DNA of 64,000 bases from NCBI RefSeq assembly GCF_000719335.1, contig NZ_JOGB01000028.1:19557-83556 (forward strand), written 5' to 3'. Below the pieces are notes generated by a model. It was not told the DNA's origin. It was given only the letters and a program-made list of their open reading frames with translations, and did not search any database. Position numbers and translations under genes: made by a program. Every line of letters begins with the position of its first letter. Positions within the stretch are counted from its first letter, which is position 1. Source of the stretch: Streptomyces sp. NRRL S-87. Its GTDB lineage: Bacteria; Actinomycetota; Actinomycetes; Streptomycetales; Streptomycetaceae. Positions 1 to 64,000 of this stretch are shown here, piece after piece.

Positions 1-141
1 GCGCCCGGAGCGGCCCCCCGGCCCGCCCCCTCCTCCCCCGGCCCGTCCGCGTCTCGCACGCCGACGGGCCGCGGCCGTACGGCGGCCCGCCGGGCGGAGT
101 CGGGGCGGACCGGGCCGGGCTGGGCTGGGAGACCGGCGGCG

Positions 142-2952
142 TCAGGAGGACGGGGACGTGCCCGTGGCGCCGTCGGAGGTGTTGCCGCCCGTCGGATCGG
201 TCGGCTGGGTCGGCGACTTGGTCGGCGGCGTCGGATCGTCGGGCGACTTCGTGGGCGGCGTCGGATCGTCCGACGGCTTCGGCGGCGTGGCCGAGTCCGA
301 CGGCTTCGGGGACGTGGACCGCGTGTGCGACGGCGACGGCCCGGTCGACGGCGAACGCGTCCCGCCCGACGGGGAAGCCGACGCCGTCGCGCTGCCCGTG
401 GCACCCGGCGTCGGCTCGTCGGACGAGTCGGGCCCGTCCGTCATCGTGGGCGCACCGGGATCCTGCGAGTCCGTCGCGTCGTCTTCGGGAGCCGTGTCGT
501 CCCCGGTGGCCGACGGGTCGCCGGAGCCACCGGTCACCGACTGCTCGGTGTGCGTGCCCTGCCCGGGGGTCTTCTGCTCCCCGCCGCTGAGGCCGAGGGT
601 GACGGCCGTACCGAGGACGGCGACCAGCACCGCACCGGCCGCCGCGGCCACGACGTTGCGCCGGGCCCCGGTAAACAGCCCGGCGGCCCTGCCGCCCGCA
701 CCGGCGCGCGCGCCGCCACCGGTACCACCCGGCCGGGCGGCGCCCGCGCGCAGGCCGGCAGCGGCGAAGGACGTCGTCACGTCGGTCGGCGAGTACTGGT
801 GCCCGGACGCGGGCGTGCCGCCCCGGACCCCGGCGGCCCCGGTCGCGCCCGCCGAAGGCCCGGCGAAGCCGGCACCGGCCGCGGCCCCCCGCGGAGCACC
901 CGCGGAGCCCGGACCGCCCGCACCCAGCGGCCCCGACCCCGGCCCCGGGCCGCGCCCCGAGACCGACGGCAGCGGCACGGGCGGCGTCGCCATGACGTCA
1001 CCGCGCGGCGGCGCGAGCATCGGGAAGGCGTCCTTGACGACCGGCTCCGCCTCCGGCTCCAGGTCGATGTCCGGCAGGCCGCCCCGCACCGGCGGCAGCA
1101 CCTCGGTCCGCGCCTCCGACGCCGGCCCCGCCGATGCCGAGCCCACCGGCGGCGGGGCCAGCATCAGCGGCGGCGACAGCGGCCCGCCCGTACGGTCCGC
1201 GACCAGCGCCAGAGCGCGCCGGCCGGCCACCATGCCCCGCTTGTCGGCCAGCGCCCCGCGCAGTCCGATGGAGGCCTCCAGTTCGGCGCGGGCCCGGTCC
1301 AGCCGGCCGCCGCAGAGCGCCAGGATGCCCAGCTCGTGGTGGAAGTACGCCTCCTCGGCGACCTCGCCGGCGATCCGGGCCGCTTCCTGCCCGGCCCGCA
1401 GCACCCGCTCCCACGCGCTCCAGTGCAGACCGCCCGCGAACGCGGGGGCGGCGGTACGGGCGAGCAGCACGGCGGCGCTGGGCCGCCCCTCCTCGGGCGT
1501 GGCGGCCACGAGCGCGGCCAGGGCGGCCAGTACGGCGTCCGCCTCGGCCGCGGCCCGCTCGGGGGCGACGGAGGGGTGCCCGGTCCACCAGGCGTAGTGC
1601 TGAGCGGCCGTCAGGGCGTACGCGGCGGCCTCGTCCCCGTAACCGGCCTCCTCCAGCTGCCGCTGCACCCCGGAGGCCAGCCGGTAGCGCGGTCCGGCGG
1701 CGGTGATCAGGCCGCAGGCGAGGAGTTCGCCGACGGCGGTGTCGGCGTGTGTGTCGCCGACCAGCGCGGGCAGGTGGGCCTGGTGCGGCAGCTCGCCGCC
1801 GAGGGCCACGGCGAACCGCAGTGCCTCGCGGGCGGATTCGCCGAGCCGGGAGGCCAGGAGCGCGGCGGGGGCCGCGCTCTCGGCGAGGGCGGGCAGCTTG
1901 ACGGCCGGGGGCCGCTTCTCGAAGACCCCGGGTTCCTCGGCATCGATGTCAGAGCCCGGCACAGCGTCGGCGACCGCGTCGACGACGGGGTCCGGGACCA
2001 CCCCCATCAGCTCGTCGCGCTGCCGCAGCAGCGCGCCGGCCTGAACGAAGCGCAGCGGGAGGCCCTCGGAGGCGAACCACAGGTCGCCCGCCCAGGCGGT
2101 CTCCTCGTCGGTCAGCTTGCGGCCGACCGCCGCGGCCAGCAGCACCGCGCAGGCGGTGCGGCCGAGTCCGCCCAGGAAGATCTCCTCCAGATGGGAGTCC
2201 TCGGAGGGGGCGGGGGTGTCGGGGGTGGCCGCGAGCAGGAAGGCGCACTCGGGCGTGGCGCTCAGCAGTTCGTCGAGCGCTTCCCCGCCGCACTCGAGGT
2301 CGTCGAGGACGACCACGGCGCCGATGCCGGCCACCCGCTCGAGCAGTTCGGCCCGGTCGGGGCGGTAGCCGGGGGCGTCGTACACCGCGTGGTGGAGGGC
2401 GTACAGGAGCTCGGTGGGGCTCTGGCGGTGTCCGGAGAGCCGTACGACGCCGTCGGGCGCGAGGTCGGCGCAGGCGTCGGCGACGGCGTCGAGGAGCGCG
2501 GAACGGCCGGATCCGGAGGGGCCGGTGAGGCGGACCGAGCGGCCGCGGCTGAGCAGGCGGACCAGTCGCTCGCGCTCCTCCTCGCGCTCCAGCAGCGGCA
2601 GGATCGGGGCCGGCGGACCGGAGGGGACGGGCGGCTGGGCCGCCGTGCGTATCGCGGCCCGGGACCTGGCGTCGCGTCGGGCGTCGCCGGGGGGCTCGGT
2701 GTCGGGGCGGCGGGCTTCTATCTCGCTGCCGTCGACGGGGTTGACGGTCAGCAGGTAGTCGCCGCCGACGAGGCGAGTGATGCGGGCGGGGCCGGAGTTC
2801 GTGGCACCCTTGACGAGCGAGTGGCGCACGGCGCCGTTCGGGTCGTCGGTGGGCCCCCCGGCCGCACCGGATCCCCCGGTGGTGCGCATTCCGTCAGCGC
2901 CGCCCCCCGGCACTGACGAGCGCTCTTCCGGTGTGCCGAATGTCCGCTCCAT
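142..2952 (-). CDS. Membrane-anchored P-loop ATPase-like protein
   Basis: A 936-aa protein from the ATG that begins MERTFGTPEE; a longer reading from 3006 adds 18 residues without support. The N-terminal half holds an NB-ARC/AAA-like NTPase: a P-loop GPSGSGRS at about residues 144-151, then a hydrophobic strand ending VVVLDD (Walker B). The Walker A lysine is arginine. Helical, TPR-like sequence follows to about residue 560, then a Gly/Ala/Pro-rich linker. One transmembrane segment lies at about residues 766-788. The last ~148 residues are rich in Pro, Thr and Ser with a repeated PPTKSPDDPT pattern, probably outside the cell. Function is unknown; a regulatory or scaffold ATPase is an inference. 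Confidence 0.75.
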   Translation of the reverse strand: MERTFGTPEERSSVPGGGADGMRTTGGSGAAGGPTDDPNGAVRHSLVKGATNSGPARITRLVGGDYLLTVNPVDGSEIEARRPDTEPPGDARRDARSRAAIRTAAQPPVPSGPPAPILPLLEREEERERLVRLLSRGRSVRLTGPSGSGRSALLDAVADACADLAPDGVVRLSGHRQSPTELLYALHHAVYDAPGYRPDRAELLERVAGIGAVVVLDDLECGGEALDELLSATPECAFLLAATPDTPAPSEDSHLEEIFLGGLGRTACAVLLAAAVGRKLTDEETAWAGDLWFASEGLPLRFVQAGALLRQRDELMGVVPDPVVDAVADAVPGSDIDAEEPGVFEKRPPAVKLPALAESAAPAALLASRLGESAREALRFAVALGGELPHQAHLPALVGDTHADTAVGELLACGLITAAGPRYRLASGVQRQLEEAGYGDEAAAYALTAAQHYAWWTGHPSVAPERAAAEADAVLAALAALVAATPEEGRPSAAVLLARTAAPAFAGGLHWSAWERVLRAGQEAARIAGEVAEEAYFHHELGILALCGGRLDRARAELEASIGLRGALADKRGMVAGRRALALVADRTGGPLSPPLMLAPPPVGSASAGPASEARTEVLPPVRGGLPDIDLEPEAEPVVKDAFPMLAPPRGDVMATPPVPLPSVSGRGPGPGSGPLGAGGPGSAGAPRGAAAGAGFAGPSAGATGAAGVRGGTPASGHQYSPTDVTTSFAAAGLRAGAARPGGTGGGARAGAGGRAAGLFTGARRNVVAAAAGAVLVAVLGTAVTLGLSGGEQKTPGQGTHTEQSVTGGSGDPSATGDDTAPEDDATDSQDPGAPTMTDGPDSSDEPTPGATGSATASASPSGGTRSPSTGPSPSHTRSTSPKPSDSATPPKPSDDPTPPTKSPDDPTPPTKSPTQPTDPTGGNTSDGATGTSPSS

Positions 2953-3265
2953 GACCAAGCCCCCCGATCGCGTCGTGCGCCGTCGTCCTTCCCGGCCTTC
3001 GCACACTCCGCTGCAGCTTTGGTCCGGCGTCCGCCCCGAGGGTTGACAGGGGCCGACGGCCGAACCCTAGACGTTGGGCCAGTATCCAGGAACAGCCGGG
3101 GTCCCATCCCCACCGCTTCATCACGTTCCGGCCTCAACACGCCCCGACCCGTTACCTGCCCGTAGGGTCAGGCTCCGGACGCGGCGGGTCGCGCTCGTCC
3201 GTCCGTACGCCGGGCCCGCGACCCGTGTCCGCCCGGGGGGCCGGCACGCTCCGGCCGCCCGTCGC

Positions 3266-3589
3266 TCACACCCGCGGCAGCGTCTCCGCCGCGAGTCCGC
3301 CCTCGATGGCGAGGATCCGGTGCAGCCGGGTGGCGACCAGCAGGCGCTGCATCTGGGGCGGCACGCCGCGCAGCACGAGCCGGCGGCCGGTGCGTCCGGC
3401 CCGCCGGTGGGCGCCCATGATGACGCCGAGTCCGGTCGCGTCCCACGAGTCGAGGCCGGTGAGGTCGAGGACGAGGTCCCCGTCCCCGTCGTCGAGCGCG
3501 CTGTGCAGGGCGGTGCGGGCGTCCGCCGCGCTGCGCACGTCGAGGCGGCCGCCGACTGCGAGTCCGGTGTGGTCGCCCCTGATGTTCAT
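3266..3589 (-). CDS. STAS-domain anti-sigma factor antagonist-like protein
   Basis: A 107-aa single STAS domain starting MNIRGDHTGL. The core 'DSWDATGLGVIMGAHRRA' aligns with the phosphorylation loop of SpoIIAA/RsbV/BldG-type anti-anti-sigma factors. Here the usual phospho-accepting Ser is Thr (DATGLG). Such proteins bind an anti-sigma kinase when unphosphorylated and release the sigma factor. No kinase or sigma gene is adjacent, so the partner is unknown. A longer in-frame start at 3634 exists, but the shorter one fits the family length. Confidence 0.8.
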   Translation of the reverse strand: MNIRGDHTGLAVGGRLDVRSAADARTALHSALDDGDGDLVLDLTGLDSWDATGLGVIMGAHRRAGRTGRRLVLRGVPPQMQRLLVATRLHRILAIEGGLAAETLPRV

Positions 3590-3700
3590 GTGTGTGCTCC
3601 CCGGCAGTACTGCGTGCGTGCGTATGGTCGGCAACTCTCACTGCAACTGACTGCGCCAGGTGGGGTGAAGTTGCCGACCGTGAGCGAACCGATACCGAAT

Positions 3701-3716
3701 TCACCCCCAGGGGTGA
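3701..3716. promoter_or_regulatory. Small palindrome in the STAS upstream region
   Basis: A perfect 7-bp inverted repeat, TCACCCC-CA-GGGGTGA, lies about 110 bp upstream of the STAS gene start and 85 bp beyond the end of the dehydrogenase gene, both on the minus strand. It could be an operator for the STAS gene or part of a terminator. The sequence alone does not decide. Confidence 0.3.
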
Positions 3717-3800
3717 GTCGGGTCCGGTCCGGACGGACCGGCGCGCGCCCCCGCCCGCCCTGGCGGGCGGGACCGGGCGCCGGTCGTGCGCTCTGCGCGG

Positions 3801-4649
3801 TCAGTGCGTGTAGAAGCCCTGTCCGCTCTTGCGGCCGATGTCGCCCGCGTCGACCATGCGGCGCATGAGCTCCGGCGGGGCGAACTTCTCGTCCTGGCAC
3901 TCGGTGTAGATGTTGCTGGTGGCGTGCAGCAGGATGTCGACGCCCGTCAGATCGGCGGTCGCCAGCGGTCCCATCGCGTGCCCGAAGCCCAGCTTGCAGG
4001 CGATGTCGATGTCCTCGGCGGACGCCACGCCCGATTCGTACAGCTTTGCCGCCTCGACGACCAGCGCGGAGATCAGGCGGGTGGTCACGAAGCCGGCCAC
4101 GTCGCGGTTGACGACGATGCAGGTCTTGCCGACCGACTCGGCGAACTCGCGGGCGGTGGCCAGGGTCTGATCGCTCGTCTTGTAGCCGCGGACCAGCTCG
4201 CACAGCTGCATCATCGGGACGGGCGAGAAGAAGTGGGCGCCGACCACGCGCTCGGGGCGCTTGGTGACGGCGGCGATCTTCGTGATCGGGATGGCGGAGG
4301 TGTTGGAGGCCAGGACGGTGTCCTCGCGGACGATCTCGTCGAGGCTGCGGAAGATCTCGTGCTTGACCTCGAGCTTCTCGAAGACGGCCTCGACGACGAT
4401 GTCCGCGTCGGCGACCGCGCCGAGGTCGGTGCTCGTCGTGATGCGGCCGAGCGCGGCCTCCGCGTCCTCGGCGGACAGCTTGCCCTTCGAGACGAACTTG
4501 TCGTACGAGGCCTTGATGCCGTCCGTACCGCGGGTCAGCGCCGCGTCGGTGACGTCGCGCAGCACGACGTCCCAGCCCGCCTGAGCGGACACCTGCGCGA
4601 TGCCCGAACCCATGAGTCCGGCACCGATGACGGCGAGCTTCCCAGCCAC
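3801..4649 (-). CDS. 3-hydroxybutyryl-CoA dehydrogenase
   Basis: A 282-aa protein from GTG at 4649, the usual length for the family. It starts with a Rossmann nucleotide-binding strand and GAGLMGSGIA loop, which binds NAD(P). The central catalytic segment reads HFFSPVPMMQLCELV (His-containing). The C-terminal helical domain ends with GRKSGQGFYTH, a signature of 3-hydroxyacyl-CoA dehydrogenases. It interconverts 3-hydroxybutyryl-CoA and acetoacetyl-CoA in beta-oxidation, butyrate or PHB-type metabolism. A longer upstream reading to 4862 crosses low-complexity sequence and is not supported. Confidence 0.93.
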   Translation of the reverse strand: MAGKLAVIGAGLMGSGIAQVSAQAGWDVVLRDVTDAALTRGTDGIKASYDKFVSKGKLSAEDAEAALGRITTSTDLGAVADADIVVEAVFEKLEVKHEIFRSLDEIVREDTVLASNTSAIPITKIAAVTKRPERVVGAHFFSPVPMMQLCELVRGYKTSDQTLATAREFAESVGKTCIVVNRDVAGFVTTRLISALVVEAAKLYESGVASAEDIDIACKLGFGHAMGPLATADLTGVDILLHATSNIYTECQDEKFAPPELMRRMVDAGDIGRKSGQGFYTH

Positions 4650-4903
4650 TGCACACCCCTTGTTCTCTTGACGCAGGCACGCGTTCCACACAACTGCTCT
4701 CGGCCGGAGATTAGCGCCCGTGAGGGGTCGTGTGACCGCGAAGTAATACGCGTCACGTCTCACATGACGGACGTCACACCCGCGCGACAGCGAGGCGGCC
4801 CCGCCCGCCCGGCCCACCGGGTCGCCCGTCGGCGGGCGGGCCACGGCCGTGATCGTGGGCACAGCGCACCCGCAACGGACCCGCGCGTAACTAGGCTGGA
4901 CCC

Positions 4904-5476
4904 ATGGTGAATCTGACGCGCATCTACACCCGCACCGGCGACAAGGGCACGACCGCCCTCGGCGACATGAGCCGTACCGCCAAGACCGACCTGCGGATCG
5001 CGGCGTACGCGGACACCAACGAGGCCAACGCGGTGCTCGGCACGGCCATCGCCCTCGGGCAGCTGCCCGAGGAGGTCGTCACCGTGCTCGTCCGCGTGCA
5101 GAACGACCTGTTCGACGTCGGGGCCGACCTGGCCACCCCAGTGGTGCCGGACCCCGAGTACCCGCCGCTGCGCGTCGAGCAGTTCTACGTCGACCGGCTG
5201 GAGGCGGACTGCGACCGCTTCAACGAGGAGCTGGAGAAGCTGCGCAGCTTCATCCTGCCCGGCGGCACCCCGGGCGCGGCGCTGCTGCACCAGGCCTGCA
5301 CGGTCGTACGGCGCGCCGAGCGCTCCACGTGGGCGGCGCTGGAGGTGCACGGCGAGACGATGAACCCGCTGACGGCGACCTACCTCAACCGCCTGTCCGA
5401 CCTGCTGTTCATCCTGGCCCGTACGGCCAACAAGGAGGTCGGCGACGTGCTGTGGGTGCCGGGCGGCGAACGCTGA
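4904..5476 (+). CDS. Cob(I)yrinic acid a,c-diamide / cob(I)alamin adenosyltransferase (PduO type)
   Basis: A 190-aa cytosolic protein. The N-terminus IYTRTGDKGTTALGD is the ATP-binding signature of PduO-type adenosyltransferases. A conserved helix 'RVQNDLFDVGADLATP' follows, and the C-terminus has 'LNRLSDLLFILAR'. The enzyme transfers the 5'-deoxyadenosyl group of ATP to reduced corrinoid to make coenzyme B12. The gene stands alone, divergent from the dehydrogenase gene. No cobalamin riboswitch was recognised upstream. Confidence 0.95.
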   Translation: MVNLTRIYTRTGDKGTTALGDMSRTAKTDLRIAAYADTNEANAVLGTAIALGQLPEEVVTVLVRVQNDLFDVGADLATPVVPDPEYPPLRVEQFYVDRLEADCDRFNEELEKLRSFILPGGTPGAALLHQACTVVRRAERSTWAALEVHGETMNPLTATYLNRLSDLLFILARTANKEVGDVLWVPGGER

Positions 5477-5591
5477 CCCCACCGGCGACCGGCCGTCGCG
5501 GCGGCCGGGAGCGGGCCCCCCGGCCAACGGCCGTCCCGGCGCGTGGCACTCCCGCCGCCGGGCACTCCCTCCGCCGGGCGCTCCCGCCGTC

Positions 5592-6185
5592 TCAGCGGCG
5601 GGCCGCGGACTCGTCGGAGCCCGCCCCGCGGGACGGCCCGGACGGCTCCGACGCCTTGGGCGTCGCCTTCGGGAAGACGGTGTACGACAGGGCGATCACG
5701 AGGTTGATGCCGATCACCCACAGCATCCTCTGCTGCCACGTCCGCAGCGGGTCGGCGGCGTCCCCGCCGACGTACCAGGCGGCACCCTGGAGCAGCACGA
5801 TCGCGACGGCCGCGGCGAGGATCCAGCGGCCGGCGGCCTGCCACTCGTACCGCGTGCGCTCCGCACCCCCGGCCGGCGGCCGGGAGGGCTTCGGGCCGCC
5901 CGCGAAGCGGTGGGCGACGTGGGCGTCGACGCGGTGGACGGTGTGGCGGCCCAGGCCCACCGAGAAGCCGATGTAGACGGCGGCCAGGCCGTGCTTCCAG
6001 TCGGGCTGGGCGCCGTTCTTCAGGTCGACGGCGGTGGCCGCGAGCAGCACCAGCTCCAGCACGGGCTCGCAGAGCAGGACGGCCGCTCCCGTGCGCGGCA
6101 TCCTCGCCGGGTAGCGGAGGGCGAGGCCGCCGGCGAGCAGCAGCCAGAACGCGATCTCGCAGACGACGATGAGCGTGACGATCAC
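5592..6185 (-). CDS. Integral membrane protein of unknown function
   Basis: A 197-aa protein from GTG at 6185. The start is fixed by an AAAGGAGA ribosome-binding site about 6 nt upstream. It has about four hydrophobic segments: the N-terminal 'VTLIVVCEIAFWLLLAGGLAL', one around 'GAAVLLCEPVLELVLLAATAV', and two near the C-terminus. A positively charged loop 'GLGRHTVHRVDAHVAHRF' lies between. The C-terminus is polar and Ser/Gly-rich. I recognise no enzymatic motif. The family is likely confined to actinobacteria (inference). Confidence 0.8.
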   Translation of the reverse strand: MIVTLIVVCEIAFWLLLAGGLALRYPARMPRTGAAVLLCEPVLELVLLAATAVDLKNGAQPDWKHGLAAVYIGFSVGLGRHTVHRVDAHVAHRFAGGPKPSRPPAGGAERTRYEWQAAGRWILAAAVAIVLLQGAAWYVGGDAADPLRTWQQRMLWVIGINLVIALSYTVFPKATPKASEPSGPSRGAGSDESAARR

Positions 6186-6345
6186 GGAGGTCTCCTTTCG
6201 GCTCCCTCCCAATCTCGCAGCGCGATCATGGTCGCGCGTCGTCGTCCGTGGTGAATCCCGACTGCATCCTTCGATGTAGTCGGCGGGCGCGGAGGAGGGC
6301 CGTGGCGGTGACGCGCCGGGATCCGCGCCCCTGTTGGATGGCGGG

Positions 6346-7530
6346 GTGAGACTCCCCCGCCCCCATCGCCACGACGTGCTGATCGCCGTCGTCGGCCTGC
6401 TGTCCGGACTGCTGCTGTACGCGCTGGGCCTGCACGAGAACGCCGGCCGGCACCTGGTGCCCGATCGGGTGGCCCTGCTGCCGCTGGCCCTCTCGGCCGG
6501 CCTGGAGCTGCTGCGCCGCACCGTGCCGCGCGCCGCGCTGGTCGCCGGCACGGTCGCGGTGGTGGCCAACGAGCTCACGGTCGGCAGTCTGGCCACCGTC
6601 GTGATGTTCACCGACCTGATGTACGCGGCCGTGGTGTACGGCACCCCGCGGTCGGCCAGGCAGCTGCCGTTCACCACCGGTGGGGCCACCGTCGCGGTCA
6701 CGGTGGCCGCGCTGGCCTGGTGGCGCGACGCGGAGGCCCTGATGCTGGGCGTCCTGACGGCCATCGTCTGCTTCCTTCCCGCGATCACGGGCGCGGCCGT
6801 GCGCAACCACCGCGAGGCCGCCGAGGCGGCCCGGCTGCGCGCCGAGCAGACCTCGCGACTGGCCGAGCTGGACCGCAAGCAGGCGGTGTCGGCGGAGCGG
6901 GCGCGGATGGCCCGCGAGCTGCACGACATGGTGGCCAACCACCTCTCCGCGATCGCGATCCACTCGACGGCGGCGCTCTCGATCGACTCGGCGGCCACCA
7001 GTCGGGAGGCGCTGGCGGTGATCCGCGAGAACAGCGTGCAGGGGCTGGCGGAGATGCGGCGGCTGATCGGGCTGCTGCGGGCCACGAGCGGCGACGGGGG
7101 GCCGGTGGCGGTGCCCCGGCTGGAGGGGCTGGGCGACCTGCTGGAGCAGGCCCGGAAGACCGGCGCGGGCAGCGGGCTGGAGTTCGCGCTGGCCGACGCC
7201 CGCCCGGCGGGTCGGGAGGCGCTGCCGGCGCCGGTCGAGCTGGCGGCGTACCGGATCGTGCAGGAGTCGCTGACCAACGCGGTCAAGCACGCGGTGCCGG
7301 GCACGGTCGAGGTGCGGCTGGAGCTGGCGGACGGCCGGCTCACGGTCCGGGTCGACAGTCCGTACGGTGAGCGGGGCACCGGCCCGCGCGCCCCCGGCTC
7401 TGGGGCGGGGCTGGTCGGCATGCGCGAGCGGGTGGCGCTGCTGGACGGGGAGTTCGAGGCGGGTCCGGCGGGCCCGGTGTGGCGGGTGCGGGCAGTCCTG
7501 CCCGCGGACGAGAAGGCGGGGAAGGCATGA
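6346..7530 (+). CDS. chiS: Sensor histidine kinase of the chitinase two-component system
   Basis: A 394-aa protein from GTG at 6346 (TTG at 6334 is the alternative). About five N-terminal transmembrane helices lead into a HisKA_3 dimerisation domain with 'ARMARELHDMVANHLSAIAI'; His193 is the likely phosphorylated residue. The HATPase_c domain shows the N-box 'ESLTNAVKHA' and a G-rich 'GAGLVGMRERV'. It overlaps chiR by ATGA, so the two are translationally coupled. Its place before chiR and chiC matches the S. coelicolor chiS-chiR-chiC locus as I recall it, where the pair controls chitin-dependent expression of chiC. Confidence 0.88.
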   Translation: MRLPRPHRHDVLIAVVGLLSGLLLYALGLHENAGRHLVPDRVALLPLALSAGLELLRRTVPRAALVAGTVAVVANELTVGSLATVVMFTDLMYAAVVYGTPRSARQLPFTTGGATVAVTVAALAWWRDAEALMLGVLTAIVCFLPAITGAAVRNHREAAEAARLRAEQTSRLAELDRKQAVSAERARMARELHDMVANHLSAIAIHSTAALSIDSAATSREALAVIRENSVQGLAEMRRLIGLLRATSGDGGPVAVPRLEGLGDLLEQARKTGAGSGLEFALADARPAGREALPAPVELAAYRIVQESLTNAVKHAVPGTVEVRLELADGRLTVRVDSPYGERGTGPRAPGSGAGLVGMRERVALLDGEFEAGPAGPVWRVRAVLPADEKAGKA

Positions 7531-8179
7531 CGATCCGGGTCCTGGTGGCCGAGGACCAGTCGGCGGTACGGGCGGGGCTGACCTTGATCCTGCGCAGCGC
7601 CGGGGACATCGAGGTGGCCGGGGAGGCCGCGGACGCGAGGAGGCCGTGCGGCTGGCCCGCGAGCTGCGCCCGGACCTGGTGCTCATGGACGTGCAGATGC
7701 CCCGGCTCGACGGCGTGTCGGCCACCCGACAGGTGGTGGCCGAGGGGCTGGCCGACGTGCTGGTGCTGACCACCTTCGACCTCGACGAGTACGTGTTCGG
7801 CGCGCTGCGCGCCGGGGCCGCGGGCTTCCTCCTCAAGAACGCGGAGGCCGCCGAGCTGATCGCGGCCGTGCGGACGGTGGCGCGCGGGGAGGGCCTGATC
7901 GCCCCGGCCGTCACCCGCCGGCTGATCGCGGAGTTCGCCGCGCCCGCCGCGCCGTCACGGAACGCGCACGCCGCCGAGCCCGCGGAGCTGGCGAGCCTGA
8001 CCCGGCGGGAGCGGGAGGTGCTCGGTTGCCTGGGCCAGGGGCTGTCCAACGCGGAGATCGCCGGCCGGCTGGACATGGCGGAGGCGACGGTGAAGACGCA
8101 CGTCAGCCGGCTGCTGGGCAAGCTCGGGCTGCGCAGCCGGGTCCAAGCGGCGGTGATGGCACAGGAGTTGGGACTCTAG
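7527..8179 (+). pseudogene. chiR: NarL/FixJ-type response regulator ChiR, apparent 1-nt frameshift
   Basis: The reading frame starts at ATG 7527, overlapping the kinase stop, and encodes a receiver N-terminus (TIRVLVAEDQSAVRAGL). At residue 36, near 7634, the frame is lost. A downstream frame continues at once with EEAVRLARELRPDLVLMDVQMP, the CheY-like fold and a LuxR-type HTH (LTRREREVLGCLGQGLSNAEIA). Restoring one G after 'ggac' at 7631-7634 gives an uninterrupted 217-aa regulator with the expected D-G-E-E-A junction. Everything else is intact: phospho-acceptor Asp in VLMDVQMP, Lys in FLLKN, HTH. It may be a recent inactivation or a sequencing error. Confidence 0.85.
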
Positions 8180-8206
8180 TGGCGGTCCGGAGAGCTCTTC
8201 CGAAAC

Positions 8207-8248
8207 AGGTCTGGACCTCTTGACGCTTGGTCCAGACCTTTCTACGCT
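8207..8248 (+). promoter_or_regulatory. chiC promoter with two chitinase-type operator boxes
   Basis: A candidate promoter has -35 TTGACG (8220-8225), a 17-bp spacer and -10 TACGCT (8243-8248). Box 1, AGGTCTGGACCT (8207-8218), abuts the -35. Box 2, TGGTCCAGACCT (8228-8239), fills the spacer and sits in opposite orientation, matching box 1's reverse complement at 11 of 12 positions. Box 2 equals the 12-bp repeat reported in Streptomyces chitinase promoters and resembles the DasR operator core TGGTCTAGACCA. Control by DasR and/or ChiR is an inference. Confidence 0.75.
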
Positions 8249-8356
8249 CGCGGCGACTGTGGTGAGCACGCCGTGACAACGCGTGCTCACGGGCGGCGCA
8301 GGTCCCACCCCCATGTCGATATCAGCCGATGCCGACGGACCTACGGAGGAGCACCC

Positions 8357-10198
8357 TTGAGCACAGCACCCCCACGCACCCGTCTCCTGTCCCGGATCGC
8401 GGCCGGCGTCGCCGCGTTCGCCCTCCCCCTCGCCGGCCTCGTCGGCCTGGCGGCCCCCGCCCAGGCCGCGACCTCGGCGTCCGCGACCTACACCAAGGTC
8501 TCCGACTGGGGCAGCGGCTTCGAGGGCAAGTGGACGATCAAGAACACCGGCACCACCACCCTCACCAGCTGGACCGTCGAGTGGGACTACCCCACCGGGA
8601 CGCGGGTCACCTCGGCCTGGGACGCCACCGTCACCAACTCCGGCAACCACTGGACCGGCAAGAACGTGGGCTGGAACGGCACCCTCGCCCCCGGCGCCAG
8701 CATCAGCTTCGGCTTCAACGGCGCCGGCAGCGGCGCTCCCGGCGGCTGCAAGGTCAACGGCGGCTCCTGCGACGGGACCACCCAGCCCGGCGACAACCCG
8801 CCCTCGGCCCCCGGCACCCCCACGGCCGCGAACGTCCAGGAGACCTCCCTCACCCTGAACTGGGCCGCCGCCACCGACGACAAGGGCGTCAAGAACTACG
8901 ACGTCTACCGCAACGGCGCCAGGATCGGCACCGTCACCGGGACCAGCTACCCCGACACCGGCCTGACGAAGGGCACGACGTACACCTACAGCGTCACCGC
9001 CCGCGACACCGCCGACCAGACCGGCCCCTCCTCCGGCGAGCTCTCGGTCACCACGCCCGGCGGCGGCACCCAGCCCCCGACCGGCGGCAAGATCCGACTG
9101 GGCTACTTCACCGACTGGGGCATCTACCAGCGCAACTACCAGGTGAAGAACATCGTCACCTCGGGCTCCGCGGCCAAGCTGACCCACATCAACTACGCCT
9201 TCGGCAACGTCACCGGCGGCAAGTGCACGATCGGCGACTCGTACGCCGACTACGACAAGGCCTTCACTGCCGGCGAGAGCGTCGACGGCGTGGCCGACAC
9301 CTGGGACCAGCCGCTGCGCGGCAACTTCAACCAGCTGCGCAAGCTGAAGAAGGCCTACCCGAACATCAAGGTCCTGTGGTCCTTCGGCGGCTGGACCTGG
9401 TCCGGCGGCTTCGGCCAGGCGGCCGCCAACGCCGCCGCCTTCGCCGATTCCTGCTACAGCCTGGTCGAGGACCCGCGCTGGGCCGACGTCTTCGACGGCA
9501 TCGACGTCGACTGGGAGTACCCGAACGCCTGCGGCCTGTCGTGCGACACCAGCGGCCAGGCCTCGCTGAAGAACCTGCTCGCCGCCCTGCGCGCCAAGTT
9601 CGGCGCGAACAACCTGGTCACCGCCGCCGTCACCGCCGACGGCTCCAGCGGCGGCAAGATGGACGCCGCCGACTACGCGGGCGCCGCGCAGTACGTCGAC
9701 TGGTACAACGTGATGACGTACGACTTCTTCGGCGCCTGGGACGCCAAGGGCCCGACCGCCCCGCACTCCCCCCTGTACTCCTACGCCGGCATCCCGATCC
9801 AGGGCTTCAACACCGACGCCGCCGTCCAGAAGTACAAGGGCAAGGGCATCCCCAACAGCAAGATCAACCTGGGCATCGGCTTCTACGGCCGCGGCTGGAC
9901 GGGCGTGACCCAGGCCGCCCCCGGCGGCACCGCGACCGGCCCGGCGGCCGGCACGTACGAGCAGGGCATCGAGGACTACGACGTCCTGAAGGCGAAGTGC
10001 CCGGCCACCGGCACCGTCGCCGGCACCGCGTACGCCAAGTGCGGCAGCGACTGGTGGAGCTACGACACCCCCGCCACGATCAACGGGAAGATGGCGTACG
10101 TGAAGAACCAAGGCCTGCGCGGCGCCTTCTTCTGGGAGTTCAGCGGCGACACCGCGAACGGCGAGCTGATGACCGCGATCGACAGCGGCCTGAAGTAG
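8357..10198 (+). CDS. chiC: Secreted family 18 chitinase (CBM2 - FnIII - GH18)
   Basis: A 613-aa exported enzyme. The TTG at 8357 is chosen because a GGAGGA ribosome-binding site lies 6 nt upstream; an in-frame ATG at 8273 would disrupt the signal peptide. A Sec signal peptide ends near APAQA (about residue 37). Then come a CBM2-type chitin/cellulose-binding module with conserved Trp residues (about 38-140), an FnIII domain (about 155-235) and a GH18 barrel. The catalytic motif DGIDVDWE occupies residues 380-387, with Glu387 as the acid/base. It hydrolyses chitin to chito-oligosaccharides outside the cell. It is monocistronic, behind chiS-chiR. Confidence 0.95.
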   Translation: MSTAPPRTRLLSRIAAGVAAFALPLAGLVGLAAPAQAATSASATYTKVSDWGSGFEGKWTIKNTGTTTLTSWTVEWDYPTGTRVTSAWDATVTNSGNHWTGKNVGWNGTLAPGASISFGFNGAGSGAPGGCKVNGGSCDGTTQPGDNPPSAPGTPTAANVQETSLTLNWAAATDDKGVKNYDVYRNGARIGTVTGTSYPDTGLTKGTTYTYSVTARDTADQTGPSSGELSVTTPGGGTQPPTGGKIRLGYFTDWGIYQRNYQVKNIVTSGSAAKLTHINYAFGNVTGGKCTIGDSYADYDKAFTAGESVDGVADTWDQPLRGNFNQLRKLKKAYPNIKVLWSFGGWTWSGGFGQAAANAAAFADSCYSLVEDPRWADVFDGIDVDWEYPNACGLSCDTSGQASLKNLLAALRAKFGANNLVTAAVTADGSSGGKMDAADYAGAAQYVDWYNVMTYDFFGAWDAKGPTAPHSPLYSYAGIPIQGFNTDAAVQKYKGKGIPNSKINLGIGFYGRGWTGVTQAAPGGTATGPAAGTYEQGIEDYDVLKAKCPATGTVAGTAYAKCGSDWWSYDTPATINGKMAYVKNQGLRGAFFWEFSGDTANGELMTAIDSGLK

Positions 10199-10218
10199 CC
10201 GGTCCCCCGGAGAAGACC

Positions 10219-10256
10219 GAAGCCGGGAGAGGGGTCCGCCCCCCTCTCCCGGCTTC
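10219..10256. terminator. Strong hairpin between chiC and the DUF2550 gene
   Basis: A perfect 16-bp stem (10219-10234 with 10241-10256) closes a 6-nt loop. It sits 20 bp after the chiC stop and 18 bp after the stop of the convergent DUF2550 gene. It therefore probably terminates both transcripts. There is no T-run, which is usual for streptomycete terminators. Confidence 0.85.
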
Positions 10257-10273
10257 ACCGCGTCTGCGCGTGG

Positions 10274-10720
10274 TCAGGCAACGTTGACCCGCTGCCCGGG
10301 CGGGGCGGCCTCCAGCCAGGCCAGGAAACCGGTCAGCGCGTCCTCGCTCATCGCCAGCTCCAGCCGGGTCCCCTTGTGCACGCAGCCCAGGACGACCGCG
10401 TCGGAGAGGAGCGCCAGCTCCTCCTCGCCCTCGGGGTGCCGGCGGGCCAGCACCTCGACCGAGGCGCGCTCCAGCATCCGGCGCGGGCGGGGCGAGTACG
10501 AGAAGACGCGGAACCAGTCGACCTTGTCGCCGCTGTACCGGGCCACCCCGTACACCCAGCCCTTGCCCGAGGCGTCGCCCCCTTCGGGCACGTCCCAGCG
10601 CAGGCTGCAGTCGAAGGTGCCGCCGGACCGCTGGATCAGCCTCCGGCGCAGTCCGAAGACGAACAGCCCGAGCACCACCAGTGCCACGATCACGCCGCTC
10701 ACAAGCAGAGCGAGGAGCAT
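10274..10720 (-). CDS. DUF2550 membrane-anchored protein
   Basis: A 148-aa protein from ATG 10720; GTG 10726 is the alternative, but the GAGG ribosome-binding site is better spaced from the ATG. One N-terminal transmembrane helix (LLALLVSGVIVALVVLGLFV) is followed by a positive stop-transfer motif (RRRLIQR). A compact cytosolic domain follows with 'GTFDCSLRW', 'GWVYGVARY' and 'WFRVFSYSPRP'. This pattern is typical of DUF2550, an actinobacterial family found just downstream of atpC. The function is unknown. Confidence 0.85.
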   Translation of the reverse strand: MLLALLVSGVIVALVVLGLFVFGLRRRLIQRSGGTFDCSLRWDVPEGGDASGKGWVYGVARYSGDKVDWFRVFSYSPRPRRMLERASVEVLARRHPEGEEELALLSDAVVLGCVHKGTRLELAMSEDALTGFLAWLEAAPPGQRVNVA

Positions 10721-10809
10721 TTCCACCGACCTCCTCGCTCGTCCACGTGATGCTCTGACAACCGTATGTGATTACGAACCGTGTTACGGAAAAAACTTCA
10801 CCTGCATCG

Positions 10810-10859
10810 CCTCAGCCGCGACCCGGTCTGGAAAATTCCAGCTCGGGCCGCGGCTGAGG
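10810..10859 (-). terminator. Terminator of the ATP synthase operon
   Basis: A long hairpin lies just past the atpC stop at 10880. An 11-bp outer stem (10810-10820 with 10849-10859) is followed inward by further pairing (CTGG/CCAG) around an AAAATT loop. It separates the atp operon from the DUF2550 gene. Confidence 0.8.
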
Positions 10860-10879
10860 TGTCAGTCTCGGCGCGGGAC

Positions 10880-11254
10880 TCAGTGTCCCGCGACCGCGCG
10901 CAGTCGGACTTCGGCGCGGCGCTCGGCGGAGGCGTTCTCCTCCGCCTTGGCGCGCTCCAGAGCCCGCTCCGCACGCTGGACGTCAATCTCGTCCGCGAGC
11001 TCGGCGATCTCGGCGAGCAGGGAGAGCTTGTTGTCCGCGAAGGAGATGAATCCGCCGTGCACCGCGGCGACGACGGTCCCACCCTCGCTGGTACGGATGG
11101 TCACCGGGCCCGACTCCAGCACACCGAGCAGCGGCTGGTGACCGGGCATGACGCCGATGTCGCCGGACGTGGTGCGCGCGACGACCAGGGTGGCCTCGCC
11201 GGACCAGACACTCCGGTCCGCCGCGACCAGCTCGACGTGCAGCTCAGCAGCCAA
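10880..11254 (-). CDS. atpC: ATP synthase F1 epsilon subunit
   Basis: A 124-aa protein from TTG at 11254, preceded by GAGGAG at suitable spacing; a reading to 11275 lacks such a site. The N-terminal beta-sandwich is evident in 'GDIGVMPGHQPLLGVLESGPV', the family hallmark. A short helical C-terminus rich in Ala, Arg and Glu follows (AERALERAKAEENASAERR). Epsilon joins the rotor stalk to the c-ring and inhibits ATP hydrolysis. It is the last gene of atpIBEFHAGDC, separated from atpD by a hairpin. Confidence 0.97.
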   Translation of the reverse strand: MAAELHVELVAADRSVWSGEATLVVARTTSGDIGVMPGHQPLLGVLESGPVTIRTSEGGTVVAAVHGGFISFADNKLSLLAEIAELADEIDVQRAERALERAKAEENASAERRAEVRLRAVAGH

Positions 11255-11319
11255 GGTGGCTCCTCGGGTCTCCACCCGGCGGGTCGGCCGGGTGTTGGGT
11301 CAAATTCTAATGGGCGTGG

Positions 11320-11350
11320 GGAGAGGGGCGGGACGCACCCGCCCCTCTCC
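11320..11350 (-). terminator. Intercistronic hairpin between atpD and atpC
   Basis: A perfect 13-bp GC-rich stem (11320-11332 with 11338-11350) with a 5-nt loop lies in the 128-bp atpD-atpC gap. The position inside an operon suggests a partial terminator or an RNA-stability element lowering atpC output (inference). Confidence 0.65.
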
Positions 11351-11382
11351 GTCAGTCAGCTGTGCTCACGAGGAGCGCGGCT

Positions 11383-13742
<2,360 letters not shown>

Positions 13743-13762
13743 GAGTCAGGTCCCTTCCGTCG

Positions 13763-15361
13763 TCACTTGGAGACGTTGACGGCCGCCGGAGCGTCCTCGC
13801 CCAGGAGCTTGCCGTCCGAGGTCTCGAACTGCTGCTTGAACGTGGCGATCGAGTCGGCGACGGACTGCAGGGTGTCGTCGGACATCTTGCCGCCCTCGCG
13901 GATCGAGGTGAGGAGGTCCTTGCGCTCGCGGCGCAGGAACTCCAGCAGCTCGGACTCGAAGCGACGGATGTCGGCGACCGGGACGTCGTCCATCTTGCCG
14001 GTGGTACCGGCCCAGACGGAGACGACCTGCTCCTCGGTCGGCATGGGCTGGTACTGGCCCTGCTTCAGGAGCTCGGTCATGCGCTTGCCGCGCTCCAGCG
14101 AGGCCTTCGACGCGGCGTCCAGGTCGGAACCGAAGGCGGCGAACGCCTCCAGCTCGCGGTACTGGGCCAGGTCGACACGAAGACGGCCGGAGACCTGCTT
14201 CATGGCCTTGTGCTGGGCGGAGCCACCGACGCGGGAGACCGAGATACCGACGTTCAGGGCCGGGCGCTGGCCGGCGTTGAACAGGTCGGACTCCAGGAAG
14301 CACTGGCCGTCGGTGATGGAGATGACGTTGGTCGGGATGAACGCCGAGACGTCGTTGGCCTTGGTCTCGACGATCGGCAGACCGGTCATCGAACCGGCAC
14401 CCATGTCGTCGGAGAGCTTGGCGCAGCGCTCCAGCAGACGCGAGTGCAGGTAGAAGACGTCACCCGGGTAGGCCTCACGGCCCGGCGGGCGGCGCAGCAG
14501 CAGGGACACGGCGCGGTAGGCGTCGGCCTGCTTCGACAGGTCGTCGAAGATGATCAGGACGTGCTTGCCCTGGTACATCCAGTGCTGACCGATGGCGGAG
14601 CCGGTGTACGGCGCCAGGTACTTGAAGCCGGCCGGGTCGGACGCCGGGGCGGCGACGATGGTCGTGTACTCCAGGGCGCCGGCCTCCTCCAGCGCGCCGC
14701 GCACGGACGCGATGGTGGAGCCCTTCTGGCCGATGGCGACGTAGATGCAGCGCACCTGCTTGTTCACGTCGCCCGAGCGCCAGTTGTCGCGCTGGTTGAT
14801 GATCGTGTCGACGGCAAGAGCGGTCTTGCCGGTCTGACGGTCACCGATGATCAGCTGACGCTGGCCGCGGCCGATCGGCACCATGGCGTCGACGGCCTTG
14901 TAGCCGGTGGCCATCGGCTCGTGGACCGACTTGCGGACCATGACGCCGGGGGCCTGCAGCTCGAGGGCGCGGCGGCCCTCGGTCGCGATCTCGCCGAGGC
15001 CGTCGATCGGGTTGCCGAGCGGGTCGACAACGCGGCCGAGGTAGCCCTCGCCGACGGCGACGGAGAGAACCTCACCGGTGCGCTGCACCGGCTGGCCCTC
15101 CTCGATGCCGCTGAACTCGCCGAGGACGATGGCACCGATCTCGCGCTCCTCGAGGTTGAGGGCGAGACCGAGGGTGCCGTCCTCGAACTTCAGCAGCTCG
15201 TTGGCCATGACCGAGGGAAGACCCTCGACCTTAGCGATGCCGTCGCCGGCAAGGCTGACCGTACCGACCTCCTCGCGCGAGGCCGCGTCCGGCTTGTACG
15301 ACTGGACAAAGTTCTCCAGCGCGTCCCGGATCTCCTCCGGCCGGATCGTGAGCTCCGCCAT
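13763..15361 (-). CDS. atpA: ATP synthase F1 alpha subunit
   Basis: A 532-aa protein from ATG 15361 ([11 protein letters not shown]); the longer reading to 15445 covers the intergenic spacer. The P-loop GDRQTGKT is at 173-180, and '[32 protein letters not shown]' carries Walker B and the arginine-finger region. Alpha subunits bind nucleotide without turning it over and form F1 sites with beta. The 129-bp spacer to atpH contains a small hairpin (15407-15423). Confidence 0.98.
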
Positions 15362-15490
15362 CTGGGTTCCCTGCTCTCCTTGTTGGGCCCGAAGTTTCTT
15401 AGGGGTCTGGGGGCGACCCCCAGGAATCTTCTGCAAGTTCTGCACGGCCCAACCGGGCCGCTGGAAATGCTTGTTGTGTTGGTGGCTCGG

Positions 15491-16306
15491 TCAGCCGGCC
15501 ATGCGGCGGCTCGCCTCGGCGAGGCGCTCCGCGATGCTGCCGTCGATGACCTCGTCACCGATGCGCACCGAGATCCCGCCGAGGACCGCGGGGTCCACGT
15601 CGAGGTTCAGGTGCATCTGGCGGCCGTACAGCTTCGCCAGGACCGCACCGAGACGCTGCTTCTGCACGTCGCTGAGCGGAACCGCGGTGGTCACGACCGC
15701 GACCATGCGGTTGCGGCGCCCGGCGGCGAGCTTGGACAGGGACTCGAGTCCCGCTTCCAGGCTACGTCCCCGCGGGGCGGTCACCAGACGGACGACCAGG
15801 CGCTCGGCCGCGGCGTCGGCCTTGCCGCGGAGCAGGCTGCCGAGCAGCTCGCCCTTGGCGGCGGAGGTGGCGGACCGGTCGGTCAGCGCGGCGCGCAGCT
15901 CGGGGGCCGAGTTGACGATCCGCGCGAAGCGGAACAGCTCGTCCTCGACGTCGTCGAGCACGTTCCGGCGCTGGGCGTCCGTGAGGTCGGCGAGGTCCGC
16001 CAGCTCCTCAAGGGCGTCCACCAGGTCACGCGACTGCGACCAGCGGGAGCGGACCATGCCGGCCACCAGGTCGGCGGTCTCGCCGCTGACCTGGCCGCCG
16101 AGCAGGCGCCCGGCCAGCTCGGCCTTGGCCTCGCCGGCCTGCGCCGGGTCGGTCAGGACCCGACGCAGCGACACCTCGCGGTCGAGCAGCGCGGTCACGG
16201 CAGCCAGCTCACCGGCGAGCTTCGCCGCGTCGACGGACGTGTTGTCCGTCAGCGCGTCGAGACGCTCACGTGCGGCGGCCAGCGCCTCGCGGCTCGCTCC
16301 GTTCAT
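15491..16306 (-). CDS. atpH: ATP synthase delta subunit
   Basis: A 271-aa protein, longer than the ~180-aa E. coli delta but normal for actinobacteria. The C-terminal part is recognisable: 'VVTTAVPLSDVQKQRLGAVLAKLYGRQMHLNLDVDPAVLGGISVRIGDEVIDGSI' reads through the conserved OSCP/delta signature. It links the peripheral b stalk to the top of F1. The start overlaps the atpF stop by ATGA. Confidence 0.96.
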   Translation of the reverse strand: MNGASREALAAARERLDALTDNTSVDAAKLAGELAAVTALLDREVSLRRVLTDPAQAGEAKAELAGRLLGGQVSGETADLVAGMVRSRWSQSRDLVDALEELADLADLTDAQRRNVLDDVEDELFRFARIVNSAPELRAALTDRSATSAAKGELLGSLLRGKADAAAERLVVRLVTAPRGRSLEAGLESLSKLAAGRRNRMVAVVTTAVPLSDVQKQRLGAVLAKLYGRQMHLNLDVDPAVLGGISVRIGDEVIDGSIAERLAEASRRMAG

Positions 16307-16848
16307 CGCGCGGCCTCGGCCTTCTCCTCGAGCTCGTCGAGGAAGCGGTCGATGGTCCGGCTCTGCCGGGCGTGGTCCTCGAGGGACTCACCGACGAGCT
16401 TGCCGGCCAGCGCAGTGGCGAGCTGGCCCACGTCCTGGCGCAGCGCCTGGGCCGCGGCCCGGCGGTCGGCCTCGATCTGGGCGTGGCCGGCAGCGACGAT
16501 CTCTTCCTTCTGCCGCTGGCCCTCTGCGCGCAGCTCTTCCTTGAGCGCAGAGCCCTGCTCCAGCGCCTCCTGGCGCAGGCGCGCGGCCTCGTGCCGGGCC
16601 TCGGCGAGCTGGGCCTTGTACTGCTCCAGCACGCTCTGGGCCTCGGTCTGGGCCGCCTCGGCCTTCTCGATGCCACCCTCGATCGCCTCGCGGCGCTCCT
16701 CCAGAACCTTGTTGATGTTCGGGAGCAGCTTCTTCCACAGGAAGCCGAAGACGATCACGAAGGCGATCAGACCGATGATGAGCTCGGGAATCGGCGGGAT
16801 GAGAGGGTTCTCGGCCTCTTCCGCCGCGAGCTGAACCAGAGGGTTCAC
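16303..16848 (-). CDS. atpF: ATP synthase Fo b subunit
   Basis: A 181-aa protein. A short N-terminus precedes one transmembrane helix (LIIGLIAFVIVFGFLWKKLL). A long, highly charged coiled coil follows (residues about 45-175, rich in Glu, Ala, Arg and Gln), forming the peripheral stalk that holds delta and F1 still. It is translationally coupled to atpH by a 4-bp overlap. Confidence 0.97.
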   Translation of the reverse strand: MNPLVQLAAEEAENPLIPPIPELIIGLIAFVIVFGFLWKKLLPNINKVLEERREAIEGGIEKAEAAQTEAQSVLEQYKAQLAEARHEAARLRQEALEQGSALKEELRAEGQRQKEEIVAAGHAQIEADRRAAAQALRQDVGQLATALAGKLVGESLEDHARQSRTIDRFLDELEEKAEAAR

Positions 16849-16887
16849 ATCAGTGCCTTCCGTGTAATGGGGCTATTCGCTACCGGA

Positions 16888-18037
<1,150 letters not shown>

Positions 18038-18255
18038 CGCGGGCTCCTTCAGCGTGGCGCATAGGTACGGCAACCTCGTTGTGTCGGCGCGGCGCGCAGC
18101 CGCAGTTCGGCACGGGACTGGTCTTACGGATGTGGGGGCGGCTGGCAGGCATTGAGCCTCGCGATTGAGCAGGCGTCAGCTCAGATGCCCGCGCCCGCGA
18201 TGCCGCAGTTGGCACCGGACGATAGCAGGAACCCGAACGCGCACTTATCCCGCCC

Positions 18256-18696
18256 CTACCCTTCACGTCGGGGACCCCGTGTTTTCGGGCTTTCGCCCGC
18301 ATCGGCATCGGGGTCGACGTAGAGGATTTTGGCCTTCATGTGCGCACGCGCCTGGGCGGCGATCCACGCGATGGTGGAGACGACCAGGGAGATGGCGAAG
18401 GCCCGGGGGTTGAACAGCGTCGTGTTCTTGAACACGGCGACGAAGACGAACAGCAGGAGCAGCTGGACCGTGTAGAGCACGAGGCCCATCATCTGGAAGA
18501 GCTGCGGGAAGGACTTGGCGATCCACTGCAGGACCGCCATTCCGGTTCCCATGAAGAGGATCACGATCGCCGTCCCCACGGCAGCGCCGAGCGCGCCCTT
18601 GCCGCCGGCGACCACACCGCTGACGACCGTGGCGATGACGCCGACGGCAGCGGTGGGCACGACGACGTGCAGGAGTGATCTGGCGTCATTCCGCAT
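18256..18696 (-). CDS. atpI: ATP synthase protein I
   Basis: A 146-aa membrane protein from ATG 18696 (MRNDARSLL). It has about four hydrophobic segments, e.g. 'AAVGVIATVVSGVVAGGKGALGAAVGTAIVILFM' and 'LFQMMGLVLYTVQLLLLFVFVAVF'. The C-terminus is charged and Arg/Pro-rich. AtpI is the first gene of the operon and is thought to help assemble the c-ring. The call rests on position and hydropathy. Confidence 0.88.
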   Translation of the reverse strand: MRNDARSLLHVVVPTAAVGVIATVVSGVVAGGKGALGAAVGTAIVILFMGTGMAVLQWIAKSFPQLFQMMGLVLYTVQLLLLFVFVAVFKNTTLFNPRAFAISLVVSTIAWIAAQARAHMKAKILYVDPDADAGESPKTRGPRREG

Positions 18697-18829
18697 GACG
18701 GGTTGCTCCGCAAGGTGGTGGGGGTGGTGCACGGGTCTCGTGCAGGGCACGAGCGTAAGCCCGGTCCGAGATCGCTCCTCGGGCCGACGGACCGTCGCAC
18801 TACGGTCCTTCGGCTCTGTCGCCGGGTCT

Positions 18830-18845
18830 AGTGAACGGTATCACA
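18830..18845. promoter_or_regulatory. Rex-like operator upstream of the atp operon
   Basis: AGTGAACGGTATCACA matches the Rex operator consensus I recall for Streptomyces (TGTGAACGCGTTCACA) at 12 of 16 positions, keeping the GTGA and TCACA half-sites. It lies 134 bp upstream of atpI in an unusually AT-rich patch of the 281-bp gap, where the operon promoter should be. A second inverted repeat, GTCAC-N8-GTGAC, lies at 18886-18903. Redox control by Rex is an inference. Confidence 0.4.
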
Positions 18846-18977
18846 AACTATTTGATGAGGTCTTTACCTGGTGGGTGTGCTCGCTGTCACACATGAGAGT
18901 GACCCTGCGCGTCTGTGCGCGCCAGCCCACGGGTTTGTGTGCTAAAGAGCCGTCTTGCCCGAAACGTCAACCGGACG

Positions 18978-20297
18978 TCAGCTCGCCGATCCGGCCTTCC
19001 GCCGGTCGGGGAAGCGCGAACGGGGGCCCACCGCGGTCGCTCCGTTGACGCCCGAGACCCCGGCCGCCACCGGCGTACGCACCGGCTCCTGGCCCGTGGC
19101 CGCCCGCGCCGCGGCCTCCGCCGCCCGCTCCGCGTGCCGGTAGCGCGGCGGCACCAGGCGCTCGGCCCAGCGCGGCGCACGCGGCGTGAAGCGCGGCAGC
19201 AGGAGCAGCAGCAGCCCGACGGCGCTCAGGGCGACGATCCCCAGCACGATCCACATCGAGGTGGAGTGCACGGAATAGGCCACCGTGCCGAAGGAGATGA
19301 GCGCCGACCAGAAGTACATGATCAGAACGGCGCGGCTGTGCGAATGGCCGATTTCCAGCAGTCGGTGGTGCAGGTGCCCGCGGTCCGCCGCGAACGGCGA
19401 CTGGCCCTTCCACGTACGCCGCACGATCGCCAGGATCAGGTCGGTCATCGGGATCGCGATGATCGTCAGCGGCAGCAGCAGCGGGATGAAGACCGGCAGC
19501 ATCGCGTGCGTCGCGTTGCGCTCACCGCCGGCGAACAGCGCCAGCGCGTCGGGGTCCACCTGCCCGGTGATGGAGATGGCGCTCGCGGCCAGCACGAGGC
19601 CGATCAGCATCGAGCCGGAGTCGCCCATGAAGATCCGCGCAGGATGCATGTTGTGCGGCAGGAATCCCACGCACATGCCCAGCAGGATCGCGGCGAACAG
19701 CGTCGCGGGGGCCGCGGCCTCGATGCCGTACCCGTACCAGATGCGGTAGGCGTACATGAAGAACGCGGCGGCGGCGATGCCGACCATGCCGGCGGCCAGG
19801 CCGTCGAGGCCGTCGACGAAGTTCACCGCGTTGATGGTGATCACGACGAGCGCCACGGTCAGCAGGTTGCCCTGCCACTGCGTCAGCGAGACGGTGCCCA
19901 CGCCCGGGATGGGGATGAACAGGATGGTCAGGCCCTGCATGACCATCACGCCCGCGGCGATCATCTGCGCGCCCAGCTTGATCAGCGCGTCGATCTCGAA
20001 CTTGTCGTCGAGGACGCCCACGATCCAGATCAGGGCGGCGCCGGACAACAGCGCCCTGGGCTCGTTCGACAGCTCGAAGACCCCGTTGAGGTTCTCCAGG
20101 TGGTCGGCCACCAGCAGGCCGGCGCACAACCCGCCGAACATCGCGATGCCGCCCAGCCGCGGGGTGGGTTCGCGGTGCACGTCGCGGGCGCGGATCTCGG
20201 GCATGGCGCCGGACGCGATGGCGAACTTCCGCACCGGTCCGGTCAGCAGGTAGGTCACCGCGACCGTGACGCACAGCGTCAGCAGGTATTCACGCAC
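18978..20297 (-). CDS. MraY/WecA-family undecaprenyl-phosphate sugar-1-phosphate transferase
   Basis: A polytopic membrane enzyme of 439 aa from GTG 20297 (VREYLLTLCV); GTG 20336 would add 13 residues. Family motifs are present: 'HREPTPRLGGIAMF', the Mg-binding Asp-rich 'NAVNFVDGLDGLAAG', and 'IFMGDSGSMLIGL'. It transfers a sugar 1-phosphate, usually GlcNAc-1-P, from a UDP donor to undecaprenyl phosphate, starting a cell-wall polymer. Its exact polymer is not known. It lies upstream of the atp operon, as in other streptomycetes I recall. Confidence 0.9.
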   Translation of the reverse strand: MREYLLTLCVTVAVTYLLTGPVRKFAIASGAMPEIRARDVHREPTPRLGGIAMFGGLCAGLLVADHLENLNGVFELSNEPRALLSGAALIWIVGVLDDKFEIDALIKLGAQMIAAGVMVMQGLTILFIPIPGVGTVSLTQWQGNLLTVALVVITINAVNFVDGLDGLAAGMVGIAAAAFFMYAYRIWYGYGIEAAAPATLFAAILLGMCVGFLPHNMHPARIFMGDSGSMLIGLVLAASAISITGQVDPDALALFAGGERNATHAMLPVFIPLLLPLTIIAIPMTDLILAIVRRTWKGQSPFAADRGHLHHRLLEIGHSHSRAVLIMYFWSALISFGTVAYSVHSTSMWIVLGIVALSAVGLLLLLLPRFTPRAPRWAERLVPPRYRHAERAAEAAARAATGQEPVRTPVAAGVSGVNGATAVGPRSRFPDRRKAGSAS

Positions 20298-20413
20298 GGG
20301 CAGCCCCAGATGTATCGCCGGCCATCTCAGCCCCACACATTAGCTGCGATGCCCCTGCACGTGAGGACATGCCAGGGGCCGTACATGGTTGCAGAACGCC
20401 CGGCAGGACCCCG

Positions 20414-21682
20414 TCAGCGGCCCCCCTGGGACGGGTACGGCGGGAAGGCGAGGGCCAGGGCCGCCACGTCCTCGCGGGCCCTCTCCTCGCCCCTGAGGGC
20501 CGCGCCCATCAGCATCGCGATCCGCTCCATCTCGACCTCCCCCATGCCCTGCGTCGTCACCGCCGCCGTACCCAGGCGGACGCCGCGCTGGTCCCCGTAC
20601 GGCAGCGCACAGGTGTCCAGCACCATCCCGGCCGCCGCCAGCCGGCCGCGGGCGGCGGGGCCGTCCAGGCCCAGCGGCGCCGGGTCCGCGGTGATCAGGT
20701 GCGTGTCGGTACCGCCGGTGGTGACGGCCAGGCCCTGCTCGAGCAGGGCGGCGGCCAGGACCCTCGCATTGGTGACGACCTGATGGGCGTACGCCGTGAA
20801 GGCCGGGGTCGCCGCCTCGCCGAAGGCCACCGCCTTGGCCGCGATGGTGTGCATCTGGGCGCCGCCCTGCGTGAAGGGGAACACCGCCCGGTCGATCCGG
20901 GCCGCCAGCTCCGCGCCGCACAGCACCATCCCGCCGCGCGGTCCGCGCAGCACCTTGTGGGTGGTGGCGCACACGACGTCGGCGTACGGGACCGGGTTCG
21001 GCGCCGCTCCCCCGGCGACCAGGCCCATCGGGTGCGCCGCGTCCGCGATGAGGTACGCGCCCACCTCGTCGGCGATCTCGCGGAAGGCCAGGTAGTCGGG
21101 GTGGCGCGGGTACGAGATCGAGCCGACCACGACGGCCTTGGGGCGGTGCTTGTCGGCCAGCGCCCAGACCTGCTCGTAGTCGATCAGCCCGGTCTCGGCG
21201 TCGAGTCCGTAGGGCACGAAGTCGAACCAGCGGCCGGAGAAGTTCGCCGGCGAGCCGTGCGTGAGGTGGCCGCCGTACGGCAGGCCCAGCGCGAGCACCG
21301 TGTCCCCGGGGCGCAGCAGCGCGGCGTACGCGGCCAGCACCGCGGCCGAACCGGAGTGCGGCTGGACGTTGGCGTGGTCGGCGCCGAAGAGGGCGGTGGC
21401 GCGCTCGCAGGCGATGCGCTCGGCGACGTCGACGTACTCGCAGCCGCCGTGGTGGCGCTTGCCGGGGTAGCCCTCGGCGTACTTGTTGGCCAGCGGCGAG
21501 CCCAGCGCGGCCAGCACCGCGGGCGAGGTGAAGTTCTCGGCCGCGATCAGCTGCAGGCCGCCCGCCTGCCGGCGTGCCTCCCCGAGCAGCACGTCGGCCA
21601 GCTCGGGATCCTCGCGGCGCAGTGCGTCGAAGTCCGGCGCCCACGTCTGGTGGGCCTGTGCCTGAGCGTGTGTGACGGTCAT
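20414..21682 (-). CDS. glyA: Serine hydroxymethyltransferase
   Basis: A 422-aa PLP enzyme. The signature 'HSGSAAVLAAYAALLRPGDTVLAL' and substrate loop 'YGGHLTHG' are present. The PLP-anchoring lysine is in 'ATTHKVLRGPRGGM'. 'YLIADAAHPMGLVAGG' holds the PLP-contacting Asp and His. It interconverts serine and glycine, charging tetrahydrofolate with a one-carbon unit. Several positions are non-canonical, so it may be a second glyA copy (inference). Confidence 0.93.
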   Translation of the reverse strand: MTVTHAQAQAHQTWAPDFDALRREDPELADVLLGEARRQAGGLQLIAAENFTSPAVLAALGSPLANKYAEGYPGKRHHGGCEYVDVAERIACERATALFGADHANVQPHSGSAAVLAAYAALLRPGDTVLALGLPYGGHLTHGSPANFSGRWFDFVPYGLDAETGLIDYEQVWALADKHRPKAVVVGSISYPRHPDYLAFREIADEVGAYLIADAAHPMGLVAGGAAPNPVPYADVVCATTHKVLRGPRGGMVLCGAELAARIDRAVFPFTQGGAQMHTIAAKAVAFGEAATPAFTAYAHQVVTNARVLAAALLEQGLAVTTGGTDTHLITADPAPLGLDGPAARGRLAAAGMVLDTCALPYGDQRGVRLGTAAVTTQGMGEVEMERIAMLMGAALRGEERAREDVAALALAFPPYPSQGGR

Positions 21683-21810
21683 GACGCGTCTCCGGCGCTG
21701 GGGGAAGGTAGGCCCACTCTAGGCCGCGACCATCCCAAAAGCAGCGGAAACGGACAGATCGTCTTTCCGGTGCCGCGCGTCCGCCGCGTCGGGGCCCCGC
21801 CGCCCCCGCG

Positions 21811-22458
21811 TCAGTGCCGCGCGCCGACGCCCGTGAGCGCCGTGACCACCGGGTCCAGCGCCGCGTTGATCTCGCCGCCGATGGAGCGGAAGAAGGAGAT
21901 CGGAGCGCCGTACGGGTCGTGCACCTCGTCCGCGTCCGCGTCGGGCGCCAGCAGCCAGCCGCGCAGCGCCGCGGCCGCCCGTACGAGCGCTCGTGCGCGC
22001 TCGACCATGCCCTGGTCGAGCGGCGGCAGGGTCGCCGGGTCTATGGCCCGCACCAGGCGCGTGAACTCCTTCAGCGTGAAGGTGCGCAGCCCGGCCGAGT
22101 GCCCCATCGAGATGACCTGCGCCCGGTGGTCGCGGGTGGCGGTGAGCACCAGGTCGGCACGGATGACGTGCTCGTCGAGCAACTCGCGCCCGGCGAAGCC
22201 GGAGGCGTCCGCGCCGAACTCGCCGAGGACGGTCGCGGCGTGCGCCTCCATGGGCGCGCCCTCGTGCCCCCAGGTGCCCGCGCTCTCCACCACCACTCCG
22301 CCGGTCAGCGGGTCGCCGAGCCGGTCGGCCAGCGCATGGCGGGTCAGCCGCTCCGTGATCGGGGATCGGCAGACGTTGCCCGTGCTGACGTGGAGGATGC
22401 GGAACGTGCTCCCGGCTGCGTCCGGGAGACCCGCTATGCCACGGCCCTCAGGGCTCAC
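21811..22458 (-). CDS. Low-molecular-weight protein tyrosine phosphatase-like protein lacking the Cys nucleophile
   Basis: A 215-aa protein from GTG 22458, which overlaps the upstream stop by GTGA. The P-loop is 'HVSTGNVCRSP'. In active LMW-PTPs the motif is C-x5-R; here the first Cys is Ser25 while Arg31 is kept. The general-acid Asp loop (HDPYG) near the C-terminus is also present. The fold is thus LMW-PTP/arsenate reductase-like, but the catalytic thiol is absent. It may bind phospho-proteins or use another chemistry. It is in an operon with the Sua5 gene. Confidence 0.85.
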   Translation of the reverse strand: MSPEGRGIAGLPDAAGSTFRILHVSTGNVCRSPITERLTRHALADRLGDPLTGGVVVESAGTWGHEGAPMEAHAATVLGEFGADASGFAGRELLDEHVIRADLVLTATRDHRAQVISMGHSAGLRTFTLKEFTRLVRAIDPATLPPLDQGMVERARALVRAAAALRGWLLAPDADADEVHDPYGAPISFFRSIGGEINAALDPVVTALTGVGARH

Positions 22459-23102
22459 GGAGCCACCTCGAGGTCGGGTACGACCTCCCGCAGCTGGGCC
22501 GCGGTGAGGGCGCCCTCCCGCAGCAGCACGGGGACCTTGCCGGTGACGTCGACGATGGAGGACGGCTCCATGCCGGGGGTCGGGCCCCCGTCCAGGTACA
22601 CGGAGACGGAGTCGCCGAGCATCTCGCGGGCGGCGTCGCAGTCCTCGGGCGCCGGGTGGCCGGAGAGGTTGGCCGAGGAGACGGCCATGGGGCCGACCTC
22701 GGTCAGCAGCTCGATGGCGACCGGGTGCAGGGGCATGCGCACGGCCACGGTGCCGCCGGTCTCGCCGAGGTCCCACTGCAGCGACGGCTGGTGGCGGGCG
22801 ACCAGGGTCAGCGCGCCCGGCCAGAAGGCGTCGACCAGCTCCCAGGCGTGCTCGGAGAAGTCCGTGACGAGCCCGTGGAGGGTGTTCGGGGAGCCGATGA
22901 GCACCGGGGTCGGCATGCTGCGGCCGCGGCCCTTGGCGCGCAGCAGGTCGGCCACGGCCTCCGGGCTGAAGGCGTCCGCGCCGATGCCGTACAGGGTGTC
23001 CGTGGGCAGCACGACGAGTTCCCCGCGGCGTACGGCGGAGGCCGCCTCGCGCAGACCCGTCTTGCGGTCCGTCGCGTCGTTGCAGTCGTATCGCCGGGCC
23101 AT
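22455..23102 (-). CDS. L-threonylcarbamoyladenylate synthase (Sua5/YrdC/TsaC)
   Basis: A 215-aa protein. The N-terminal 'VVLPTDTLYGIGADAF' and the central 'AVRMPLHPVAIELL' and 'AVSSANLSGHPAPEDC' motifs are the YrdC-domain signatures that bind ATP, threonine and bicarbonate. It makes threonylcarbamoyl-AMP, the precursor of t6A37 in tRNAs that read ANN codons. It is short, lacking the C-terminal Sua5 domain. It overlaps the next gene and sits 52 bp after prmC. Confidence 0.95.
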   Translation of the reverse strand: MARRYDCNDATDRKTGLREAASAVRRGELVVLPTDTLYGIGADAFSPEAVADLLRAKGRGRSMPTPVLIGSPNTLHGLVTDFSEHAWELVDAFWPGALTLVARHQPSLQWDLGETGGTVAVRMPLHPVAIELLTEVGPMAVSSANLSGHPAPEDCDAAREMLGDSVSVYLDGGPTPGMEPSSIVDVTGKVPVLLREGALTAAQLREVVPDLEVAP

Positions 23103-23154
23103 CAGCGGGCCTCCTCGTCCGGGGCGGTCGGTACAGGTGCGGTGCGGGGGGTGC

Positions 23155-24000
23155 TCACGGCGTCGCCTTGCGCGCCGTGGCGAAGCGGGGGCGGTTGTTG
23201 AGGTCGGGGTGGTCGGCGGCGTCGGACCAGCCCTTCTCCTCGGCGAAGATCCACGGGACCTGGCCGCCCTGGGTGTCGGCGTGCTCGACGACCACGAGAC
23301 CGCCGGGCCGCAGCAGCCGGTGCGCGGTGCGCTCCAGGCCGCGGATGGTGTCGAGGCCGTCCTCGCCGGAGAACAGGGCCATCTCGGGGTCGTGGTCGCG
23401 CGCCTCGGGGGCGACGTACTCCCACTCGGTGAGCGGGATGTACGGCGGGTTCGAGATGACCAGGTCGACCTGTCCGTCCAGCTCCGGCAGGGCGGTCAGG
23501 GCGTCGCCCTCGTGCAGGGCGACCCGGGAGCCCTGCACGTTCTTGCGGGTCCAGACCAGCGCGTCCTCGGACAGTTCGACGGCGTGCACGCGCGAGCGCG
23601 GCACCTCCTGCGCCAGGGCCAGCGCGATCGCGCCGGAACCGGTGCACAGGTCCACGATCAGGGGCTCGACCACGTCCATGGCGCGTACGGCGTCTATGGC
23701 CCAGCCGACGACCGACTCGGTCTCCGGGCGCGGGACGAAGACGCCCGGGCCGACCTGGAGCTCCAGGTAGCGGAAGAAGGCGCGCCCGGTGATGTGCTGC
23801 AGCGGTTCGCGGGCCTCGCGGCGCGCCACGGCCTCCCAGTAGCGCGCGTCGAAGTCGGCGTCCTTGACGTTGTGCAGCTCTCCCCGTTTGACGCCGTGGA
23901 CGAAGGCGGCGAGCTCCTCCGCGTCGAAGCGCGGTGAGGGCACGCCGGCCGCGGCCAGCCGCTGGGTGGCCTGGGCCACCTCCGCGAGCAGCAGGTTCAC
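23155..24000 (-). CDS. prmC: Peptide chain release factor N5-glutamine methyltransferase
   Basis: A 281-aa SAM enzyme. The SAM-binding 'IVDLCTGSGAIALALA' and the catalytic 'DLVISNPPYIPLTEW' are clear (NPPY holds the substrate Gln). It has an N-terminal helical release-factor-binding domain. It methylates the Gln of the GGQ motif in RF1/RF2. The gene is next to prfA, its substrate gene, a common pairing. Confidence 0.97.
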   Translation of the reverse strand: MNLLLAEVAQATQRLAAAGVPSPRFDAEELAAFVHGVKRGELHNVKDADFDARYWEAVARREAREPLQHITGRAFFRYLELQVGPGVFVPRPETESVVGWAIDAVRAMDVVEPLIVDLCTGSGAIALALAQEVPRSRVHAVELSEDALVWTRKNVQGSRVALHEGDALTALPELDGQVDLVISNPPYIPLTEWEYVAPEARDHDPEMALFSGEDGLDTIRGLERTAHRLLRPGGLVVVEHADTQGGQVPWIFAEEKGWSDAADHPDLNNRPRFATARKATP

Positions 24001-24052
24001 GCTTCCTCCAGCGAGTCCGTACGAGGTGCGGGTACTACGGCGGCGCAGTGCG

Positions 24053-25132
24053 TCAGCTCTGCGCGGCGAGCTTGGCGGCCGAGTCGGCGTCGACGCAGGC
24101 CTGGATGACCGCGTCGAGGTCGCCGTCGAGGACCTGGTCGAGGTTGTACGACTTGAAGCCGACCCGGTGGTCCGAGATCCGGTTCTCCGGGAAGTTGTAC
24201 GTACGGATCTTCTCGGACCGGTCGACGGTGCGGACCTGGCTGCGGCGCGCGTCGGCCGCTTCCTGCTCGGCGGCTTCCTGGGCGGCGGCCAGCAGCCGGG
24301 ACCGCAGGATGCGCATGGCCTGCTCCTTGTTCTGGAGCTGGCTCTTCTCGTTCTGGCAGGAGGCGACGACGCCGGTCGGGACGTGCGTGATGCGCACGGC
24401 CGAGTCGGTGGTGTTGACGGACTGGCCGCCGGGGCCCGAGGAGCGGTACACGTCGATGCGGAGGTCGTTCGGGTTGATCTCGACGTCGACCTCCTCCGCC
24501 TCGGGGGTCACCAGGACGCCGGCCGCGGAGGTGTGGATGCGGCCCTGGGACTCGGTGGCGGGCACGCGCTGGACGCGGTGCACCCCGCCCTCGTACTTCA
24601 GGCGGGCCCACACGCCCTGGCCGGGCTCGGTGGCGCCGTTGCCGCCCTTGGTCTTCACCGCGACCTGGACGTCCTTGTAGCCGCCGAGCTCGGACTCGGT
24701 GGAGTCGATGATCTCGGTCTTCCAGCCGACGCGCTCGGCGTAGCGCAGGTACATGCGCAGCAGGTCGCCCGCGAACAGCGCGGACTCGTCGCCGCCGGCG
24801 CCCGCCTTGATCTCCAGGAGGACGTCCTTGTCGTCGCTGGGGTCGCGCGGGACCAGCAGCATGCGGAGCTTCTCGGTGAGCTCCTCGCGGGCCGCCGTCA
24901 GCTCCTTGACCTCGGCGGCGAAGTCGGGGTCGTCCGCGGCCAGCTCCTTGGCCGTGTCGATGTCCTCGCCCGTCTGCTTCCAGGCGCGGTAGGTGCCCAC
25001 GATGGGGGTCAGCTCCGCGTAGCGCTTGTTGAGCTTGCGCGCGTTGGCCTGGTCGGAGTGGACCGAAGGGTCGGCGAGCTTCTTCTCGAGGTCGGCGTGC
25101 TCGCCGACCAGTTCCTCGACCGCCTCGAACAT
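24053..25132 (-). CDS. prfA: Peptide chain release factor 1
   Basis: A 359-aa protein. The peptidyl-tRNA hydrolysis loop '[20 protein letters not shown]' carries GGQ. The stop-codon-reading loop is in '[15 protein letters not shown]', with PAT, the RF1 type that reads UAA and UAG. Domain 1 is a charged coiled coil. prmC follows 52 bp downstream, and a terminator separates it from rpmE upstream. Confidence 0.98.
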
Positions 25133-25181
25133 CGGTGGGCTCCTGGAGTGAAAAAGTCAGATAGGGGCTGCGGACGACAAA

Positions 25182-25233
25182 GGCGCCGGTCGGGCCGCCC
25201 CCGTAGGACGGGGGCGGGCCGGCGACCGGCGCC
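25182..25233 (-). terminator. Terminator after rpmE
   Basis: A long GC-rich hairpin (outer arms 25182-25192 and 25223-25233, with near-complete inner pairing) lies 8 bp past the rpmE stop and about 50 bp before prfA. It should separate rpmE transcription from the prfA operon. Confidence 0.8.
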
Positions 25234-25241
25234 GTGGCTCG

Positions 25242-25463
25242 CTACTTCTTGGAGCCGGCAGCCTTGCCGAAGCGGGCCTCGAAGCGGGCCACGCGGCCAC
25301 CGGTGTCGAGGATCTTCTGCTTGCCCGTGTAGAACGGGTGGCACTCGGAGCAGACCTCGGCACGGATGGTGCCGCTCGTCAGGGTGCTACGGGTGGTGAA
25401 CGACGCGCCACAGGTGCAGCTGACCTGGGTCTCGACGTACTCGGGGTGGATCTCGCGCTTCAA
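25242..25463 (-). CDS. rpmE: 50S ribosomal protein L31 (zinc-binding form)
   Basis: A 73-aa protein with the typical start MKREIHPEY. Cys16, Cys18, Cys38 and Cys41 form the Zn ligand set (CTC...CSEC), so this is the C+ paralogue. In Streptomyces the C- form is Zur-controlled and replaces it under zinc limitation (established knowledge). No Zur box was recognised here. Confidence 0.98.
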
Positions 25464-25625
25464 GGTGTCTCCTAGTATCGGGAGGGCGCCGGGTCGCAGG
25501 GGGCGGAATTGCCCACGGCGTGAACCGGAGCCGACGTACCAGTCTGCCAGGACCGGGCCGCCTTACAAAATTCGGGACGTGCTGCTCAACAGGGACGGGG
25601 CCGGGTCTATTCCTGCCCCCGGCCC

Positions 25626-26717
25626 TCAGTGCACGATGCCCTCGGCCTGGCCCTTGTCGCCGGCCTTCAGGGCCTCCGCGGGGACGGGCCGGTCCTGCGA
25701 CAGCGCGGTCCAGATCTGGCGCGTGGCGCTCTCCAGCGGAACGACGCGGTTGGGGTCGATCTCGTCGTAGCCGACGGGCAGGGTGACCATCTGCACGTCG
25801 GAGGGGTCGATGCCCTGCAGGCCCGCCGCGAAGCCCGCCAGGGCCTTCACGCTGCCGAGCTTGCTGTCGGTGGTGATCGCCTTGGTCGCGGTGTCCGCCA
25901 CGTCCAGCGTCCGCGCCGGGTCGCCGAACACCCCGATGCCCTTGACCTGCTTCATCAGGGCCTTGATGAAGGCCTGCTGGAGCTGTATTCGGCCCAGGTC
26001 GCTGCCGTCGCCGACGCTCTTGCGGGTGCGTACGAGGCCCAGGGCCTGCTCGCCGTTCAGCCTGTGGGGCCCGGCCGCGAGGTCGAGGTGGCTGGCCCCG
26101 TCCTTGATCGGCTTGGTCGTGGTGATCTCCACGCCGCCGAGCTTGTCGATGATCTTCTTGAAGCCCGTGAAGTCGACCTCGAGGTAGTGGTCCATGCGGA
26201 TGCCGGACATCGTCTCGACGGTCTTGACCGCGCAGGCGGGGCCGCCGACGGTGAAGGACTCGTTGAACATCCTGCGCTCGCCGCCGGGGTCGGTGGTGCC
26301 CTCCGGGGTCTTGCACGAGGGCCGGGTGACCAGTGTGTCGCGCGGTACGGATATGACCGCGGCCTTCTTGTGGCCCTCGTAGAGGTGCACGATCATCGCG
26401 GTGTCGGAGCGGGCCGAGCCGCCGTCGTCGGCGCCGTACTCCCCGTTCGCGCCGGAGCGCGAGTCGGAACCGAGGACCAGGATGTCCATGGAGCCGTTGT
26501 CCACGTCGGCCGGGCGGTCGTCGCCGAGGGCCGCGTCGATGTCGACGCTCCTGAGGTTCCCGTTGAACTTCACGTAGACGTAGCCGAGGCCCGCTCCCCC
26601 GAGGACCACCACGCCGGCCGCCGTCCAGGCGGTGACCGCCAGCGCCCTGCGGCGGGTGGGCGGACGTTTGCGGTGGCCCCTGCCGCGGGCTCCCCGGCCC
26701 GCCGTGTCCTCGGTCAT
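25626..26717 (-). CDS. LytR-CpsA-Psr (LCP) family cell-wall ligase
   Basis: A 363-aa protein from ATG 26717 (MTEDTAGRGA), with GGAG upstream. A basic N-terminus precedes one transmembrane helix (ALAVTAWTAAGVVVLGGAGLGYVYV). The LCP domain shows 'DILVLGSDSRSG', 'RSDTAMIVHL', 'AVISVPRDTLV' and 'GGVEITTTKPI', with the conserved Asp and Arg residues. LCP proteins attach teichoic acids or similar polymers from lipid carriers to peptidoglycan outside the membrane. A lipid-linked polymer enzyme (18978-20297) lies in the same neighbourhood. Confidence 0.93.
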   Translation of the reverse strand: MTEDTAGRGARGRGHRKRPPTRRRALAVTAWTAAGVVVLGGAGLGYVYVKFNGNLRSVDIDAALGDDRPADVDNGSMDILVLGSDSRSGANGEYGADDGGSARSDTAMIVHLYEGHKKAAVISVPRDTLVTRPSCKTPEGTTDPGGERRMFNESFTVGGPACAVKTVETMSGIRMDHYLEVDFTGFKKIIDKLGGVEITTTKPIKDGASHLDLAAGPHRLNGEQALGLVRTRKSVGDGSDLGRIQLQQAFIKALMKQVKGIGVFGDPARTLDVADTATKAITTDSKLGSVKALAGFAAGLQGIDPSDVQMVTLPVGYDEIDPNRVVPLESATRQIWTALSQDRPVPAEALKAGDKGQAEGIVH

Positions 26718-26816
26718 GGTCTCCTCGCTCCGTCGCGTTCCTGGTCGCTCATACCCCCCGGATGGCCCGACCAGAGAGACGGGGGTTGGGCGGAAAGGGT
26801 TGCGCGACAACGGAAA

Positions 26817-26845
26817 GCGGCCCGGTGCCGAGGGCACCGGACCGC
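26817..26845 (-). terminator. Terminator after the serine protease gene
   Basis: A 13-bp stem with one mismatch (26817-26829 with 26833-26845) and a 3-nt loop lies 22 bp past the protease stop, before the LCP gene start. Confidence 0.75.
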
Positions 26846-26867
26846 GTCCGTGGAGCGAAGGCCGTGA

Positions 26868-27803
26868 TTAGCGCAGCTGCGCGGCGACGGTCTTCGCGTA
26901 GGTGCTGTACTTCGTGAAGACCGGGTGGGCGCCCTTGTAGACGCAGTCCTTCACGCCCCACGAGGTGACGCCGACGATGCGGCCGTTCACGAGGAACGGA
27001 CCACCGGAGTCACCGTTGCAGGTGGCGACGGTGCCGCGGTCGGAGCCGGTCGCGGCCTTGCCGACGCAGAGCATCGCGCCCTTCTTGAAGGCGGAGCCCC
27101 AGAAGCGCTGGCAGACCGAGTTCGCCTGGACGGGCAGGTAGCCGCGACGCAGGTAGGTGGACAGGTTCTGGTTCTTGGACGTGGTCCGGCCCCAGCCCAC
27201 GGAGGTGCCGATCTTGCCCGGGCGGTACGAGGCCGTGTCCGTGGAGGTCGTGACCTTGGCCGGCTTGGCGGCGGTGCGCGACCTCAGCGTCAGGACGGCG
27301 ATGTCGTTGGCGAACGTCGAGGAGTTGTACCGCGGGTGGTACCACTGCTTCGAGATCGAGTACATCTTGCCGCCGTACAGGCTGTGCGAGTCAGCGATGC
27401 GGGTGGCACCGGTGATCACGAAGCCGTACTTGACGAAGTTCTTGCCCTTGACGCAGTGGGCGGCCGTGAGGATCTTGCGGGAGTTGACGACCGAGCCGGA
27501 GCAGAACCAGCCGTGGCCCCGGCCGTCGCCGACCCACAGCTGGGTCATGAACGGGTAGTTCTTGATGTTGACCGCCGTGCCGCCGATGATCTGGGCGTCA
27601 CGCTCGGGGGCGTTGTTGCCCTTGTTGGCGGCGTTGATGACCGAGGCCATCTGCGCGGTGACCGACGCGGAGGAGTCGGGCTGCGCAGCGGGCTGGGCGG
27701 CGGCACCGGCCGGGGCGGCCATGGTGGCGACGAGTCCGGCAGCGAGAGCGGCCGTGGCACCCGAGAGGGCGGCGCGGCTACGCAGGGACTTCAGAGAAAA
27801 CAC
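26868..27803 (-). CDS. Secreted trypsin-like serine protease
   Basis: A 311-aa S1-family protease. A Sec signal peptide spans about residues 1-35 (AALAAGLVATMAAPAGAA). A propeptide leads to 'IIGGTAVNI', the mature N-terminus. The catalytic triad is visible: His in 'LTAAHCVKG', Asp in 'NDIAVLTL' and Ser in 'CNGDSGGPFLVNG'. Paired Cys flank these motifs. It is exported to digest protein. The gene has its own terminator and a 369-bp upstream spacer. Confidence 0.94.
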   Translation of the reverse strand: MFSLKSLRSRAALSGATAALAAGLVATMAAPAGAAAQPAAQPDSSASVTAQMASVINAANKGNNAPERDAQIIGGTAVNIKNYPFMTQLWVGDGRGHGWFCSGSVVNSRKILTAAHCVKGKNFVKYGFVITGATRIADSHSLYGGKMYSISKQWYHPRYNSSTFANDIAVLTLRSRTAAKPAKVTTSTDTASYRPGKIGTSVGWGRTTSKNQNLSTYLRRGYLPVQANSVCQRFWGSAFKKGAMLCVGKAATGSDRGTVATCNGDSGGPFLVNGRIVGVTSWGVKDCVYKGAHPVFTKYSTYAKTVAAQLR

Positions 27804-28172
27804 TCAATCTCCCCGTATGAGGTGTCTGTCTGGCACGCAGGGGGAGGCTACTTCGCACGGCGCGGACCCCGGGTCACCGAAGTGCCCAAGTCCCGCCCAC
27901 TGTCCGGCCGTTGGCGGCCGACGCTGTCGTGGTCCCCCCGACGTGCGGCGTGACCGATCCTATGTCATGTCCGCGCCTTAATCCAACCCGTATCCGGCAA
28001 TGCGCGGAAATAAGTTGACAGTTGAGCCTTTGTCAACATGTAAGGAGCGTGTAAGTCCCCACACGGGACGTCACGCGTGCCGGCCACACGCAAACCGCCC
28101 CGTCACCGGAGTGACGGGGCGGTGGCGAAGACGCCGGGGGCACCGGGAACGGTTCCCGGTTTCCGGACGTTG
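27804..28172. other. Intergenic region between the protease and rho genes
   Basis: No gene is visible. The region holds the rho terminator (28094-28123) and the protease's upstream sequence. An inverted repeat TTGACA-N10-TGTCAA (28015-28036) puts a consensus -35 hexamer on both strands. It could be a protease promoter with an overlapping operator, about 210 bp from the start codon. Confidence 0.5.
28094..28123 (-). terminator. Terminator after rho
   Basis: A perfect 13-bp GC-rich stem (28094-28106 with 28111-28123) and a CGGA tetraloop lie 50 bp past the rho stop codon. Confidence 0.85.
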
Positions 28173-30179
28173 TCAGTCGTCGTTCTTCGACGCCGGGGTC
28201 GTCTTGGCGATCTGCATCAGGAACTCGGCGTTCGACTTCGTCTGCTTCATCTTGTCGAGCAGCAGCTCGATCGCCTGCTGCGAGTCGAGCGCGTGCAGCA
28301 CCCGGCGCAGCTTCCAGACGATGCTGAGCTCCTCGCTGTTGAGGAGGATCTCCTCCTTGCGGGTGCCCGACGGGTCGACGTCGACGGCCGGGAAGATGCG
28401 CTTGTCGGCGAGCTTCCGGTCGAGCTTGAGCTCCATGTTGCCGGTGCCCTTGAACTCCTCGAAGATCACCTCGTCCATGCGCGAGCCGGTCTCGACGAGC
28501 GCGGTGGCCAGGATGGTCAGCGAGCCGCCGTCCTCGATGTTGCGCGCGGCACCGAAGAAGCGCTTCGGCGGGTAGAGCGCGGTCGAGTCGACACCACCGG
28601 ACAGGATGCGGCCGGAGGCGGGCGCCGCGAGGTTGTACGCGCGGCCCAGGCGGGTGATGGAGTCCAGCAGGACGACCACGTCGTGACCCAGCTCGACGAG
28701 GCGCTTGGCGCGCTCGATGGCCAGCTCGGCGACCGTGGTGTGGTCCTCGGCCGGGCGGTCGAAGGTCGAGGAGATGACCTCGCCCTTGACCGACCGCTGC
28801 ATGTCGGTGACCTCTTCCGGACGCTCGTCGACCAGGACGACCATCAGGTGGCACTCGGGGTTGTTGTGCGTGATCGCGTTGGCGATCGCCTGCATGATCA
28901 TGGTCTTGCCGGTCTTCGGCGGGGCCACGATCAGACCGCGCTGGCCCTTACCGATCGGCGACACGAGGTCGATGATGCGGGTGGTCAGCACGCCCGGGTC
29001 GGTCTCCAGGCGGAGCCGGTCCTGCGGGTACAGCGGGGTGAGCTTGTTGAACTCGGGGCGGCCGCGGCCGGACTCCGGCGCCATGCCGTTGACCGAGTCG
29101 AGGCGCACCAGCGCGTTGAACTTCTCGCGGCGCTCGCCCTCCTTCGGCTGGCGCACGGCACCCGTGACGTGGTCGCCCTTGCGCAGGCCGCTCTTGCGGA
29201 CCTGGGCGAGGGAGACGTACACGTCGTTCGGGCCGGGCAGGTAGCCGGAGGTCCGGATGAACGCGTAGTTGTCGAGGATGTCGAGGATGCCCGCGACGGG
29301 GATCAGCACGTCGTCGTCGGCGACCTGCGGCTCGTTCGCACCGAACTCGTCGCGACCGCGACGGCCGCGGCGGTCGCGGTAGCGGCCGCGCCGGCCGCGA
29401 CGGCCGCCCTCGTCGTCGAAGTCGTCCTGCGGCCCCTGCTGCTGGCCGCGGCCGCCGCCCTGCTGCTGCTGGCGCTGACCGCCCTGGCCCTGGCCCTGCT
29501 GGCCGCCGGCCTGCTCCTCGCCCTTGCCGCGCTCGCGGCGGTCACGGCCGCGCTCGCCCCGCTCACCGCGGTCGCCCCGCTCACCGCGCTCGCCGCGCTC
29601 ACGGCGGTCGCGGCGGCTACGGCCCTCGGTGCTCTCCGCCGGGGCGGAGACGGCGGTGGCGGCCTCGGCCTTGGCCTCGTCGGCACGGGCCTCGGTACGG
29701 GTCTCCGTCTTGGCCTCGACCTGCGCGGGGGCGGCGGCCGGGGCCTCGGCGGCGGCCGGGCTGCCGGCGGCCGCGGTGGCGCGCCGGCGTCGGCGCTCGC
29801 CGGCCGGGGCGTCGTCGGACGCGGGCTGGCCCGGGATGTCGATCTGCTGCTGGGCGGCCGGGGCCTCGGCAGCGTCGGCCTTGACGGCCTTGGCCGTCGT
29901 ACGGCGCTTCGGCTTGGCCTCGGCGGCGTCGGCGCTCTTGGCGGGGGCGGCAGCGCCGCCACCGGCCTGCGCCTCCTTGATGACCTCGATCAGCTGGCTC
30001 TTGCGCATGCGCGCGGTGCCGCGGATACCGAGGCCCGATGCGACCTGCTGCAGCTCGGCCAGAACCATGCCCTCGAGGCCGGTGCCAGCGCGGCGGCGCT
30101 TGGGGGTGGCAGCACCCGCGGGCGCGCTGGTCTCGACACTGGTGTCGGCAGCGCCCATCAGATCGGTGGTGTCGCTCAC
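28173..30179 (-). CDS. rho: Transcription termination factor Rho
   Basis: A 668-aa hexameric RNA helicase, much longer than E. coli Rho (419 aa). The N-terminal '[26 protein letters not shown]' is the Rho-N helix bundle. A ~230-residue low-complexity Arg/Gly/Glu/Gln-rich insertion follows, typical of actinobacterial Rho. The RNA-binding domain and the ATPase ('[18 protein letters not shown]' P-loop, '[17 protein letters not shown]' Walker B and Q-loop) complete it. It terminates transcription genome-wide. Confidence 0.97.
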
Positions 30180-30574
30180 GAAGGGTCCTTCCCTGGAGCG
30201 GACGTCGGCCTGTCTGGCTCGGCGACCGGTTGTGCTGTCCGGCCGCGGTCCCTGATGTGTGGACCGTGCCGGGGCGGTGGTCCGCCGGTAGAGGTACGGC
30301 GGAAGAAATCAGTACATGGGTTCCGGCGAGAAGACCCCAGCTGCAAAGCGTGGGAATGTCACGCCGATTCCGGAGCATGCTCGGAACTGCCTGGCAGTGG
30401 TCAAAGCAGTCGGGGAGGCTCCCGGAAGAAAGGTGGTCCCGGATGGGGACACTGAGCACCGAGCCACGACGGCTTCGGATGCGTACTTGAGATTAACACT
30501 ACCGGATCCAACAGACATTCCCCCTCTCACTCACCGGCAATCGCGCCCTTCCGACAAGGCGGCACCAGCAGGTC
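30180..30574. other. rho leader and thrB-rho intergenic region
   Basis: No convincing gene. The 395-bp gap between the thrB stop and the rho start has a relatively AT-rich block near 30488-30525 where a rho promoter could lie, then a long leader. A 73-codon frame exists on the minus strand (30309-30530), but its composition does not support coding. Long rho leaders often serve autoregulation in other bacteria. Confidence 0.45.
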
Positions 30575-31492
30575 CTAGCCCGCGAGTGGCAACACGCTCG
30601 CACCTGCGGCGTCGAGGGCCAGCCGGTTGGCGGCCCATCCCTCGCCCGCGAGCAGTGCGACCTTGTCGGCCGTGCCGTTCTCGGCCAGCGCGAGGACCGT
30701 GGGGCCCGCGCCGGAGATGACCGCGGGGACTCCGTCCGCGCGCAGCCGGTTGACCAGCGCCACGCTGTCGGGCATCGCGGGCTGGCGGTACTCCTGGTGC
30801 AGCCGGTCCTCGGTGGCCGGCAGCAGCAGCTCGGGGCGCCTGGTCAGGGCCTCGACGAGCAGCGCGGCGCGGCCGGCGTTGACGGCGGCGTCGACGTGCG
30901 GGACGGTGCGCGGCAGCAGGCCGCGGGCGGTCTCCGTCAGCACGGGCTTCGAGGGTACGAAGACCACCGGAACGACGGAATCTGCCGTGTCCATCCTGAT
31001 GGCGCGGGCGGAGCCGCCCTCCATCCAGGCGAGGGTGAACCCGCCGAGGAGGCAGGCCGCGACGTTGTCGGGGTGGCCCTCGATCTCGGTGGCCAGCTCC
31101 AGCAGCGCGGCGTCGTCGAGCTTCGCGTCGCCGCCTATGGTCACGGCCCGCGCGGCGACGATGCCGGCGCAGATGGCGGCCGAGGAGGAGCCGAGGCCGC
31201 GGCCGTGCGGGATGCGGTTGGCGCACACGACCTCCAGGCCCCGGGGCTGGCCGCCCAGCAGGTCGAAGGCCGTGCGCATGGAGCGTACGAGCAGGTGGCT
31301 CTCGTCACGGGGCAGGCTGTCGGCGCCCTCGCCCGCGATGTCGATGTTCAGCCCGGAGTCGGCCACCCGGACGACCACGTCGTCGTAGAGCCCCAGGGCC
31401 AGGCCCAGGGCGTCGAAGCCCGGGCCGAGGTTGGCGCTGGAGGCGGGGACGCGCACCCGTACGGCGGCGGCGCGGAACGCTGGACCGGCCAT
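30575..31492 (-). CDS. thrB: Homoserine kinase
   Basis: A 305-aa GHMP-family kinase from ATG 31492 (MAGPAFRAAAV). The N-terminal 'VRVPASSANLGPGFDALGLAL' and ATP-binding 'RIPHGRGLGSSSAAICAGIVAA' are family signatures. 'VPAVISGAGPTVLAL' is the third GHMP motif. It phosphorylates homoserine to O-phosphohomoserine for threonine synthesis. It is last in hom-thrC-thrB, after a 344-bp spacer with a terminator. Confidence 0.97.
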   Translation of the reverse strand: MAGPAFRAAAVRVRVPASSANLGPGFDALGLALGLYDDVVVRVADSGLNIDIAGEGADSLPRDESHLLVRSMRTAFDLLGGQPRGLEVVCANRIPHGRGLGSSSAAICAGIVAARAVTIGGDAKLDDAALLELATEIEGHPDNVAACLLGGFTLAWMEGGSARAIRMDTADSVVPVVFVPSKPVLTETARGLLPRTVPHVDAAVNAGRAALLVEALTRRPELLLPATEDRLHQEYRQPAMPDSVALVNRLRADGVPAVISGAGPTVLALAENGTADKVALLAGEGWAANRLALDAAGASVLPLAG

Positions 31493-31836
31493 CGCTCGAT
31501 GACACTCCTTGTGACTGTGCGAGATGTTCGCGGTGAATGTACTTGAAGACGTACGACATCCGAAGGCCTCGGGGGCAACACCGCAGGCATATGCGAGTGG
31601 GCGGATGTAAGTACAGCCTATCGAAGGAAGGTTCTGTCGCGACATAGGGCGCACAGGAGGCGCACGATGCGTGTCGCGGACCCCGCTCCGCCCCTGTCTC
31701 GGCCTGCGGGGCGTTGCGCGGTTCTCCGCCCTGGTCGCGGGGCGGTCGTACGGGAGCGGTCGGCGACCGGCCTTCGACCGGATCCCGACCGCCACGGGGC
31801 CCGCTGCGGGCGCCGTGGCGGTCGGAGGGACGTACG
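31493..31836. other. thrC-thrB intergenic region
   Basis: A 344-bp spacer with no gene. It contains the thrC terminator at 31785-31825 and, nearer thrB, AT-richer sequence (31550-31650) that may hold a separate thrB promoter. The spacer suggests thrB is not simply cotranscribed with hom-thrC (inference). Confidence 0.5.
31785..31825 (-). terminator. Terminator after thrC
   Basis: A perfect 13-bp stem (31785-31797 with 31813-31825) encloses a loop that itself folds (GCCCGC/GCGGGC). It starts 12 bp beyond the thrC stop. Confidence 0.85.
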
Positions 31837-32907
31837 TCAGACCAGGCCGAGCCGGACCGCGGCCGCCTCGGCGTCCACCGGAACGGTGACGGGCTGCGGA
31901 GCGCCGGCGATCGCCCAGTCGGGGTCCTTCAGGCCGTTGCCGGTGACGGTGCACACGATCTTCTGGCCCGGATCGACCTTGCCCTGCTCGGCGGCCTTGA
32001 GCAGGCCGGCCACGGACGCGGCGGAGGCGGGCTCCACGAACACGCCCTCCTGCGAGGCCAACAGCCGGTAGGCTGCCAGGATCTGACGGTCGGTCACCTC
32101 GTCGATGAAGCCGCCGGACTCGTCGCGGGCCGCGAGGGCGTAGTCCCAGGAGGCCGGGTTGCCGATGCGGATCGCGGTGGCGATGGTGTGCGGCTCCTTG
32201 ACCGGCTCGCCGCGCACGATGGGCGCCGAACCGGAGGCCTGGAAGCCCCAGATCCGGGGGGTGTGCGTGGCCAGGCCGTCGGCCGCGTACTCCTTGAAGC
32301 CCCGCCAGTACGCGGTGATGTTGCCCGCGTTGCCCACCGGCAGGACGTGGATGTCGGGGGCGTCGCCGAGCGCGTCGACGATCTCGAAGGCGGCGGTCTT
32401 CTGGCCCTCGATGCGCACCGGGTTCACGGAATTGACCAGCGCGACCGGGTAGTTGTCGGACAGCCTGCGCGCGAGCGTGAGGCAGTCGTCGAAGTTGCCG
32501 TCCACCTGGAGGATCTTGGCGCCGTGCACCAGCGCCTGGCCCATCTTGCCCAGCGCGATCTTGCCCTGCGGCACGAGCACGGCCGAGACCATGCCCGCGC
32601 GCACCGCGTAGGCGGCGGCCGAGGCGGAGGTGTTGCCGGTGGAGGCGCAGATGACCGCCTTGGCGCCCTCCTCCTTGGCCCGGGTGATGGCCATGGTCAT
32701 GCCGCGGTCCTTGAAGGACCCGGTGGGGTTCGCGCCCTCGACCTTGAGGTGCACCTCGCAGCCCGTGCGCTCGGAGAGGACCTGGGCCGGTACGAGCGGG
32801 GTGCCACCCTCGCGGAGCGTCACCACGGGAGTCGTGGCCGTGACCGGAAGCCGGTCCCGGTACTCCTCGATGATGCCCCGCCACTGGTGGGTGCGATTGC
32901 TGCTCAT
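31837..32907 (-). CDS. thrC: Threonine synthase
   Basis: A 356-aa PLP enzyme from ATG 32907 (MSSNRTHQW). PLP binds the Lys in '[17 protein letters not shown]'; the phosphate loop is '[13 protein letters not shown]'. It converts O-phosphohomoserine to threonine. Short length and the S/T-dehydratase-like fold are typical of actinobacterial ThrC. It starts 7 bp after the hom stop, so the two form an operon. Confidence 0.97.
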
Positions 32908-32914
32908 GGGTCCT

Positions 32915-34222
32915 TTACTCCCCTTCAACACGCATGATGCTGGCGACACCGCGCACGGTGTCGAGCTTGCGCAGCGCCTCGACGGTGCCGGAGAGGGCGG
33001 CGTCGGGCGCGCGGTGGGTGACGACGACGAGGGAGGCCCCGTCGCCGGCCTTTTCTGGATGACCTTGCTGGCGGACGGTGTCGATGGACACGCCGTGCTC
33101 GGCGAAGACCGTGGCCACCTGGGCGAGGACACCCGGCTTGTCCGCCACATCGAGGCTGATGTGGTAGCGGGTGACGACCTCGCCCATCGGGCTGACCGGC
33201 AGCTGGGTGTACGCCGACTCGCCCGGCCCCGTTGCCTCGGCGAGCTTGTTGCGGCAGACGGCGACCAGGTCGCCCAGGACGGCGGAGGCGGTCGGCGAAC
33301 CGCCCGCGCCGGGTCCGTAGAACATCAGCCGGCCGGCCGCCTCGGCCTCGACGAACACCGCGTTGTAGGCCTCGCGGACGGAGGCCAGCGGGTGGCTGAG
33401 CGGGATCATCGCCGGGTGGACGCGGGCCGTGACGGACTCGCCGTCGGCGGCCCGCTCGCAGATGGCGAGCAGCTTGATGGTGCAGCCCATCCGCTTGGCC
33501 GAGGCGAAGTCGGAGGCGGTGACCTCGGTCATGCCCTCGCGGTAGACGTCGTCGAGGCGGACCCGGGTGTGGAAGGCGATGCCGGCCAGGATCGCGGCCT
33601 TGGCGGCCGCGTCGTAGCCCTCGACGTCGGCGGTCGGGTCGGCCTCGGCGTACCCGAGGGCGGTGGCCTCGTCGAGCGCCTCGGAGTAGCCGGCGCCGGT
33701 GGAGTCCATCTTGTCGAGGATGAAGTTCGTCGTGCCGTTGACGATGCCCATCACCCGGTTGATCTTGTCGCCGGCGAGGGACTCGCGCAGCGGGCGGATC
33801 AGCGGGATGGCGCCGGCCACGGCGGCCTCGTAGTAGAGGTCCCGGCCGTGCTGCTCGGCGGCGGCGTGCAGGGTCTCGCCGTCCTGGGCGAGCAGGGCCT
33901 TGTTGGCGGAGACCACCGAGGCGCCGTGCTCGAACGCGGTGGTGATCAGGGTGCGGGCCGGCTCGATGCCGCCGATGACCTCGACGATGACGTCGATGTC
34001 CCCGCGTTTGACCAGCGCGGTCGCGTCGGTGGTGATCAGCGACGGGTCGATGCCCTCGCGGACCTTCGAGGGGCGGCGGACCGCCACGCCGGCGAGCTCG
34101 ACCGGGGCGCCGATGCGCGCGGCGAGGTCGTCGGCGTGCGTCGTCATGATGCGCGCCACCTCTGAGCCGACCACACCACAGCCCAGCAGCGCCACCTTCA
34201 GCGGACGCGTACGCATCATCAC
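32915..34222 (-). CDS. hom: Homoserine dehydrogenase
   Basis: A 435-aa protein from GTG 34222, with AAAGG 8 nt upstream; ATGs at 34219 and 34216 are close alternatives. An N-terminal NAD(P)-binding loop '[12 protein letters not shown]' is followed by the catalytic region '[14 protein letters not shown]' and '[16 protein letters not shown]'. A C-terminal ACT domain (about 350-430, '[19 protein letters not shown]') probably mediates threonine feedback. It reduces aspartate semialdehyde to homoserine. Confidence 0.98.
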
Positions 34223-34369
34223 GACCTACGCCTTTCGTCAACAATCCGGCTTGCCGGTGCAAGCACGGTCCGAACCAGTCTCACGCACTGGACAGGAGTT
34301 TCCATCCCTTGTCCAGAGTCCGAGACGTCCATCTCGGCCTCCCGGGGGACTTCCCCGGAAAATCCAACC

Positions 34370-35761
34370 TCATCCGAGGTCGAGTCGCAGGAGATCCTCC
34401 TCCGTCTCGCGCCGGACGATCACGCGCGCGGCCCCGTCGCGGACCGCGACCACGGGCGGTCGCAGCGCGTGGTTGTAGTTGCTCGCCATCGAGCGGCAGT
34501 ACGCCCCGGTCGCCGGTACGGCCACCAGGTCGCCCGGCGCCAGGTCGGCCGGCAGGAACGCGTCGCGCACGACGATGTCGCCGCTCTCGCAGTGCTTGCC
34601 GACCACGCGCGAGAGCATGGGATCGGCGTCGGAGGCGCGGGAGACCAGGGCGACGCTGTACTCGGCGTCGTAGAGGGCGGTGCGGATGTTGTCCGACATG
34701 CCGCCGTCGACGCTCACGTACGTCCGCAGGCCCTCCAGCGGCTTGATCGTGCCGACCTCGTAGAGGGTGAAGGCCGTGGGGCCGACGATGGCGCGGCCCG
34801 GCTCGACGGAGATGCGCGGCACGGCCAGTCCGGCGGACTCACACTCACGGGTGACGATCTCGCGGAGCGACTTGGCGATCTCGTGCGGCTCGCGCGGGTC
34901 GTCCTCGGGCGTGTACGCGATGCCGAGGCCGCCGCCGAGGTCGATCTCGGGCAGCTCGACGCCGTGCTCGTCGCGGACCGCGGCGAGCAGCTGGACGACG
35001 CGGCGGGCGGAGACCTCGAAGCCGGCGGTGTCGAAGATCTGCGAGCCGATGTGCGAGTGGACGCCGATCAGCTCGAGGCTGTCGTGGCCCAGGGCGCGGC
35101 GGACGGCCTCGGCGGCCTGCCCGTCGGCGACCGCGATGCCGAACTTCTGGTCCTCGTGGGCGGTGGCGATGAACTCGTGGGTGTGGGCCTCGACGCCGAC
35201 GGTGACGCGGATCTGGACGCGCTGGCGGACGCCGAGCTCACGGGCCACGTGCGCGACCCGGGCGATCTCCTGGAAGGAGTCGAGCACGATCCGGCCGACC
35301 CCCGCCTCGATGGCGCGGCGGATCTCGGGGACGGACTTGTTGTTGCCGTGGTACGCGATCCGGTCGGCCGGCATCTCGGCTGCCAGCGCGGTGCTCAGCT
35401 CGCCCGCCGAGCAGACGTCGAGGTTGAGCCCCTCCTCCTTCAGCCAGCGCACAACGGCCTTGGAGAGGAAGGCCTTTCCGGCGTAGAACACGTCGGCGTC
35501 CGACCCGAAGGCGTGCGCCCAGGCGCGGCAGCGCTCGCGGAAGTCGGTCTCGTCGAGGAAGTAGGCGGGGGTCCCGAACTCCTCGGCCAGCTTGGTCACT
35601 TCGAGTCCGGCGACGGTGACGACGCCGTCGTCGCCCCGGCGTACCGTGCGCGACCAGACCTTCTCGTCAAGGGCGTTGAGGTCGGCGGGCGGGGCGGTGT
35701 AGTGGCTCTCCGGCAGGACGTCTCCGTGGCGGGGGCCTGCGGGGTGCGCGGAACGGCTCAT
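34370..35761 (-). CDS. lysA: Diaminopimelate decarboxylase
   Basis: A 463-aa fold-III PLP enzyme. 'ADVFYAGKAFLSKAV' holds the PLP lysine, and 'HSHIGSQIFD' and 'EIDLGGGLGIAY' the phosphate-binding segments. 'VGKHCESGDIVV' carries the active-site Cys. It makes lysine from meso-diaminopimelate. It is 15 bp after nrtL and 147 bp before hom; that gap has a 7-bp hairpin CTGGACA/TGTCCAG (34288-34316). Confidence 0.98.
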   Translation of the reverse strand: MSRSAHPAGPRHGDVLPESHYTAPPADLNALDEKVWSRTVRRGDDGVVTVAGLEVTKLAEEFGTPAYFLDETDFRERCRAWAHAFGSDADVFYAGKAFLSKAVVRWLKEEGLNLDVCSAGELSTALAAEMPADRIAYHGNNKSVPEIRRAIEAGVGRIVLDSFQEIARVAHVARELGVRQRVQIRVTVGVEAHTHEFIATAHEDQKFGIAVADGQAAEAVRRALGHDSLELIGVHSHIGSQIFDTAGFEVSARRVVQLLAAVRDEHGVELPEIDLGGGLGIAYTPEDDPREPHEIAKSLREIVTRECESAGLAVPRISVEPGRAIVGPTAFTLYEVGTIKPLEGLRTYVSVDGGMSDNIRTALYDAEYSVALVSRASDADPMLSRVVGKHCESGDIVVRDAFLPADLAPGDLVAVPATGAYCRSMASNYNHALRPPVVAVRDGAARVIVRRETEEDLLRLDLG

Positions 35762-35776
35762 GATCTCGTACTTCCT

Positions 35777-36865
35777 CTACAGAAACTCTGGGGCATCGAG
35801 GCCGAGCAGGGACAGGCCGCCCGCGAGCACCGTCCCGGCGGCTTCGGCGAGGGCGAGCCGGGAACGGTGGGCGACCGAGGGTTTCTCGTCTCCGCGGGGC
35901 AGTACGTCGTGCTGGGCGTCGAGCAGGGCATCGGCGAGGGTGGCGAGATGCCTGGTCAGCCGGTCGGGGGCGCGGTGGTGCGCGGCCGCCTCCAACACGA
36001 GCGGGTACTCGGCGAGCGCGCGGGTGAGCGCGGGGTCCAGGGGGGTGGGGGCGGCCGTGCCGGCGGCGGCAGGCGGGGCGGTGCCGGCAGCCGTGCCGAC
36101 ACCCCCGGCGGCAGCCGGGGCGGGGGCGGCAGGCGGGGCGGTGGCGGCAGGCGGGGCGATGCCGGCGGGCCCGAAGCCCAGGTCGGCGGCGTTCCGCAGC
36201 AGGGCGCGAGCCCTGGCGTGGGCGTACCGCACGCGGAAGAAGGGGTTGTCCTCGTGCTGGCGGAGCAGCACGGGGTGGAAGTCGGGGGTCTCCCCCGAGG
36301 GGGTGTCGAGGACGGCCCAGCGCACGGCCCCGCCCCCGAACCGCTCCGCCGCGTCGCGGTCGCCGCGCCGCAGCGGCGCCGGCGCCGGCCCCCCGGCCTC
36401 CGGCTCGCCGCCCTGCGCCCGTACGAGCGCGGCGACGGCCTCCCCGTACATCCGGGCCCGCGGCTCGGGCCCCTCCGGTACCGGCACCCGACGCCCGGCG
36501 AGGGCGTCGCCGTACCCGTAGCGGGGGCCCGCGCCGCGGACGGCGTCGACGAGCCCGGCATCGGGGGCCAGGAAGAAGTTGAGGAACCCGCCCCCGGTGA
36601 CGGCCACGCTCCTGATGCCCGGCTCCCGCCCCAGCCGCCGGGCCAGCACCTCCGCGACGTCCCGGGGCCCGGGACTCCCCCCGAGGACCTTGGCGAGGCC
36701 GAACGCGACCGGGGTGGCGTAGTCCCCCACTCCCCCGGGCCGGGTCGGCTGGACGACCACCCTCTCCAGCACCCTCCCGACGGCGGCCTCCCGGGGCAGC
36801 TCGCGCCGCTCGACGGCGTGGCGCACGGCGCGCACGACGGTGCGGGAGAGGTCGGCGGGGGTCAC
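35777..36865 (-). CDS. nrtL: ArgS-related anticodon-binding protein without catalytic domain
   Basis: A 362-aa protein from GTG 36865 (VTPADLSRTVV). The N-terminus 'VGDYATPVAFGLAKVLGGSPGPRDVAEVLARRL' resembles the arginyl-tRNA synthetase additional domain. The C-terminus 'NPFFRVRYAHARARALLRN' is a DALR anticodon-binding domain. The Rossmann core and the HIGH and KMSKS motifs are absent. An Ala/Pro-rich insertion encoded by GC-rich tandem repeats (36040-36165) lies between. It probably binds tRNA; its role is unknown. It is in an operon with lysA. Confidence 0.85.
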   Translation of the reverse strand: MTPADLSRTVVRAVRHAVERRELPREAAVGRVLERVVVQPTRPGGVGDYATPVAFGLAKVLGGSPGPRDVAEVLARRLGREPGIRSVAVTGGGFLNFFLAPDAGLVDAVRGAGPRYGYGDALAGRRVPVPEGPEPRARMYGEAVAALVRAQGGEPEAGGPAPAPLRRGDRDAAERFGGGAVRWAVLDTPSGETPDFHPVLLRQHEDNPFFRVRYAHARARALLRNAADLGFGPAGIAPPAATAPPAAPAPAAAGGVGTAAGTAPPAAAGTAAPTPLDPALTRALAEYPLVLEAAAHHRAPDRLTRHLATLADALLDAQHDVLPRGDEKPSVAHRSRLALAEAAGTVLAGGLSLLGLDAPEFL

Positions 36866-37071
36866 GGGACAAGCGTATGGGAGGAGGGGGGCCCTTCCGC
36901 GAACCAGTTTCGGCATGTGGGAACCGGGACCCGCACCCGCCCCCCGAAAAGGCAGAGCGAACCGCAAACGAGCCACCGACCGGAGCGGCCCCCGCACCAC
37001 GACCAGGAGACAAGCCCGCGACCGCAATCACGTACAGGACCTCAACCGCCGCTCTCACGACCGGGGCGACA

Positions 37072-37509
37072 TCAGCCCTGGCGACTCCCCGCCCCCGCGG
37101 ACGGATCATCGGCGACCTCGTCCGGCCCGCCGCCCTGCTCCTCGATCAGCCGTCGCACGACGGCCACCAGGTCCGCCGGCTCGAAGGGCTTGGCGAGGAA
37201 CGCGTCCACCCCCGCCAGCACCCCGGCCTCCACCTCGTACTGCGTGCACGCGCTCACGATGGCCACCGGGAGGTGCCGCGTCCGCGGGTCCGACCGCAAC
37301 CGCGCCGCGGCGTTCAACCCGTCCAGCCGCGGCATGACCACGTCCATGGTCACGACGTCGGGGCACACCTCGTGCACCACGTCCAGGCACTCGGCACCAT
37401 CGCTCGCGGTCACGACCTCGAAGCCCTCCAGCTCGAGATTGACCTTGATCAGCTGCCGGATGACCTTGTTGTCGTCGACAACAAGCACCCGGCCCGACGC
37501 GCCTGGCAC
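37072..37509 (-). CDS. Single-domain response regulator
   Basis: A 145-aa CheY-like receiver with no output domain, from GTG 37509. 'RVLVVDDNKVIRQL' gives the acidic pair, 'DVVTMDVVMPRLDG' the phosphorylated Asp, 'VAIVSACTQ' the switch Ser/Thr and 'FLAKPFEP' the Lys. The C-terminus is Gly/Pro-rich. No kinase lies nearby. It lies 155 bp from the tRNA-Arg gene, in the opposite orientation. Confidence 0.93.
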   Translation of the reverse strand: MPGASGRVLVVDDNKVIRQLIKVNLELEGFEVVTASDGAECLDVVHEVCPDVVTMDVVMPRLDGLNAAARLRSDPRTRHLPVAIVSACTQYEVEAGVLAGVDAFLAKPFEPADLVAVVRRLIEEQGGGPDEVADDPSAGAGSRQG

Positions 37510-37663
37510 AACTCGAGAGTAGGTGCGCCCCGGTCCCCGCGTCCGGGTTTTCCCCACTTCCACCCCGTGCGGGCGACCCACCTCCCCCGGACCTGCGAAA
37601 CCCGTTCCTGATCACCCCTCCGAAGCTGGTAGTGTTCTGTCCGTCGCCGAGAGACGACACCCC

Positions 37664-37735
37664 GCCCCCGTAGCTCAGGGGATAGAGCAACGGCCTCCGG
37701 AGCCGTGTGCGCAGGTTCGAATCCTGCCGGGGGCA
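37664..37735 (+). tRNA. tRNA-Arg (anticodon CCG)
   Basis: A full cloverleaf. The 7-bp acceptor stem pairs GCCCCCG with CGGGGGC, and the discriminator is A37735. The D-arm is GCTC/GAGC. The anticodon stem ACGGC/GCCGT closes loop CTCCGGA, giving anticodon CCG (Arg, CGG). The T-arm is GCAGG/CCTGC with loop TTCGAAT. No CCA is encoded. Its 3' half is the integration site of the element that follows, and the integrated element restores the complete gene. Confidence 0.98.
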
Positions 37736-37740
37736 CTTCG
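37692..37740 (+). repeat. Left attachment site (att core, 49 bp)
   Basis: This 49-bp stretch covers the tRNA-Arg anticodon loop through the 3' end plus 5 bp. It recurs identically at 53356-53404. Identity stops sharply on both sides (C versus G before; C versus T after). It is the crossover region of a tyrosine-recombinase element and keeps the tRNA functional. Confidence 0.95.
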
Positions 37741-37753
37741 CACGAAGTGCCAA

Positions 37754-37793
37754 AAGACCCCGCCACCAGCAGAGATGCTGAGGACGGGGTCTT
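37754..37793 (+). terminator. Terminator following tRNA-Arg, carried by the element
   Basis: A 9-bp stem AAGACCCCG/CGGGGTCTT (37754-37762 with 37785-37793) with a T-containing tail lies 19 bp after the tRNA. It is inside the element, beyond the att core, so the AICE supplies a replacement for the tRNA's own terminator, now displaced to 53453-53488. Confidence 0.75.
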
Positions 37794-37900
37794 GTCGTAT
37801 GCGCAGCCGTGAGTCACGGGATGCAGCCCCATGACGGACCCCGCGGACTATTCGCGGACGGGCCAAGCCCCCAGAACCCCAGGTCAACCCCCCAACGGCA

Positions 37901-37928
37901 AAGGCCCCCGGACGAGTCCAGGGGCCTT
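37901..37928 (-). terminator. Terminator of the integrase operon
   Basis: A short GC-rich hairpin, AAGGCCCCCGGA with TCCAGGGGCCTT (37901-37912 with 37917-37928, two bulges), ends 22 bp past the int stop. Confidence 0.7.
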
Positions 37929-37949
37929 GAGGGTCGCCGCACGAGCGCC

Positions 37950-39323
37950 TCACTCGTACTCGCGCAGCAGCTCCTCGATCCGGCGGTTGGCCACCTCGTG
38001 GCGCCCGTCGAGGCACTTCGCGTACCGGCTCAGGAGCACCTCCACGCTGTTGCCGGCGCGCTCGGCCACCTCGGTGGGATCCACCCCCGCGTTGAGCCAG
38101 GTCGACAGCGCCGAGTGCCGGAGGTCGTACGGCCGGGCCGCCAACGGCGAGGCCACGACACCGGGCGGCAGGGCAAGGGCCCGTGCCTCCTGCCAGGCCC
38201 GGTAGTAGGTGGACGACGAGACCACCCCCCCGTTCTCGCTGAAGAAGAGCCGCCCGTCCTCCGCGGTCCCGAAGGTCTCCAGGTGATCCCGGAGGATCAC
38301 GACAAGCTGGGGCGGGATCGGCACCCGGCGGACCTGCTCGGCGGGGCGGTTCTTCAGGCCGCGGTCGTCGTGGCTCTCCCCGGAGTCGGTCCACCGCTTG
38401 CCGACGCTCGGCCGGGTCCGGTGCAGCAGCGCGGAGCCCCACCCCTCGGCCGGCAGCACCAGGTCCGACTCCGCCAGGCCCACCGCCTCCGCAGGCCGGA
38501 GGCCCCCGAAGTACATCCCGGCGAAGAGCCCGACGAGCCGACGCCCGCGAGCCCGGCGGAATCCCCCGACGTACGAGACGGCAGCCAGCAAGGCGCGCGC
38601 TTGCTCGGGATTGGCGACGACCCGGGGATCCACCTCATTCGAGACCTTGGGCTTCTGCCAGCGCACCGCCGCGAGCGGGTTCTCGCGAAATTCGCCGAGA
38701 TCAACCGCGTATTCGAGGGCATTCATCAACGTGCGCCTCTTACGGCGGACGGTCTCGGCGGCCGCAGCGGTACCATCGAGCTTGATCTTCAGGGAGTCGA
38801 GGACGGCACGCCCGATCACCGGGTCCGCAAGGTCGGACAGGGGCCGCGAGGCCTTCGCCACCCAGTGCAGGACGTTCCCGACCTCGGCCGGCAGGTCCCG
38901 CTCCCCGGGGCTGGGCAGGACGAAGGCCCAGTTCCGCAGCGTCCTGCGGAGGAGCACGCTGTCCGGACGCCCAGGGCGGTCGTCCAACAGCGCCATGGTC
39001 ACCGAGGTCAGGGATTCGTTGATCCCGTCCCGTGTGTTCGGCGCGGCGTGTGGCCACTTCATGGACAGGTACTTGAGGGCGAAGGCGTACCAGGTGATCG
39101 TCGCCTTCTTCTCGGCCATCGATCCCGGAAGGCCGGACTCGGTGTCGAACTCCTCGCCGTCGCGCGCCGCCCTCATCAGCTTCGAGCGGTAATTGTCGGC
39201 GAGCCCCTTCGTCCGAAAGCCCTCCGAGAAGGCTTGCCCGGCGACGACCCAGCGCACGTCATAAGAAGGCCGCTTCGTATCCCTCTTCCGGACACTCCAG
39301 ATCTTGACGTCGAGGGACTTCAC
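37950..39323 (-). CDS. int: Site-specific tyrosine recombinase (integrase)
   Basis: A 457-aa phage-type integrase. An N-terminal AP2-like/arm-binding part and a SAM-like core-binding domain precede the catalytic domain. Catalytic Arg276 (GLRPAEA), Arg402 (YDLRHS) and nucleophile Tyr434 (LLSRYAKC) are present. The first His of the HxLR box is Tyr399, and the GH box reads GN (Asn425); both substitutions are common in actinobacterial integrases. It inserts and excises the AICE at tRNA-Arg. It overlaps xis by ATGA. Confidence 0.95.
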   Translation of the reverse strand: MKSLDVKIWSVRKRDTKRPSYDVRWVVAGQAFSEGFRTKGLADNYRSKLMRAARDGEEFDTESGLPGSMAEKKATITWYAFALKYLSMKWPHAAPNTRDGINESLTSVTMALLDDRPGRPDSVLLRRTLRNWAFVLPSPGERDLPAEVGNVLHWVAKASRPLSDLADPVIGRAVLDSLKIKLDGTAAAAETVRRKRRTLMNALEYAVDLGEFRENPLAAVRWQKPKVSNEVDPRVVANPEQARALLAAVSYVGGFRRARGRRLVGLFAGMYFGGLRPAEAVGLAESDLVLPAEGWGSALLHRTRPSVGKRWTDSGESHDDRGLKNRPAEQVRRVPIPPQLVVILRDHLETFGTAEDGRLFFSENGGVVSSSTYYRAWQEARALALPPGVVASPLAARPYDLRHSALSTWLNAGVDPTEVAERAGNSVEVLLSRYAKCLDGRHEVANRRIEELLREYE

Positions 39324-39508
39324 GCAGCGGCCCCCTCAAGACCCCGAAGCCAGGCGACGAAGTCGCTCCGCCAGACCCGCAGCTCACCGTTCGGGAGCTT
39401 GAAGGAGGCCGGCCCAGTGCCCAGCTCCCGCCAGCGGTAGAAGGTCCGCCGGGAGACCCCACCCAGCTCGGCGAGGACCTCGGGGACGGTCATCAGCTGA
39501 TCCTTCAC
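39320..39508 (-). CDS. xis: Excisionase-type helix-turn-helix protein
   Basis: A 62-aa MerR-like/HTH_17 protein: 'MTVPEVLAELGGVSRRTFYRWRELGTGP' forms the winged helix and 'NGELRVWRSDFVAWL' the wing. Such proteins bend att DNA for excision. It overlaps int by 4 bp and also overlaps the rep stop by 4 bp (39505-39508), so rep-xis-int is one translational unit, as in pSAM2. Confidence 0.92.
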   Translation of the reverse strand: MKDQLMTVPEVLAELGGVSRRTFYRWRELGTGPASFKLPNGELRVWRSDFVAWLRGLEGAAA

Positions 39509-40904
39509 GCCGGGTCTCCTTCCAGGTCAAGTTCGGCTCGTAGTTCTCGGGCGTGGTCGCGGTTGTGCTGGATGTCGCGGCGGATGTTGGCGGCGAGCCA
39601 GGATTCGCCGGGGGTGTGGCCGTGGCCGGCGTAGGCCCAGTGGGCGACGACCAGGAGCGTGGCCTCGGGGTGATCGTTGGGGTCGGGCAGGCCGAGGGCG
39701 GTGCGTTGCTGGGCTGCGCGGTAGTCGGCGCGGACCTGGCGTAAGGCGCCGAGGGTGGTGGAGTAGCGGCGGGACTTGGTGGAGAAGTGGCCGCGGAAGC
39801 CGAGCATGTGGGCCCAGGCCCGAAGGCGCCGATCCGGGTAGGCCCGGTCGAGGTCCATGCAGGCTTCCATGAGGCGGCGAGGGTGGTCGGGCACGCCCAG
39901 GAGGACTAGGGCTTCCTTGTTGCCCACCGGGTGGTCCACGGTGCCGGTCGTCTCGGCGGCCTTGGTGGCGTACTTGGCGACGTAGGCGGCGACCGCCTGC
40001 TCCGTCACCTCTTCCCCGTCCCCGAAGGCCCCGATGGGCTGGACGTCAAGCTGATCGCCCCACCGCAGGACCCAGTCCGTGTCGAAACCGTGCTCGGGGC
40101 GGCCGGCACGACGACGCGTACGCGGGCGGCAGCGGCCCGGATCGCATCGGTGAGCAGGTCGAGGGTGGCCCAGGCCGGGGGCGGCGTGTCGGGCCCGTCG
40201 GCGCCGTCGAAGCGGACGACAGCGTGGAAGTGGACGGCCCCGCGCTTCTGGTATTCGGCGACCTTGCCGAAGGAGACGCGGGACTGCTCGCGGGCGGCTT
40301 TTTGGGTCAGGCCGGCCCGGCGGGCGATCTCCCGACGGAGGTAGATCGTGAAGTAGCGCCACAGCTCGGAGGCGTGGTTGTTCCAGAGCACCGCGCCCGC
40401 GTAGCCATAGGTGTCCGGGTCCAGCGGCGTGCCCAGCTCTGAGGCGTCCTCGGCGTGTCGGACCCCGCAGCGGCACGGGCGCGTGCCTGGGCGGTTGTGG
40501 ACCGGCCCGAAGGACGGCGCGGTCAGGGTGGCGAAGACGCGGGGGTGGTCGCGGGTCGTCTCGGGCGTGCCCTTGTCGGCGGCCCCGACGAGTCCGGCCC
40601 GGATGAGGTGGTAGGTGTCCCCGGCGTAGGTCCAGGCGCAGGCGGGGCAGCGCGAGGCGCGGCGGTTGCCGCAGGCGACGCGAAGGACCCCGCCGGGCTC
40701 GGCGTCGGTGGTGTAGGCGTGGAGCACGGTCCGGGTGGCCGGGTCGAGGAGCTTGGTGCCGCCAGTCAGACGGATGGGGGCGGCGCATCCTCCGGTGCGG
40801 CGGAGTTGTTCGGTGAGGCGGTCGAAGTCGGGAGCCCCGGCCACCCGGAGCAGGTCGCTCAGGGTGGCCGGGTCCAGGCCCGCCGCGGTGGCGGTGTCGG
40901 TCAA
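39505..40904 (-). pseudogene. repSA: RepSA-type replication initiator, apparent 1-nt frameshift
   Basis: From TTG 40904 the frame reads the RepSA N-terminus (TDTATAAGLDPATL), a Cys-rich 'CGNRRASRCPACAWTYAGDTYH' and the HUH-like 'GAVHFHAVVRFDG'. Near the GGGG run at 40096-40099 the frame shifts. The next frame continues 'EHGFDTDWVLRWGDQLDVQPIG' to the stop. Restoring one G (C on the coding strand) gives a 466-aa protein, the normal length. RepSA starts rolling-circle replication of the excised element. It is either inactivated or a sequencing error. Confidence 0.88.
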
Positions 40905-40908
40905 GGTG

Positions 40909-41091
40909 TCACTTCCCGGCGCGGACGAGGGCGGTCGGGAGGGCGCGGGTGCCGTTGCCCTTGCAGGTCGGGCAGGTGGCGGGAAGGGTGCGGCGCTGTC
41001 CGTCCGGGTTGGTGGCCCCGGTGGTGATGTGGACGACGGGGAAGCCGTCGCAGTGGGAGCAGACACGCGTGCTCGGGGGCTGGTGCATCAT
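40909..41091 (-). CDS. Small zinc-knuckle protein of the AICE
   Basis: A 60-aa protein with two CxxC pairs, 'CSHCDGFPV' and 'CPTCKGNGT', likely a Zn ribbon. Its stop lies just upstream of the TTG chosen for rep, so they may be coupled. Small proteins like this are common beside rep in AICEs; function unknown. Confidence 0.75.
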   Translation of the reverse strand: MMHQPPSTRVCSHCDGFPVVHITTGATNPDGQRRTLPATCPTCKGNGTRALPTALVRAGK

Positions 41092-41181
41092 GAGTTGTCC
41101 CTTTCGGATCCGGTGGGTCTGGAATGGGCGGAGCCGTCCGGGGCGGCGGAAGTTTGGCGACCGAGGCCGCCCCGGAGGGCG

Positions 41182-41367
41182 TTACTTGCTGCGACGGCCG
41201 CGCTTCAGCACGGCGTTGAAGACCCGCATGTCCTCACGGGTGGCGGTGCCGTCGCCGATGCGGTCCCGGATCGCGTTCAGGCGCTGCGATCCCTCGCGCT
41301 TGGCCTGCCGGTACTGGCGGTCTTGCTCGACGTGGTCGATCTCGGGGCGCTTGCTGAAGAAGCCCAT
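41182..41367 (-). CDS. Small charged AICE protein
   Basis: A 61-aa hydrophilic protein (MGFFSKRPEID...), rich in Arg, Asp and Gln with helical heptads, ending in RGRRSK. Its position in the leftward transfer block and its good codon use support it. No family recognised. Confidence 0.65.
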   Translation of the reverse strand: MGFFSKRPEIDHVEQDRQYRQAKREGSQRLNAIRDRIGDGTATREDMRVFNAVLKRGRRSK

Positions 41368-41408
41368 GGCAGTGGCCTTTCCTGGTTGATGGATGGGTGC
41401 AGAGACGG

Positions 41409-41963
41409 TCAGCGAGTGTTGCGCCTGCCGTGGCCCTTGGCCGCGTACATCGACATGTCGGCGGCGGAGAGGGCGTCGGTGAGCACCGGGACAGGCAGGT
41501 GTTCACGGGAGCAGTGACCGACCGAGGCCGAGACGCGCAGAACGTGGCTGTTGTGGGTGACCGGCTCATCCAGCGCGGCGCGCAGGGCCGACAGGCCAGC
41601 CGTGTGGTCGGGGTCGGTGACGATGGCGGCGAACTCGTCCCCGCCGAGCCGCGCGGCGATGCCGTGGCGTCCGCACCAGGTGGCCAGGCGGTGGGCGGTG
41701 GCGGTGAGGACCGAGTCGCCGGCGGCGTGGCCGTGGGTGTCGTTGATGGCCTTGAAGTCGTCCAGGTCGACCAGGACCACGAGAGCGCTGGGATGCCTGG
41801 CCATCAGGTGTTCGGCGCGGGCGGTCCACCCGGAGCGGGTGTGCAGCCCGGTCAGGGGGTCGCGGCGGGCGGTGGCCAGGCGGCGCAGGAGCAGCCCGCC
41901 GTGGAGGGCCCATCCCAGGGCCGGTAAGCCCGCAGCGATGACGAGCGCGTCCATGACGGTCAC
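41409..41963 (-). CDS. GGDEF-domain protein (putative diguanylate cyclase) on the AICE
   Basis: A 184-aa protein from GTG 41963, which overlaps the upstream stop by GTGA (ATG 41954 is the alternative). One N-terminal hydrophobic segment precedes a GGDEF domain. It has 'RDPLTGLHTRSGW', 'LVVLVDLDDFKAINDTHGHAAGD' (metal-binding Asp), the catalytic 'RLGGDEFAAIV' and 'ADMSMYAAKGHGR'. All catalytic residues look intact; an RxxD inhibitory site is not evident. Such enzymes make c-di-GMP, which controls Streptomyces development through BldD (established knowledge). Confidence 0.9.
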   Translation of the reverse strand: MTVMDALVIAAGLPALGWALHGGLLLRRLATARRDPLTGLHTRSGWTARAEHLMARHPSALVVLVDLDDFKAINDTHGHAAGDSVLTATAHRLATWCGRHGIAARLGGDEFAAIVTDPDHTAGLSALRAALDEPVTHNSHVLRVSASVGHCSREHLPVPVLTDALSAADMSMYAAKGHGRRNTR

Positions 41964-42250
41964 CGGCCCTTCTGGAGGTCCTTGACGAGCAGGCGCAGGA
42001 CCACCGTGATCACAGCGACGGAGACCCCGGTGATGGCGACCGCGAGGAGCATCGAGACCAGGACGGCGCCGACGACCAGGACCACGGCTCCTCCGCCGGC
42101 GGCGAGGGCCAGCGCGCTGCCGGGGGTGAGCTGGACGGTGGCCCGTGCCGTCGCGGACTCGCGGCGGGGCTCGATGTCGGGGGCGGGCGGCGAGGGCAGC
42201 GGGATCGTGCCGGTCGGGAGCGGGTTGACGGGGATGCGGGGGCGGAGCAT
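41960..42250 (-). CDS. SpdD-like membrane protein
   Basis: A 96-aa protein. A Pro-rich N-terminus (about 45 residues) is followed by two adjacent transmembrane helices (ALALAAGGGAVVLVVGAVLVSMLL and AVAITGVSVAVITVVLRLLV). Proteins of this type (SpdD) serve intramycelial plasmid spread. It overlaps the GGDEF gene by 4 bp. Confidence 0.75.
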   Translation of the reverse strand: MLRPRIPVNPLPTGTIPLPSPPAPDIEPRRESATARATVQLTPGSALALAAGGGAVVLVVGAVLVSMLLAVAITGVSVAVITVVLRLLVKDLQKGR

Positions 42251-42262
42251 GGCGAGGTCTCC

Positions 42263-42418
42263 CTACTTCGTGATCGGGTCGATGAGCGGGGCGAACAAAC
42301 TGTCGGCGAGGAGGTAGCCGCCGAGGAGGATCACGGCGACGAGCCACCAGGGCGGGCGGATGAGCTTGATGCCGAGGGCGCCGACGACGATCAGCGCGAG
42401 CCAGAGCGGGACGTCCAT
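42263..42418 (-). CDS. 51-aa membrane protein of the transfer block
   Basis: Reads MDVPLWLALIVVGALGIKLI, then PPWWLVAVILLGGYLLADSL and a short polar end. It starts at ATG 42418 and stops at 42263, 12 bp before the SpdD-like gene. Two transmembrane helices fill most of it. The compact position between transfer genes supports it as a real Spd-type protein. Confidence 0.75.
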   Translation of the reverse strand: MDVPLWLALIVVGALGIKLIRPPWWLVAVILLGGYLLADSLFAPLIDPITK

Positions 42419-42437
42419 GGGATGGTCTCTTTCGCGG

Positions 42438-42626
42438 TTAGCTCGGGTTGCAGCGGTGGGTGTGGGCGGCGAGTTCGGCGCCGGCGCGGCTGGAGTAGTC
42501 GGCGGAGAAGTCGCAGCCGGGGGCGGTGCACACGGCGGTGTGGAGCGTGCGGCCCCGGCCGTCGCTGTGGCTGCCGACGCGCACCGGGCCGATGCGGATG
42601 ACCTTGTAGAAGCGGTTCGGGCGCAT
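42438..42626 (-). CDS. Mobile-element transfer protein with C2H2-like zinc motif
   Basis: A 62-aa protein starting MRPNRFYKVIRIGPVRVG. The second half has 'CTAPGCDFSADYSSRAGAELAAHTHRC', a likely C2HC/C2H2 zinc finger. Similar proteins occur in many Streptomyces AICE transfer clusters. The function is unknown. Confidence 0.78.
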   Translation of the reverse strand: MRPNRFYKVIRIGPVRVGSHSDGRGRTLHTAVCTAPGCDFSADYSSRAGAELAAHTHRCNPS

Positions 42627-42645
42627 GGGGTGCTCTCCTTTCCGG

Positions 42646-43323
42646 TCAGGTGAGCTGAAGGGCGATCGAGTCCGCCAGCGCGGCGGGCACGCCGAGTCGG
42701 TTGCGCAGCGTGGCTGTGTCGATCGGCGTGCCGGTCTGGGCTCGGTGGGCGGCCGCGATCTTCCGGGCGTGGTCGAGCAGCGCGGGCGGAACGGGGACGA
42801 CAGGCGCCGCCGGGGCGGACTCGGGCGGCACGTCTGCTAAGACGGGTTCGACCGGTGGCAGAGCTGGAGCCGGGGCCGCTTCGCGCTCCACGGTCAGGCT
42901 CGGAGTGGACTCGGAGGCGGGTTCTTCCTTGGGTTCCGGCGTCCGCTCAGGCACGGTCGCCGTGGTGGGGGCGTGGGCGAGGAGCGTTCCGCCGAGGAAG
43001 GACAACGCGGGCCATCCGGCGACGAGGATCCGCAGCCAGGGCGGTACGTGCTGCATGTCGAGCAGTCCGGCGGTGGCGACGTTGGCGCCGAGCGACGCGA
43101 TCAGTGCGATGGCGAACCAGAGCCAGGCGTCGCGGTTGCCGGCATCGGTACGCATTCGGCGCCAGGCGGCGACCAACAGCAGGTCGACGCTCACCGGGTA
43201 GGCCCACGCCTTCCAACCGTCCTGTCCGGCCGCCACGGCAAGATCGTGCAGGTGGGCGAAGGACAGGGCCCCGGCGATGACAGCCTGGACGAGAACGGGG
43301 TCGAGGCGGAGGGTGCGGAACAC
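42646..43323 (-). CDS. DUF2637 / SpdB-like membrane protein
   Basis: A 225-aa protein. Four N-terminal transmembrane helices span about residues 10-125, including 'YPVSVDLLLVAAWRRM' and 'WLRILVAGWPALSFLGGTLLAH', the DUF2637 pattern. The rest is a Pro/Glu-rich linker and a helical C-terminus ending 'TATLRNRLGVPAALADSIALQL', resembling a small wHTH. SpdB proteins help TraB spread DNA through hyphal septa. Confidence 0.85.
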   Translation of the reverse strand: MFRTLRLDPVLVQAVIAGALSFAHLHDLAVAAGQDGWKAWAYPVSVDLLLVAAWRRMRTDAGNRDAWLWFAIALIASLGANVATAGLLDMQHVPPWLRILVAGWPALSFLGGTLLAHAPTTATVPERTPEPKEEPASESTPSLTVEREAAPAPALPPVEPVLADVPPESAPAAPVVPVPPALLDHARKIAAAHRAQTGTPIDTATLRNRLGVPAALADSIALQLT

Positions 43324-43392
43324 GCAGTCACCTCCTTTCAGGCAGGCCGGTGCCGAACGCTTGCGGCCGACACCAGCGGGTTCGGGGTCGAG

Positions 43393-43584
43393 TCAGGCGA
43401 GGCCGGTGCCGAAGCAGGTCGGGCACAGCCCGGTCTGGGTAGCGGCGATCTGCTGGAGCCGACGGCCGACACGGACAGCCGTCCCGGTCTCCCCGGTCCC
43501 GTCGCAGGTCTCGCAGGGCGGCGGGGAAGGCGCGGGCTTGGTCGGCCGTCGCCGCGTGGCCGGAGGCTTCTTCGCGGTGCTCAT
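43393..43584 (-). CDS. Small zinc-ribbon-like AICE protein
   Basis: A 63-aa basic, Pro-rich protein with two CxxC-type motifs, 'CETCDGTGETG' and 'CPTCFGTG', resembling a DnaJ-type zinc knuckle. It lies between traB and the SpdB-like gene. Function unknown. Confidence 0.7.
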   Translation of the reverse strand: MSTAKKPPATRRRPTKPAPSPPPCETCDGTGETGTAVRVGRRLQQIAATQTGLCPTCFGTGLA

Positions 43585-43664
43585 GGCGGTGCCCTTCGGT
43601 TTCGGACATGGGTCGGCTAGGGACCTGGCGTGAGGCGGTCACGCCGACCGAGGGGAGGGAGCGG

Positions 43665-45014
43665 CTAGTCCGCCGCCGGAACCGGCTGCACGAGCGGGAT
43701 GGACTCGCCCGGCGTGGTCTTGGCGGGGACGGCCGGCCGGTACGGTGCGAGGACGGGAAGCGTCGGGGTCAGGTGCGCGTACTCGGCGCAGATGGCGGCG
43801 GCCTTGGCCGCGCTCAGCTCAGGCGTACGGATTCGGGACCAGCCGCCGGAGGAATCACCCGCAACCGCGACCCCGGGCATATCGGCCCGGAGGGTCAGCA
43901 CGGCGACCACCGCGTCCGGGGCGATGTCGCCCAGGCCCATGTCGGCGGTCTGCTTGTCGTTGACGCGGTGGACCGTCCGGCCGGTGAGCTGGGCCCGGAG
44001 GGTGGTGGCGCCCTTGCCGAGGTCGGAGCCGAACCGCTGCCCGCAGATCTCCAGGAAGATGCCGGCTGCGCGGGCCATCTGACCGAGGCGGACCAGCTGC
44101 GTGACCATCCGGTCCCGGCGTTCTTCGTCCTTCTTGCTGGCGATCAGGAACAGTTCGGCAACCTCGTCCACCAGCAGGACGATCGGCACCGGGCGAACCT
44201 TCTCGGACAGCGCCCAGATGTCGGCGGCGCCATGCTCGCTGAGCAGGTCGAAGCGGTCCTCCATCTCCATCACGAGCGCGTCCAGGAGCCCGGACGCCTC
44301 CTCCGGCGTGATCGCGAGGGCCGACAGGCGGGGTGCATACCCCCGCTGCTCGACACCGCGCTTGCAGTCGATCCCCACCAGCGCCACCGGCAGGCGGGCG
44401 AGCCCGGCCACCAGGTTGCGCTGGTACATGGACTTGCCCGACTGGTTGGCGCCGAGCGTCAGCGCGTGCGGGACCTTCAGGTAGTCCCGTATGAACGCGG
44501 TGCCGTCCTCGCGGAGCGCGACGGGGACCGTCATCGGCCCGGCGGGCACCCGGCGCGGCATTCGCACCTTCCGCAGCACGTCGTAGCCTGTCATGCGCAG
44601 CTCGACGAACCCCGGCTTGATCTCCACCACGTTGACCGAGTGGACGCCCCAGGCGTGCCGCAGCCGCTCCGAGGCTGCGACCACGTCGGCGGGCTCAAGA
44701 CCGGCGGGAAGACGGAGCGTGACCCGCAGCCCGGTCGAGGACCCGCGCACCCGGCGGACCTTCGGCGGAACGGGCTGGACGTCACTGCGGCGGGCGATGT
44801 TGCGCGCCATGAACGCCCGCAGGCGGGACGGCTGCACCGTCAGCCCGCACACATCCATCGTGGAGCGGTACGTCACCGTGAACCGCACCTGCGCGGCCGG
44901 CAGACCCACCAGCGACCAGTAGACGCGGGGTGCGCGGACCTTCGCGTAGCCGAGGCCGCCACCGGCGCCGGCCAGCGGAAGACCGACCTCCCATAACGCC
45001 GTCAGGTCGGCCAT
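43665..45014 (-). CDS. traB: TraB-type DNA translocase (FtsK/SpoIIIE family)
   Basis: A 449-aa protein. The Walker A motif GANQSGKS is at about 188-195 and Walker B is in 'VPIVLLVDEVAELFLIA'. The C-terminal 'GRTVHRVNDKQTADMGLGDIAPDA' and a final helical domain correspond to the translocase end that binds clt sites. TraB moves double-stranded DNA between mycelia during Streptomyces conjugation (established knowledge). It starts 2 bp after the stop of the upstream SCO3933-like gene. Confidence 0.93.
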   Translation of the reverse strand: MADLTALWEVGLPLAGAGGGLGYAKVRAPRVYWSLVGLPAAQVRFTVTYRSTMDVCGLTVQPSRLRAFMARNIARRSDVQPVPPKVRRVRGSSTGLRVTLRLPAGLEPADVVAASERLRHAWGVHSVNVVEIKPGFVELRMTGYDVLRKVRMPRRVPAGPMTVPVALREDGTAFIRDYLKVPHALTLGANQSGKSMYQRNLVAGLARLPVALVGIDCKRGVEQRGYAPRLSALAITPEEASGLLDALVMEMEDRFDLLSEHGAADIWALSEKVRPVPIVLLVDEVAELFLIASKKDEERRDRMVTQLVRLGQMARAAGIFLEICGQRFGSDLGKGATTLRAQLTGRTVHRVNDKQTADMGLGDIAPDAVVAVLTLRADMPGVAVAGDSSGGWSRIRTPELSAAKAAAICAEYAHLTPTLPVLAPYRPAVPAKTTPGESIPLVQPVPAAD

Positions 45015-45016
45015 GG

Positions 45017-45346
45017 TCAGGCCCCGACCGTGAGGGCGACGGCGCGGAACGAGATGCCGTGCCGGGTTTGGCCGTTGAACGTGTTCTCCCAGTCCCGCGC
45101 CTTCAGCCCGATCACCGAGACCGGCATGCCCGGCATCAGGCCCTCGGGGAGCCCGGTCTCCGGCACGGTCACCTGGTAAAGGTTGCCCTCGCCCTCGTCC
45201 GAGATCAGCAGGCCCACCGTGGACAGCCCGGCGCCGGTCTCCCGGTCCACGGCCCGCTCACCGGTCTGCTTGCTCACGAGCTTGGGAACGGGGGCCGTGG
45301 CCACGAACACCACAGCAGTCGACGTGTCCACCTTGAACGACGGCAT
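45017..45346 (-). CDS. SCO3933-family AICE regulatory protein
   Basis: A 109-aa protein from ATG 45346 (MPSFKVDTSTA) with GGAGG upstream. 'VVFVATAPVPKLVSKQTGE', 'VSVIGLKARDWENTF' and 'GQTRHGISFRAVAL' are well conserved in streptomycete AICEs as I recall. It may be an OB-fold-like protein. It is upstream of traB and divergent from the GntR gene, with the palindromic operators between them. The regulatory role is by family name only. Confidence 0.8.
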   Translation of the reverse strand: MPSFKVDTSTAVVFVATAPVPKLVSKQTGERAVDRETGAGLSTVGLLISDEGEGNLYQVTVPETGLPEGLMPGMPVSVIGLKARDWENTFNGQTRHGISFRAVALTVGA

Positions 45347-45398
45347 CAGTACCTCCAGCGTTGTCGGGGCAGCCCAAAGAGGGCCACCAACTCTCGCT

Positions 45399-45468
45399 GT
45401 CCTAGGACTGCGAGCGCTTGAGTAGATAGTGCAGTGCAGTCCTAGGACTGTCAACAGTCCTAGGACTG
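45399..45468. promoter_or_regulatory. Triple palindromic operator between the SCO3933-like and GntR genes
   Basis: Three copies of a palindrome centred on CCTAGG lie in the 155-bp divergent gap: GTCCTAGGAC at 45399-45408, and exact CAGTCCTAGGACTG at 45437-45450 and 45455-45468. The last two are 18 bp apart; the first has one mismatch in its flank. They probably bind the GntR repressor, controlling both its own gene and transfer functions, as KorSA does in pSAM2. Confidence 0.8.
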
Positions 45469-45501
45469 TGTTTGACTTGAGGTCGACGAAAGGGATACGC
45501 G

Positions 45502-46296
45502 GTGGCGCCGAAGTGGAGAGAGCTGGCAGACAAGCTGGCCGAGCAGATCAGACGGGGCGACTACGCCCCCGGCCAGCAATTGCCGCACATCAGGGAGCTG
45601 GTAGACGCCGGTGAGGGCTCGAAGGCGACCGTCCACGCGGCCTACAAGGCGCTGGAAGCGGAAGGCTTGGTGACCTCATCCCGAGGTCACGGAACTGTTG
45701 TACGTCAGCAAGTTCCGCTGAAGCGGCTCGGCATCGCCCGCTACGACAAGGCCAAGTGGCGTGACGGGGACGAGGTGGCGTTCATCGCGGACCGCGTGGC
45801 CTCTGGCCGGGCGTACCGCCGGAACGAGCAGACCCAGTCTGTCAGCCTCGTTGAGGCGCCGGCCGAGGTGGCTGCCGCACATGGCCTACCGGTGGGCGCG
45901 CCGGTCTACGCCCGCGCACGGCTGGTGAAGGAAGGCGACCAGCCAACGCACACGCTGACCAGTTACTACCGACCGGAGCACGTCGAAGGAACCCGACTGG
46001 TGGATCCGACACCCGGCCCGGCTGGCCGCGGTGGTGGCTTCCGCGTCCTGTACGACGCCGGCTACGAGATCGACCACATGAAGGAGCGGATCTTCGCCCG
46101 TACGCCCACTGCTGACGAGGTGAGGCTCTTGCAGCTTCTGCAGGGCGAATGGGTGGTCGAGCTGCACCGGACGACCTACACAGCCGACGGCACCGTGGTC
46201 GAATTCGCTATCGGCGTGCACGCTGCTTCGCGCTTCGCCTGGGAGTACGACTTCCAGGTGCCGGACTCGGCGAATGACAGGGAAGGCCAGAAGTGA
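45502..46296 (+). CDS. GntR/HutC-type transcriptional regulator (KorSA-like)
   Basis: A 264-aa protein from GTG 45502 with AAAGGGA upstream. The N-terminal wHTH is 'WRELADKLAEQIRRGDYAPGQQLPHIRELV' and 'SKATVHAAYKALEAEGLV'. A UTRA ligand-binding domain fills the rest. In pSAM2, KorSA of this family represses pra and itself to keep the element integrated. It overlaps the next gene by GTGA. Confidence 0.9.
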   Translation: MAPKWRELADKLAEQIRRGDYAPGQQLPHIRELVDAGEGSKATVHAAYKALEAEGLVTSSRGHGTVVRQQVPLKRLGIARYDKAKWRDGDEVAFIADRVASGRAYRRNEQTQSVSLVEAPAEVAAAHGLPVGAPVYARARLVKEGDQPTHTLTSYYRPEHVEGTRLVDPTPGPAGRGGGFRVLYDAGYEIDHMKERIFARTPTADEVRLLQLLQGEWVVELHRTTYTADGTVVEFAIGVHAASRFAWEYDFQVPDSANDREGQK

Positions 46297-46976
46297 TCAC
46301 GACCCAGGACTGGGCAGATACCCGACTCATCTGGGACTACCACCAGATGGGCCACGCTCCGCGGCCGTGCTCGGTAGCGATCGGGCTCGGCAGCCACGAC
46401 CTGGGCGTGGCCGAGACGGCGGTCGACCTGTACAACCGCGGCATGGCCCCCCTGCTCGTGTTCACCGGCGCCACCAGCCCGACGACGCGCGAAAGGATGC
46501 CTCGCGGTGAGGCGGTTCACTACCGCGAGCGGGCGCTGGAGCTCGGGGTTCCCAGTTCTGCCGTGCTCGTGGAGCCGCGAGCCCGCAACACGGGCGAGAA
46601 CATCAGCTTCAGTCGAGAACTGCTGCGAGAGGCCGGCGTCGATGTGTCCTCCGTTCTGCTGATCAGCAAGCCGTACGAGGAGCGCCGCGCGTACGCCACG
46701 GCACGAAAGCTCTGGCCCGGCGTAAGGATCATCAGCGCTTCCAGCCCGATGACGCTGGACGAATACGTCGACTCCATCGGCGACCCGCGACTGGTCATCG
46801 ACATGCTGGTCGGCGCCCTGCAAAGGCTGTTGGTCTACCCCGAACAGGGCTTCATGATCAGCCAACAGGTCCCTCGCGACGTGGTCGAGGCCTACGAACG
46901 GCTGCGCCAACGGGGCTTCACGAGCCGCCTCCTGCCCGACGCGACCGGTCAGGCGCGGAGCCAGATGCGTCGGTGA
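46293..46976 (+). CDS. YdcF-like (DUF218) protein
   Basis: A 227-aa protein from GTG 46293. Motifs 'CSVAIGLGSHDLGVAETAVDLY', 'LLVFTGAT' and 'ARNTGENISFSRELL' match the YdcF/DUF218 fold, which binds nucleotide-like ligands. There is no N-terminal membrane anchor, so it is likely cytosolic. It is coupled to the GntR gene and its 3' end overlaps the convergent NERD gene by 28 bp. Function unknown. Confidence 0.85.
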   Translation: MITTQDWADTRLIWDYHQMGHAPRPCSVAIGLGSHDLGVAETAVDLYNRGMAPLLVFTGATSPTTRERMPRGEAVHYRERALELGVPSSAVLVEPRARNTGENISFSRELLREAGVDVSSVLLISKPYEERRAYATARKLWPGVRIISASSPMTLDEYVDSIGDPRLVIDMLVGALQRLLVYPEQGFMISQQVPRDVVEAYERLRQRGFTSRLLPDATGQARSQMRR

Positions 46977-47872
46977 CGAGCGACGCTGTGCACGTGCTCC
47001 ACCTGCTCGGGCGTGAGCTTCCCAGTGAGCGGCCCGAGAGCCGCCACCTCCCGTTCCTGGTAGACGCGGACGGTGTACTGCGTCGCCGCCCGGTCCAGGG
47101 AGGCGACGCCGACGAAGACCAGGACCGGTTCGACGGGCACGTCGAAGGCGCAGTACCGCCCGAGCACCCGCCGTACAAAGTCCGCCTCGGAATGGCTTGC
47201 CGCAGCGTAAGGACGCGGCTTCCCGCCGTTGATCTTGGCCATCGAGTCGCCGACCCAGACCGAGGCACCCCGGTGGTGCTTGGTGTTGATGCTGAACACT
47301 CCGCCAGGGCCGATCAGCACGTGATCGATGTCGCCGCCGTTGCCCTTCTCGATGCCGTGGAGCACCCGCCAGCCGAGCGGGGCAAGGCGTTCCAGCTCAC
47401 GACCTACCCGGCGCTCACCTTCCAGGCCGGCGTACCAGCTGTCCCACTCCGAGGACTGCCGCAGCAACTTGGCCTTCAGCCGCTGCACCATCGACGGACC
47501 TCGTTCGGCGATCATCCCGACGACCCGTGAGCCGGGCCGGTTCCTGGCCAGGTCCTCGCTCGGGCTGAGCGGCGGGACAGGCGCCGGCCTCTCGATTCGG
47601 CGTTGCGCGGTCGCGTGGGCGGGGTGCCCTGACTCGACGGAAGGAGTCACGGGGCGGGGCTCACGAGTAGGCGCAGCAGCAGAGGTGACGACCAGGCCGT
47701 CGCCAAGGTGACCTCGAAGGAGCTCCAGAGCTTCGTCCTGGTACTTCTGAATCTTGATAGTCACAGCTTTGGTCGCTCGATCCGCCCAGGCGACAGCCGT
47801 GCCGTCCGGCAGGTTCACATAGAGCCGATCCTTGCCGTGCTTCTTCCACGGATGAACCGTCAGCCCGCTCAT
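46949..47872 (-). CDS. NERD-domain protein (nuclease-related), AICE copy
   Basis: A 307-aa protein from ATG 47872 (MSGLTVHPW). The N-terminal ~60 residues hold 'GKDRLYVNLPDGTAVAWADRATKAV'. A central NERD domain shows 'GLEGERRVGRELERLAPLGWRVLHGIEKGNGGDIDHVLIGPGGVFSINTKHHRG', with the ID(H)...NTK pattern of a PD-(D/E)xK nuclease-like fold. A related gene is at 62695-63507. It may act in DNA processing or defence; that is an inference. Confidence 0.85.
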   Translation of the reverse strand: MSGLTVHPWKKHGKDRLYVNLPDGTAVAWADRATKAVTIKIQKYQDEALELLRGHLGDGLVVTSAAAPTREPRPVTPSVESGHPAHATAQRRIERPAPVPPLSPSEDLARNRPGSRVVGMIAERGPSMVQRLKAKLLRQSSEWDSWYAGLEGERRVGRELERLAPLGWRVLHGIEKGNGGDIDHVLIGPGGVFSINTKHHRGASVWVGDSMAKINGGKPRPYAAASHSEADFVRRVLGRYCAFDVPVEPVLVFVGVASLDRAATQYTVRVYQEREVAALGPLTGKLTPEQVEHVHSVARHRRIWLRA

Positions 47873-48411
47873 CAGCCGCCCCCTGCGTGCCGTCCCCACG
47901 TACATGCGAACAGCCGCTGGCCAGATCGGCAAGACCGCCGCGGCAAGCCCGAGTTGTTACAGGTTTCTCTACCTCATCAAGGGCGCTTCCGCCGCCCAAG
48001 GCGGCGTCGCGCGCCCGTCGCCCCGGGCCTGCGCTCCTGTCTGCGCCCCGCTCCAGCCCGGGGCGCCGGCCGCGCGCCACGTGGCTAAGGGCTCGATGGG
48101 TTGAACCCGCTCTGATCTGCTGGCTGCCGGTCAGAACGATGCCTCCGGCGGGGGCGCTCAGGCTCCGGGATGGACGGGGCCCGTCGTGCGGCTGCGGGCC
48201 GGTTGGTGGTGGGGGTGGGGGCTGTCATCCCGTCTGCCGTCGACCCAGGCAAGCCATAGCAGACCAGGCTTCTGGGGCCCAGGTCGTTCGTCCAGCAGGG
48301 CGCTCCACCTGGGCCCCAGAAGCCTGCCCCGCTATCACTCCGTGTGGGTCGACGGCAGACGGGATGACAGCAGGGCAGCTTGTGGTTGTGGCAGCGGGTC
48401 CGTGGCTGCGG
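47873..48411. other. Non-coding region upstream of the NERD gene
   Basis: No supportable gene in 539 bp. It contains a small hairpin (GCCGCC/GGCGGC near 47990-48005), a G-rich run just before 48220, and the large inverted repeat at 48221-48371. Confidence 0.6.
48221..48371. repeat. Large two-tier inverted repeat in the AICE
   Basis: Outer arms of 27 bp (48221-48247 and 48345-48371) are perfectly complementary. Inside them, 19-bp arms (48266-48284 and 48307-48325) are also perfect, around a 22-nt loop. The 18-19-nt segments between the tiers pair only partly (ATAGC). It could form a long cruciform. Possible roles: origin of replication or transfer (clt), or a MITE-like insertion. No protein is supported here. 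Confidence 0.9.
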
Positions 48412-48624
48412 TCACACGAGCCCAATGGCTGAAAGAACGGCCAGGAAGAGCGTCATGCTCACCGCGAACGCGCCGCCTCCATACAGAAAGGCCTCGGCGA
48501 GCGTCGCCCCGGTCGTGCTCACGAGGATGCCGGCGATCAGCGAGACGATGACGGCCAAGGATCCTGCCAGCAGGACGCAGAGGATCTTCGTGCTCTGCGG
48601 ACGCTGTGCGGGCTGCGTAACCAA
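48412..48624 (-). CDS. 70-aa membrane protein
   Basis: TTG 48624 is chosen because GGAGGG lies 6 nt upstream; a longer frame from 48684 lacks a good site. Two transmembrane helices, 'KILCVLLAGSLAVIVSLIAGIL' and 'FLYGGGAFAVSMTLFLAVLSAIGLV'. No family recognised. An upstream nested hairpin (48671-48707, with CACCC-AAT-GGGTG inside) may affect its expression. Confidence 0.65.
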   Translation of the reverse strand: MVTQPAQRPQSTKILCVLLAGSLAVIVSLIAGILVSTTGATLAEAFLYGGGAFAVSMTLFLAVLSAIGLV

Positions 48625-49208
48625 TTCGATCCCTCCGGATTGGAGGGTGATTGGGCAAAAAAGGACAGACCTCAGCCCAACCACCCAATGGGTGTTTTTA
48701 GGCTGAGATCTGCCGACGCTCAGTTCTCGAAGCTAAGTAAGCGGCCGGAGGGGCGTTGGCCCGATGGGCCCCGCGTCTCCTACACGGCGCAGCGTCCCGT
48801 TTGCGTCGTGGGACATCTGTAGTTCCACGTTAGCAGGCCGAGTCAACTCCCGCGCAAGCAACGCGAGAAGAAGTGTGGTGAGGCGAGCCGGCTGCGTTTG
48901 GCTGGAGGGTAGGGGATGGCGGGCAAGGTGACTGGCGCAACCATCCGCGTTGGTGGCTGGTACTCGGCATGCCGTCTCTGATCGCCGTGGTCAGGGATCG
49001 TGATCCGATCTCACGATGCTTCCTCGGGCTGTCCCTCCTGCTCGCCGGGATTCACTACGGGCGCGAGTCGGCGAAGCGGAAGTACAGCAGTGAGGTACCG
49101 CAACCATGGAGACGGGCAGCGTCCAGTAGCCCCCCTCCAAGGCTGCGTGATGACCGCAATGGCCCCCAGTGACTGATCTATGTAGAGCTACGGATCAGAA
49201 GGCCAGCC
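48625..49208. other. Non-coding region before the AspBHI-like nuclease
   Basis: 584 bp with no well-supported gene. A plus-strand frame at 48969-49172 (67 codons) has a hydrophobic start but no good ribosome-binding site. A nested hairpin lies at 48671-48707. An imperfect inverted repeat CTGATC...GATCAG (49173-49198) sits 10 bp before the nuclease start and could be an operator. Confidence 0.5.
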
Positions 49209-50717
49209 GTGCCAGACGCATGCCAGGTGAGTCGGGGAACCATGGACAGCGGGGGACGCTGGGACGGGGCACCAGTTTCCGCAGGTCAAGCCGCTCTTCG
49301 GGTTCTCAACATCGGTGATTCCCAAGCTCATAGCCTCGGAAGTTCCGCCCGCCTGTCAGTGCTGGCCGCTACCGTCGTCGAAGATCGTCAGGCCCGTACT
49401 GCTGTGGGGGGATACGTGGGTGGTCAGTTGCGTGTTGGTCAGGTTTATCGCTACGCGACCGGCAAGGATCCGGTGCCAGCGATGCTGGACGGGTACCCCA
49501 ACTTCCACCACGTGACCCACTCTCCGGAACTCGCTCGGGCTTTGCTGGAGGCCGGCATCAACGGCATGGCGAAGGTCCGGACGGCCGACGCGGAACGCCG
49601 GCCAGTGATCCTCATCCGATCAAGTCCATGGAAGGCCGGCACCGAGCAGACGCCCTGGCATGACGTGTTCGACATGGACAACGGGCACGTCCGCTACTTC
49701 GGTGACCACAAGGCCACCACCACCGTCGCGCCGGGGAAGACCAACGGCAATGCGGCCCTGCTCGATGCCTTCACGGGGCACCAGGGGCACACGCCCGAGG
49801 AGCGGGCCGCCGCCATCCCGTTGCTGCTGTTCCGGGCGGTCTCGCGCAGCGGCAAGGTCAAGGGGCACGTCGAGTTCTGTGGTCTGGGGATCATCGAGAG
49901 GGCCGAGCGGCTGGTGCAGTGGGGCGGCAGCGACCACACGACGTTTACGAACTACGTCTACGACATTGCTCTGATCGACCTCACGGACGAAGACGACAAG
50001 GTCTCGTGGGAGTGGATCGGCTCCCGCAGGGACAAGACCGTGGGCAACACGGAGACTCTCGAACAAGCTCCGCGGGCTTGGCGTGAGTGGGTCAAGCACG
50101 GGAACTCGGCCCTGCCCAGGATCCGCCGTCGGGTTGCCCGGGCCAAGGTGACCAAGGTGCCAGAGCAGCGCCCCAAGCCGGGAACCACCGAAGCCAAGGA
50201 CCTGGAGCTGATCTACAAATACTTCGACGGCCGTAAGCACGACTTCGAGGCCGTGGCGTCCGCGGTCGCGGCCCGTGTGTTCCGTGGAGCCGGGAACAGC
50301 TACGTCGAGGGGTGGCTGACGCGCAGGTCCGGCGACGGCGGAGCGGACTTCGTCGGCCGGCTCGACATCGGCAGTGGTCTCGCCGGTACCAGTCTGGTCG
50401 TCCTCGGCCAGGCCAAGTGCGTCAAGCTCGACAACCTGGTCACTGCCGAGCAGATCGCTCGTGTCGTGGCCCGACTGCGACGCGGCTGGATCGGCGTATA
50501 CGTCACGACCGGGGCCTACTCCGTGCCTGCACAGACCGAAATTGTTGAGGACCAGTACCCGATCGTTCTGATCAACGGGGTGGACCTGGCTCGGGAGCTC
50601 AGGAGCATGGCCCGGGACGACCACGGCGGAGACCTCGAGGCCTGCATCGATCACATACTCACCGGACGAGAGACCACCGTCACAAACCGGCGGCCCGAAG
50701 AGATTCTGCTTGAGTAG
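49209..50717 (+). CDS. AspBHI-like modification-dependent restriction endonuclease
   Basis: A 502-aa protein from GTG 49209; ATG 49242 is possible. The N-terminal half resembles the AspBHI recognition domain (SRA-like): 'HVRYFGDHKA', 'GNAALLDAF', 'IPLLLFRAV' and 'FTNYVYDIALI' appear in order. The C-terminal part is an Mrr-like nuclease: 'SYVEGWLTRRSGDGGADFVGR' (Asp380) and 'VVLGQAKCV' (Gln401-x-Lys403). AspBHI-type enzymes cleave DNA with 5-methylcytosine. It lies on the AICE just upstream of a C5 methyltransferase. Confidence 0.8.
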   Translation: MPDACQVSRGTMDSGGRWDGAPVSAGQAALRVLNIGDSQAHSLGSSARLSVLAATVVEDRQARTAVGGYVGGQLRVGQVYRYATGKDPVPAMLDGYPNFHHVTHSPELARALLEAGINGMAKVRTADAERRPVILIRSSPWKAGTEQTPWHDVFDMDNGHVRYFGDHKATTTVAPGKTNGNAALLDAFTGHQGHTPEERAAAIPLLLFRAVSRSGKVKGHVEFCGLGIIERAERLVQWGGSDHTTFTNYVYDIALIDLTDEDDKVSWEWIGSRRDKTVGNTETLEQAPRAWREWVKHGNSALPRIRRRVARAKVTKVPEQRPKPGTTEAKDLELIYKYFDGRKHDFEAVASAVAARVFRGAGNSYVEGWLTRRSGDGGADFVGRLDIGSGLAGTSLVVLGQAKCVKLDNLVTAEQIARVVARLRRGWIGVYVTTGAYSVPAQTEIVEDQYPIVLINGVDLARELRSMARDDHGGDLEACIDHILTGRETTVTNRRPEEILLE

Positions 50718-50938
50718 CTGTCTGGAAGCCCACGTATCGGCAGCCGAATTCGAAGTCCCCTCGACGGCCTGATCTGGGAAAACACCCCGCGCCACAAGGG
50801 TCCGTTGATCAACTAGTAGATCCATCGATCCCGACAGCAGCGGCGCTGTCACCGGTGCGCGATACCCTGATACGCGCTGTTCAGATGCCGACAACCCCGG
50901 CTCGGACGCCCTCATGCCAACACCCCCGTGGAGAGCAA

Positions 50939-52039
50939 GTGCAGCCCGTCCAGATCGTTGACCTGTTCGCCGGACCTGGCGGGCTCGACGTCGCCGCCGA
51001 GAAGCTGGGCCTAGCGACAGTGGGTGTGGAATGGGATTCAGCTGCATGCGCAACGCGCCACGCGGCCGGGTTGGCAACGATCGAGGACGACGTGCGCCGG
51101 TACGGACCAGCCTTCTTTCCTGACGCCGATGTACTCGCAGGCGGGCCGCCCTGCCAGACCTTCACCGTTGCAGGGAATGGCGCTGGGCGCAGGGCACTCG
51201 ATGACGTATTGGCCTTCGTCGATCGGATGGTGGCCCGAGAGGACCGCGAAGAGATCGCGAAGGACCTCTCCAAGCTGGAGGACGAGCGGACCGGTCTGGT
51301 ATTGGAGCCGCTTCGCTGGGCGTTGGAAGCAATCGACGATCTCGACAAGCCCTATCGAGCGATTGTGTTGGAGCAGGTCCCCGCGGTACTCCCGGTTTGG
51401 GAAGCCTACGCCGAGGCTCTGCGCAGCGAGGGCTACTCGGTCAACTGTGGACTCCTGCGCACAGAGGCATACGGGGTTCCTCAAACCCGCAAAAGAGCTG
51501 TCCTCGTCGCTCGAATGGGATCTGAGCCAGTGAAGCTGCCAGCCCCCACCCATCGCACCTATCGCAAAGGGATTTCACGTGACTCAGGGGACATTCGCCT
51601 GGAACCCTGGCGCACGATGGAAGACGTCCTGAACCGAGATTCGCCTTTCTTGGTGATCTCAAACTACGGAACTGGCGGAGAACCCAAGGCGCGTGGGCGG
51701 CGCGGGTCATGGGAGCCCTCGGCGACCGTAACCGGGAAAATCTCACGCAACCGGGTGGTATCGGTCGATGGCGTCGAGATGGATCGATTCTCTTTCTCGG
51801 AAGCAGGCCGCCTCCAAACATTCCCGACGGATTACCCTTGGTCCGGCCAAGACGTCGGGCAGCAGATCGGAAATGCCGTTCCTCCTCGCCTCGCCATCCA
51901 TGTCCTTTGTGCCGAATTCGGCTGGGAACCGCCAACTGACGCCCTAAATAATCTCGGAACGTGGATGTCCAAGAGCGCCACTGGAGTAGATCGCACCAAG
52001 TCTTATGCGTCGCGCATGCCCGCAATGGCTTCTGCGTAA
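50939..52039 (+). CDS. C5-cytosine DNA methyltransferase
   Basis: A 366-aa protein from GTG 50939 (VQPVQIVDLF), with GGAGAG upstream; a frame from 50855 lacks a clear site. Motif I DLFAGPGGLD, motif IV GGPPCQTF (nucleophile Cys72), motif VI EQV (usually ENV), motif VIII QTRKR (182-186) and motif X QQIGNAVPP (from 308) are in the canonical order. The target-recognition region lies between VIII and IX. It presumably protects against the adjacent NaeI-like enzyme. An 18-bp palindromic stretch (50833-50850) lies in its upstream region. Confidence 0.95.
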   Translation: MQPVQIVDLFAGPGGLDVAAEKLGLATVGVEWDSAACATRHAAGLATIEDDVRRYGPAFFPDADVLAGGPPCQTFTVAGNGAGRRALDDVLAFVDRMVAREDREEIAKDLSKLEDERTGLVLEPLRWALEAIDDLDKPYRAIVLEQVPAVLPVWEAYAEALRSEGYSVNCGLLRTEAYGVPQTRKRAVLVARMGSEPVKLPAPTHRTYRKGISRDSGDIRLEPWRTMEDVLNRDSPFLVISNYGTGGEPKARGRRGSWEPSATVTGKISRNRVVSVDGVEMDRFSFSEAGRLQTFPTDYPWSGQDVGQQIGNAVPPRLAIHVLCAEFGWEPPTDALNNLGTWMSKSATGVDRTKSYASRMPAMASA

Positions 52040-52091
52040 CCGACAAAAGAAGCCACTGCCAATTACTTGACGACTGTGGAGTAACTCAACA

Positions 52092-53246
52092 ATGGATGAG
52101 CAACTTCTCTTCGGATCAGACCTGGTTGAACGGCAAGGTGCGCACGCCCGTCGGGCCGACAAAATGGCAGCCACCTCAATCGGACAGCCCATCCCCAGCA
52201 CTCGCGAGGCTGACCGAGGCATAGGCACCGCCTTCGATTTTTTCTTGCCGGACGTGAGCAGCCGAATGGGTGCGATCATCCGGAAGGCCACGGATGAAGT
52301 CATCGCTACGCCCCGCACCCGCCGCTGGACACTCGACCAATGCAACGACCAGGAGAAGGGCTACCTGGGCGTGAATATCGAGAACATTGTGCGCGGTGAA
52401 TACCAGCTGGATGAGGGCTCCGCTGGCATGGACTTCGACGTGCGCGGTGTCGACGTCGATTGCAAGTGGTCTCGCAATTTTGGGGGCTGGCAGATACCCC
52501 CGGAGGCTGTGGGTCACATCTGCCTTTTGGTACACGGAGATGACGTAACCGGTGAGATGGCAGTAGGCCTCATCCGCATTAGGGACGAGATCCTAGTGGG
52601 TGGAAACCGCGATGGAAAGCGCACCATCCAGAGCCCGGGCGGCATTTGCGAGATCCTCTGGCTCGTTCAGCCTGGGACACCGATCCCAGAGAATTTCCTG
52701 ATGAGCCTTCGTAAGGAAGACCGTGACGCCATTCTCGCTCCGCGAGGCGGCGACGCACGGGCTTTGGAACTCTTCAAACGCTGTGAAGGCATGATCATTC
52801 ACCGCCACACCATCGAGTCCATCGGACAGCAGGTAGACGAGGCGCGTCGCTTCCGCGGAGAGACTCGCCAGAGATTGCTTGAAGAAGGCTTCGAGGTTCT
52901 CAACGGCCATTGGAAAGCCAACCGTGAACGGGCTTTGGAGTTGGGAGGGTTGAAGCTCAGCAACGGAAGCCAGTGGGCCTGCTTGCGAACCGACGGCTCC
53001 TCCCCGGCGAGGCTGGCTGCCCTGAGTCCAGCTAGGCAGGCAGAGTCCCTCGCCTACCGGAAGACGTTCAGCGAGCAAATCGCCGCAGAGCGTAGGGCAA
53101 AGAAGCGGGCGCGGAAAGCCGCCAAGGCCGCAGCCATACACGAGCCGGCCAACCTGATCACTCCCGATGATGATGCCGAGTACGCTAAGCAAGCTTTCGC
53201 ACAGGCCGAGAGCGCGGCTGTAAGCGCGGGCACTCTCTTCGCCTAG
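52092..53246 (+). CDS. NaeI-family type IIE restriction endonuclease
   Basis: A 384-aa protein. The catalytic domain aligns with NaeI as I recall it. Matches are 'RTRRWTLDQ', Glu97 in 'VNIENIV', Asp114 in 'MDFDV', Asp123-Cys124-Lys125 in 'VDVDCKWS' (NaeI Glu70/Asp86/Asp95-Cys96-Lys97), then 'WQIPPEAVGHICLL'. The C-terminal ~200 residues would be the DNA-binding effector domain. NaeI cuts GCCGGC and needs two sites. The gene lies 52 bp after the methyltransferase. Specificity here is inferred, not shown. Confidence 0.88.
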   Translation: MDEQLLFGSDLVERQGAHARRADKMAATSIGQPIPSTREADRGIGTAFDFFLPDVSSRMGAIIRKATDEVIATPRTRRWTLDQCNDQEKGYLGVNIENIVRGEYQLDEGSAGMDFDVRGVDVDCKWSRNFGGWQIPPEAVGHICLLVHGDDVTGEMAVGLIRIRDEILVGGNRDGKRTIQSPGGICEILWLVQPGTPIPENFLMSLRKEDRDAILAPRGGDARALELFKRCEGMIIHRHTIESIGQQVDEARRFRGETRQRLLEEGFEVLNGHWKANRERALELGGLKLSNGSQWACLRTDGSSPARLAALSPARQAESLAYRKTFSEQIAAERRAKKRARKAAKAAAIHEPANLITPDDDAEYAKQAFAQAESAAVSAGTLFA

Positions 53247-53355
53247 CGGTGCACCAAGCCGCCTAGAGGGATAACCCGTGGCCCATTCGTGGACTGATGG
53301 CACCCACCAGACTCCCTGCGACCTTCTGACCTGCTGAAACGCGTGAGACGCACGG

Positions 53356-53404
53356 GGCCTCCGGAGCCGTGTGCGCAGGTTCGAATCCTGCCGGGGGCAC
53401 TTCG
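53356..53404 (+). repeat. Right attachment site (att core, 49 bp)
   Basis: An exact copy of 37692-37740. It is the 3' half of tRNA-Arg only, with no 5' half, so it is not a functional tRNA. It marks the right end of the AICE. Confidence 0.95.
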
Positions 53405-53452
53405 TAGAGAGCAGCGGAAACACCGGCTGGTCTGCGCGAGTGCCGAAGATGA

Positions 53453-53488
53453 AGCCCCGAACTCAGTCCCACTGAGTCCGGGGCTTTC
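53453..53488 (+). terminator. Former tRNA-Arg terminator, now beyond the AICE
   Basis: A hairpin (AGCCCCG-A-ACTCAG with CTGAGT-CCGGGGCT, 53453-53465 with 53472-53485) followed by TTT lies 50 bp after the right att site. Before insertion it would have followed tRNA-Arg directly. Confidence 0.75.
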
Positions 53489-53666
53489 TCGTTGTCTCTC
53501 GCTGTTCTCGCGTGAGTGGCGCGTGGGAGTCTCAAGCCGCTCAGACCCGTACATCGCGCTTGGCGCCATGGGCCGCCGTCCGGTCTCTCCTGTACGGCAG
53601 CAGGGCCCGGACCGCTCTCGCGGTCCGGGCCCTGCCCGTGCGGTGCCGCCCTGCGGCGGCGGTGCG

Positions 53667-53882
53667 TCAGCTCTGGGTGGTGTCGTCGACCGCCTGCTCG
53701 GCGGCCTCGGCCGTGCCGGCCTTCTCGCGCATCTTGCGCAGCAGTTCGGCCTTCTTGTCGGCGGCGCCCTGGCGGTCGAGGTTGCGGTGCGGGCCGTTGT
53801 TCGCCCGTTCGGCGCGGGACAGTCGCTTGCGCTGTCCGCCGCCCTGGCCCACGGGGTTGTTGATGTTCTTGCTCTTGGTCAC
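53667..53882 (-). CDS. DUF6243-like small protein
   Basis: A 71-aa basic protein from GTG 53882 with GGGAGA upstream. 'KSKNINNPVGQGGGQRKRLSRAERANN' is the recognisable core, with 'KKAELLRKMREKAG' after it. The family is known only from actinobacteria and has no assigned role. Confidence 0.75.
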   Translation of the reverse strand: MTKSKNINNPVGQGGGQRKRLSRAERANNGPHRNLDRQGAADKKAELLRKMREKAGTAEAAEQAVDDTTQS

Positions 53883-54175
53883 GGGTTCTCCCGGCAATGG
53901 TGTGGAGTGATCTACGGATTCATCGGTGGGTGAGGGGCGGCGACGCCTGAGGACGTCAGCAGGGGCCCGTCACGCTCTCACTCGTGAACCGGCGTCTGGA
54001 AGAACATGACGACGACGTTACCCGGTTCCGTCTGCCCCGCGCACCAGTCTTTCGGCCGCCCTGGCGTGGACCGGGACTTCGGGGAGCGCGCGTCTCCGCC
54101 CTCCCGCGGACAGGGGAAGACCCCGCCTCGCGTGGGGTGTCGAGGCGGGGTCCCGGGGGCTGCGGAGGGGGCGGC

Positions 54176-55495
54176 TTACCAGGTGACGGGGAGGGTCACC
54201 GGGCCTCGGATGAGGGCGCCGGGTTGCCAGGTGAGGGTGTCGGCGGGGACCGCGAGGGCGAGGTTGGGGTAGCGGTCGAGGAGGGTCTTGAGCATGAGCT
54301 CGGACTCCATGCGGGCCAGCATCGAGCCGACGCAGTGGTGCGGGCCGTTACCGAAGGCCATGTGGGCGATCGGGCCCCGGTCGAAGTCGAGGGTGTGGGG
54401 GTCGGGGAAGACCTCGGGGTCGCGGTTGGCGGCGAGGTAGGAGGAGTAGACGGCCTCGCCGGCGCGGATGGTGACGCCGGCGATCTCGACGTCCTGGGTG
54501 GCGATGCGGGGCAGGCCGACGCCGCTGCGGTGCGGGATGAAGCGGAGCAGTTCGTCGACGGCCTGCGGGATGAGCTCGGGTTCGGCGCGCAGCCGGGCGA
54601 GGTGCTCGGGGTGGGTGAGCAGGGCGTAGATCATGTTCGCGCTGTTGTTGCGGACCGCGTGGGTGCCGCTGACCAGGATCGCGGTGGCCAGGGAGATCGC
54701 CTCGGGTTCGGTGATCTCGCCCGCGTCGGCGGCAGCGACGAGTACGCCCGCGAGGTCGTCGGCCGGTTCGGCGCGGCGCAGCGCGAGCAGTTTGACGATG
54801 GTCTCGCGGACGGTCGCGAGGGCGTCGGTGCTCGCCTTGGGCGCGAGGCCGGGGGTCATGGCGATGTTCGCCCAGGACACCATGTCCGCGCGCAGCGCCG
54901 CGGGCATGCCGAGCAGGTCGCTGACCACGGCGAGCGGGAACGGCCCGTGCAGGTGCTCGACCAGGTCGGCGGGCTTGCCGGAGCGCTCCATCGCGTCCAG
55001 CAGCCCATCCACCGTGGCCTGCGCCAGGGGCCGGAGCCGCTGCATGGCCTTGCCCGTGAAGGCGCGGGCCACCACCCGGCGCATGTTGTTCAGGCGCGGC
55101 GGGTCGGCGTAGTTGAGCGAGGCCTGCTGCGAGGCGATGGCGTGCGGGGAGGAGGCCGTCACGGTACGGCCGACCAGCTCGGACCGGCTGAACCGCGGGT
55201 CGGTGGTGGCGGCCTTGACGTGCGCGTAACGGGACATCAGCCACGCGTCGCCCTCGCCGAACGGGAGCCGGATGCGCACGGCCCGCGCGTCGCGCAGCCG
55301 GTCGGCGAGGAAGGGGTCGAAGTCCAGCGCCTCGAAGTCGTCGAGGGGCCAGTGGTGGACCCGGTCGGACCCGGCCTTCCGGTCCGGTCGGGCGGGCGGG
55401 TGCGCGTGGGACTCGGGGCAGCCGCCGACGCTCGCCGGCCGGTGGCCGTCGCGCTCGGGGTGCGCTGGGGCGGTGGTGGTCCGGTCTTCGGTCAT
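54176..55495 (-). CDS. Cytochrome P450 with unusual I-helix
   Basis: A 439-aa bacterial class-I P450 from ATG 55495 (MTEDRTTTAP). The K-helix ExxR is in 'AVDELLRFI' and the haem loop 'FGNGPHHCVG' carries Cys388. The I-helix reads 'LVSGTHAVRNNSAN'. The usual acid-alcohol pair (A-G-x-E/D-T) is replaced by His-Ala. 'YADPPRLNNMRRVVARAF' fits CYP105/107-like enzymes. It needs a ferredoxin, which is not encoded here. It is divergent from the RTX-like gene. Confidence 0.92.
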   Translation of the reverse strand: MTEDRTTTAPAHPERDGHRPASVGGCPESHAHPPARPDRKAGSDRVHHWPLDDFEALDFDPFLADRLRDARAVRIRLPFGEGDAWLMSRYAHVKAATTDPRFSRSELVGRTVTASSPHAIASQQASLNYADPPRLNNMRRVVARAFTGKAMQRLRPLAQATVDGLLDAMERSGKPADLVEHLHGPFPLAVVSDLLGMPAALRADMVSWANIAMTPGLAPKASTDALATVRETIVKLLALRRAEPADDLAGVLVAAADAGEITEPEAISLATAILVSGTHAVRNNSANMIYALLTHPEHLARLRAEPELIPQAVDELLRFIPHRSGVGLPRIATQDVEIAGVTIRAGEAVYSSYLAANRDPEVFPDPHTLDFDRGPIAHMAFGNGPHHCVGSMLARMESELMLKTLLDRYPNLALAVPADTLTWQPGALIRGPVTLPVTW

Positions 55496-55755
55496 GGCGG
55501 GTCTCCCGGCGTCGTCGCTGCAACGCCGGGATGTCTTCCCGCGGCCCGGCCGTACGCCGCCCCCGCCCGTCCAGGAGTACCGGATTGGCGCACGCCGGAG
55601 GGGCCCCGCGTCCCCCGGTCGGCGGGCCCGCGGTCCCGGGTACGACCCTTCGTACGGAGTACGAGTGCGCCGATTGCCGGTGTGGCGCCCGCAAGGTCCT
55701 GGTTTGTCCGGTTCACACTGACCGGGCCCAGCCAACCCCACGTACGGGAGTCTCC

Positions 55756-56553
55756 ATGCCGCGTGCACACCAAGCCGTCCGTCTCAGCCTGCATGCCGTC
55801 GCCGCGTCCGTCGTGATGGCCGCCTCCCTGGCCGCCGCCCCGACCACGGCCGTCGCGGACGGCCTGCCCTCGCAGTGGTGCACCGTCAACGGTGTGGAGG
55901 CCCCTCCCGGGAACGTCTACGGCACCGAGGGCGCCGACACGATCCTGTGCGAGAACGACGTCAAGAACGTGATCATCTACGGCGGCAAGGGCAACGACAA
56001 CATCCGCGTCAAGGGGATGCTGATCGACTCCCAGGTGCTCGGCGGCGACGGCGACGACACCCTCCAGGTCAACAACCTCGCCCCGCAGAACGACGACTCC
56101 TCGGTCCGCGGCGGCGCGGGCAACGACACGATCATCACCGCCCTCGTCGTCGGTACGGCCGAGCACGGCGCAGCCGTCTACGGCGACCACGGCAACGACA
56201 AGATCACCACGGGCAGCGTCATGGGCCAGCCCGGCCCGTACGAGCGCGGCGGCGGCCAGGTCTTCGGCAACGACGACGACGACTTCATCACCACCGGCAC
56301 CGTCGACCTCGGCGGGCGCGTGCTCGGCGGCAGCGGCGACGACACCGTCGAGCCGCGCGCGGTCGGTACGGAGTCGGCCGGCATCGTCCTGGGCGGCCCC
56401 GGCAACGACCGGATCCGCGGCCTGGCCGACACCGCCGTGACGATCGGCCCCGGCTACGGACAGGTCGACGGCGGACTGGGCACCGACGCGTGCAAGGTGA
56501 AGCACGCGTCGACGGGTGACCGGGTGCGCAGCTCCGTCGCCAACTGCCCCTGA
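55756..56553 (+). CDS. Secreted RTX-like calcium-binding repeat protein
   Basis: A 265-aa protein from ATG 55756 with GGGAG upstream. A Sec signal peptide (about residues 1-34, ending TAVADG) is followed by several glycine-Asp nonapeptides: GGKGNDNI, GGDGDDTL, GGAGNDTI, GGSGDDTV and GGPGNDRI. These are the RTX/hemolysin-type Ca-binding repeats that fold as a beta-roll. Two Cys near each end may form a disulfide. No catalytic domain is seen. It is exported by Sec; type I secretion is unlikely. Confidence 0.85.
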   Translation: MPRAHQAVRLSLHAVAASVVMAASLAAAPTTAVADGLPSQWCTVNGVEAPPGNVYGTEGADTILCENDVKNVIIYGGKGNDNIRVKGMLIDSQVLGGDGDDTLQVNNLAPQNDDSSVRGGAGNDTIITALVVGTAEHGAAVYGDHGNDKITTGSVMGQPGPYERGGGQVFGNDDDDFITTGTVDLGGRVLGGSGDDTVEPRAVGTESAGIVLGGPGNDRIRGLADTAVTIGPGYGQVDGGLGTDACKVKHASTGDRVRSSVANCP

Positions 56554-56662
56554 GCGTCCGCCGTCGGTCCGGGCGTCGGCTCCGTCCGACCCGGACCGGC
56601 CGGCCGACCGACGCCTCTCCCCGTGCCGAGGAGGTAAAGAGGTGAGGGCGGAGAACCGAGGG

Positions 56663-56697
56663 CTAAGAGCTGAGAGCTAAGAGCTGAGAGCTGAGAG
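56663..56697. repeat. 14-bp tandem repeat CTAAGAGCTGAGAG
   Basis: Two perfect copies (56663-56676 and 56677-56690) and half a third (CTGAGAG) lie between the RTX and MFS genes, in a relatively AT-rich patch. Such simple repeats can vary in copy number. Confidence 0.8.
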
Positions 56698-56769
56698 ATA
56701 CCGAAGGGTCCGGCGGATGTCCGCCGGGCCCTTCGGGCTGCTCGGGCCGCACCGGCTGTTCGGGCCCGC

Positions 56770-58404
56770 CTAACCCCTCGTGCCGCCGGGGTCCGCTGGC
56801 TCCCCGGCGCCCTTGACCCCGGGACCGCCCGGGGCCCCCGGACCACCCGGACCACCCGGACCTCCGGGCCCCCGCCCGTGCCCCCGAGGGGTCATGACCA
56901 ACCCCGCCGGGAGCATGCGCAGGGTGACCGCGGCTCCCAGCGCGAAGATGCCCGCCGCGACCGCGTACCCCGTGTGGTAGCCGTGCAGGACGGCGTCCGC
57001 CACCACCTCCGACCGGGCGGGTCCGCCCCGCGCGCGGCCGTGCTCGTACAGGTACGAGGCCGTCGCACCGGCGGCCAGGGTGCTCATCAGGGCGGTTCCG
57101 ACCGAGCCCCCCACCTGCCGCACCGCGGTGACCAGCGCCGAACCGACCCCGGCGTCCCGGGGCGCGACTCCCGCGGTCCCCAGGTTCATCGACGTCGACA
57201 TGATCAGCCCCATGCCGGCGCCCATCACCACCAGCGACGGGACCACGTGCGTGACGTACGGGCTGTCCACCTCGAGCCGCGTCATGCCGAGCAGCCCGCA
57301 GGCGGCCATCAGCATGCCCAGCGGGATGCGGGGGCGGGCGGGCAGCCACCGGCAGGCCGAACTGCCGCTCCCGATCGAACTGAGCAGGATCGAGGCCGAC
57401 ATGGGCATGAAGGCCAGGCCGGTGTGGGCGGGCCCCCAGCCGCGGATCCGCTGGAGGTAGTACGTGAGGAAGAGGAAGACCCCGAACATCCCGACCGCCG
57501 TCACGAACATCGCCAGCAGCGCCGCCCCGCGCACCCGGTCGAGCAGCACGCGCAGCGGAAGCAGCGGTTCCGGCGCCCGGCGCTGCCACCACACGAAGAC
57601 CCCCATCAGGGCGGCCCCGGCGAGCAGGAAGCCGTACGTGCGCCGCGAGCTCCAGCCGTACGTCCCCGCCTTCGCGAAGCCCTGCACCAGGCAGAACAGT
57701 CCGGTGGAGGCGAGCGCCGTGCCCGGCAGGTCCAGGTGGGGGCGCCGGGCGGGGGCCCGGCGGCTGAGCAGCAGCAGGCCCGGTCCGACGGCGAGGGCGG
57801 CCAGCAGGACGTTGACGTACATGGTCGAGCGCCAGCCCAGGTGCTGGGTGAGGACGCCGCCCAGCAGGAGGCCGACGGCCCCGCCGGAGCCGGCCAGCGC
57901 CCCGAACACGCCGAAGGCCCGGCCGCGTTCGGCGGGCTCGGTGAAGGTGGTGGTGAGGAGGGCGAGGGCGGCGGGCGCGAGCAGGGCGGCGCACGCGCCC
58001 TGCAGCGCCCGGCCCGCGACCAGGACGTGGAAGCCGTCGGCCGCGCCGCCGAGGGCGGAGGCCGCGGCGAAGCCGATCTGGCCGGCCAGGAACGCGCGCC
58101 GGTGGCCGAACAGGTCGGCGAGCCGGCCGCCGAGCAGCAGCAGGCTGCCGAACGCCATGGCGTAGGCGGTGATCACCCACTGGCGCTGCGCGTCGGAGAA
58201 TCCGAGGTCGGCCTGGGCGGAGGGCAGGGCGATGTTCACGATGGTGGCGTCGAGCGTGACCATCAGCTGGCCGAGACCGATCACGCCGAGGGTCCACCAG
58301 CGGCGCCGGTCGGGCGGCGCGTCGGGCCGGTCGCCGGCACCGGGGCCGCCGCCGGTACCGGTCGTGGTGCCGGCGTGGCCGGGCCCCGTGGGTTGTGTCG
58401 ACAT
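56770..58404 (-). CDS. DHA2-family MFS multidrug efflux transporter
   Basis: A 544-aa protein from ATG 58404 (MSTQPTGPGH). About 14 transmembrane helices are predicted. Motif A-like 'LLGGRLADLFGHRRAFLAG' and motif C-like 'GALAGSGGAVGLLLGGVLTQ' identify the EmrB/QacA family, proton-driven drug exporters. The C-terminus has a collagen-like stretch of about seven G-P/A-G triplets (GRGPGGPGGPGGPGAPGGPG), unusual for the family and perhaps recent repeat expansion. Confidence 0.93.
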   Translation of the reverse strand: MSTQPTGPGHAGTTTGTGGGPGAGDRPDAPPDRRRWWTLGVIGLGQLMVTLDATIVNIALPSAQADLGFSDAQRQWVITAYAMAFGSLLLLGGRLADLFGHRRAFLAGQIGFAAASALGGAADGFHVLVAGRALQGACAALLAPAALALLTTTFTEPAERGRAFGVFGALAGSGGAVGLLLGGVLTQHLGWRSTMYVNVLLAALAVGPGLLLLSRRAPARRPHLDLPGTALASTGLFCLVQGFAKAGTYGWSSRRTYGFLLAGAALMGVFVWWQRRAPEPLLPLRVLLDRVRGAALLAMFVTAVGMFGVFLFLTYYLQRIRGWGPAHTGLAFMPMSASILLSSIGSGSSACRWLPARPRIPLGMLMAACGLLGMTRLEVDSPYVTHVVPSLVVMGAGMGLIMSTSMNLGTAGVAPRDAGVGSALVTAVRQVGGSVGTALMSTLAAGATASYLYEHGRARGGPARSEVVADAVLHGYHTGYAVAAGIFALGAAVTLRMLPAGLVMTPRGHGRGPGGPGGPGGPGAPGGPGVKGAGEPADPGGTRG

Positions 58405-58590
58405 GCCGATCACTCCAGCGGGCCCCGGGGCCGCCGCCGGGTCGCCACGCCCGGCGGCGCGGTCGGGGGCGGCGCGATGACGTCCGTACGGACCAGCGGG
58501 GGGCCGCGGGGCCGACGTACGACGAGGCCCGCGCCCGGGGGCGGGGCGGGCCTCGTCGCGGGTGCGCCCTGGGGGCGCGGTGCCGCGGTC

Positions 58591-58660
58591 GTGCAGGTGG
58601 TGCAGGTGGTGCAGGTGGTGCGGTCGTACAGGTGCTGCAGGTGGTGCGGGTGGTGCGGTG
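58591..58660. repeat. 9-bp tandem repeats (GTGCAGGTG)
   Basis: Several imperfect copies of a 9-bp unit lie in the spacer between the MFS gene start and the bL37 gene end. No gene is supported there. Confidence 0.7.
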
Positions 58661-58661
58661 G

Positions 58662-58736
58662 TCAGGCGTTGGGGCGCTTGCCGTGGTTCGCCTTGCGCTT
58701 CTTGCGGGCGCGCCGCTTGTTGCCTCGCTTCGACAT
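58662..58736 (-). CDS. 50S ribosomal protein bL37 (24 aa)
   Basis: A 24-aa, very basic peptide, MSKRGNKRRARKK followed by RKANHGKRPNA. It starts at ATG 58736 with GGAGGA 6 nt upstream. The KANHGKRPNA end matches bL37, the small actinobacterial large-subunit protein found in mycobacterial cryo-EM structures. It is often missed in annotation because of its length. It lies alone between the MFS and DUF6479-like genes. Confidence 0.88.
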   Translation of the reverse strand: MSKRGNKRRARKKRKANHGKRPNA

Positions 58737-58863
58737 GGCCGTTCCTCCCTCGCTGCCGGGTCCTGCCGCGCAGGCCGGTGCCTGCGCGGTTCCAGTCTGG
58801 TCCGGTGGCGCCGAAGCCGCTCCCCAATGGTGTAAATGGGTGAAGGGGGGCAATACTTACCAC

Positions 58864-59223
58864 ATGGAAACTTTCGCTGACATATGGCCGTTCTTCGTTG
58901 TGGGAGTGGTTGTCAGTGCCTTCCTGCTCTTGGCCTTCTGGCTGGGCATGCGGGTACGGGACCGGGAGCCTGAACCACCCACACCGGAGAGCCAGCCGCA
59001 CCTGCCCCCCGGCGGAGCCATGCTGGAGGTGCAGGAGGAGCGGGAGCAGGTGGAGCTCCCCAAGGGCGGACTGCGCCCCCACGAAATGATGGGATACGGG
59101 AACTTCGGTAGCCGGTCGGCGTCCGACCCCCACCCCGACCAGATGATGGAGCCCGTGCACGAGGAGCCTTCGCAGCGCCAGCCCTCCAAGCGCCACTGGG
59201 GCCGCGGACACCTCGCCACCTGA
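58864..59223 (+). CDS. DUF6479-like single-pass membrane protein
   Basis: A 119-aa protein (METFADIWPF). One N-terminal transmembrane helix 'FFVVGVVVSAFLLLAFWLGM' is followed by 'RVRDREPEPP...PHLPPGGA', the typical junction of this family. The C-terminus is polar and disordered. Function unknown; family confined to Streptomyces and relatives as I recall. Confidence 0.75.
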   Translation: METFADIWPFFVVGVVVSAFLLLAFWLGMRVRDREPEPPTPESQPHLPPGGAMLEVQEEREQVELPKGGLRPHEMMGYGNFGSRSASDPHPDQMMEPVHEEPSQRQPSKRHWGRGHLAT

Positions 59224-59279
59224 CGGGGAGCCGCTTGACGGGACTCGGGGCCCGTCAGCGCGGCAGCGGGAAGGGACGG

Positions 59280-60476
59280 TCAGGCGGACGTCCGCTTGCG
59301 CGGGGCGGCGGTCTTCGAGGAGGCCGCCTTCTTCGTGCCCGCCGCGGCCGCCGTGCGGGCCGTCTTGGCGCCGGCGGCCGACTTCGAGGCCTTCTTCGCC
59401 GCCGCAGACTTGGCCGCCGTCGTCGACTTCCCGGTCGCGGACCCGGTGGCCGTGGACTTGGCTGCCGTGGACTTCGCGGCCGCCCCGCCCCGCGCGGCGG
59501 CCGTCTTCTTCGCCGTCGTGTCCTTCTTGGGCGCGGCGCGCTTCGCCCGTGCGGCCGTCGAGGTGGACTTCTTGCCGCCCACCGCCTTCGGCGCCGCGGC
59601 CGTCGCACCGCGGCCGCCGCCCGCGGCCCGCCGGATGGGCGTGACCTCGGCCGGCCCGCCCTCGCCCCCGCCTTCCTCCGCCGCCGCCTCGGGGGCGGCC
59701 TCGCCACGCGACACCCGGGCCGCCTGCACGCTCTTCTCCAGCGCCGCCATGAGGTCGATGACCTGCCCGCGCGGCTCGGCGGCCACCGGCTCCAGCCGCT
59801 CCCCCGAGGACTTCGCCGCGATGAGCTCCTCGACGGCGGTCCGGTAGTCGTCGTGCATGGAGTTCAGGTCCACCTCGCCGAGCGTGGCCATCAGGGCGTC
59901 GGCGAGGTCGAGCTCGGCCTCCCGGACGGTCACGTTCGTCTCGGGTGCGACCCCTTCCGGCGCCCGGATCTCGTCCGGCCACAGCAGCCCGTGCATGGCG
60001 ATCACGTCGTCCACGACCCGCAGCATGCCCAGCCGCTCCCGCCCGCGCAGGGCGAACTTCGCGATCGCCACCCGCCGGCTGCGCTTGAGCGCCTCGCGCA
60101 GCAGCGTGTAGGGCTTGGCGGCCGCGGCGCCGTTGGCCGCCAGGTAGTACGCGGCGTCCATCTGGAGCGGGTCGATCTCCTCGGCCGGCACGAAGGAGAC
60201 GATCTCGATGGTCTTCGCCGTGGGCAGCGGCAGGCCGGCCAGGTCGTCGTCCGTGATCGGGATGATCGAGCCGTCGACCTCCTCGTAGCCCTTGCCGATC
60301 TCGTCGGCGGCGAGCTCCTCGCCGTCGAGTTCGCAGACCTTGCGGTAGCGGACCCGACCGCCGTCGGCGACGTGGATCTGGCGGAAGGAGATCGAGTGGC
60401 TCTCGGTGGCGTTGACCAGCTTGATCGGGATGCTGACCAGCCCGAAGGAGATCGCCCCGTTCCAAATGGATCGCAC
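59280..60476 (-). CDS. ku: Bacterial Ku protein (NHEJ end-binding)
   Basis: A 398-aa protein from GTG 60476 with GGGA upstream. The Ku core 'RSIWNGAISFGLVSIPIKLVNATES' to about residue 255 includes 'DGEELAADEIGKGYE' and 'YYLAANGAAAAKPY'. A Lys/Ala/Thr-rich tail of about 140 residues (KSTAAKSTAT pattern) follows, typical of actinobacterial Ku, helping DNA and ligase binding. It binds double-strand ends and recruits LigD activities encoded divergently. Confidence 0.96.
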   Translation of the reverse strand: MRSIWNGAISFGLVSIPIKLVNATESHSISFRQIHVADGGRVRYRKVCELDGEELAADEIGKGYEEVDGSIIPITDDDLAGLPLPTAKTIEIVSFVPAEEIDPLQMDAAYYLAANGAAAAKPYTLLREALKRSRRVAIAKFALRGRERLGMLRVVDDVIAMHGLLWPDEIRAPEGVAPETNVTVREAELDLADALMATLGEVDLNSMHDDYRTAVEELIAAKSSGERLEPVAAEPRGQVIDLMAALEKSVQAARVSRGEAAPEAAAEEGGGEGGPAEVTPIRRAAGGGRGATAAAPKAVGGKKSTSTAARAKRAAPKKDTTAKKTAAARGGAAAKSTAAKSTATGSATGKSTTAAKSAAAKKASKSAAGAKTARTAAAAGTKKAASSKTAAPRKRTSA

Positions 60477-60554
60477 GATGCAGTCCCTTTCGTGCATATT
60501 TGCGACTAGCCGCAACATCTGCACCAGTTGCCCGGTTCGTGGGAGTCTCATCGT

Positions 60555-61451
60555 ATGACGCCGATCACAGAGGTGGAGGGGCGTCGGGTCGCGCTCAGCA
60601 ACCTCGACAAGGTGCTCTATCCGGAGACCGGGTTCACCAAGGGCGAGGTGGTGCACTACTACGCCACCGTCGCCGGCGCCCTGCTCGCCCACCTGCACGA
60701 CCGGCCCGTCTCCTTCCTGCGCTATCCGGACGGGGTGACGGGCGAGAAGTTCTTCACGAAGAACCCGCCGCCGGGCACGCCCGGGTGGGTGAGGACCGCG
60801 CGCGTGCCGCGCTCGGAGGACGAGCGGGCCGAGCAGGTCCTCGTGCAGGACCTGGCGAGCCTGGTGTGGGCGGCGAACCTGGTCGTGGAGTTCCACGTCC
60901 ACCAGTGGCGGGCCGAGGACCCCGGGGTCGCCGACCGGATGGTCTTCGACCTCGACCCGGGGGCGCCGGCCTCGGTGGTGGAGTGCTGCACGGTCGCGCT
61001 GTGGCTGCGCGAGCGGCTGGCCGCGGACGGCTTCCACGTGTACGCCAAGACGTCGGGGTCGAAGGGGCTGCACCTGTCGGTGCCGCTCGAGCCGACCCCG
61101 TCCGGGGAGGTGTCGGCGTACGCGAAGGCACTCGCGCAGGAGGCGGAGCGGGACCTGCCCGGCCTGGTCGTGCACCGGATGGCGAAGGCGCTGCGGCCGG
61201 GGAAGGTGTTCGTCGACCACAGCCAGAACGCGGCCGCCAAGACCACCGCCGCGCCGTACACCCTGCGCGCCCGGTCCCGGCCGACGGTCTCGGCGCCGGT
61301 GTCCTGGGACGAGGTGGCGGGCTGCCGGCGGCCGGAGGAGCTGGTGTTCCTCACCGGGGACGTGATCGAGCGCCTGGAACGGGACGGGGACCTCTTCGGG
61401 CCGCTGATCAACCTGAACCGGGCGCGGGCGCTGCCGGGGCGGGCGCCGTGA
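60555..61451 (+). CDS. LigD-type NHEJ DNA polymerase/primase domain protein
   Basis: A 298-aa stand-alone LigD polymerase (AEP superfamily): 'VALSNLDKVLYPETGFTKGEVVHYY', 'FFTKNPPPGTPGWV', the metal-binding 'MVFDLDPG' and 'KTSGSKGLHLSVPL', 'VFVDHSQN'. It fills gaps at broken ends with ribo- or deoxynucleotides. In other bacteria it is fused to ligase in LigD; here it is a separate gene, 78 bp from the divergent ku gene. Its 3' end lies in the 56-bp tandem repeat. Confidence 0.95.
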   Translation: MTPITEVEGRRVALSNLDKVLYPETGFTKGEVVHYYATVAGALLAHLHDRPVSFLRYPDGVTGEKFFTKNPPPGTPGWVRTARVPRSEDERAEQVLVQDLASLVWAANLVVEFHVHQWRAEDPGVADRMVFDLDPGAPASVVECCTVALWLRERLAADGFHVYAKTSGSKGLHLSVPLEPTPSGEVSAYAKALAQEAERDLPGLVVHRMAKALRPGKVFVDHSQNAAAKTTAAPYTLRARSRPTVSAPVSWDEVAGCRRPEELVFLTGDVIERLERDGDLFGPLINLNRARALPGRAP

Positions 61452-61600
61452 CCCGGGGCGGGCGCACCCCGGCCGCCGTCCAGGACCTGTCGGGGCAGGG
61501 GCCGTGACCCGGGGCGGGCGCACCACCGCCGCCGTCCGCGCCCTGCCGGGGCGGGCGCCGTGATCCGGGTCGCGCTCGCCGCCGCCGTCCGGTCCCTGCC
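61430..61600 (+). repeat. 56-bp tandem repeat at the polymerase-ligase gene junction
   Basis: Three near-copies with a period of exactly 56 bp (GCCGTGA at 61445, 61501 and 61557). The first covers the polymerase stop, the last the start of the ligase. As 56 is not a multiple of 3, the three GTGs fall in different frames. The first two open 19-codon frames that each end in a TGA overlapping the next GTG (GTGA). Confidence 0.88.
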
Positions 61601-62591
61601 GCGGGGGCCCGGTCTGGCGTACGAGCCGAAGTTCGACGGGCACCGGGTGGTGGTCCGGCGTACCGCCGACGAGGTGGTGCTGCAGGCACGCTCCGGTCGG
61701 ACCGTCACGCGCGCCTTCCCGGACCTGGCCGCCGCGGCGCGGGCGCTGCCGCCCGGCACCACCCTCGACGGGGAGGTAGTCGTCTGGCACGCGGGCCGCA
61801 CCGACTTCGCGCTGGTGCAGCGCCGGGCGGCGGCCGCGAGCGAGACCCGGGCCGCCGCGCTCGCGCGGAGCCTGCCGGCGTCGTACGCCGCGTTCGACGT
61901 GCTCGACCTCGGCGGGCTCGACGTGAGGCCCCGGCCGTACGAGGAACGCCGCGCGCTGCTGGTCGACCTGCTGCTCCCGCTCGGGCCGCCACTGCAGCCC
62001 GTCCCGATGACGACCGATCCCGAGCTGGCCGCGACCTGGTACGAGACGCTGCCCGCGAGCGGTATCGAGGGGCTGGTGATCAAGCGGCTGGACCAGCCCT
62101 ATCCGACGGGGCGGCGGGCCTGGCGCAAGCTCCGGCACACGGACACGACGGACGCGGCGGCGGTCGGGTACACGGGCCCGGCCCGACGGCCGAGCGCGCT
62201 GGTCCTGGTACTGCCGGACGACGACGCCCCGGTGGTCTCCAGCCCGCTGTCGACGGCGCTGCGGACGGAGACGGCGCAGGCGCTTCGGGTGGCGGGTGCG
62301 TCCGGGGGGACCGGGGTGAGCGGGGCGACCGGGGTGTCCGGGGCACGGAGCGGGGCGGCAGGCGGCCGTGGTGCGGGAGGCGAAGCCGCTGCCGAGGCCC
62401 CCGACGCCGACGCGGGAGCGGAGGCGGGGGCGGGGGCGGACGGGACCGTGACGGCCATCGGGCTCGGGGAGGTGCCGTACCACGCGCTGGACCCGCCGCT
62501 CACCGTCGAGGTACGGCACGCCACGACCCGGCATCCCCCGCCGGAGGTGCTGCGGGTGCGGCTGGACGACCTCGGCGGGCCCGGCGTGTGA
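61560..62591 (+). CDS. ATP-dependent DNA ligase (LigC/LigD-ligase type)
   Basis: A 343-aa protein from GTG 61560, overlapping a vestigial upstream frame. The nucleotidyl motif 'YEPKFDGHRVVV' has Lys24 for AMP attachment. 'LDGEVVVW' (motif III) and 'GIEGLVIKR' (motif IV) follow, and 'RAWRKLRHTDT' resembles motif V. A Gly/Ala-rich, repeat-encoded stretch sits before the C-terminal OB-fold residues. It would seal NHEJ ends together with Ku and the separate polymerase. Confidence 0.93.
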   Translation: MIRVALAAAVRSLPRGPGLAYEPKFDGHRVVVRRTADEVVLQARSGRTVTRAFPDLAAAARALPPGTTLDGEVVVWHAGRTDFALVQRRAAAASETRAAALARSLPASYAAFDVLDLGGLDVRPRPYEERRALLVDLLLPLGPPLQPVPMTTDPELAATWYETLPASGIEGLVIKRLDQPYPTGRRAWRKLRHTDTTDAAAVGYTGPARRPSALVLVLPDDDAPVVSSPLSTALRTETAQALRVAGASGGTGVSGATGVSGARSGAAGGRGAGGEAAAEAPDADAGAEAGAGADGTVTAIGLGEVPYHALDPPLTVEVRHATTRHPPPEVLRVRLDDLGGPGV

Positions 62592-62694
62592 CGGGCCGGG
62601 CACGGGGGTGCGTCCGCTCTCTTGCCGCCGGGTGCACGTGCTGGTCCCATGGCCTGGGGGGCCGGGGGGTGCCCGGACCCAGGGGGTGTCGGGG

Positions 62695-63507
62695 ATGAGT
62701 GGACTGAGGGTGGTACCGGGGCTGCTCCACGGCGGCCACCGGCTGTGGGTGAGCCTGCCGGACGGCCGTACGGTCGGCTGGTACGACCGCGACGCCGGTC
62801 GGGTCAACCTGGTCGACGCCGCGCAGCGGGACGCGGTGCTCGCGGCCCTCGGCCCGTACCTCGTGGGCGCCTACACCGTCGGCCCACCGCCCGTCCCGAC
62901 CCCGGCCGAGCTGGCCCGGCTGGCACTGCACCCGGACGACGACCTGGCCCCGAACCGACCGGGTGAGCCGCTGCTCGGCGAGCTCGCGTACGGGGCACCG
63001 GGCCGCCGGTCCCGAGGGCTGCGGCACGACCTGCTGGCGCAGCAGCGGTTCGGCGCGGAACTGGACGCGCTCGAGGGGCTCGGGTGGCGGGTGCTGCACG
63101 CGGTGCCGCTGCCGGGAACCGGCGCCCCTGCGGGGCCCGCGCAGATCGACCACCTGCTGATCGGGCCGGGCGGGGTGTTCGCGGTGCGGACGGCGGCGGG
63201 GCGGCGGCAGCGGGTCTCGGTCGGGGACCTCCTCCTCTCGGTGGGCCGGTCCGAACCGCGTCCGGAGCCCCGCTGGGTCCGGCGGGCGGCGGAGCAGGCC
63301 GCGCACGCACTGACCGCCACGGTCACGCCGGTGCTGGCGGTGGTGGACGCGGCCCGGGTCACGGTGGCGCCGACACTGCGGGACGTCCGGGTGGTGAGGG
63401 AGACCGAGGCGGGGGTGCTCGGGCGGTCCGGCGGGGTCCTCAAACCGGCCGACGTCGACGGGCTGCACGCCATGGCCCGCGACCGGCGCACGTGGTCCAC
63501 GGTCTGA
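62695..63507 (+). CDS. NERD-type protein, chromosomal copy
   Basis: A 270-aa protein from ATG 62695 with AGGGGG upstream. It parallels the AICE NERD protein along its length: 'HRLWVSLPDGRTVGWYDRDAGRVNL', 'DLAPNRPGEPL', 'QRFGAELDALEGLGWRVLHAVPL' and 'QIDHLLIGPGGVFAVRTAAGRR'. The NERD nuclease-like core carries the same ID-H pattern, but the NTK of the AICE copy reads RTA here, so the catalytic lysine may be missing. Function unknown. Confidence 0.82.
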   Translation: MSGLRVVPGLLHGGHRLWVSLPDGRTVGWYDRDAGRVNLVDAAQRDAVLAALGPYLVGAYTVGPPPVPTPAELARLALHPDDDLAPNRPGEPLLGELAYGAPGRRSRGLRHDLLAQQRFGAELDALEGLGWRVLHAVPLPGTGAPAGPAQIDHLLIGPGGVFAVRTAAGRRQRVSVGDLLLSVGRSEPRPEPRWVRRAAEQAAHALTATVTPVLAVVDAARVTVAPTLRDVRVVRETEAGVLGRSGGVLKPADVDGLHAMARDRRTWSTV

Positions 63508-63690
63508 GCCGGCTGCCCCGGTCGGACGTGCGTCACCGTCACTGGGCGCCGGTCCGGCCGCGTGCGGAGGTGGTGCGAGCCGTTGCCCTACGGCGCTGGT
63601 CCCCCACCCACCCTTTCACCGTTTCCCAGGGCTTCGCCCCGGCCCCTCGAGCCTCCGCGACGAAGCCCACTCCACCGAGGCCCCGTCGAG

Positions 63691-63735
63691 CGCCCTCCGA
63701 CATAGCGCCCTCGGACATAGCGCCCTCCGCCATAC
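63691..63735. repeat. 15-bp tandem repeat, three copies
   Basis: Units CGCCCTCCGACATAG, CGCCCTCGGACATAG and CGCCCTCCGCCATAC follow each other without gaps at 63691, 63706 and 63721. Non-coding. Confidence 0.85.
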
Positions 63736-63832
63736 GGGAAAGCCCTCAAGGCACCGCCCCACGCCGACCCGCCGGCAAGCACCCGGGTCCCCGTCTCACG
63801 AGAGTGCCGCCCCGTGGTGTGTGGGGGAGGCG

Positions 63833-63955
63833 GTTGACAGGGGTGGCAGGCTGGACCGGAGGCAGGCCCGGGCCAGGGGTGGCCGAAGGCCAGGGCGAAG
63901 CCCCAAAGCCCCTGGGGTGGGCCTGCCGCAGGGCCTGCAGGCCGCCCCTGTCAAC
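63833..63955. repeat. Inverted repeat with GTTGACAGGGG ends
   Basis: GTTGACAGGGGTGG at 63833-63846 pairs with CCGCCCCTGTCAAC at 63942-63955 (13 of 14 bases). The GC-rich 95 bp between are also rich in shorter complementary blocks. It may be a small non-autonomous insertion or a complex terminator. Confidence 0.6.
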
Positions 63956-64000
63956 AGGCCCCCGACCGAACCCCCCACCCCCGCCCCCGAACCTCAGCCC

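What the first reader, a model, noticed from the sequence alone, without database searches (positions are those of the whole stretch)
49209..53246. Defence module joining a 5mC-dependent nuclease with a NaeI-type restriction-modification pair
An AspBHI-like enzyme that cuts methylated DNA sits beside a C5 methyltransferase and NaeI-like enzyme. Together they could cut both unmethylated and foreign-methylated DNA. The nuclease must not cut the pair's own methylated site, so the specificities must be matched. I know of no description of this combination on an AICE. The genes look less GC-rich than neighbours, suggesting separate acquisition.
Basis: partly seen in the sequence, partly recalled or inferred. 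Interest (0 to 1): 0.72.

Follow-up and report, generated by a model that had tools for sequence, protein, structure and literature searches.

The report
Two restriction systems on mobile element
A mobile DNA element in an actinobacterium carries two neighbouring DNA-cutting defence systems, one predicted to attack unmarked DNA and one to attack wrongly marked DNA, and sequence evidence suggests how the second could avoid cutting the cell's own mark.

Summary
The three genes are real, open and in line on a 15.7 kb tRNA-Arg element of AICE type (49-bp att repeats). The first is an MspJI-type nuclease, not AspBHI-type: 54% identical to MspJI, 456 versus 77 bits, with the 5mC-pocket, K173 and catalytic residues kept. 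The others are a C5 methyltransferase (MTase) and a NaeI-type endonuclease with NaeI's active-site residues and fold. The site is probably GCCGGC: 7 of 9 close copies of this MTase lie beside NaeI-type or NgoMIV-type enzymes, among them a second copy in the same genome. This turns "specificities must be matched" into one prediction: MspJI needs a purine three bases 3' of mC, so GC(mC)GGC is never cut and G(mC)CGGC always is; the MTase should methylate the inner C. The trio is rare but occurs in three arrangements (Streptomyces, Nonomuraea, Glycomyces); 21 of 25 MspJI-type loci lack a nearby C5 MTase. Composition and related elements suggest that the MTase-NaeI pair was acquired separately from the MspJI-type gene. 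RM plus a modification-dependent nuclease is a known design; I found no paper with this pairing. Activity, methylation and functional coupling are not shown.

The parts
49416..50717 (+). MspJI-type 5mC-dependent restriction endonuclease, 433 aa (open frame from 49209); SRA-like N-terminal domain plus Mrr-type PD-QxK nuclease
   Evidence: Pfam PF18062 and PF04471; 4F0P 456 bits versus AspBHI 4OC8 77 bits; pocket residues, E65, K173 and D/Q/K catalytic residues identical in the window and in 22 of 22 near-full-length relatives, Q33 not kept
50939..52039 (+). DNA (cytosine-5) methyltransferase, 366 aa (open frame from 50855); inferred target GCCGGC
   Evidence: PF00145; relatives beside NaeI-type and NgoMIV-type enzymes; target-recognition stretch 75% and 69% identical to the NgoMIV-paired copies
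52092..53246 (+). NaeI-type restriction endonuclease, 384 aa, with an extra C-terminal helical part
   Evidence: PF09126 9.1e-59; 1EV7 7.4e-35; E97, D114, D123, K125 invariant in an alignment of 41; AlphaFold2 model pLDDT 86, best PDB match 1IAW, TM 0.73 by target and 0.59 by query length
37664..37736 (+). tRNA-Arg (CCG), integration target
   Evidence: ARAGORN
37692..37740 (+). attL, 49-bp direct repeat
   Evidence: exact match to 53356-53404
53356..53404 (+). attR, 49-bp direct repeat, 110 bp after the NaeI-type gene
   Evidence: same tRNA-Arg core after the NaeI-type gene in L010
37950..39323 (-). tyrosine-integrase-like gene
   Evidence: PF00589 24.9 bits, just under its 27.1 cut-off
39505..41066 (-). 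RepSA-type replication initiator, read in two overlapping frames
   Evidence: PF20199 in 40005-41066 (profile 1-267) and 39505-40788 (profile 265-437)
43665..45014 (-). FtsK/SpoIIIE-type transfer ATPase (TraB-like)
   Evidence: PF01580 6.4e-30
45502..46296 (+). GntR/UTRA regulator, a type known from AICEs
   Evidence: PF00392, PF07702

Best explanation
An AICE-type element carries two mutually compatible restriction layers. (1) A type II RM pair: the C5 MTase methylates GCCGGC in the host, and the NaeI-type enzyme cuts GCCGGC on DNA lacking that mark. (2) An MspJI-type nuclease flips 5mC (or 5hmC) out of incoming DNA and cuts beside mCNNR, so it attacks DNA that escapes layer 1 through foreign cytosine modification. 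Layer 2 spares the host because the MTase marks the inner cytosine, GC(mC)GGC, whose +3 base is C, never a purine. Shown here: genes, domains, conserved residues, element, and the MTase subfamily's position beside two enzyme families whose founders cut GCCGGC. Inferred: GCCGGC as the site (about 0.85), inner-C methylation (about 0.75), mCNNR for this homologue (about 0.8), expression and activity.
For: MspJI identity and residues (roles of pocket, E65 and K173 from PMC4499157, passages read; the numbers D334/Q355/K357 are recalled, the PD-QxK type is in PMC12707154). NaeI identity, active site and fold (equivalence to NaeI E70/D86/D95/K97 recalled). GCCGGC: an 80-81% identical MTase in the same genome sits beside an NgoMIV-family enzyme and Vsr; the S. 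niger relative (78-80%) sits beside an NgoMIV-like and a NaeI-like gene; NaeI = GCC/GGC and NgoMIV = G/CCGGC (PMC6449724, passage). Arithmetic: mCNNR covers 0% of GC(mC)GGC and 100% of G(mC)CGGC sites, any flank. Inner-C methylation of GCCGGC is indicated in nature: MFRE-seq lists GCCGGC for Aeromonas hydrophila with FspEI (PMC8112702, passages), and FspEI needs CmC (PMC3874153, passage). 5hmC phage T4gt DNA resists NaeI (PMC7653180, passage), while the MspJI family cuts hm5C (PMC3874153).
Against: No methylome or assay. The loop carrying K173 is four residues shorter than in MspJI, and Q33, another base-near residue (dispensable in MspJI), is T here, so the +3 rule may not carry over. 2 of 9 MTase copies at 70% or more (G078, G272) have neither a NaeI-like nor an NgoMIV-like gene in their stretch. 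Identity of the target-recognition stretch falls off smoothly, also into MTases of other cluster types (61% in L124, 52% in L127), so it does not by itself prove one site. The A. hydrophila case is one list entry at 1.8% of sites. The host has further C5-MTase-like genes of unknown site (one frame-broken at C8, one divergent at C23). RepSA is split into two frames, and AICE cargo often decays (PMC9513070). No promoter-like site was found, though that scan suits Streptomyces poorly.
Confidence: 0.6

Rival explanations
1. Unlinked cargo: two independent defence genes or pairs that landed in the same AICE cargo slot and happen to be compatible, with no joint selection.
For: 21 of 25 MspJI-type loci have no C5 MTase in the stretch held. 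Of the four MspJI-type loci where the same tRNA-Arg core was found (window, L008, L010, L026), the MspJI-type gene stands alone in L008 and L026, 118 and 116 bp from the core; the pair lies in between in the window and L010. Base composition of the pair differs from that of the MspJI-type gene. 9 of 25 loci match the window's Int, Rep, FtsK or 163-aa gene nearby. NaeI-like genes are not clearly enriched in MspJI+ genomes: 3 of 11 versus 58 of 381, p 0.24.
Against: The trio occurs in three arrangements (window/L010; L025; L013), and 4 of 25 loci have a C5 MTase nearby against about 0.1 expected at random positions under an assumed density, though defence genes cluster anyway. MTases at 70% identity or more occur in 4 of 11 MspJI+ and 2 of 381 other genus genomes (not corrected for kinship, threshold chosen after seeing the data).
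Confidence: 0.5
2. The MTase methylates the outer cytosine, and this MspJI clade has shifted its context preference through its shorter K173 loop, so that it spares G(mC)CGGC.
For: Loop 78 is four residues shorter in the window and in the 22 aligned relatives; loops of this family set context (PMC4499157). A 5mC-dependent enzyme for GmCCGGC (KroI) is listed (PMC3874153), so outer-C methylation is a plausible natural mark.
Against: K173 is kept in 22 of 22; SgeI, 49% identical to MspJI, still reads mCNNR (PMC3874153). The loop is the same in relatives without an MTase nearby.
Confidence: 0.12
3. Silent or decaying cargo: the genes are not expressed or one partner is inactive, so no compatibility is needed.
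For: RepSA reads in two frames; the MspJI-type relative in L025 has a frame break; AICE cargo decay is common (PMC9513070, passages).
Against: All three window genes are open, with the checked catalytic residues kept, and L010 holds 88, 92 and 95% identical copies in the same order.
Confidence: 0.15
4. Competitor exclusion or addiction: the element uses the RM pair for its own upkeep and the MspJI-type gene to kill cells that acquire rival C5 MTases.
For: RM pair next to attR on an integrating element; modification-dependent enzymes can be lethal with incompatible MTases (PMC12707154, passage).
Against: MspJI+ genomes are not poor in C5 MTases: 10 of 11 versus 278 of 381. The host already holds a second MTase of the same inferred site, which would blunt addiction.
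Confidence: 0.1

Closest known systems
MspJI (PDB 4F0P, 4R28) and SgeI, MspJI family of modification-dependent endonucleases
   Same: SRA-like plus Mrr-type domains, 227 of 424 aligned residues identical to MspJI, same pocket and catalytic residues
   Different: K173 loop four residues shorter, Q33 replaced; here encoded next to a GCCGGC-type RM pair on an AICE. SgeI itself was not compared (no sequence at hand)
AspBHI (YSmCNS)
   Same: same family; Pfam names the N-terminal domain after it
   Different: only 77 bits against 456 for MspJI
NaeI type IIE restriction endonuclease
   Same: active-site residues and two-domain fold, TM 0.73 to 1IAW by target length
   Different: 32% identity in the structural alignment, longer N-terminus (low confidence in the model) and extra C-terminal helices; site not tested
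NgoMIV-type GCCGGC RM systems
   Same: share the MTase subfamily: copies 78-81% identical beside NgoMIV-family enzymes in the same genome and in S. niger
   Different: unrelated endonuclease family; here the partner is NaeI-type
pEFER BREX plus BrxU island, and E. coli immigration-control region
   Same: modification-blocked plus modification-dependent restriction side by side (PMC8565348, PMC12707154, passages read)
   Different: different enzymes; here both layers read cytosine methylation, so the compatibility rule is exact
pSAM2-type AICEs
   Same: RepSA, FtsK-type transfer protein, GntR, tRNA att site
   Different: carries this double restriction cargo next to attR; RepSA reads in two frames

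Membership tests
MspJI family | SRA-like N-terminal domain followed by Mrr-type nuclease domain | tested here: met
   PF18062 at 115-298 and PF04471 at 352-462
MspJI family | 5mC pocket S90, W101, D103, Y114, F115, G116, D117 and orphan-G contact E65 | tested here: met
   identical in the window and in 22 of 22 aligned relatives; roles from PMC4499157
MspJI family | D-QxK catalytic site | tested here: met
   D334, Q355, K357 equivalents identical; residue numbers recalled
MspJI/SgeI subgroup | reads purine at +3 (mCNNR) | tested here: inconclusive
   K173 kept but loop four residues shorter and Q33 replaced; needs assay
AspBHI subgroup | closer to AspBHI than to MspJI | tested here: not met
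   77 versus 456 bits
NaeI type IIE | NaeI family profile, active-site residues, two-domain fold | tested here: met
NaeI type IIE | cuts GCC/GGC, activated by a second site | not testable with these tools
   indirect support only, from the shared MTase subfamily
m5C MTase of a GCCGGC RM system | C5 MTase motifs and adjacent endonuclease | tested here: met
   PF00145 and GGPPCQ motif, NaeI-type gene 52 bp downstream
m5C MTase of a GCCGGC RM system | methylates GCCGGC, and which C | not testable with these tools
   inferred from partners and from compatibility
AICE | att repeats at a tRNA gene | tested here: met
   49-bp exact repeat
AICE | RepSA-type initiator and FtsK-type transfer protein | tested here: met
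   RepSA reads in two frames
AICE | tyrosine integrase | tested here: inconclusive
   PF00589 24.9 bits, cut-off 27.1
AICE | excision and conjugal transfer | not testable with these tools
   none

The most novel reading that the evidence does not exclude
The trio forms a position-reading lock at GCCGGC. Unmethylated sites are cut by the NaeI-type enzyme, sites methylated on the outer C (which could protect from it) are cut by the MspJI-type enzyme, and only inner-C methylation passes. The selected combination would test not just whether but where the site is methylated, and would give the MspJI family a natural partner. Occurrence in three gene orders, plus the MTase's enrichment in MspJI+ genomes (uncorrected for kinship), would be the trace of that selection.
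Probability: 0.18. Interest if true: 0.72.

Novelty: new variant of a known kind. Interest (0 to 1): 0.45.

Why it matters
[quoted passage not shown] This locus gives such an enzyme a natural setting with an exact, cheap test: which C of GCCGGC is methylated. It also suggests how mobile elements can combine modification-blocked and modification-dependent restriction without self-attack, and the MTase's two kinds of endonuclease partner (NaeI-type, NgoMIV-type) tie an MTase subfamily with no named site in my searches to a likely one.

Tried and rejected
AspBHI-type assignment: rejected on bit scores. M.NaeI or its methylated base in print: the search for 'M.NaeI' gave 5 papers that look unrelated from their titles and abstracts; passages on gonococcal NgoAIV give GCCGGC/5mC but not the position; S. 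meliloti lists m4C for GCCGGC. GCCGGC, Streptomyces and methylome together: no paper. GCCGGC counts: no avoidance signal; the site is in slight excess of a first-order Markov model (window 142 vs 108, sd 9.5; element 28 vs 20, sd 4.1; cargo 5 vs 2.7). Depletion of C5 MTases in MspJI+ genomes: not seen. Plasmids: 13 records with a distant MspJI-family match, all under 60%, and NaeI-like in 2 records. An AICE survey of Frankia names a C5 methylase as cargo, and the word 'restriction' does not occur in its main text (PMC3218068). Pair-free reading: NCBIfam adds nothing.

Rows dropped before counts. MspJI+ in the genus sample = 11 genomes with near-full-length matches at 70% or more; 17 further genomes of the 28 were left out (5 at 47-53% over about half the protein, 2 with fragments, G212 with 57 residues, 9 AspBHI-like at 30-37%). 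None of those 17 has an MTase match at 70% or more. The 9 AspBHI-like genomes are counted apart; two of them (G201, G214) match over part only. In the protein searches only 3 or 4 first-look candidates per genome were scored, and at most 5, so misses are possible. Residue counts use 22 of 25 loci (L024, L025, L026 matched in pieces or too short), and several of the 22 are near-identical to each other. The 40 NaeI relatives aligned are a choice from 90. The 25 loci come from one scan of word patterns, and several are cut by contig ends. The MTase motif search would miss MTases without a GGPPC-type motif. Gene calls are my own GC3 heuristic. The random-position expectation assumes 2.5 MTases per 8.5 Mb. 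The count '7 of 9 copies' is: window, L010, G109, G318, L025 (NaeI-type), contig C11 of G000 (NgoMIV-type), S. niger (both), against G078 and G272 (neither).
Full report
What is there. Three same-strand genes lie at 49209-53246: a 5mC-dependent nuclease (RE_AspBHI_N plus Mrr_cat), a C5 methyltransferase (MTase) and a NaeI-family endonuclease, each matched by PADLOC models. Relatives point to later starts, GTG 49416 and GTG 50939, with GGGGGA and GGAGA before them. The gaps are then 221 bp and 52 bp, so the MTase and NaeI-type gene look like one unit and the nuclease may be transcribed apart (inference; one search found no promoter-like site).

Where it is. The window is contig C28:19557-83556 of an 8.15 Mb genome, of a genus that I take for Streptomyces because several genomes of the genus sample have contigs as long as those of named Streptomyces records (inference). 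A tRNA-Arg(CCG) at 37664-37736 has its 3' end repeated exactly over 49 bp at 53356-53404. Between the repeats are an integrase-like gene (just below cut-off), RepSA in two frames, an FtsK/SpoIIIE protein, DUF2637 and a GntR regulator. This fits a pSAM2-type AICE. The trio is the last cargo before attR. A tRNA-Arg gene is also an AICE accretion site in PMC9513070 (passages).

The nuclease is MspJI-type. It scores 456 bits against MspJI (4F0P) and 77 against AspBHI, with 227 of 424 aligned residues identical. The residues that PMC4499157 (passages read) gives for the flipped 5mC (S90, W101, D103, Y114, F115, G116, D117), the orphan G (E65) and, as prime candidate, the +3 purine (K173), and D334, Q355 and K357 of the catalytic site (numbers recalled), are identical in the window and in 22 of 22 near-full-length relatives. 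Q33, near the bases but dispensable in MspJI, is T here and varies in the relatives. The loop with K173 is four residues shorter than in MspJI in all of them. So mCNNR is likely but not certain. SgeI, 49% identical to MspJI, keeps mCNNR (PMC3874153).

The RM pair. The third protein matches NaeI (1EV7, 7.4e-35). E97, D114, D123 and K125 are invariant in the 41 aligned sequences. An AlphaFold2 model (pLDDT 86; residues 1-33 poor) finds NaeI-DNA 1IAW as best PDB match over 269 columns, TM 0.73 by target and 0.59 by query length, so both NaeI domains appear present, plus a helical C-terminal extension.

The site. The same genome holds a second MTase of this subfamily (80-81% identical) on contig C11, between genes whose starts look like glnE and glnA (recalled, not scanned), with a Vsr gene and an NgoMIV-family endonuclease (PF09015, 1.8e-47) beside it. 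In S. niger the relative (78-80%) sits beside NgoMIV-like and NaeI-like genes together. In Glycomyces L013 NgoMIV, NaeI-like and Vsr genes lie beside a different MTase (25% identical) and an MspJI-type gene. NaeI and NgoMIV both recognise GCCGGC (PMC6449724, passage). Of nine MTase copies at 70% or more that I looked at with flanks, seven lie beside a NaeI-type or NgoMIV-type gene and two (G078, G272) beside neither. The target-recognition stretch of the window MTase is 75% and 69% identical to the NgoMIV-paired copies, against 83% and 80% for the whole proteins; it falls off smoothly into MTases of other cluster types (61%, 52%), so it supports but does not prove a shared site. GCCGGC is the likely site.

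Compatibility. If the inner C is methylated, GC(mC)GGC, the +3 base is always C: MspJI and AspBHI cut 0%, while FspEI, LpnPI and SgrTI cut all. If the outer C is methylated, MspJI cuts 100% and AspBHI half (with the sites listed in PMC3874153). Inner-C methylation of GCCGGC is indicated in nature: MFRE-seq lists GCCGGC for Aeromonas hydrophila with FspEI, which needs CmC (PMC8112702, passages; 125 of 6,991 sites; that row lists FspEI alone and I did not see whether MspJI was tried). So an active MspJI-type gene with MspJI's site predicts inner-C methylation. The rule that a modification-dependent enzyme tolerates MTases whose sites lack its context base is stated in PMC3874153; the GCCGGC application is mine.

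Association, with cautions. MTases of this subfamily at 70% or more occur in 4 of 11 MspJI+ and 2 of 381 other genomes (Fisher p 5e-6; 2 of 9 and 2 of 381, p 0.003, without the two adjacent trios); at the looser E <= 1e-60 it is 8 of 11 and 61 of 381 (p 7e-5). In the other scan it is 4 of 25 (p 1.6e-4 against 2 of 381); the two sets overlap. NaeI-like genes overall are not enriched (3 of 11 vs 58 of 381, p 0.24), and MspJI+ genomes are not poor in C5 MTases (10 of 11 vs 278 of 381). None of this is corrected for kinship, thresholds were set after seeing the data, and only some first-look candidates were scored.

Assembly of the cargo. In L008 and L026 the MspJI-type gene alone lies 118 and 116 bp from the same tRNA-Arg core; in the window and L010 the MTase-NaeI pair lies in between. 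GC3 is 0.83 for the MspJI-type gene, near that of other element genes, but 0.67 and 0.70 for the pair. In 9 of 25 loci a match (E <= 1e-5) to the window's integrase, Rep, FtsK or 163-aa gene lies nearby. I infer that MspJI-type nucleases are recurrent AICE cargo and that the pair was added separately.

How it most likely works. Unmarked incoming DNA is cut at GCCGGC by the NaeI-type enzyme. DNA with foreign 5mC or 5hmC, which can escape NaeI (T4gt DNA resists NaeI, PMC7653180), is cut by the MspJI-type enzyme. Host DNA, marked on the inner C, passes both. The second MTase in this host would already protect GCCGGC when the element arrives. All of this is inference from sequence and literature.

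Verdict. Each part belongs to a known family and the two-layer design is known. The pairing and the exact compatibility prediction are what is new, as far as my paper searches reach (an open-licence library; papers seen as passages only).

Noticed in passing
39505-41066 (-): The RepSA replication gene of the element reads in two overlapping frames (profile 1-267 and 265-437), either a real frame break or a sequence fault.
   Followed up: no
41409-42347 (-): A GGDEF (diguanylate cyclase) domain protein, E 9.4e-31, lies inside the AICE next to the replication gene.
   Followed up: no
L164:6228-9502 and L013:2427-9305: NgoMIV-like and NaeI-like endonucleases, two unrelated families whose founders cut one site, stand side by side with one MTase in S. 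niger and in Glycomyces.
   Followed up: partly
L117:6794-7948 (-) and 7977-9029 (-): A 76-77% identical NaeI-type gene in G350 has no match to the window MTase within its 15 kb stretch but an HNH-nuclease gene directly upstream; the same tRNA-Arg core lies nearby.
   Followed up: partly
P0194: A 577-aa protein carries a C5 MTase domain and a NaeI domain in one chain.
   Followed up: partly
392 genus genomes: AspBHI-like genes at 30-37% identity co-occur with NaeI-like genes in 7 of 9 genomes versus 54 of 383 others, far apart or on different contigs; not corrected for kinship.
   Followed up: partly
50939-52039: The MTase subfamily has EQV where C5 MTases usually have ENV in motif VI (usual motif recalled).
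   Followed up: no
L135:1266-2466: Another C5 MTase gene of the same host on contig C8 appears frame-broken after its FPCQ motif.
   Followed up: no
L124, L126, L127, L128, L130: MTases at 60-66% identity to the window's form clusters with a second, distant MTase and a Vsr gene, possibly a two-MTase system.
   Followed up: no
L021:8001-9869: An MspJI-type gene is followed directly by a Vsr gene, with no C5 MTase found in the locus.
   Followed up: no
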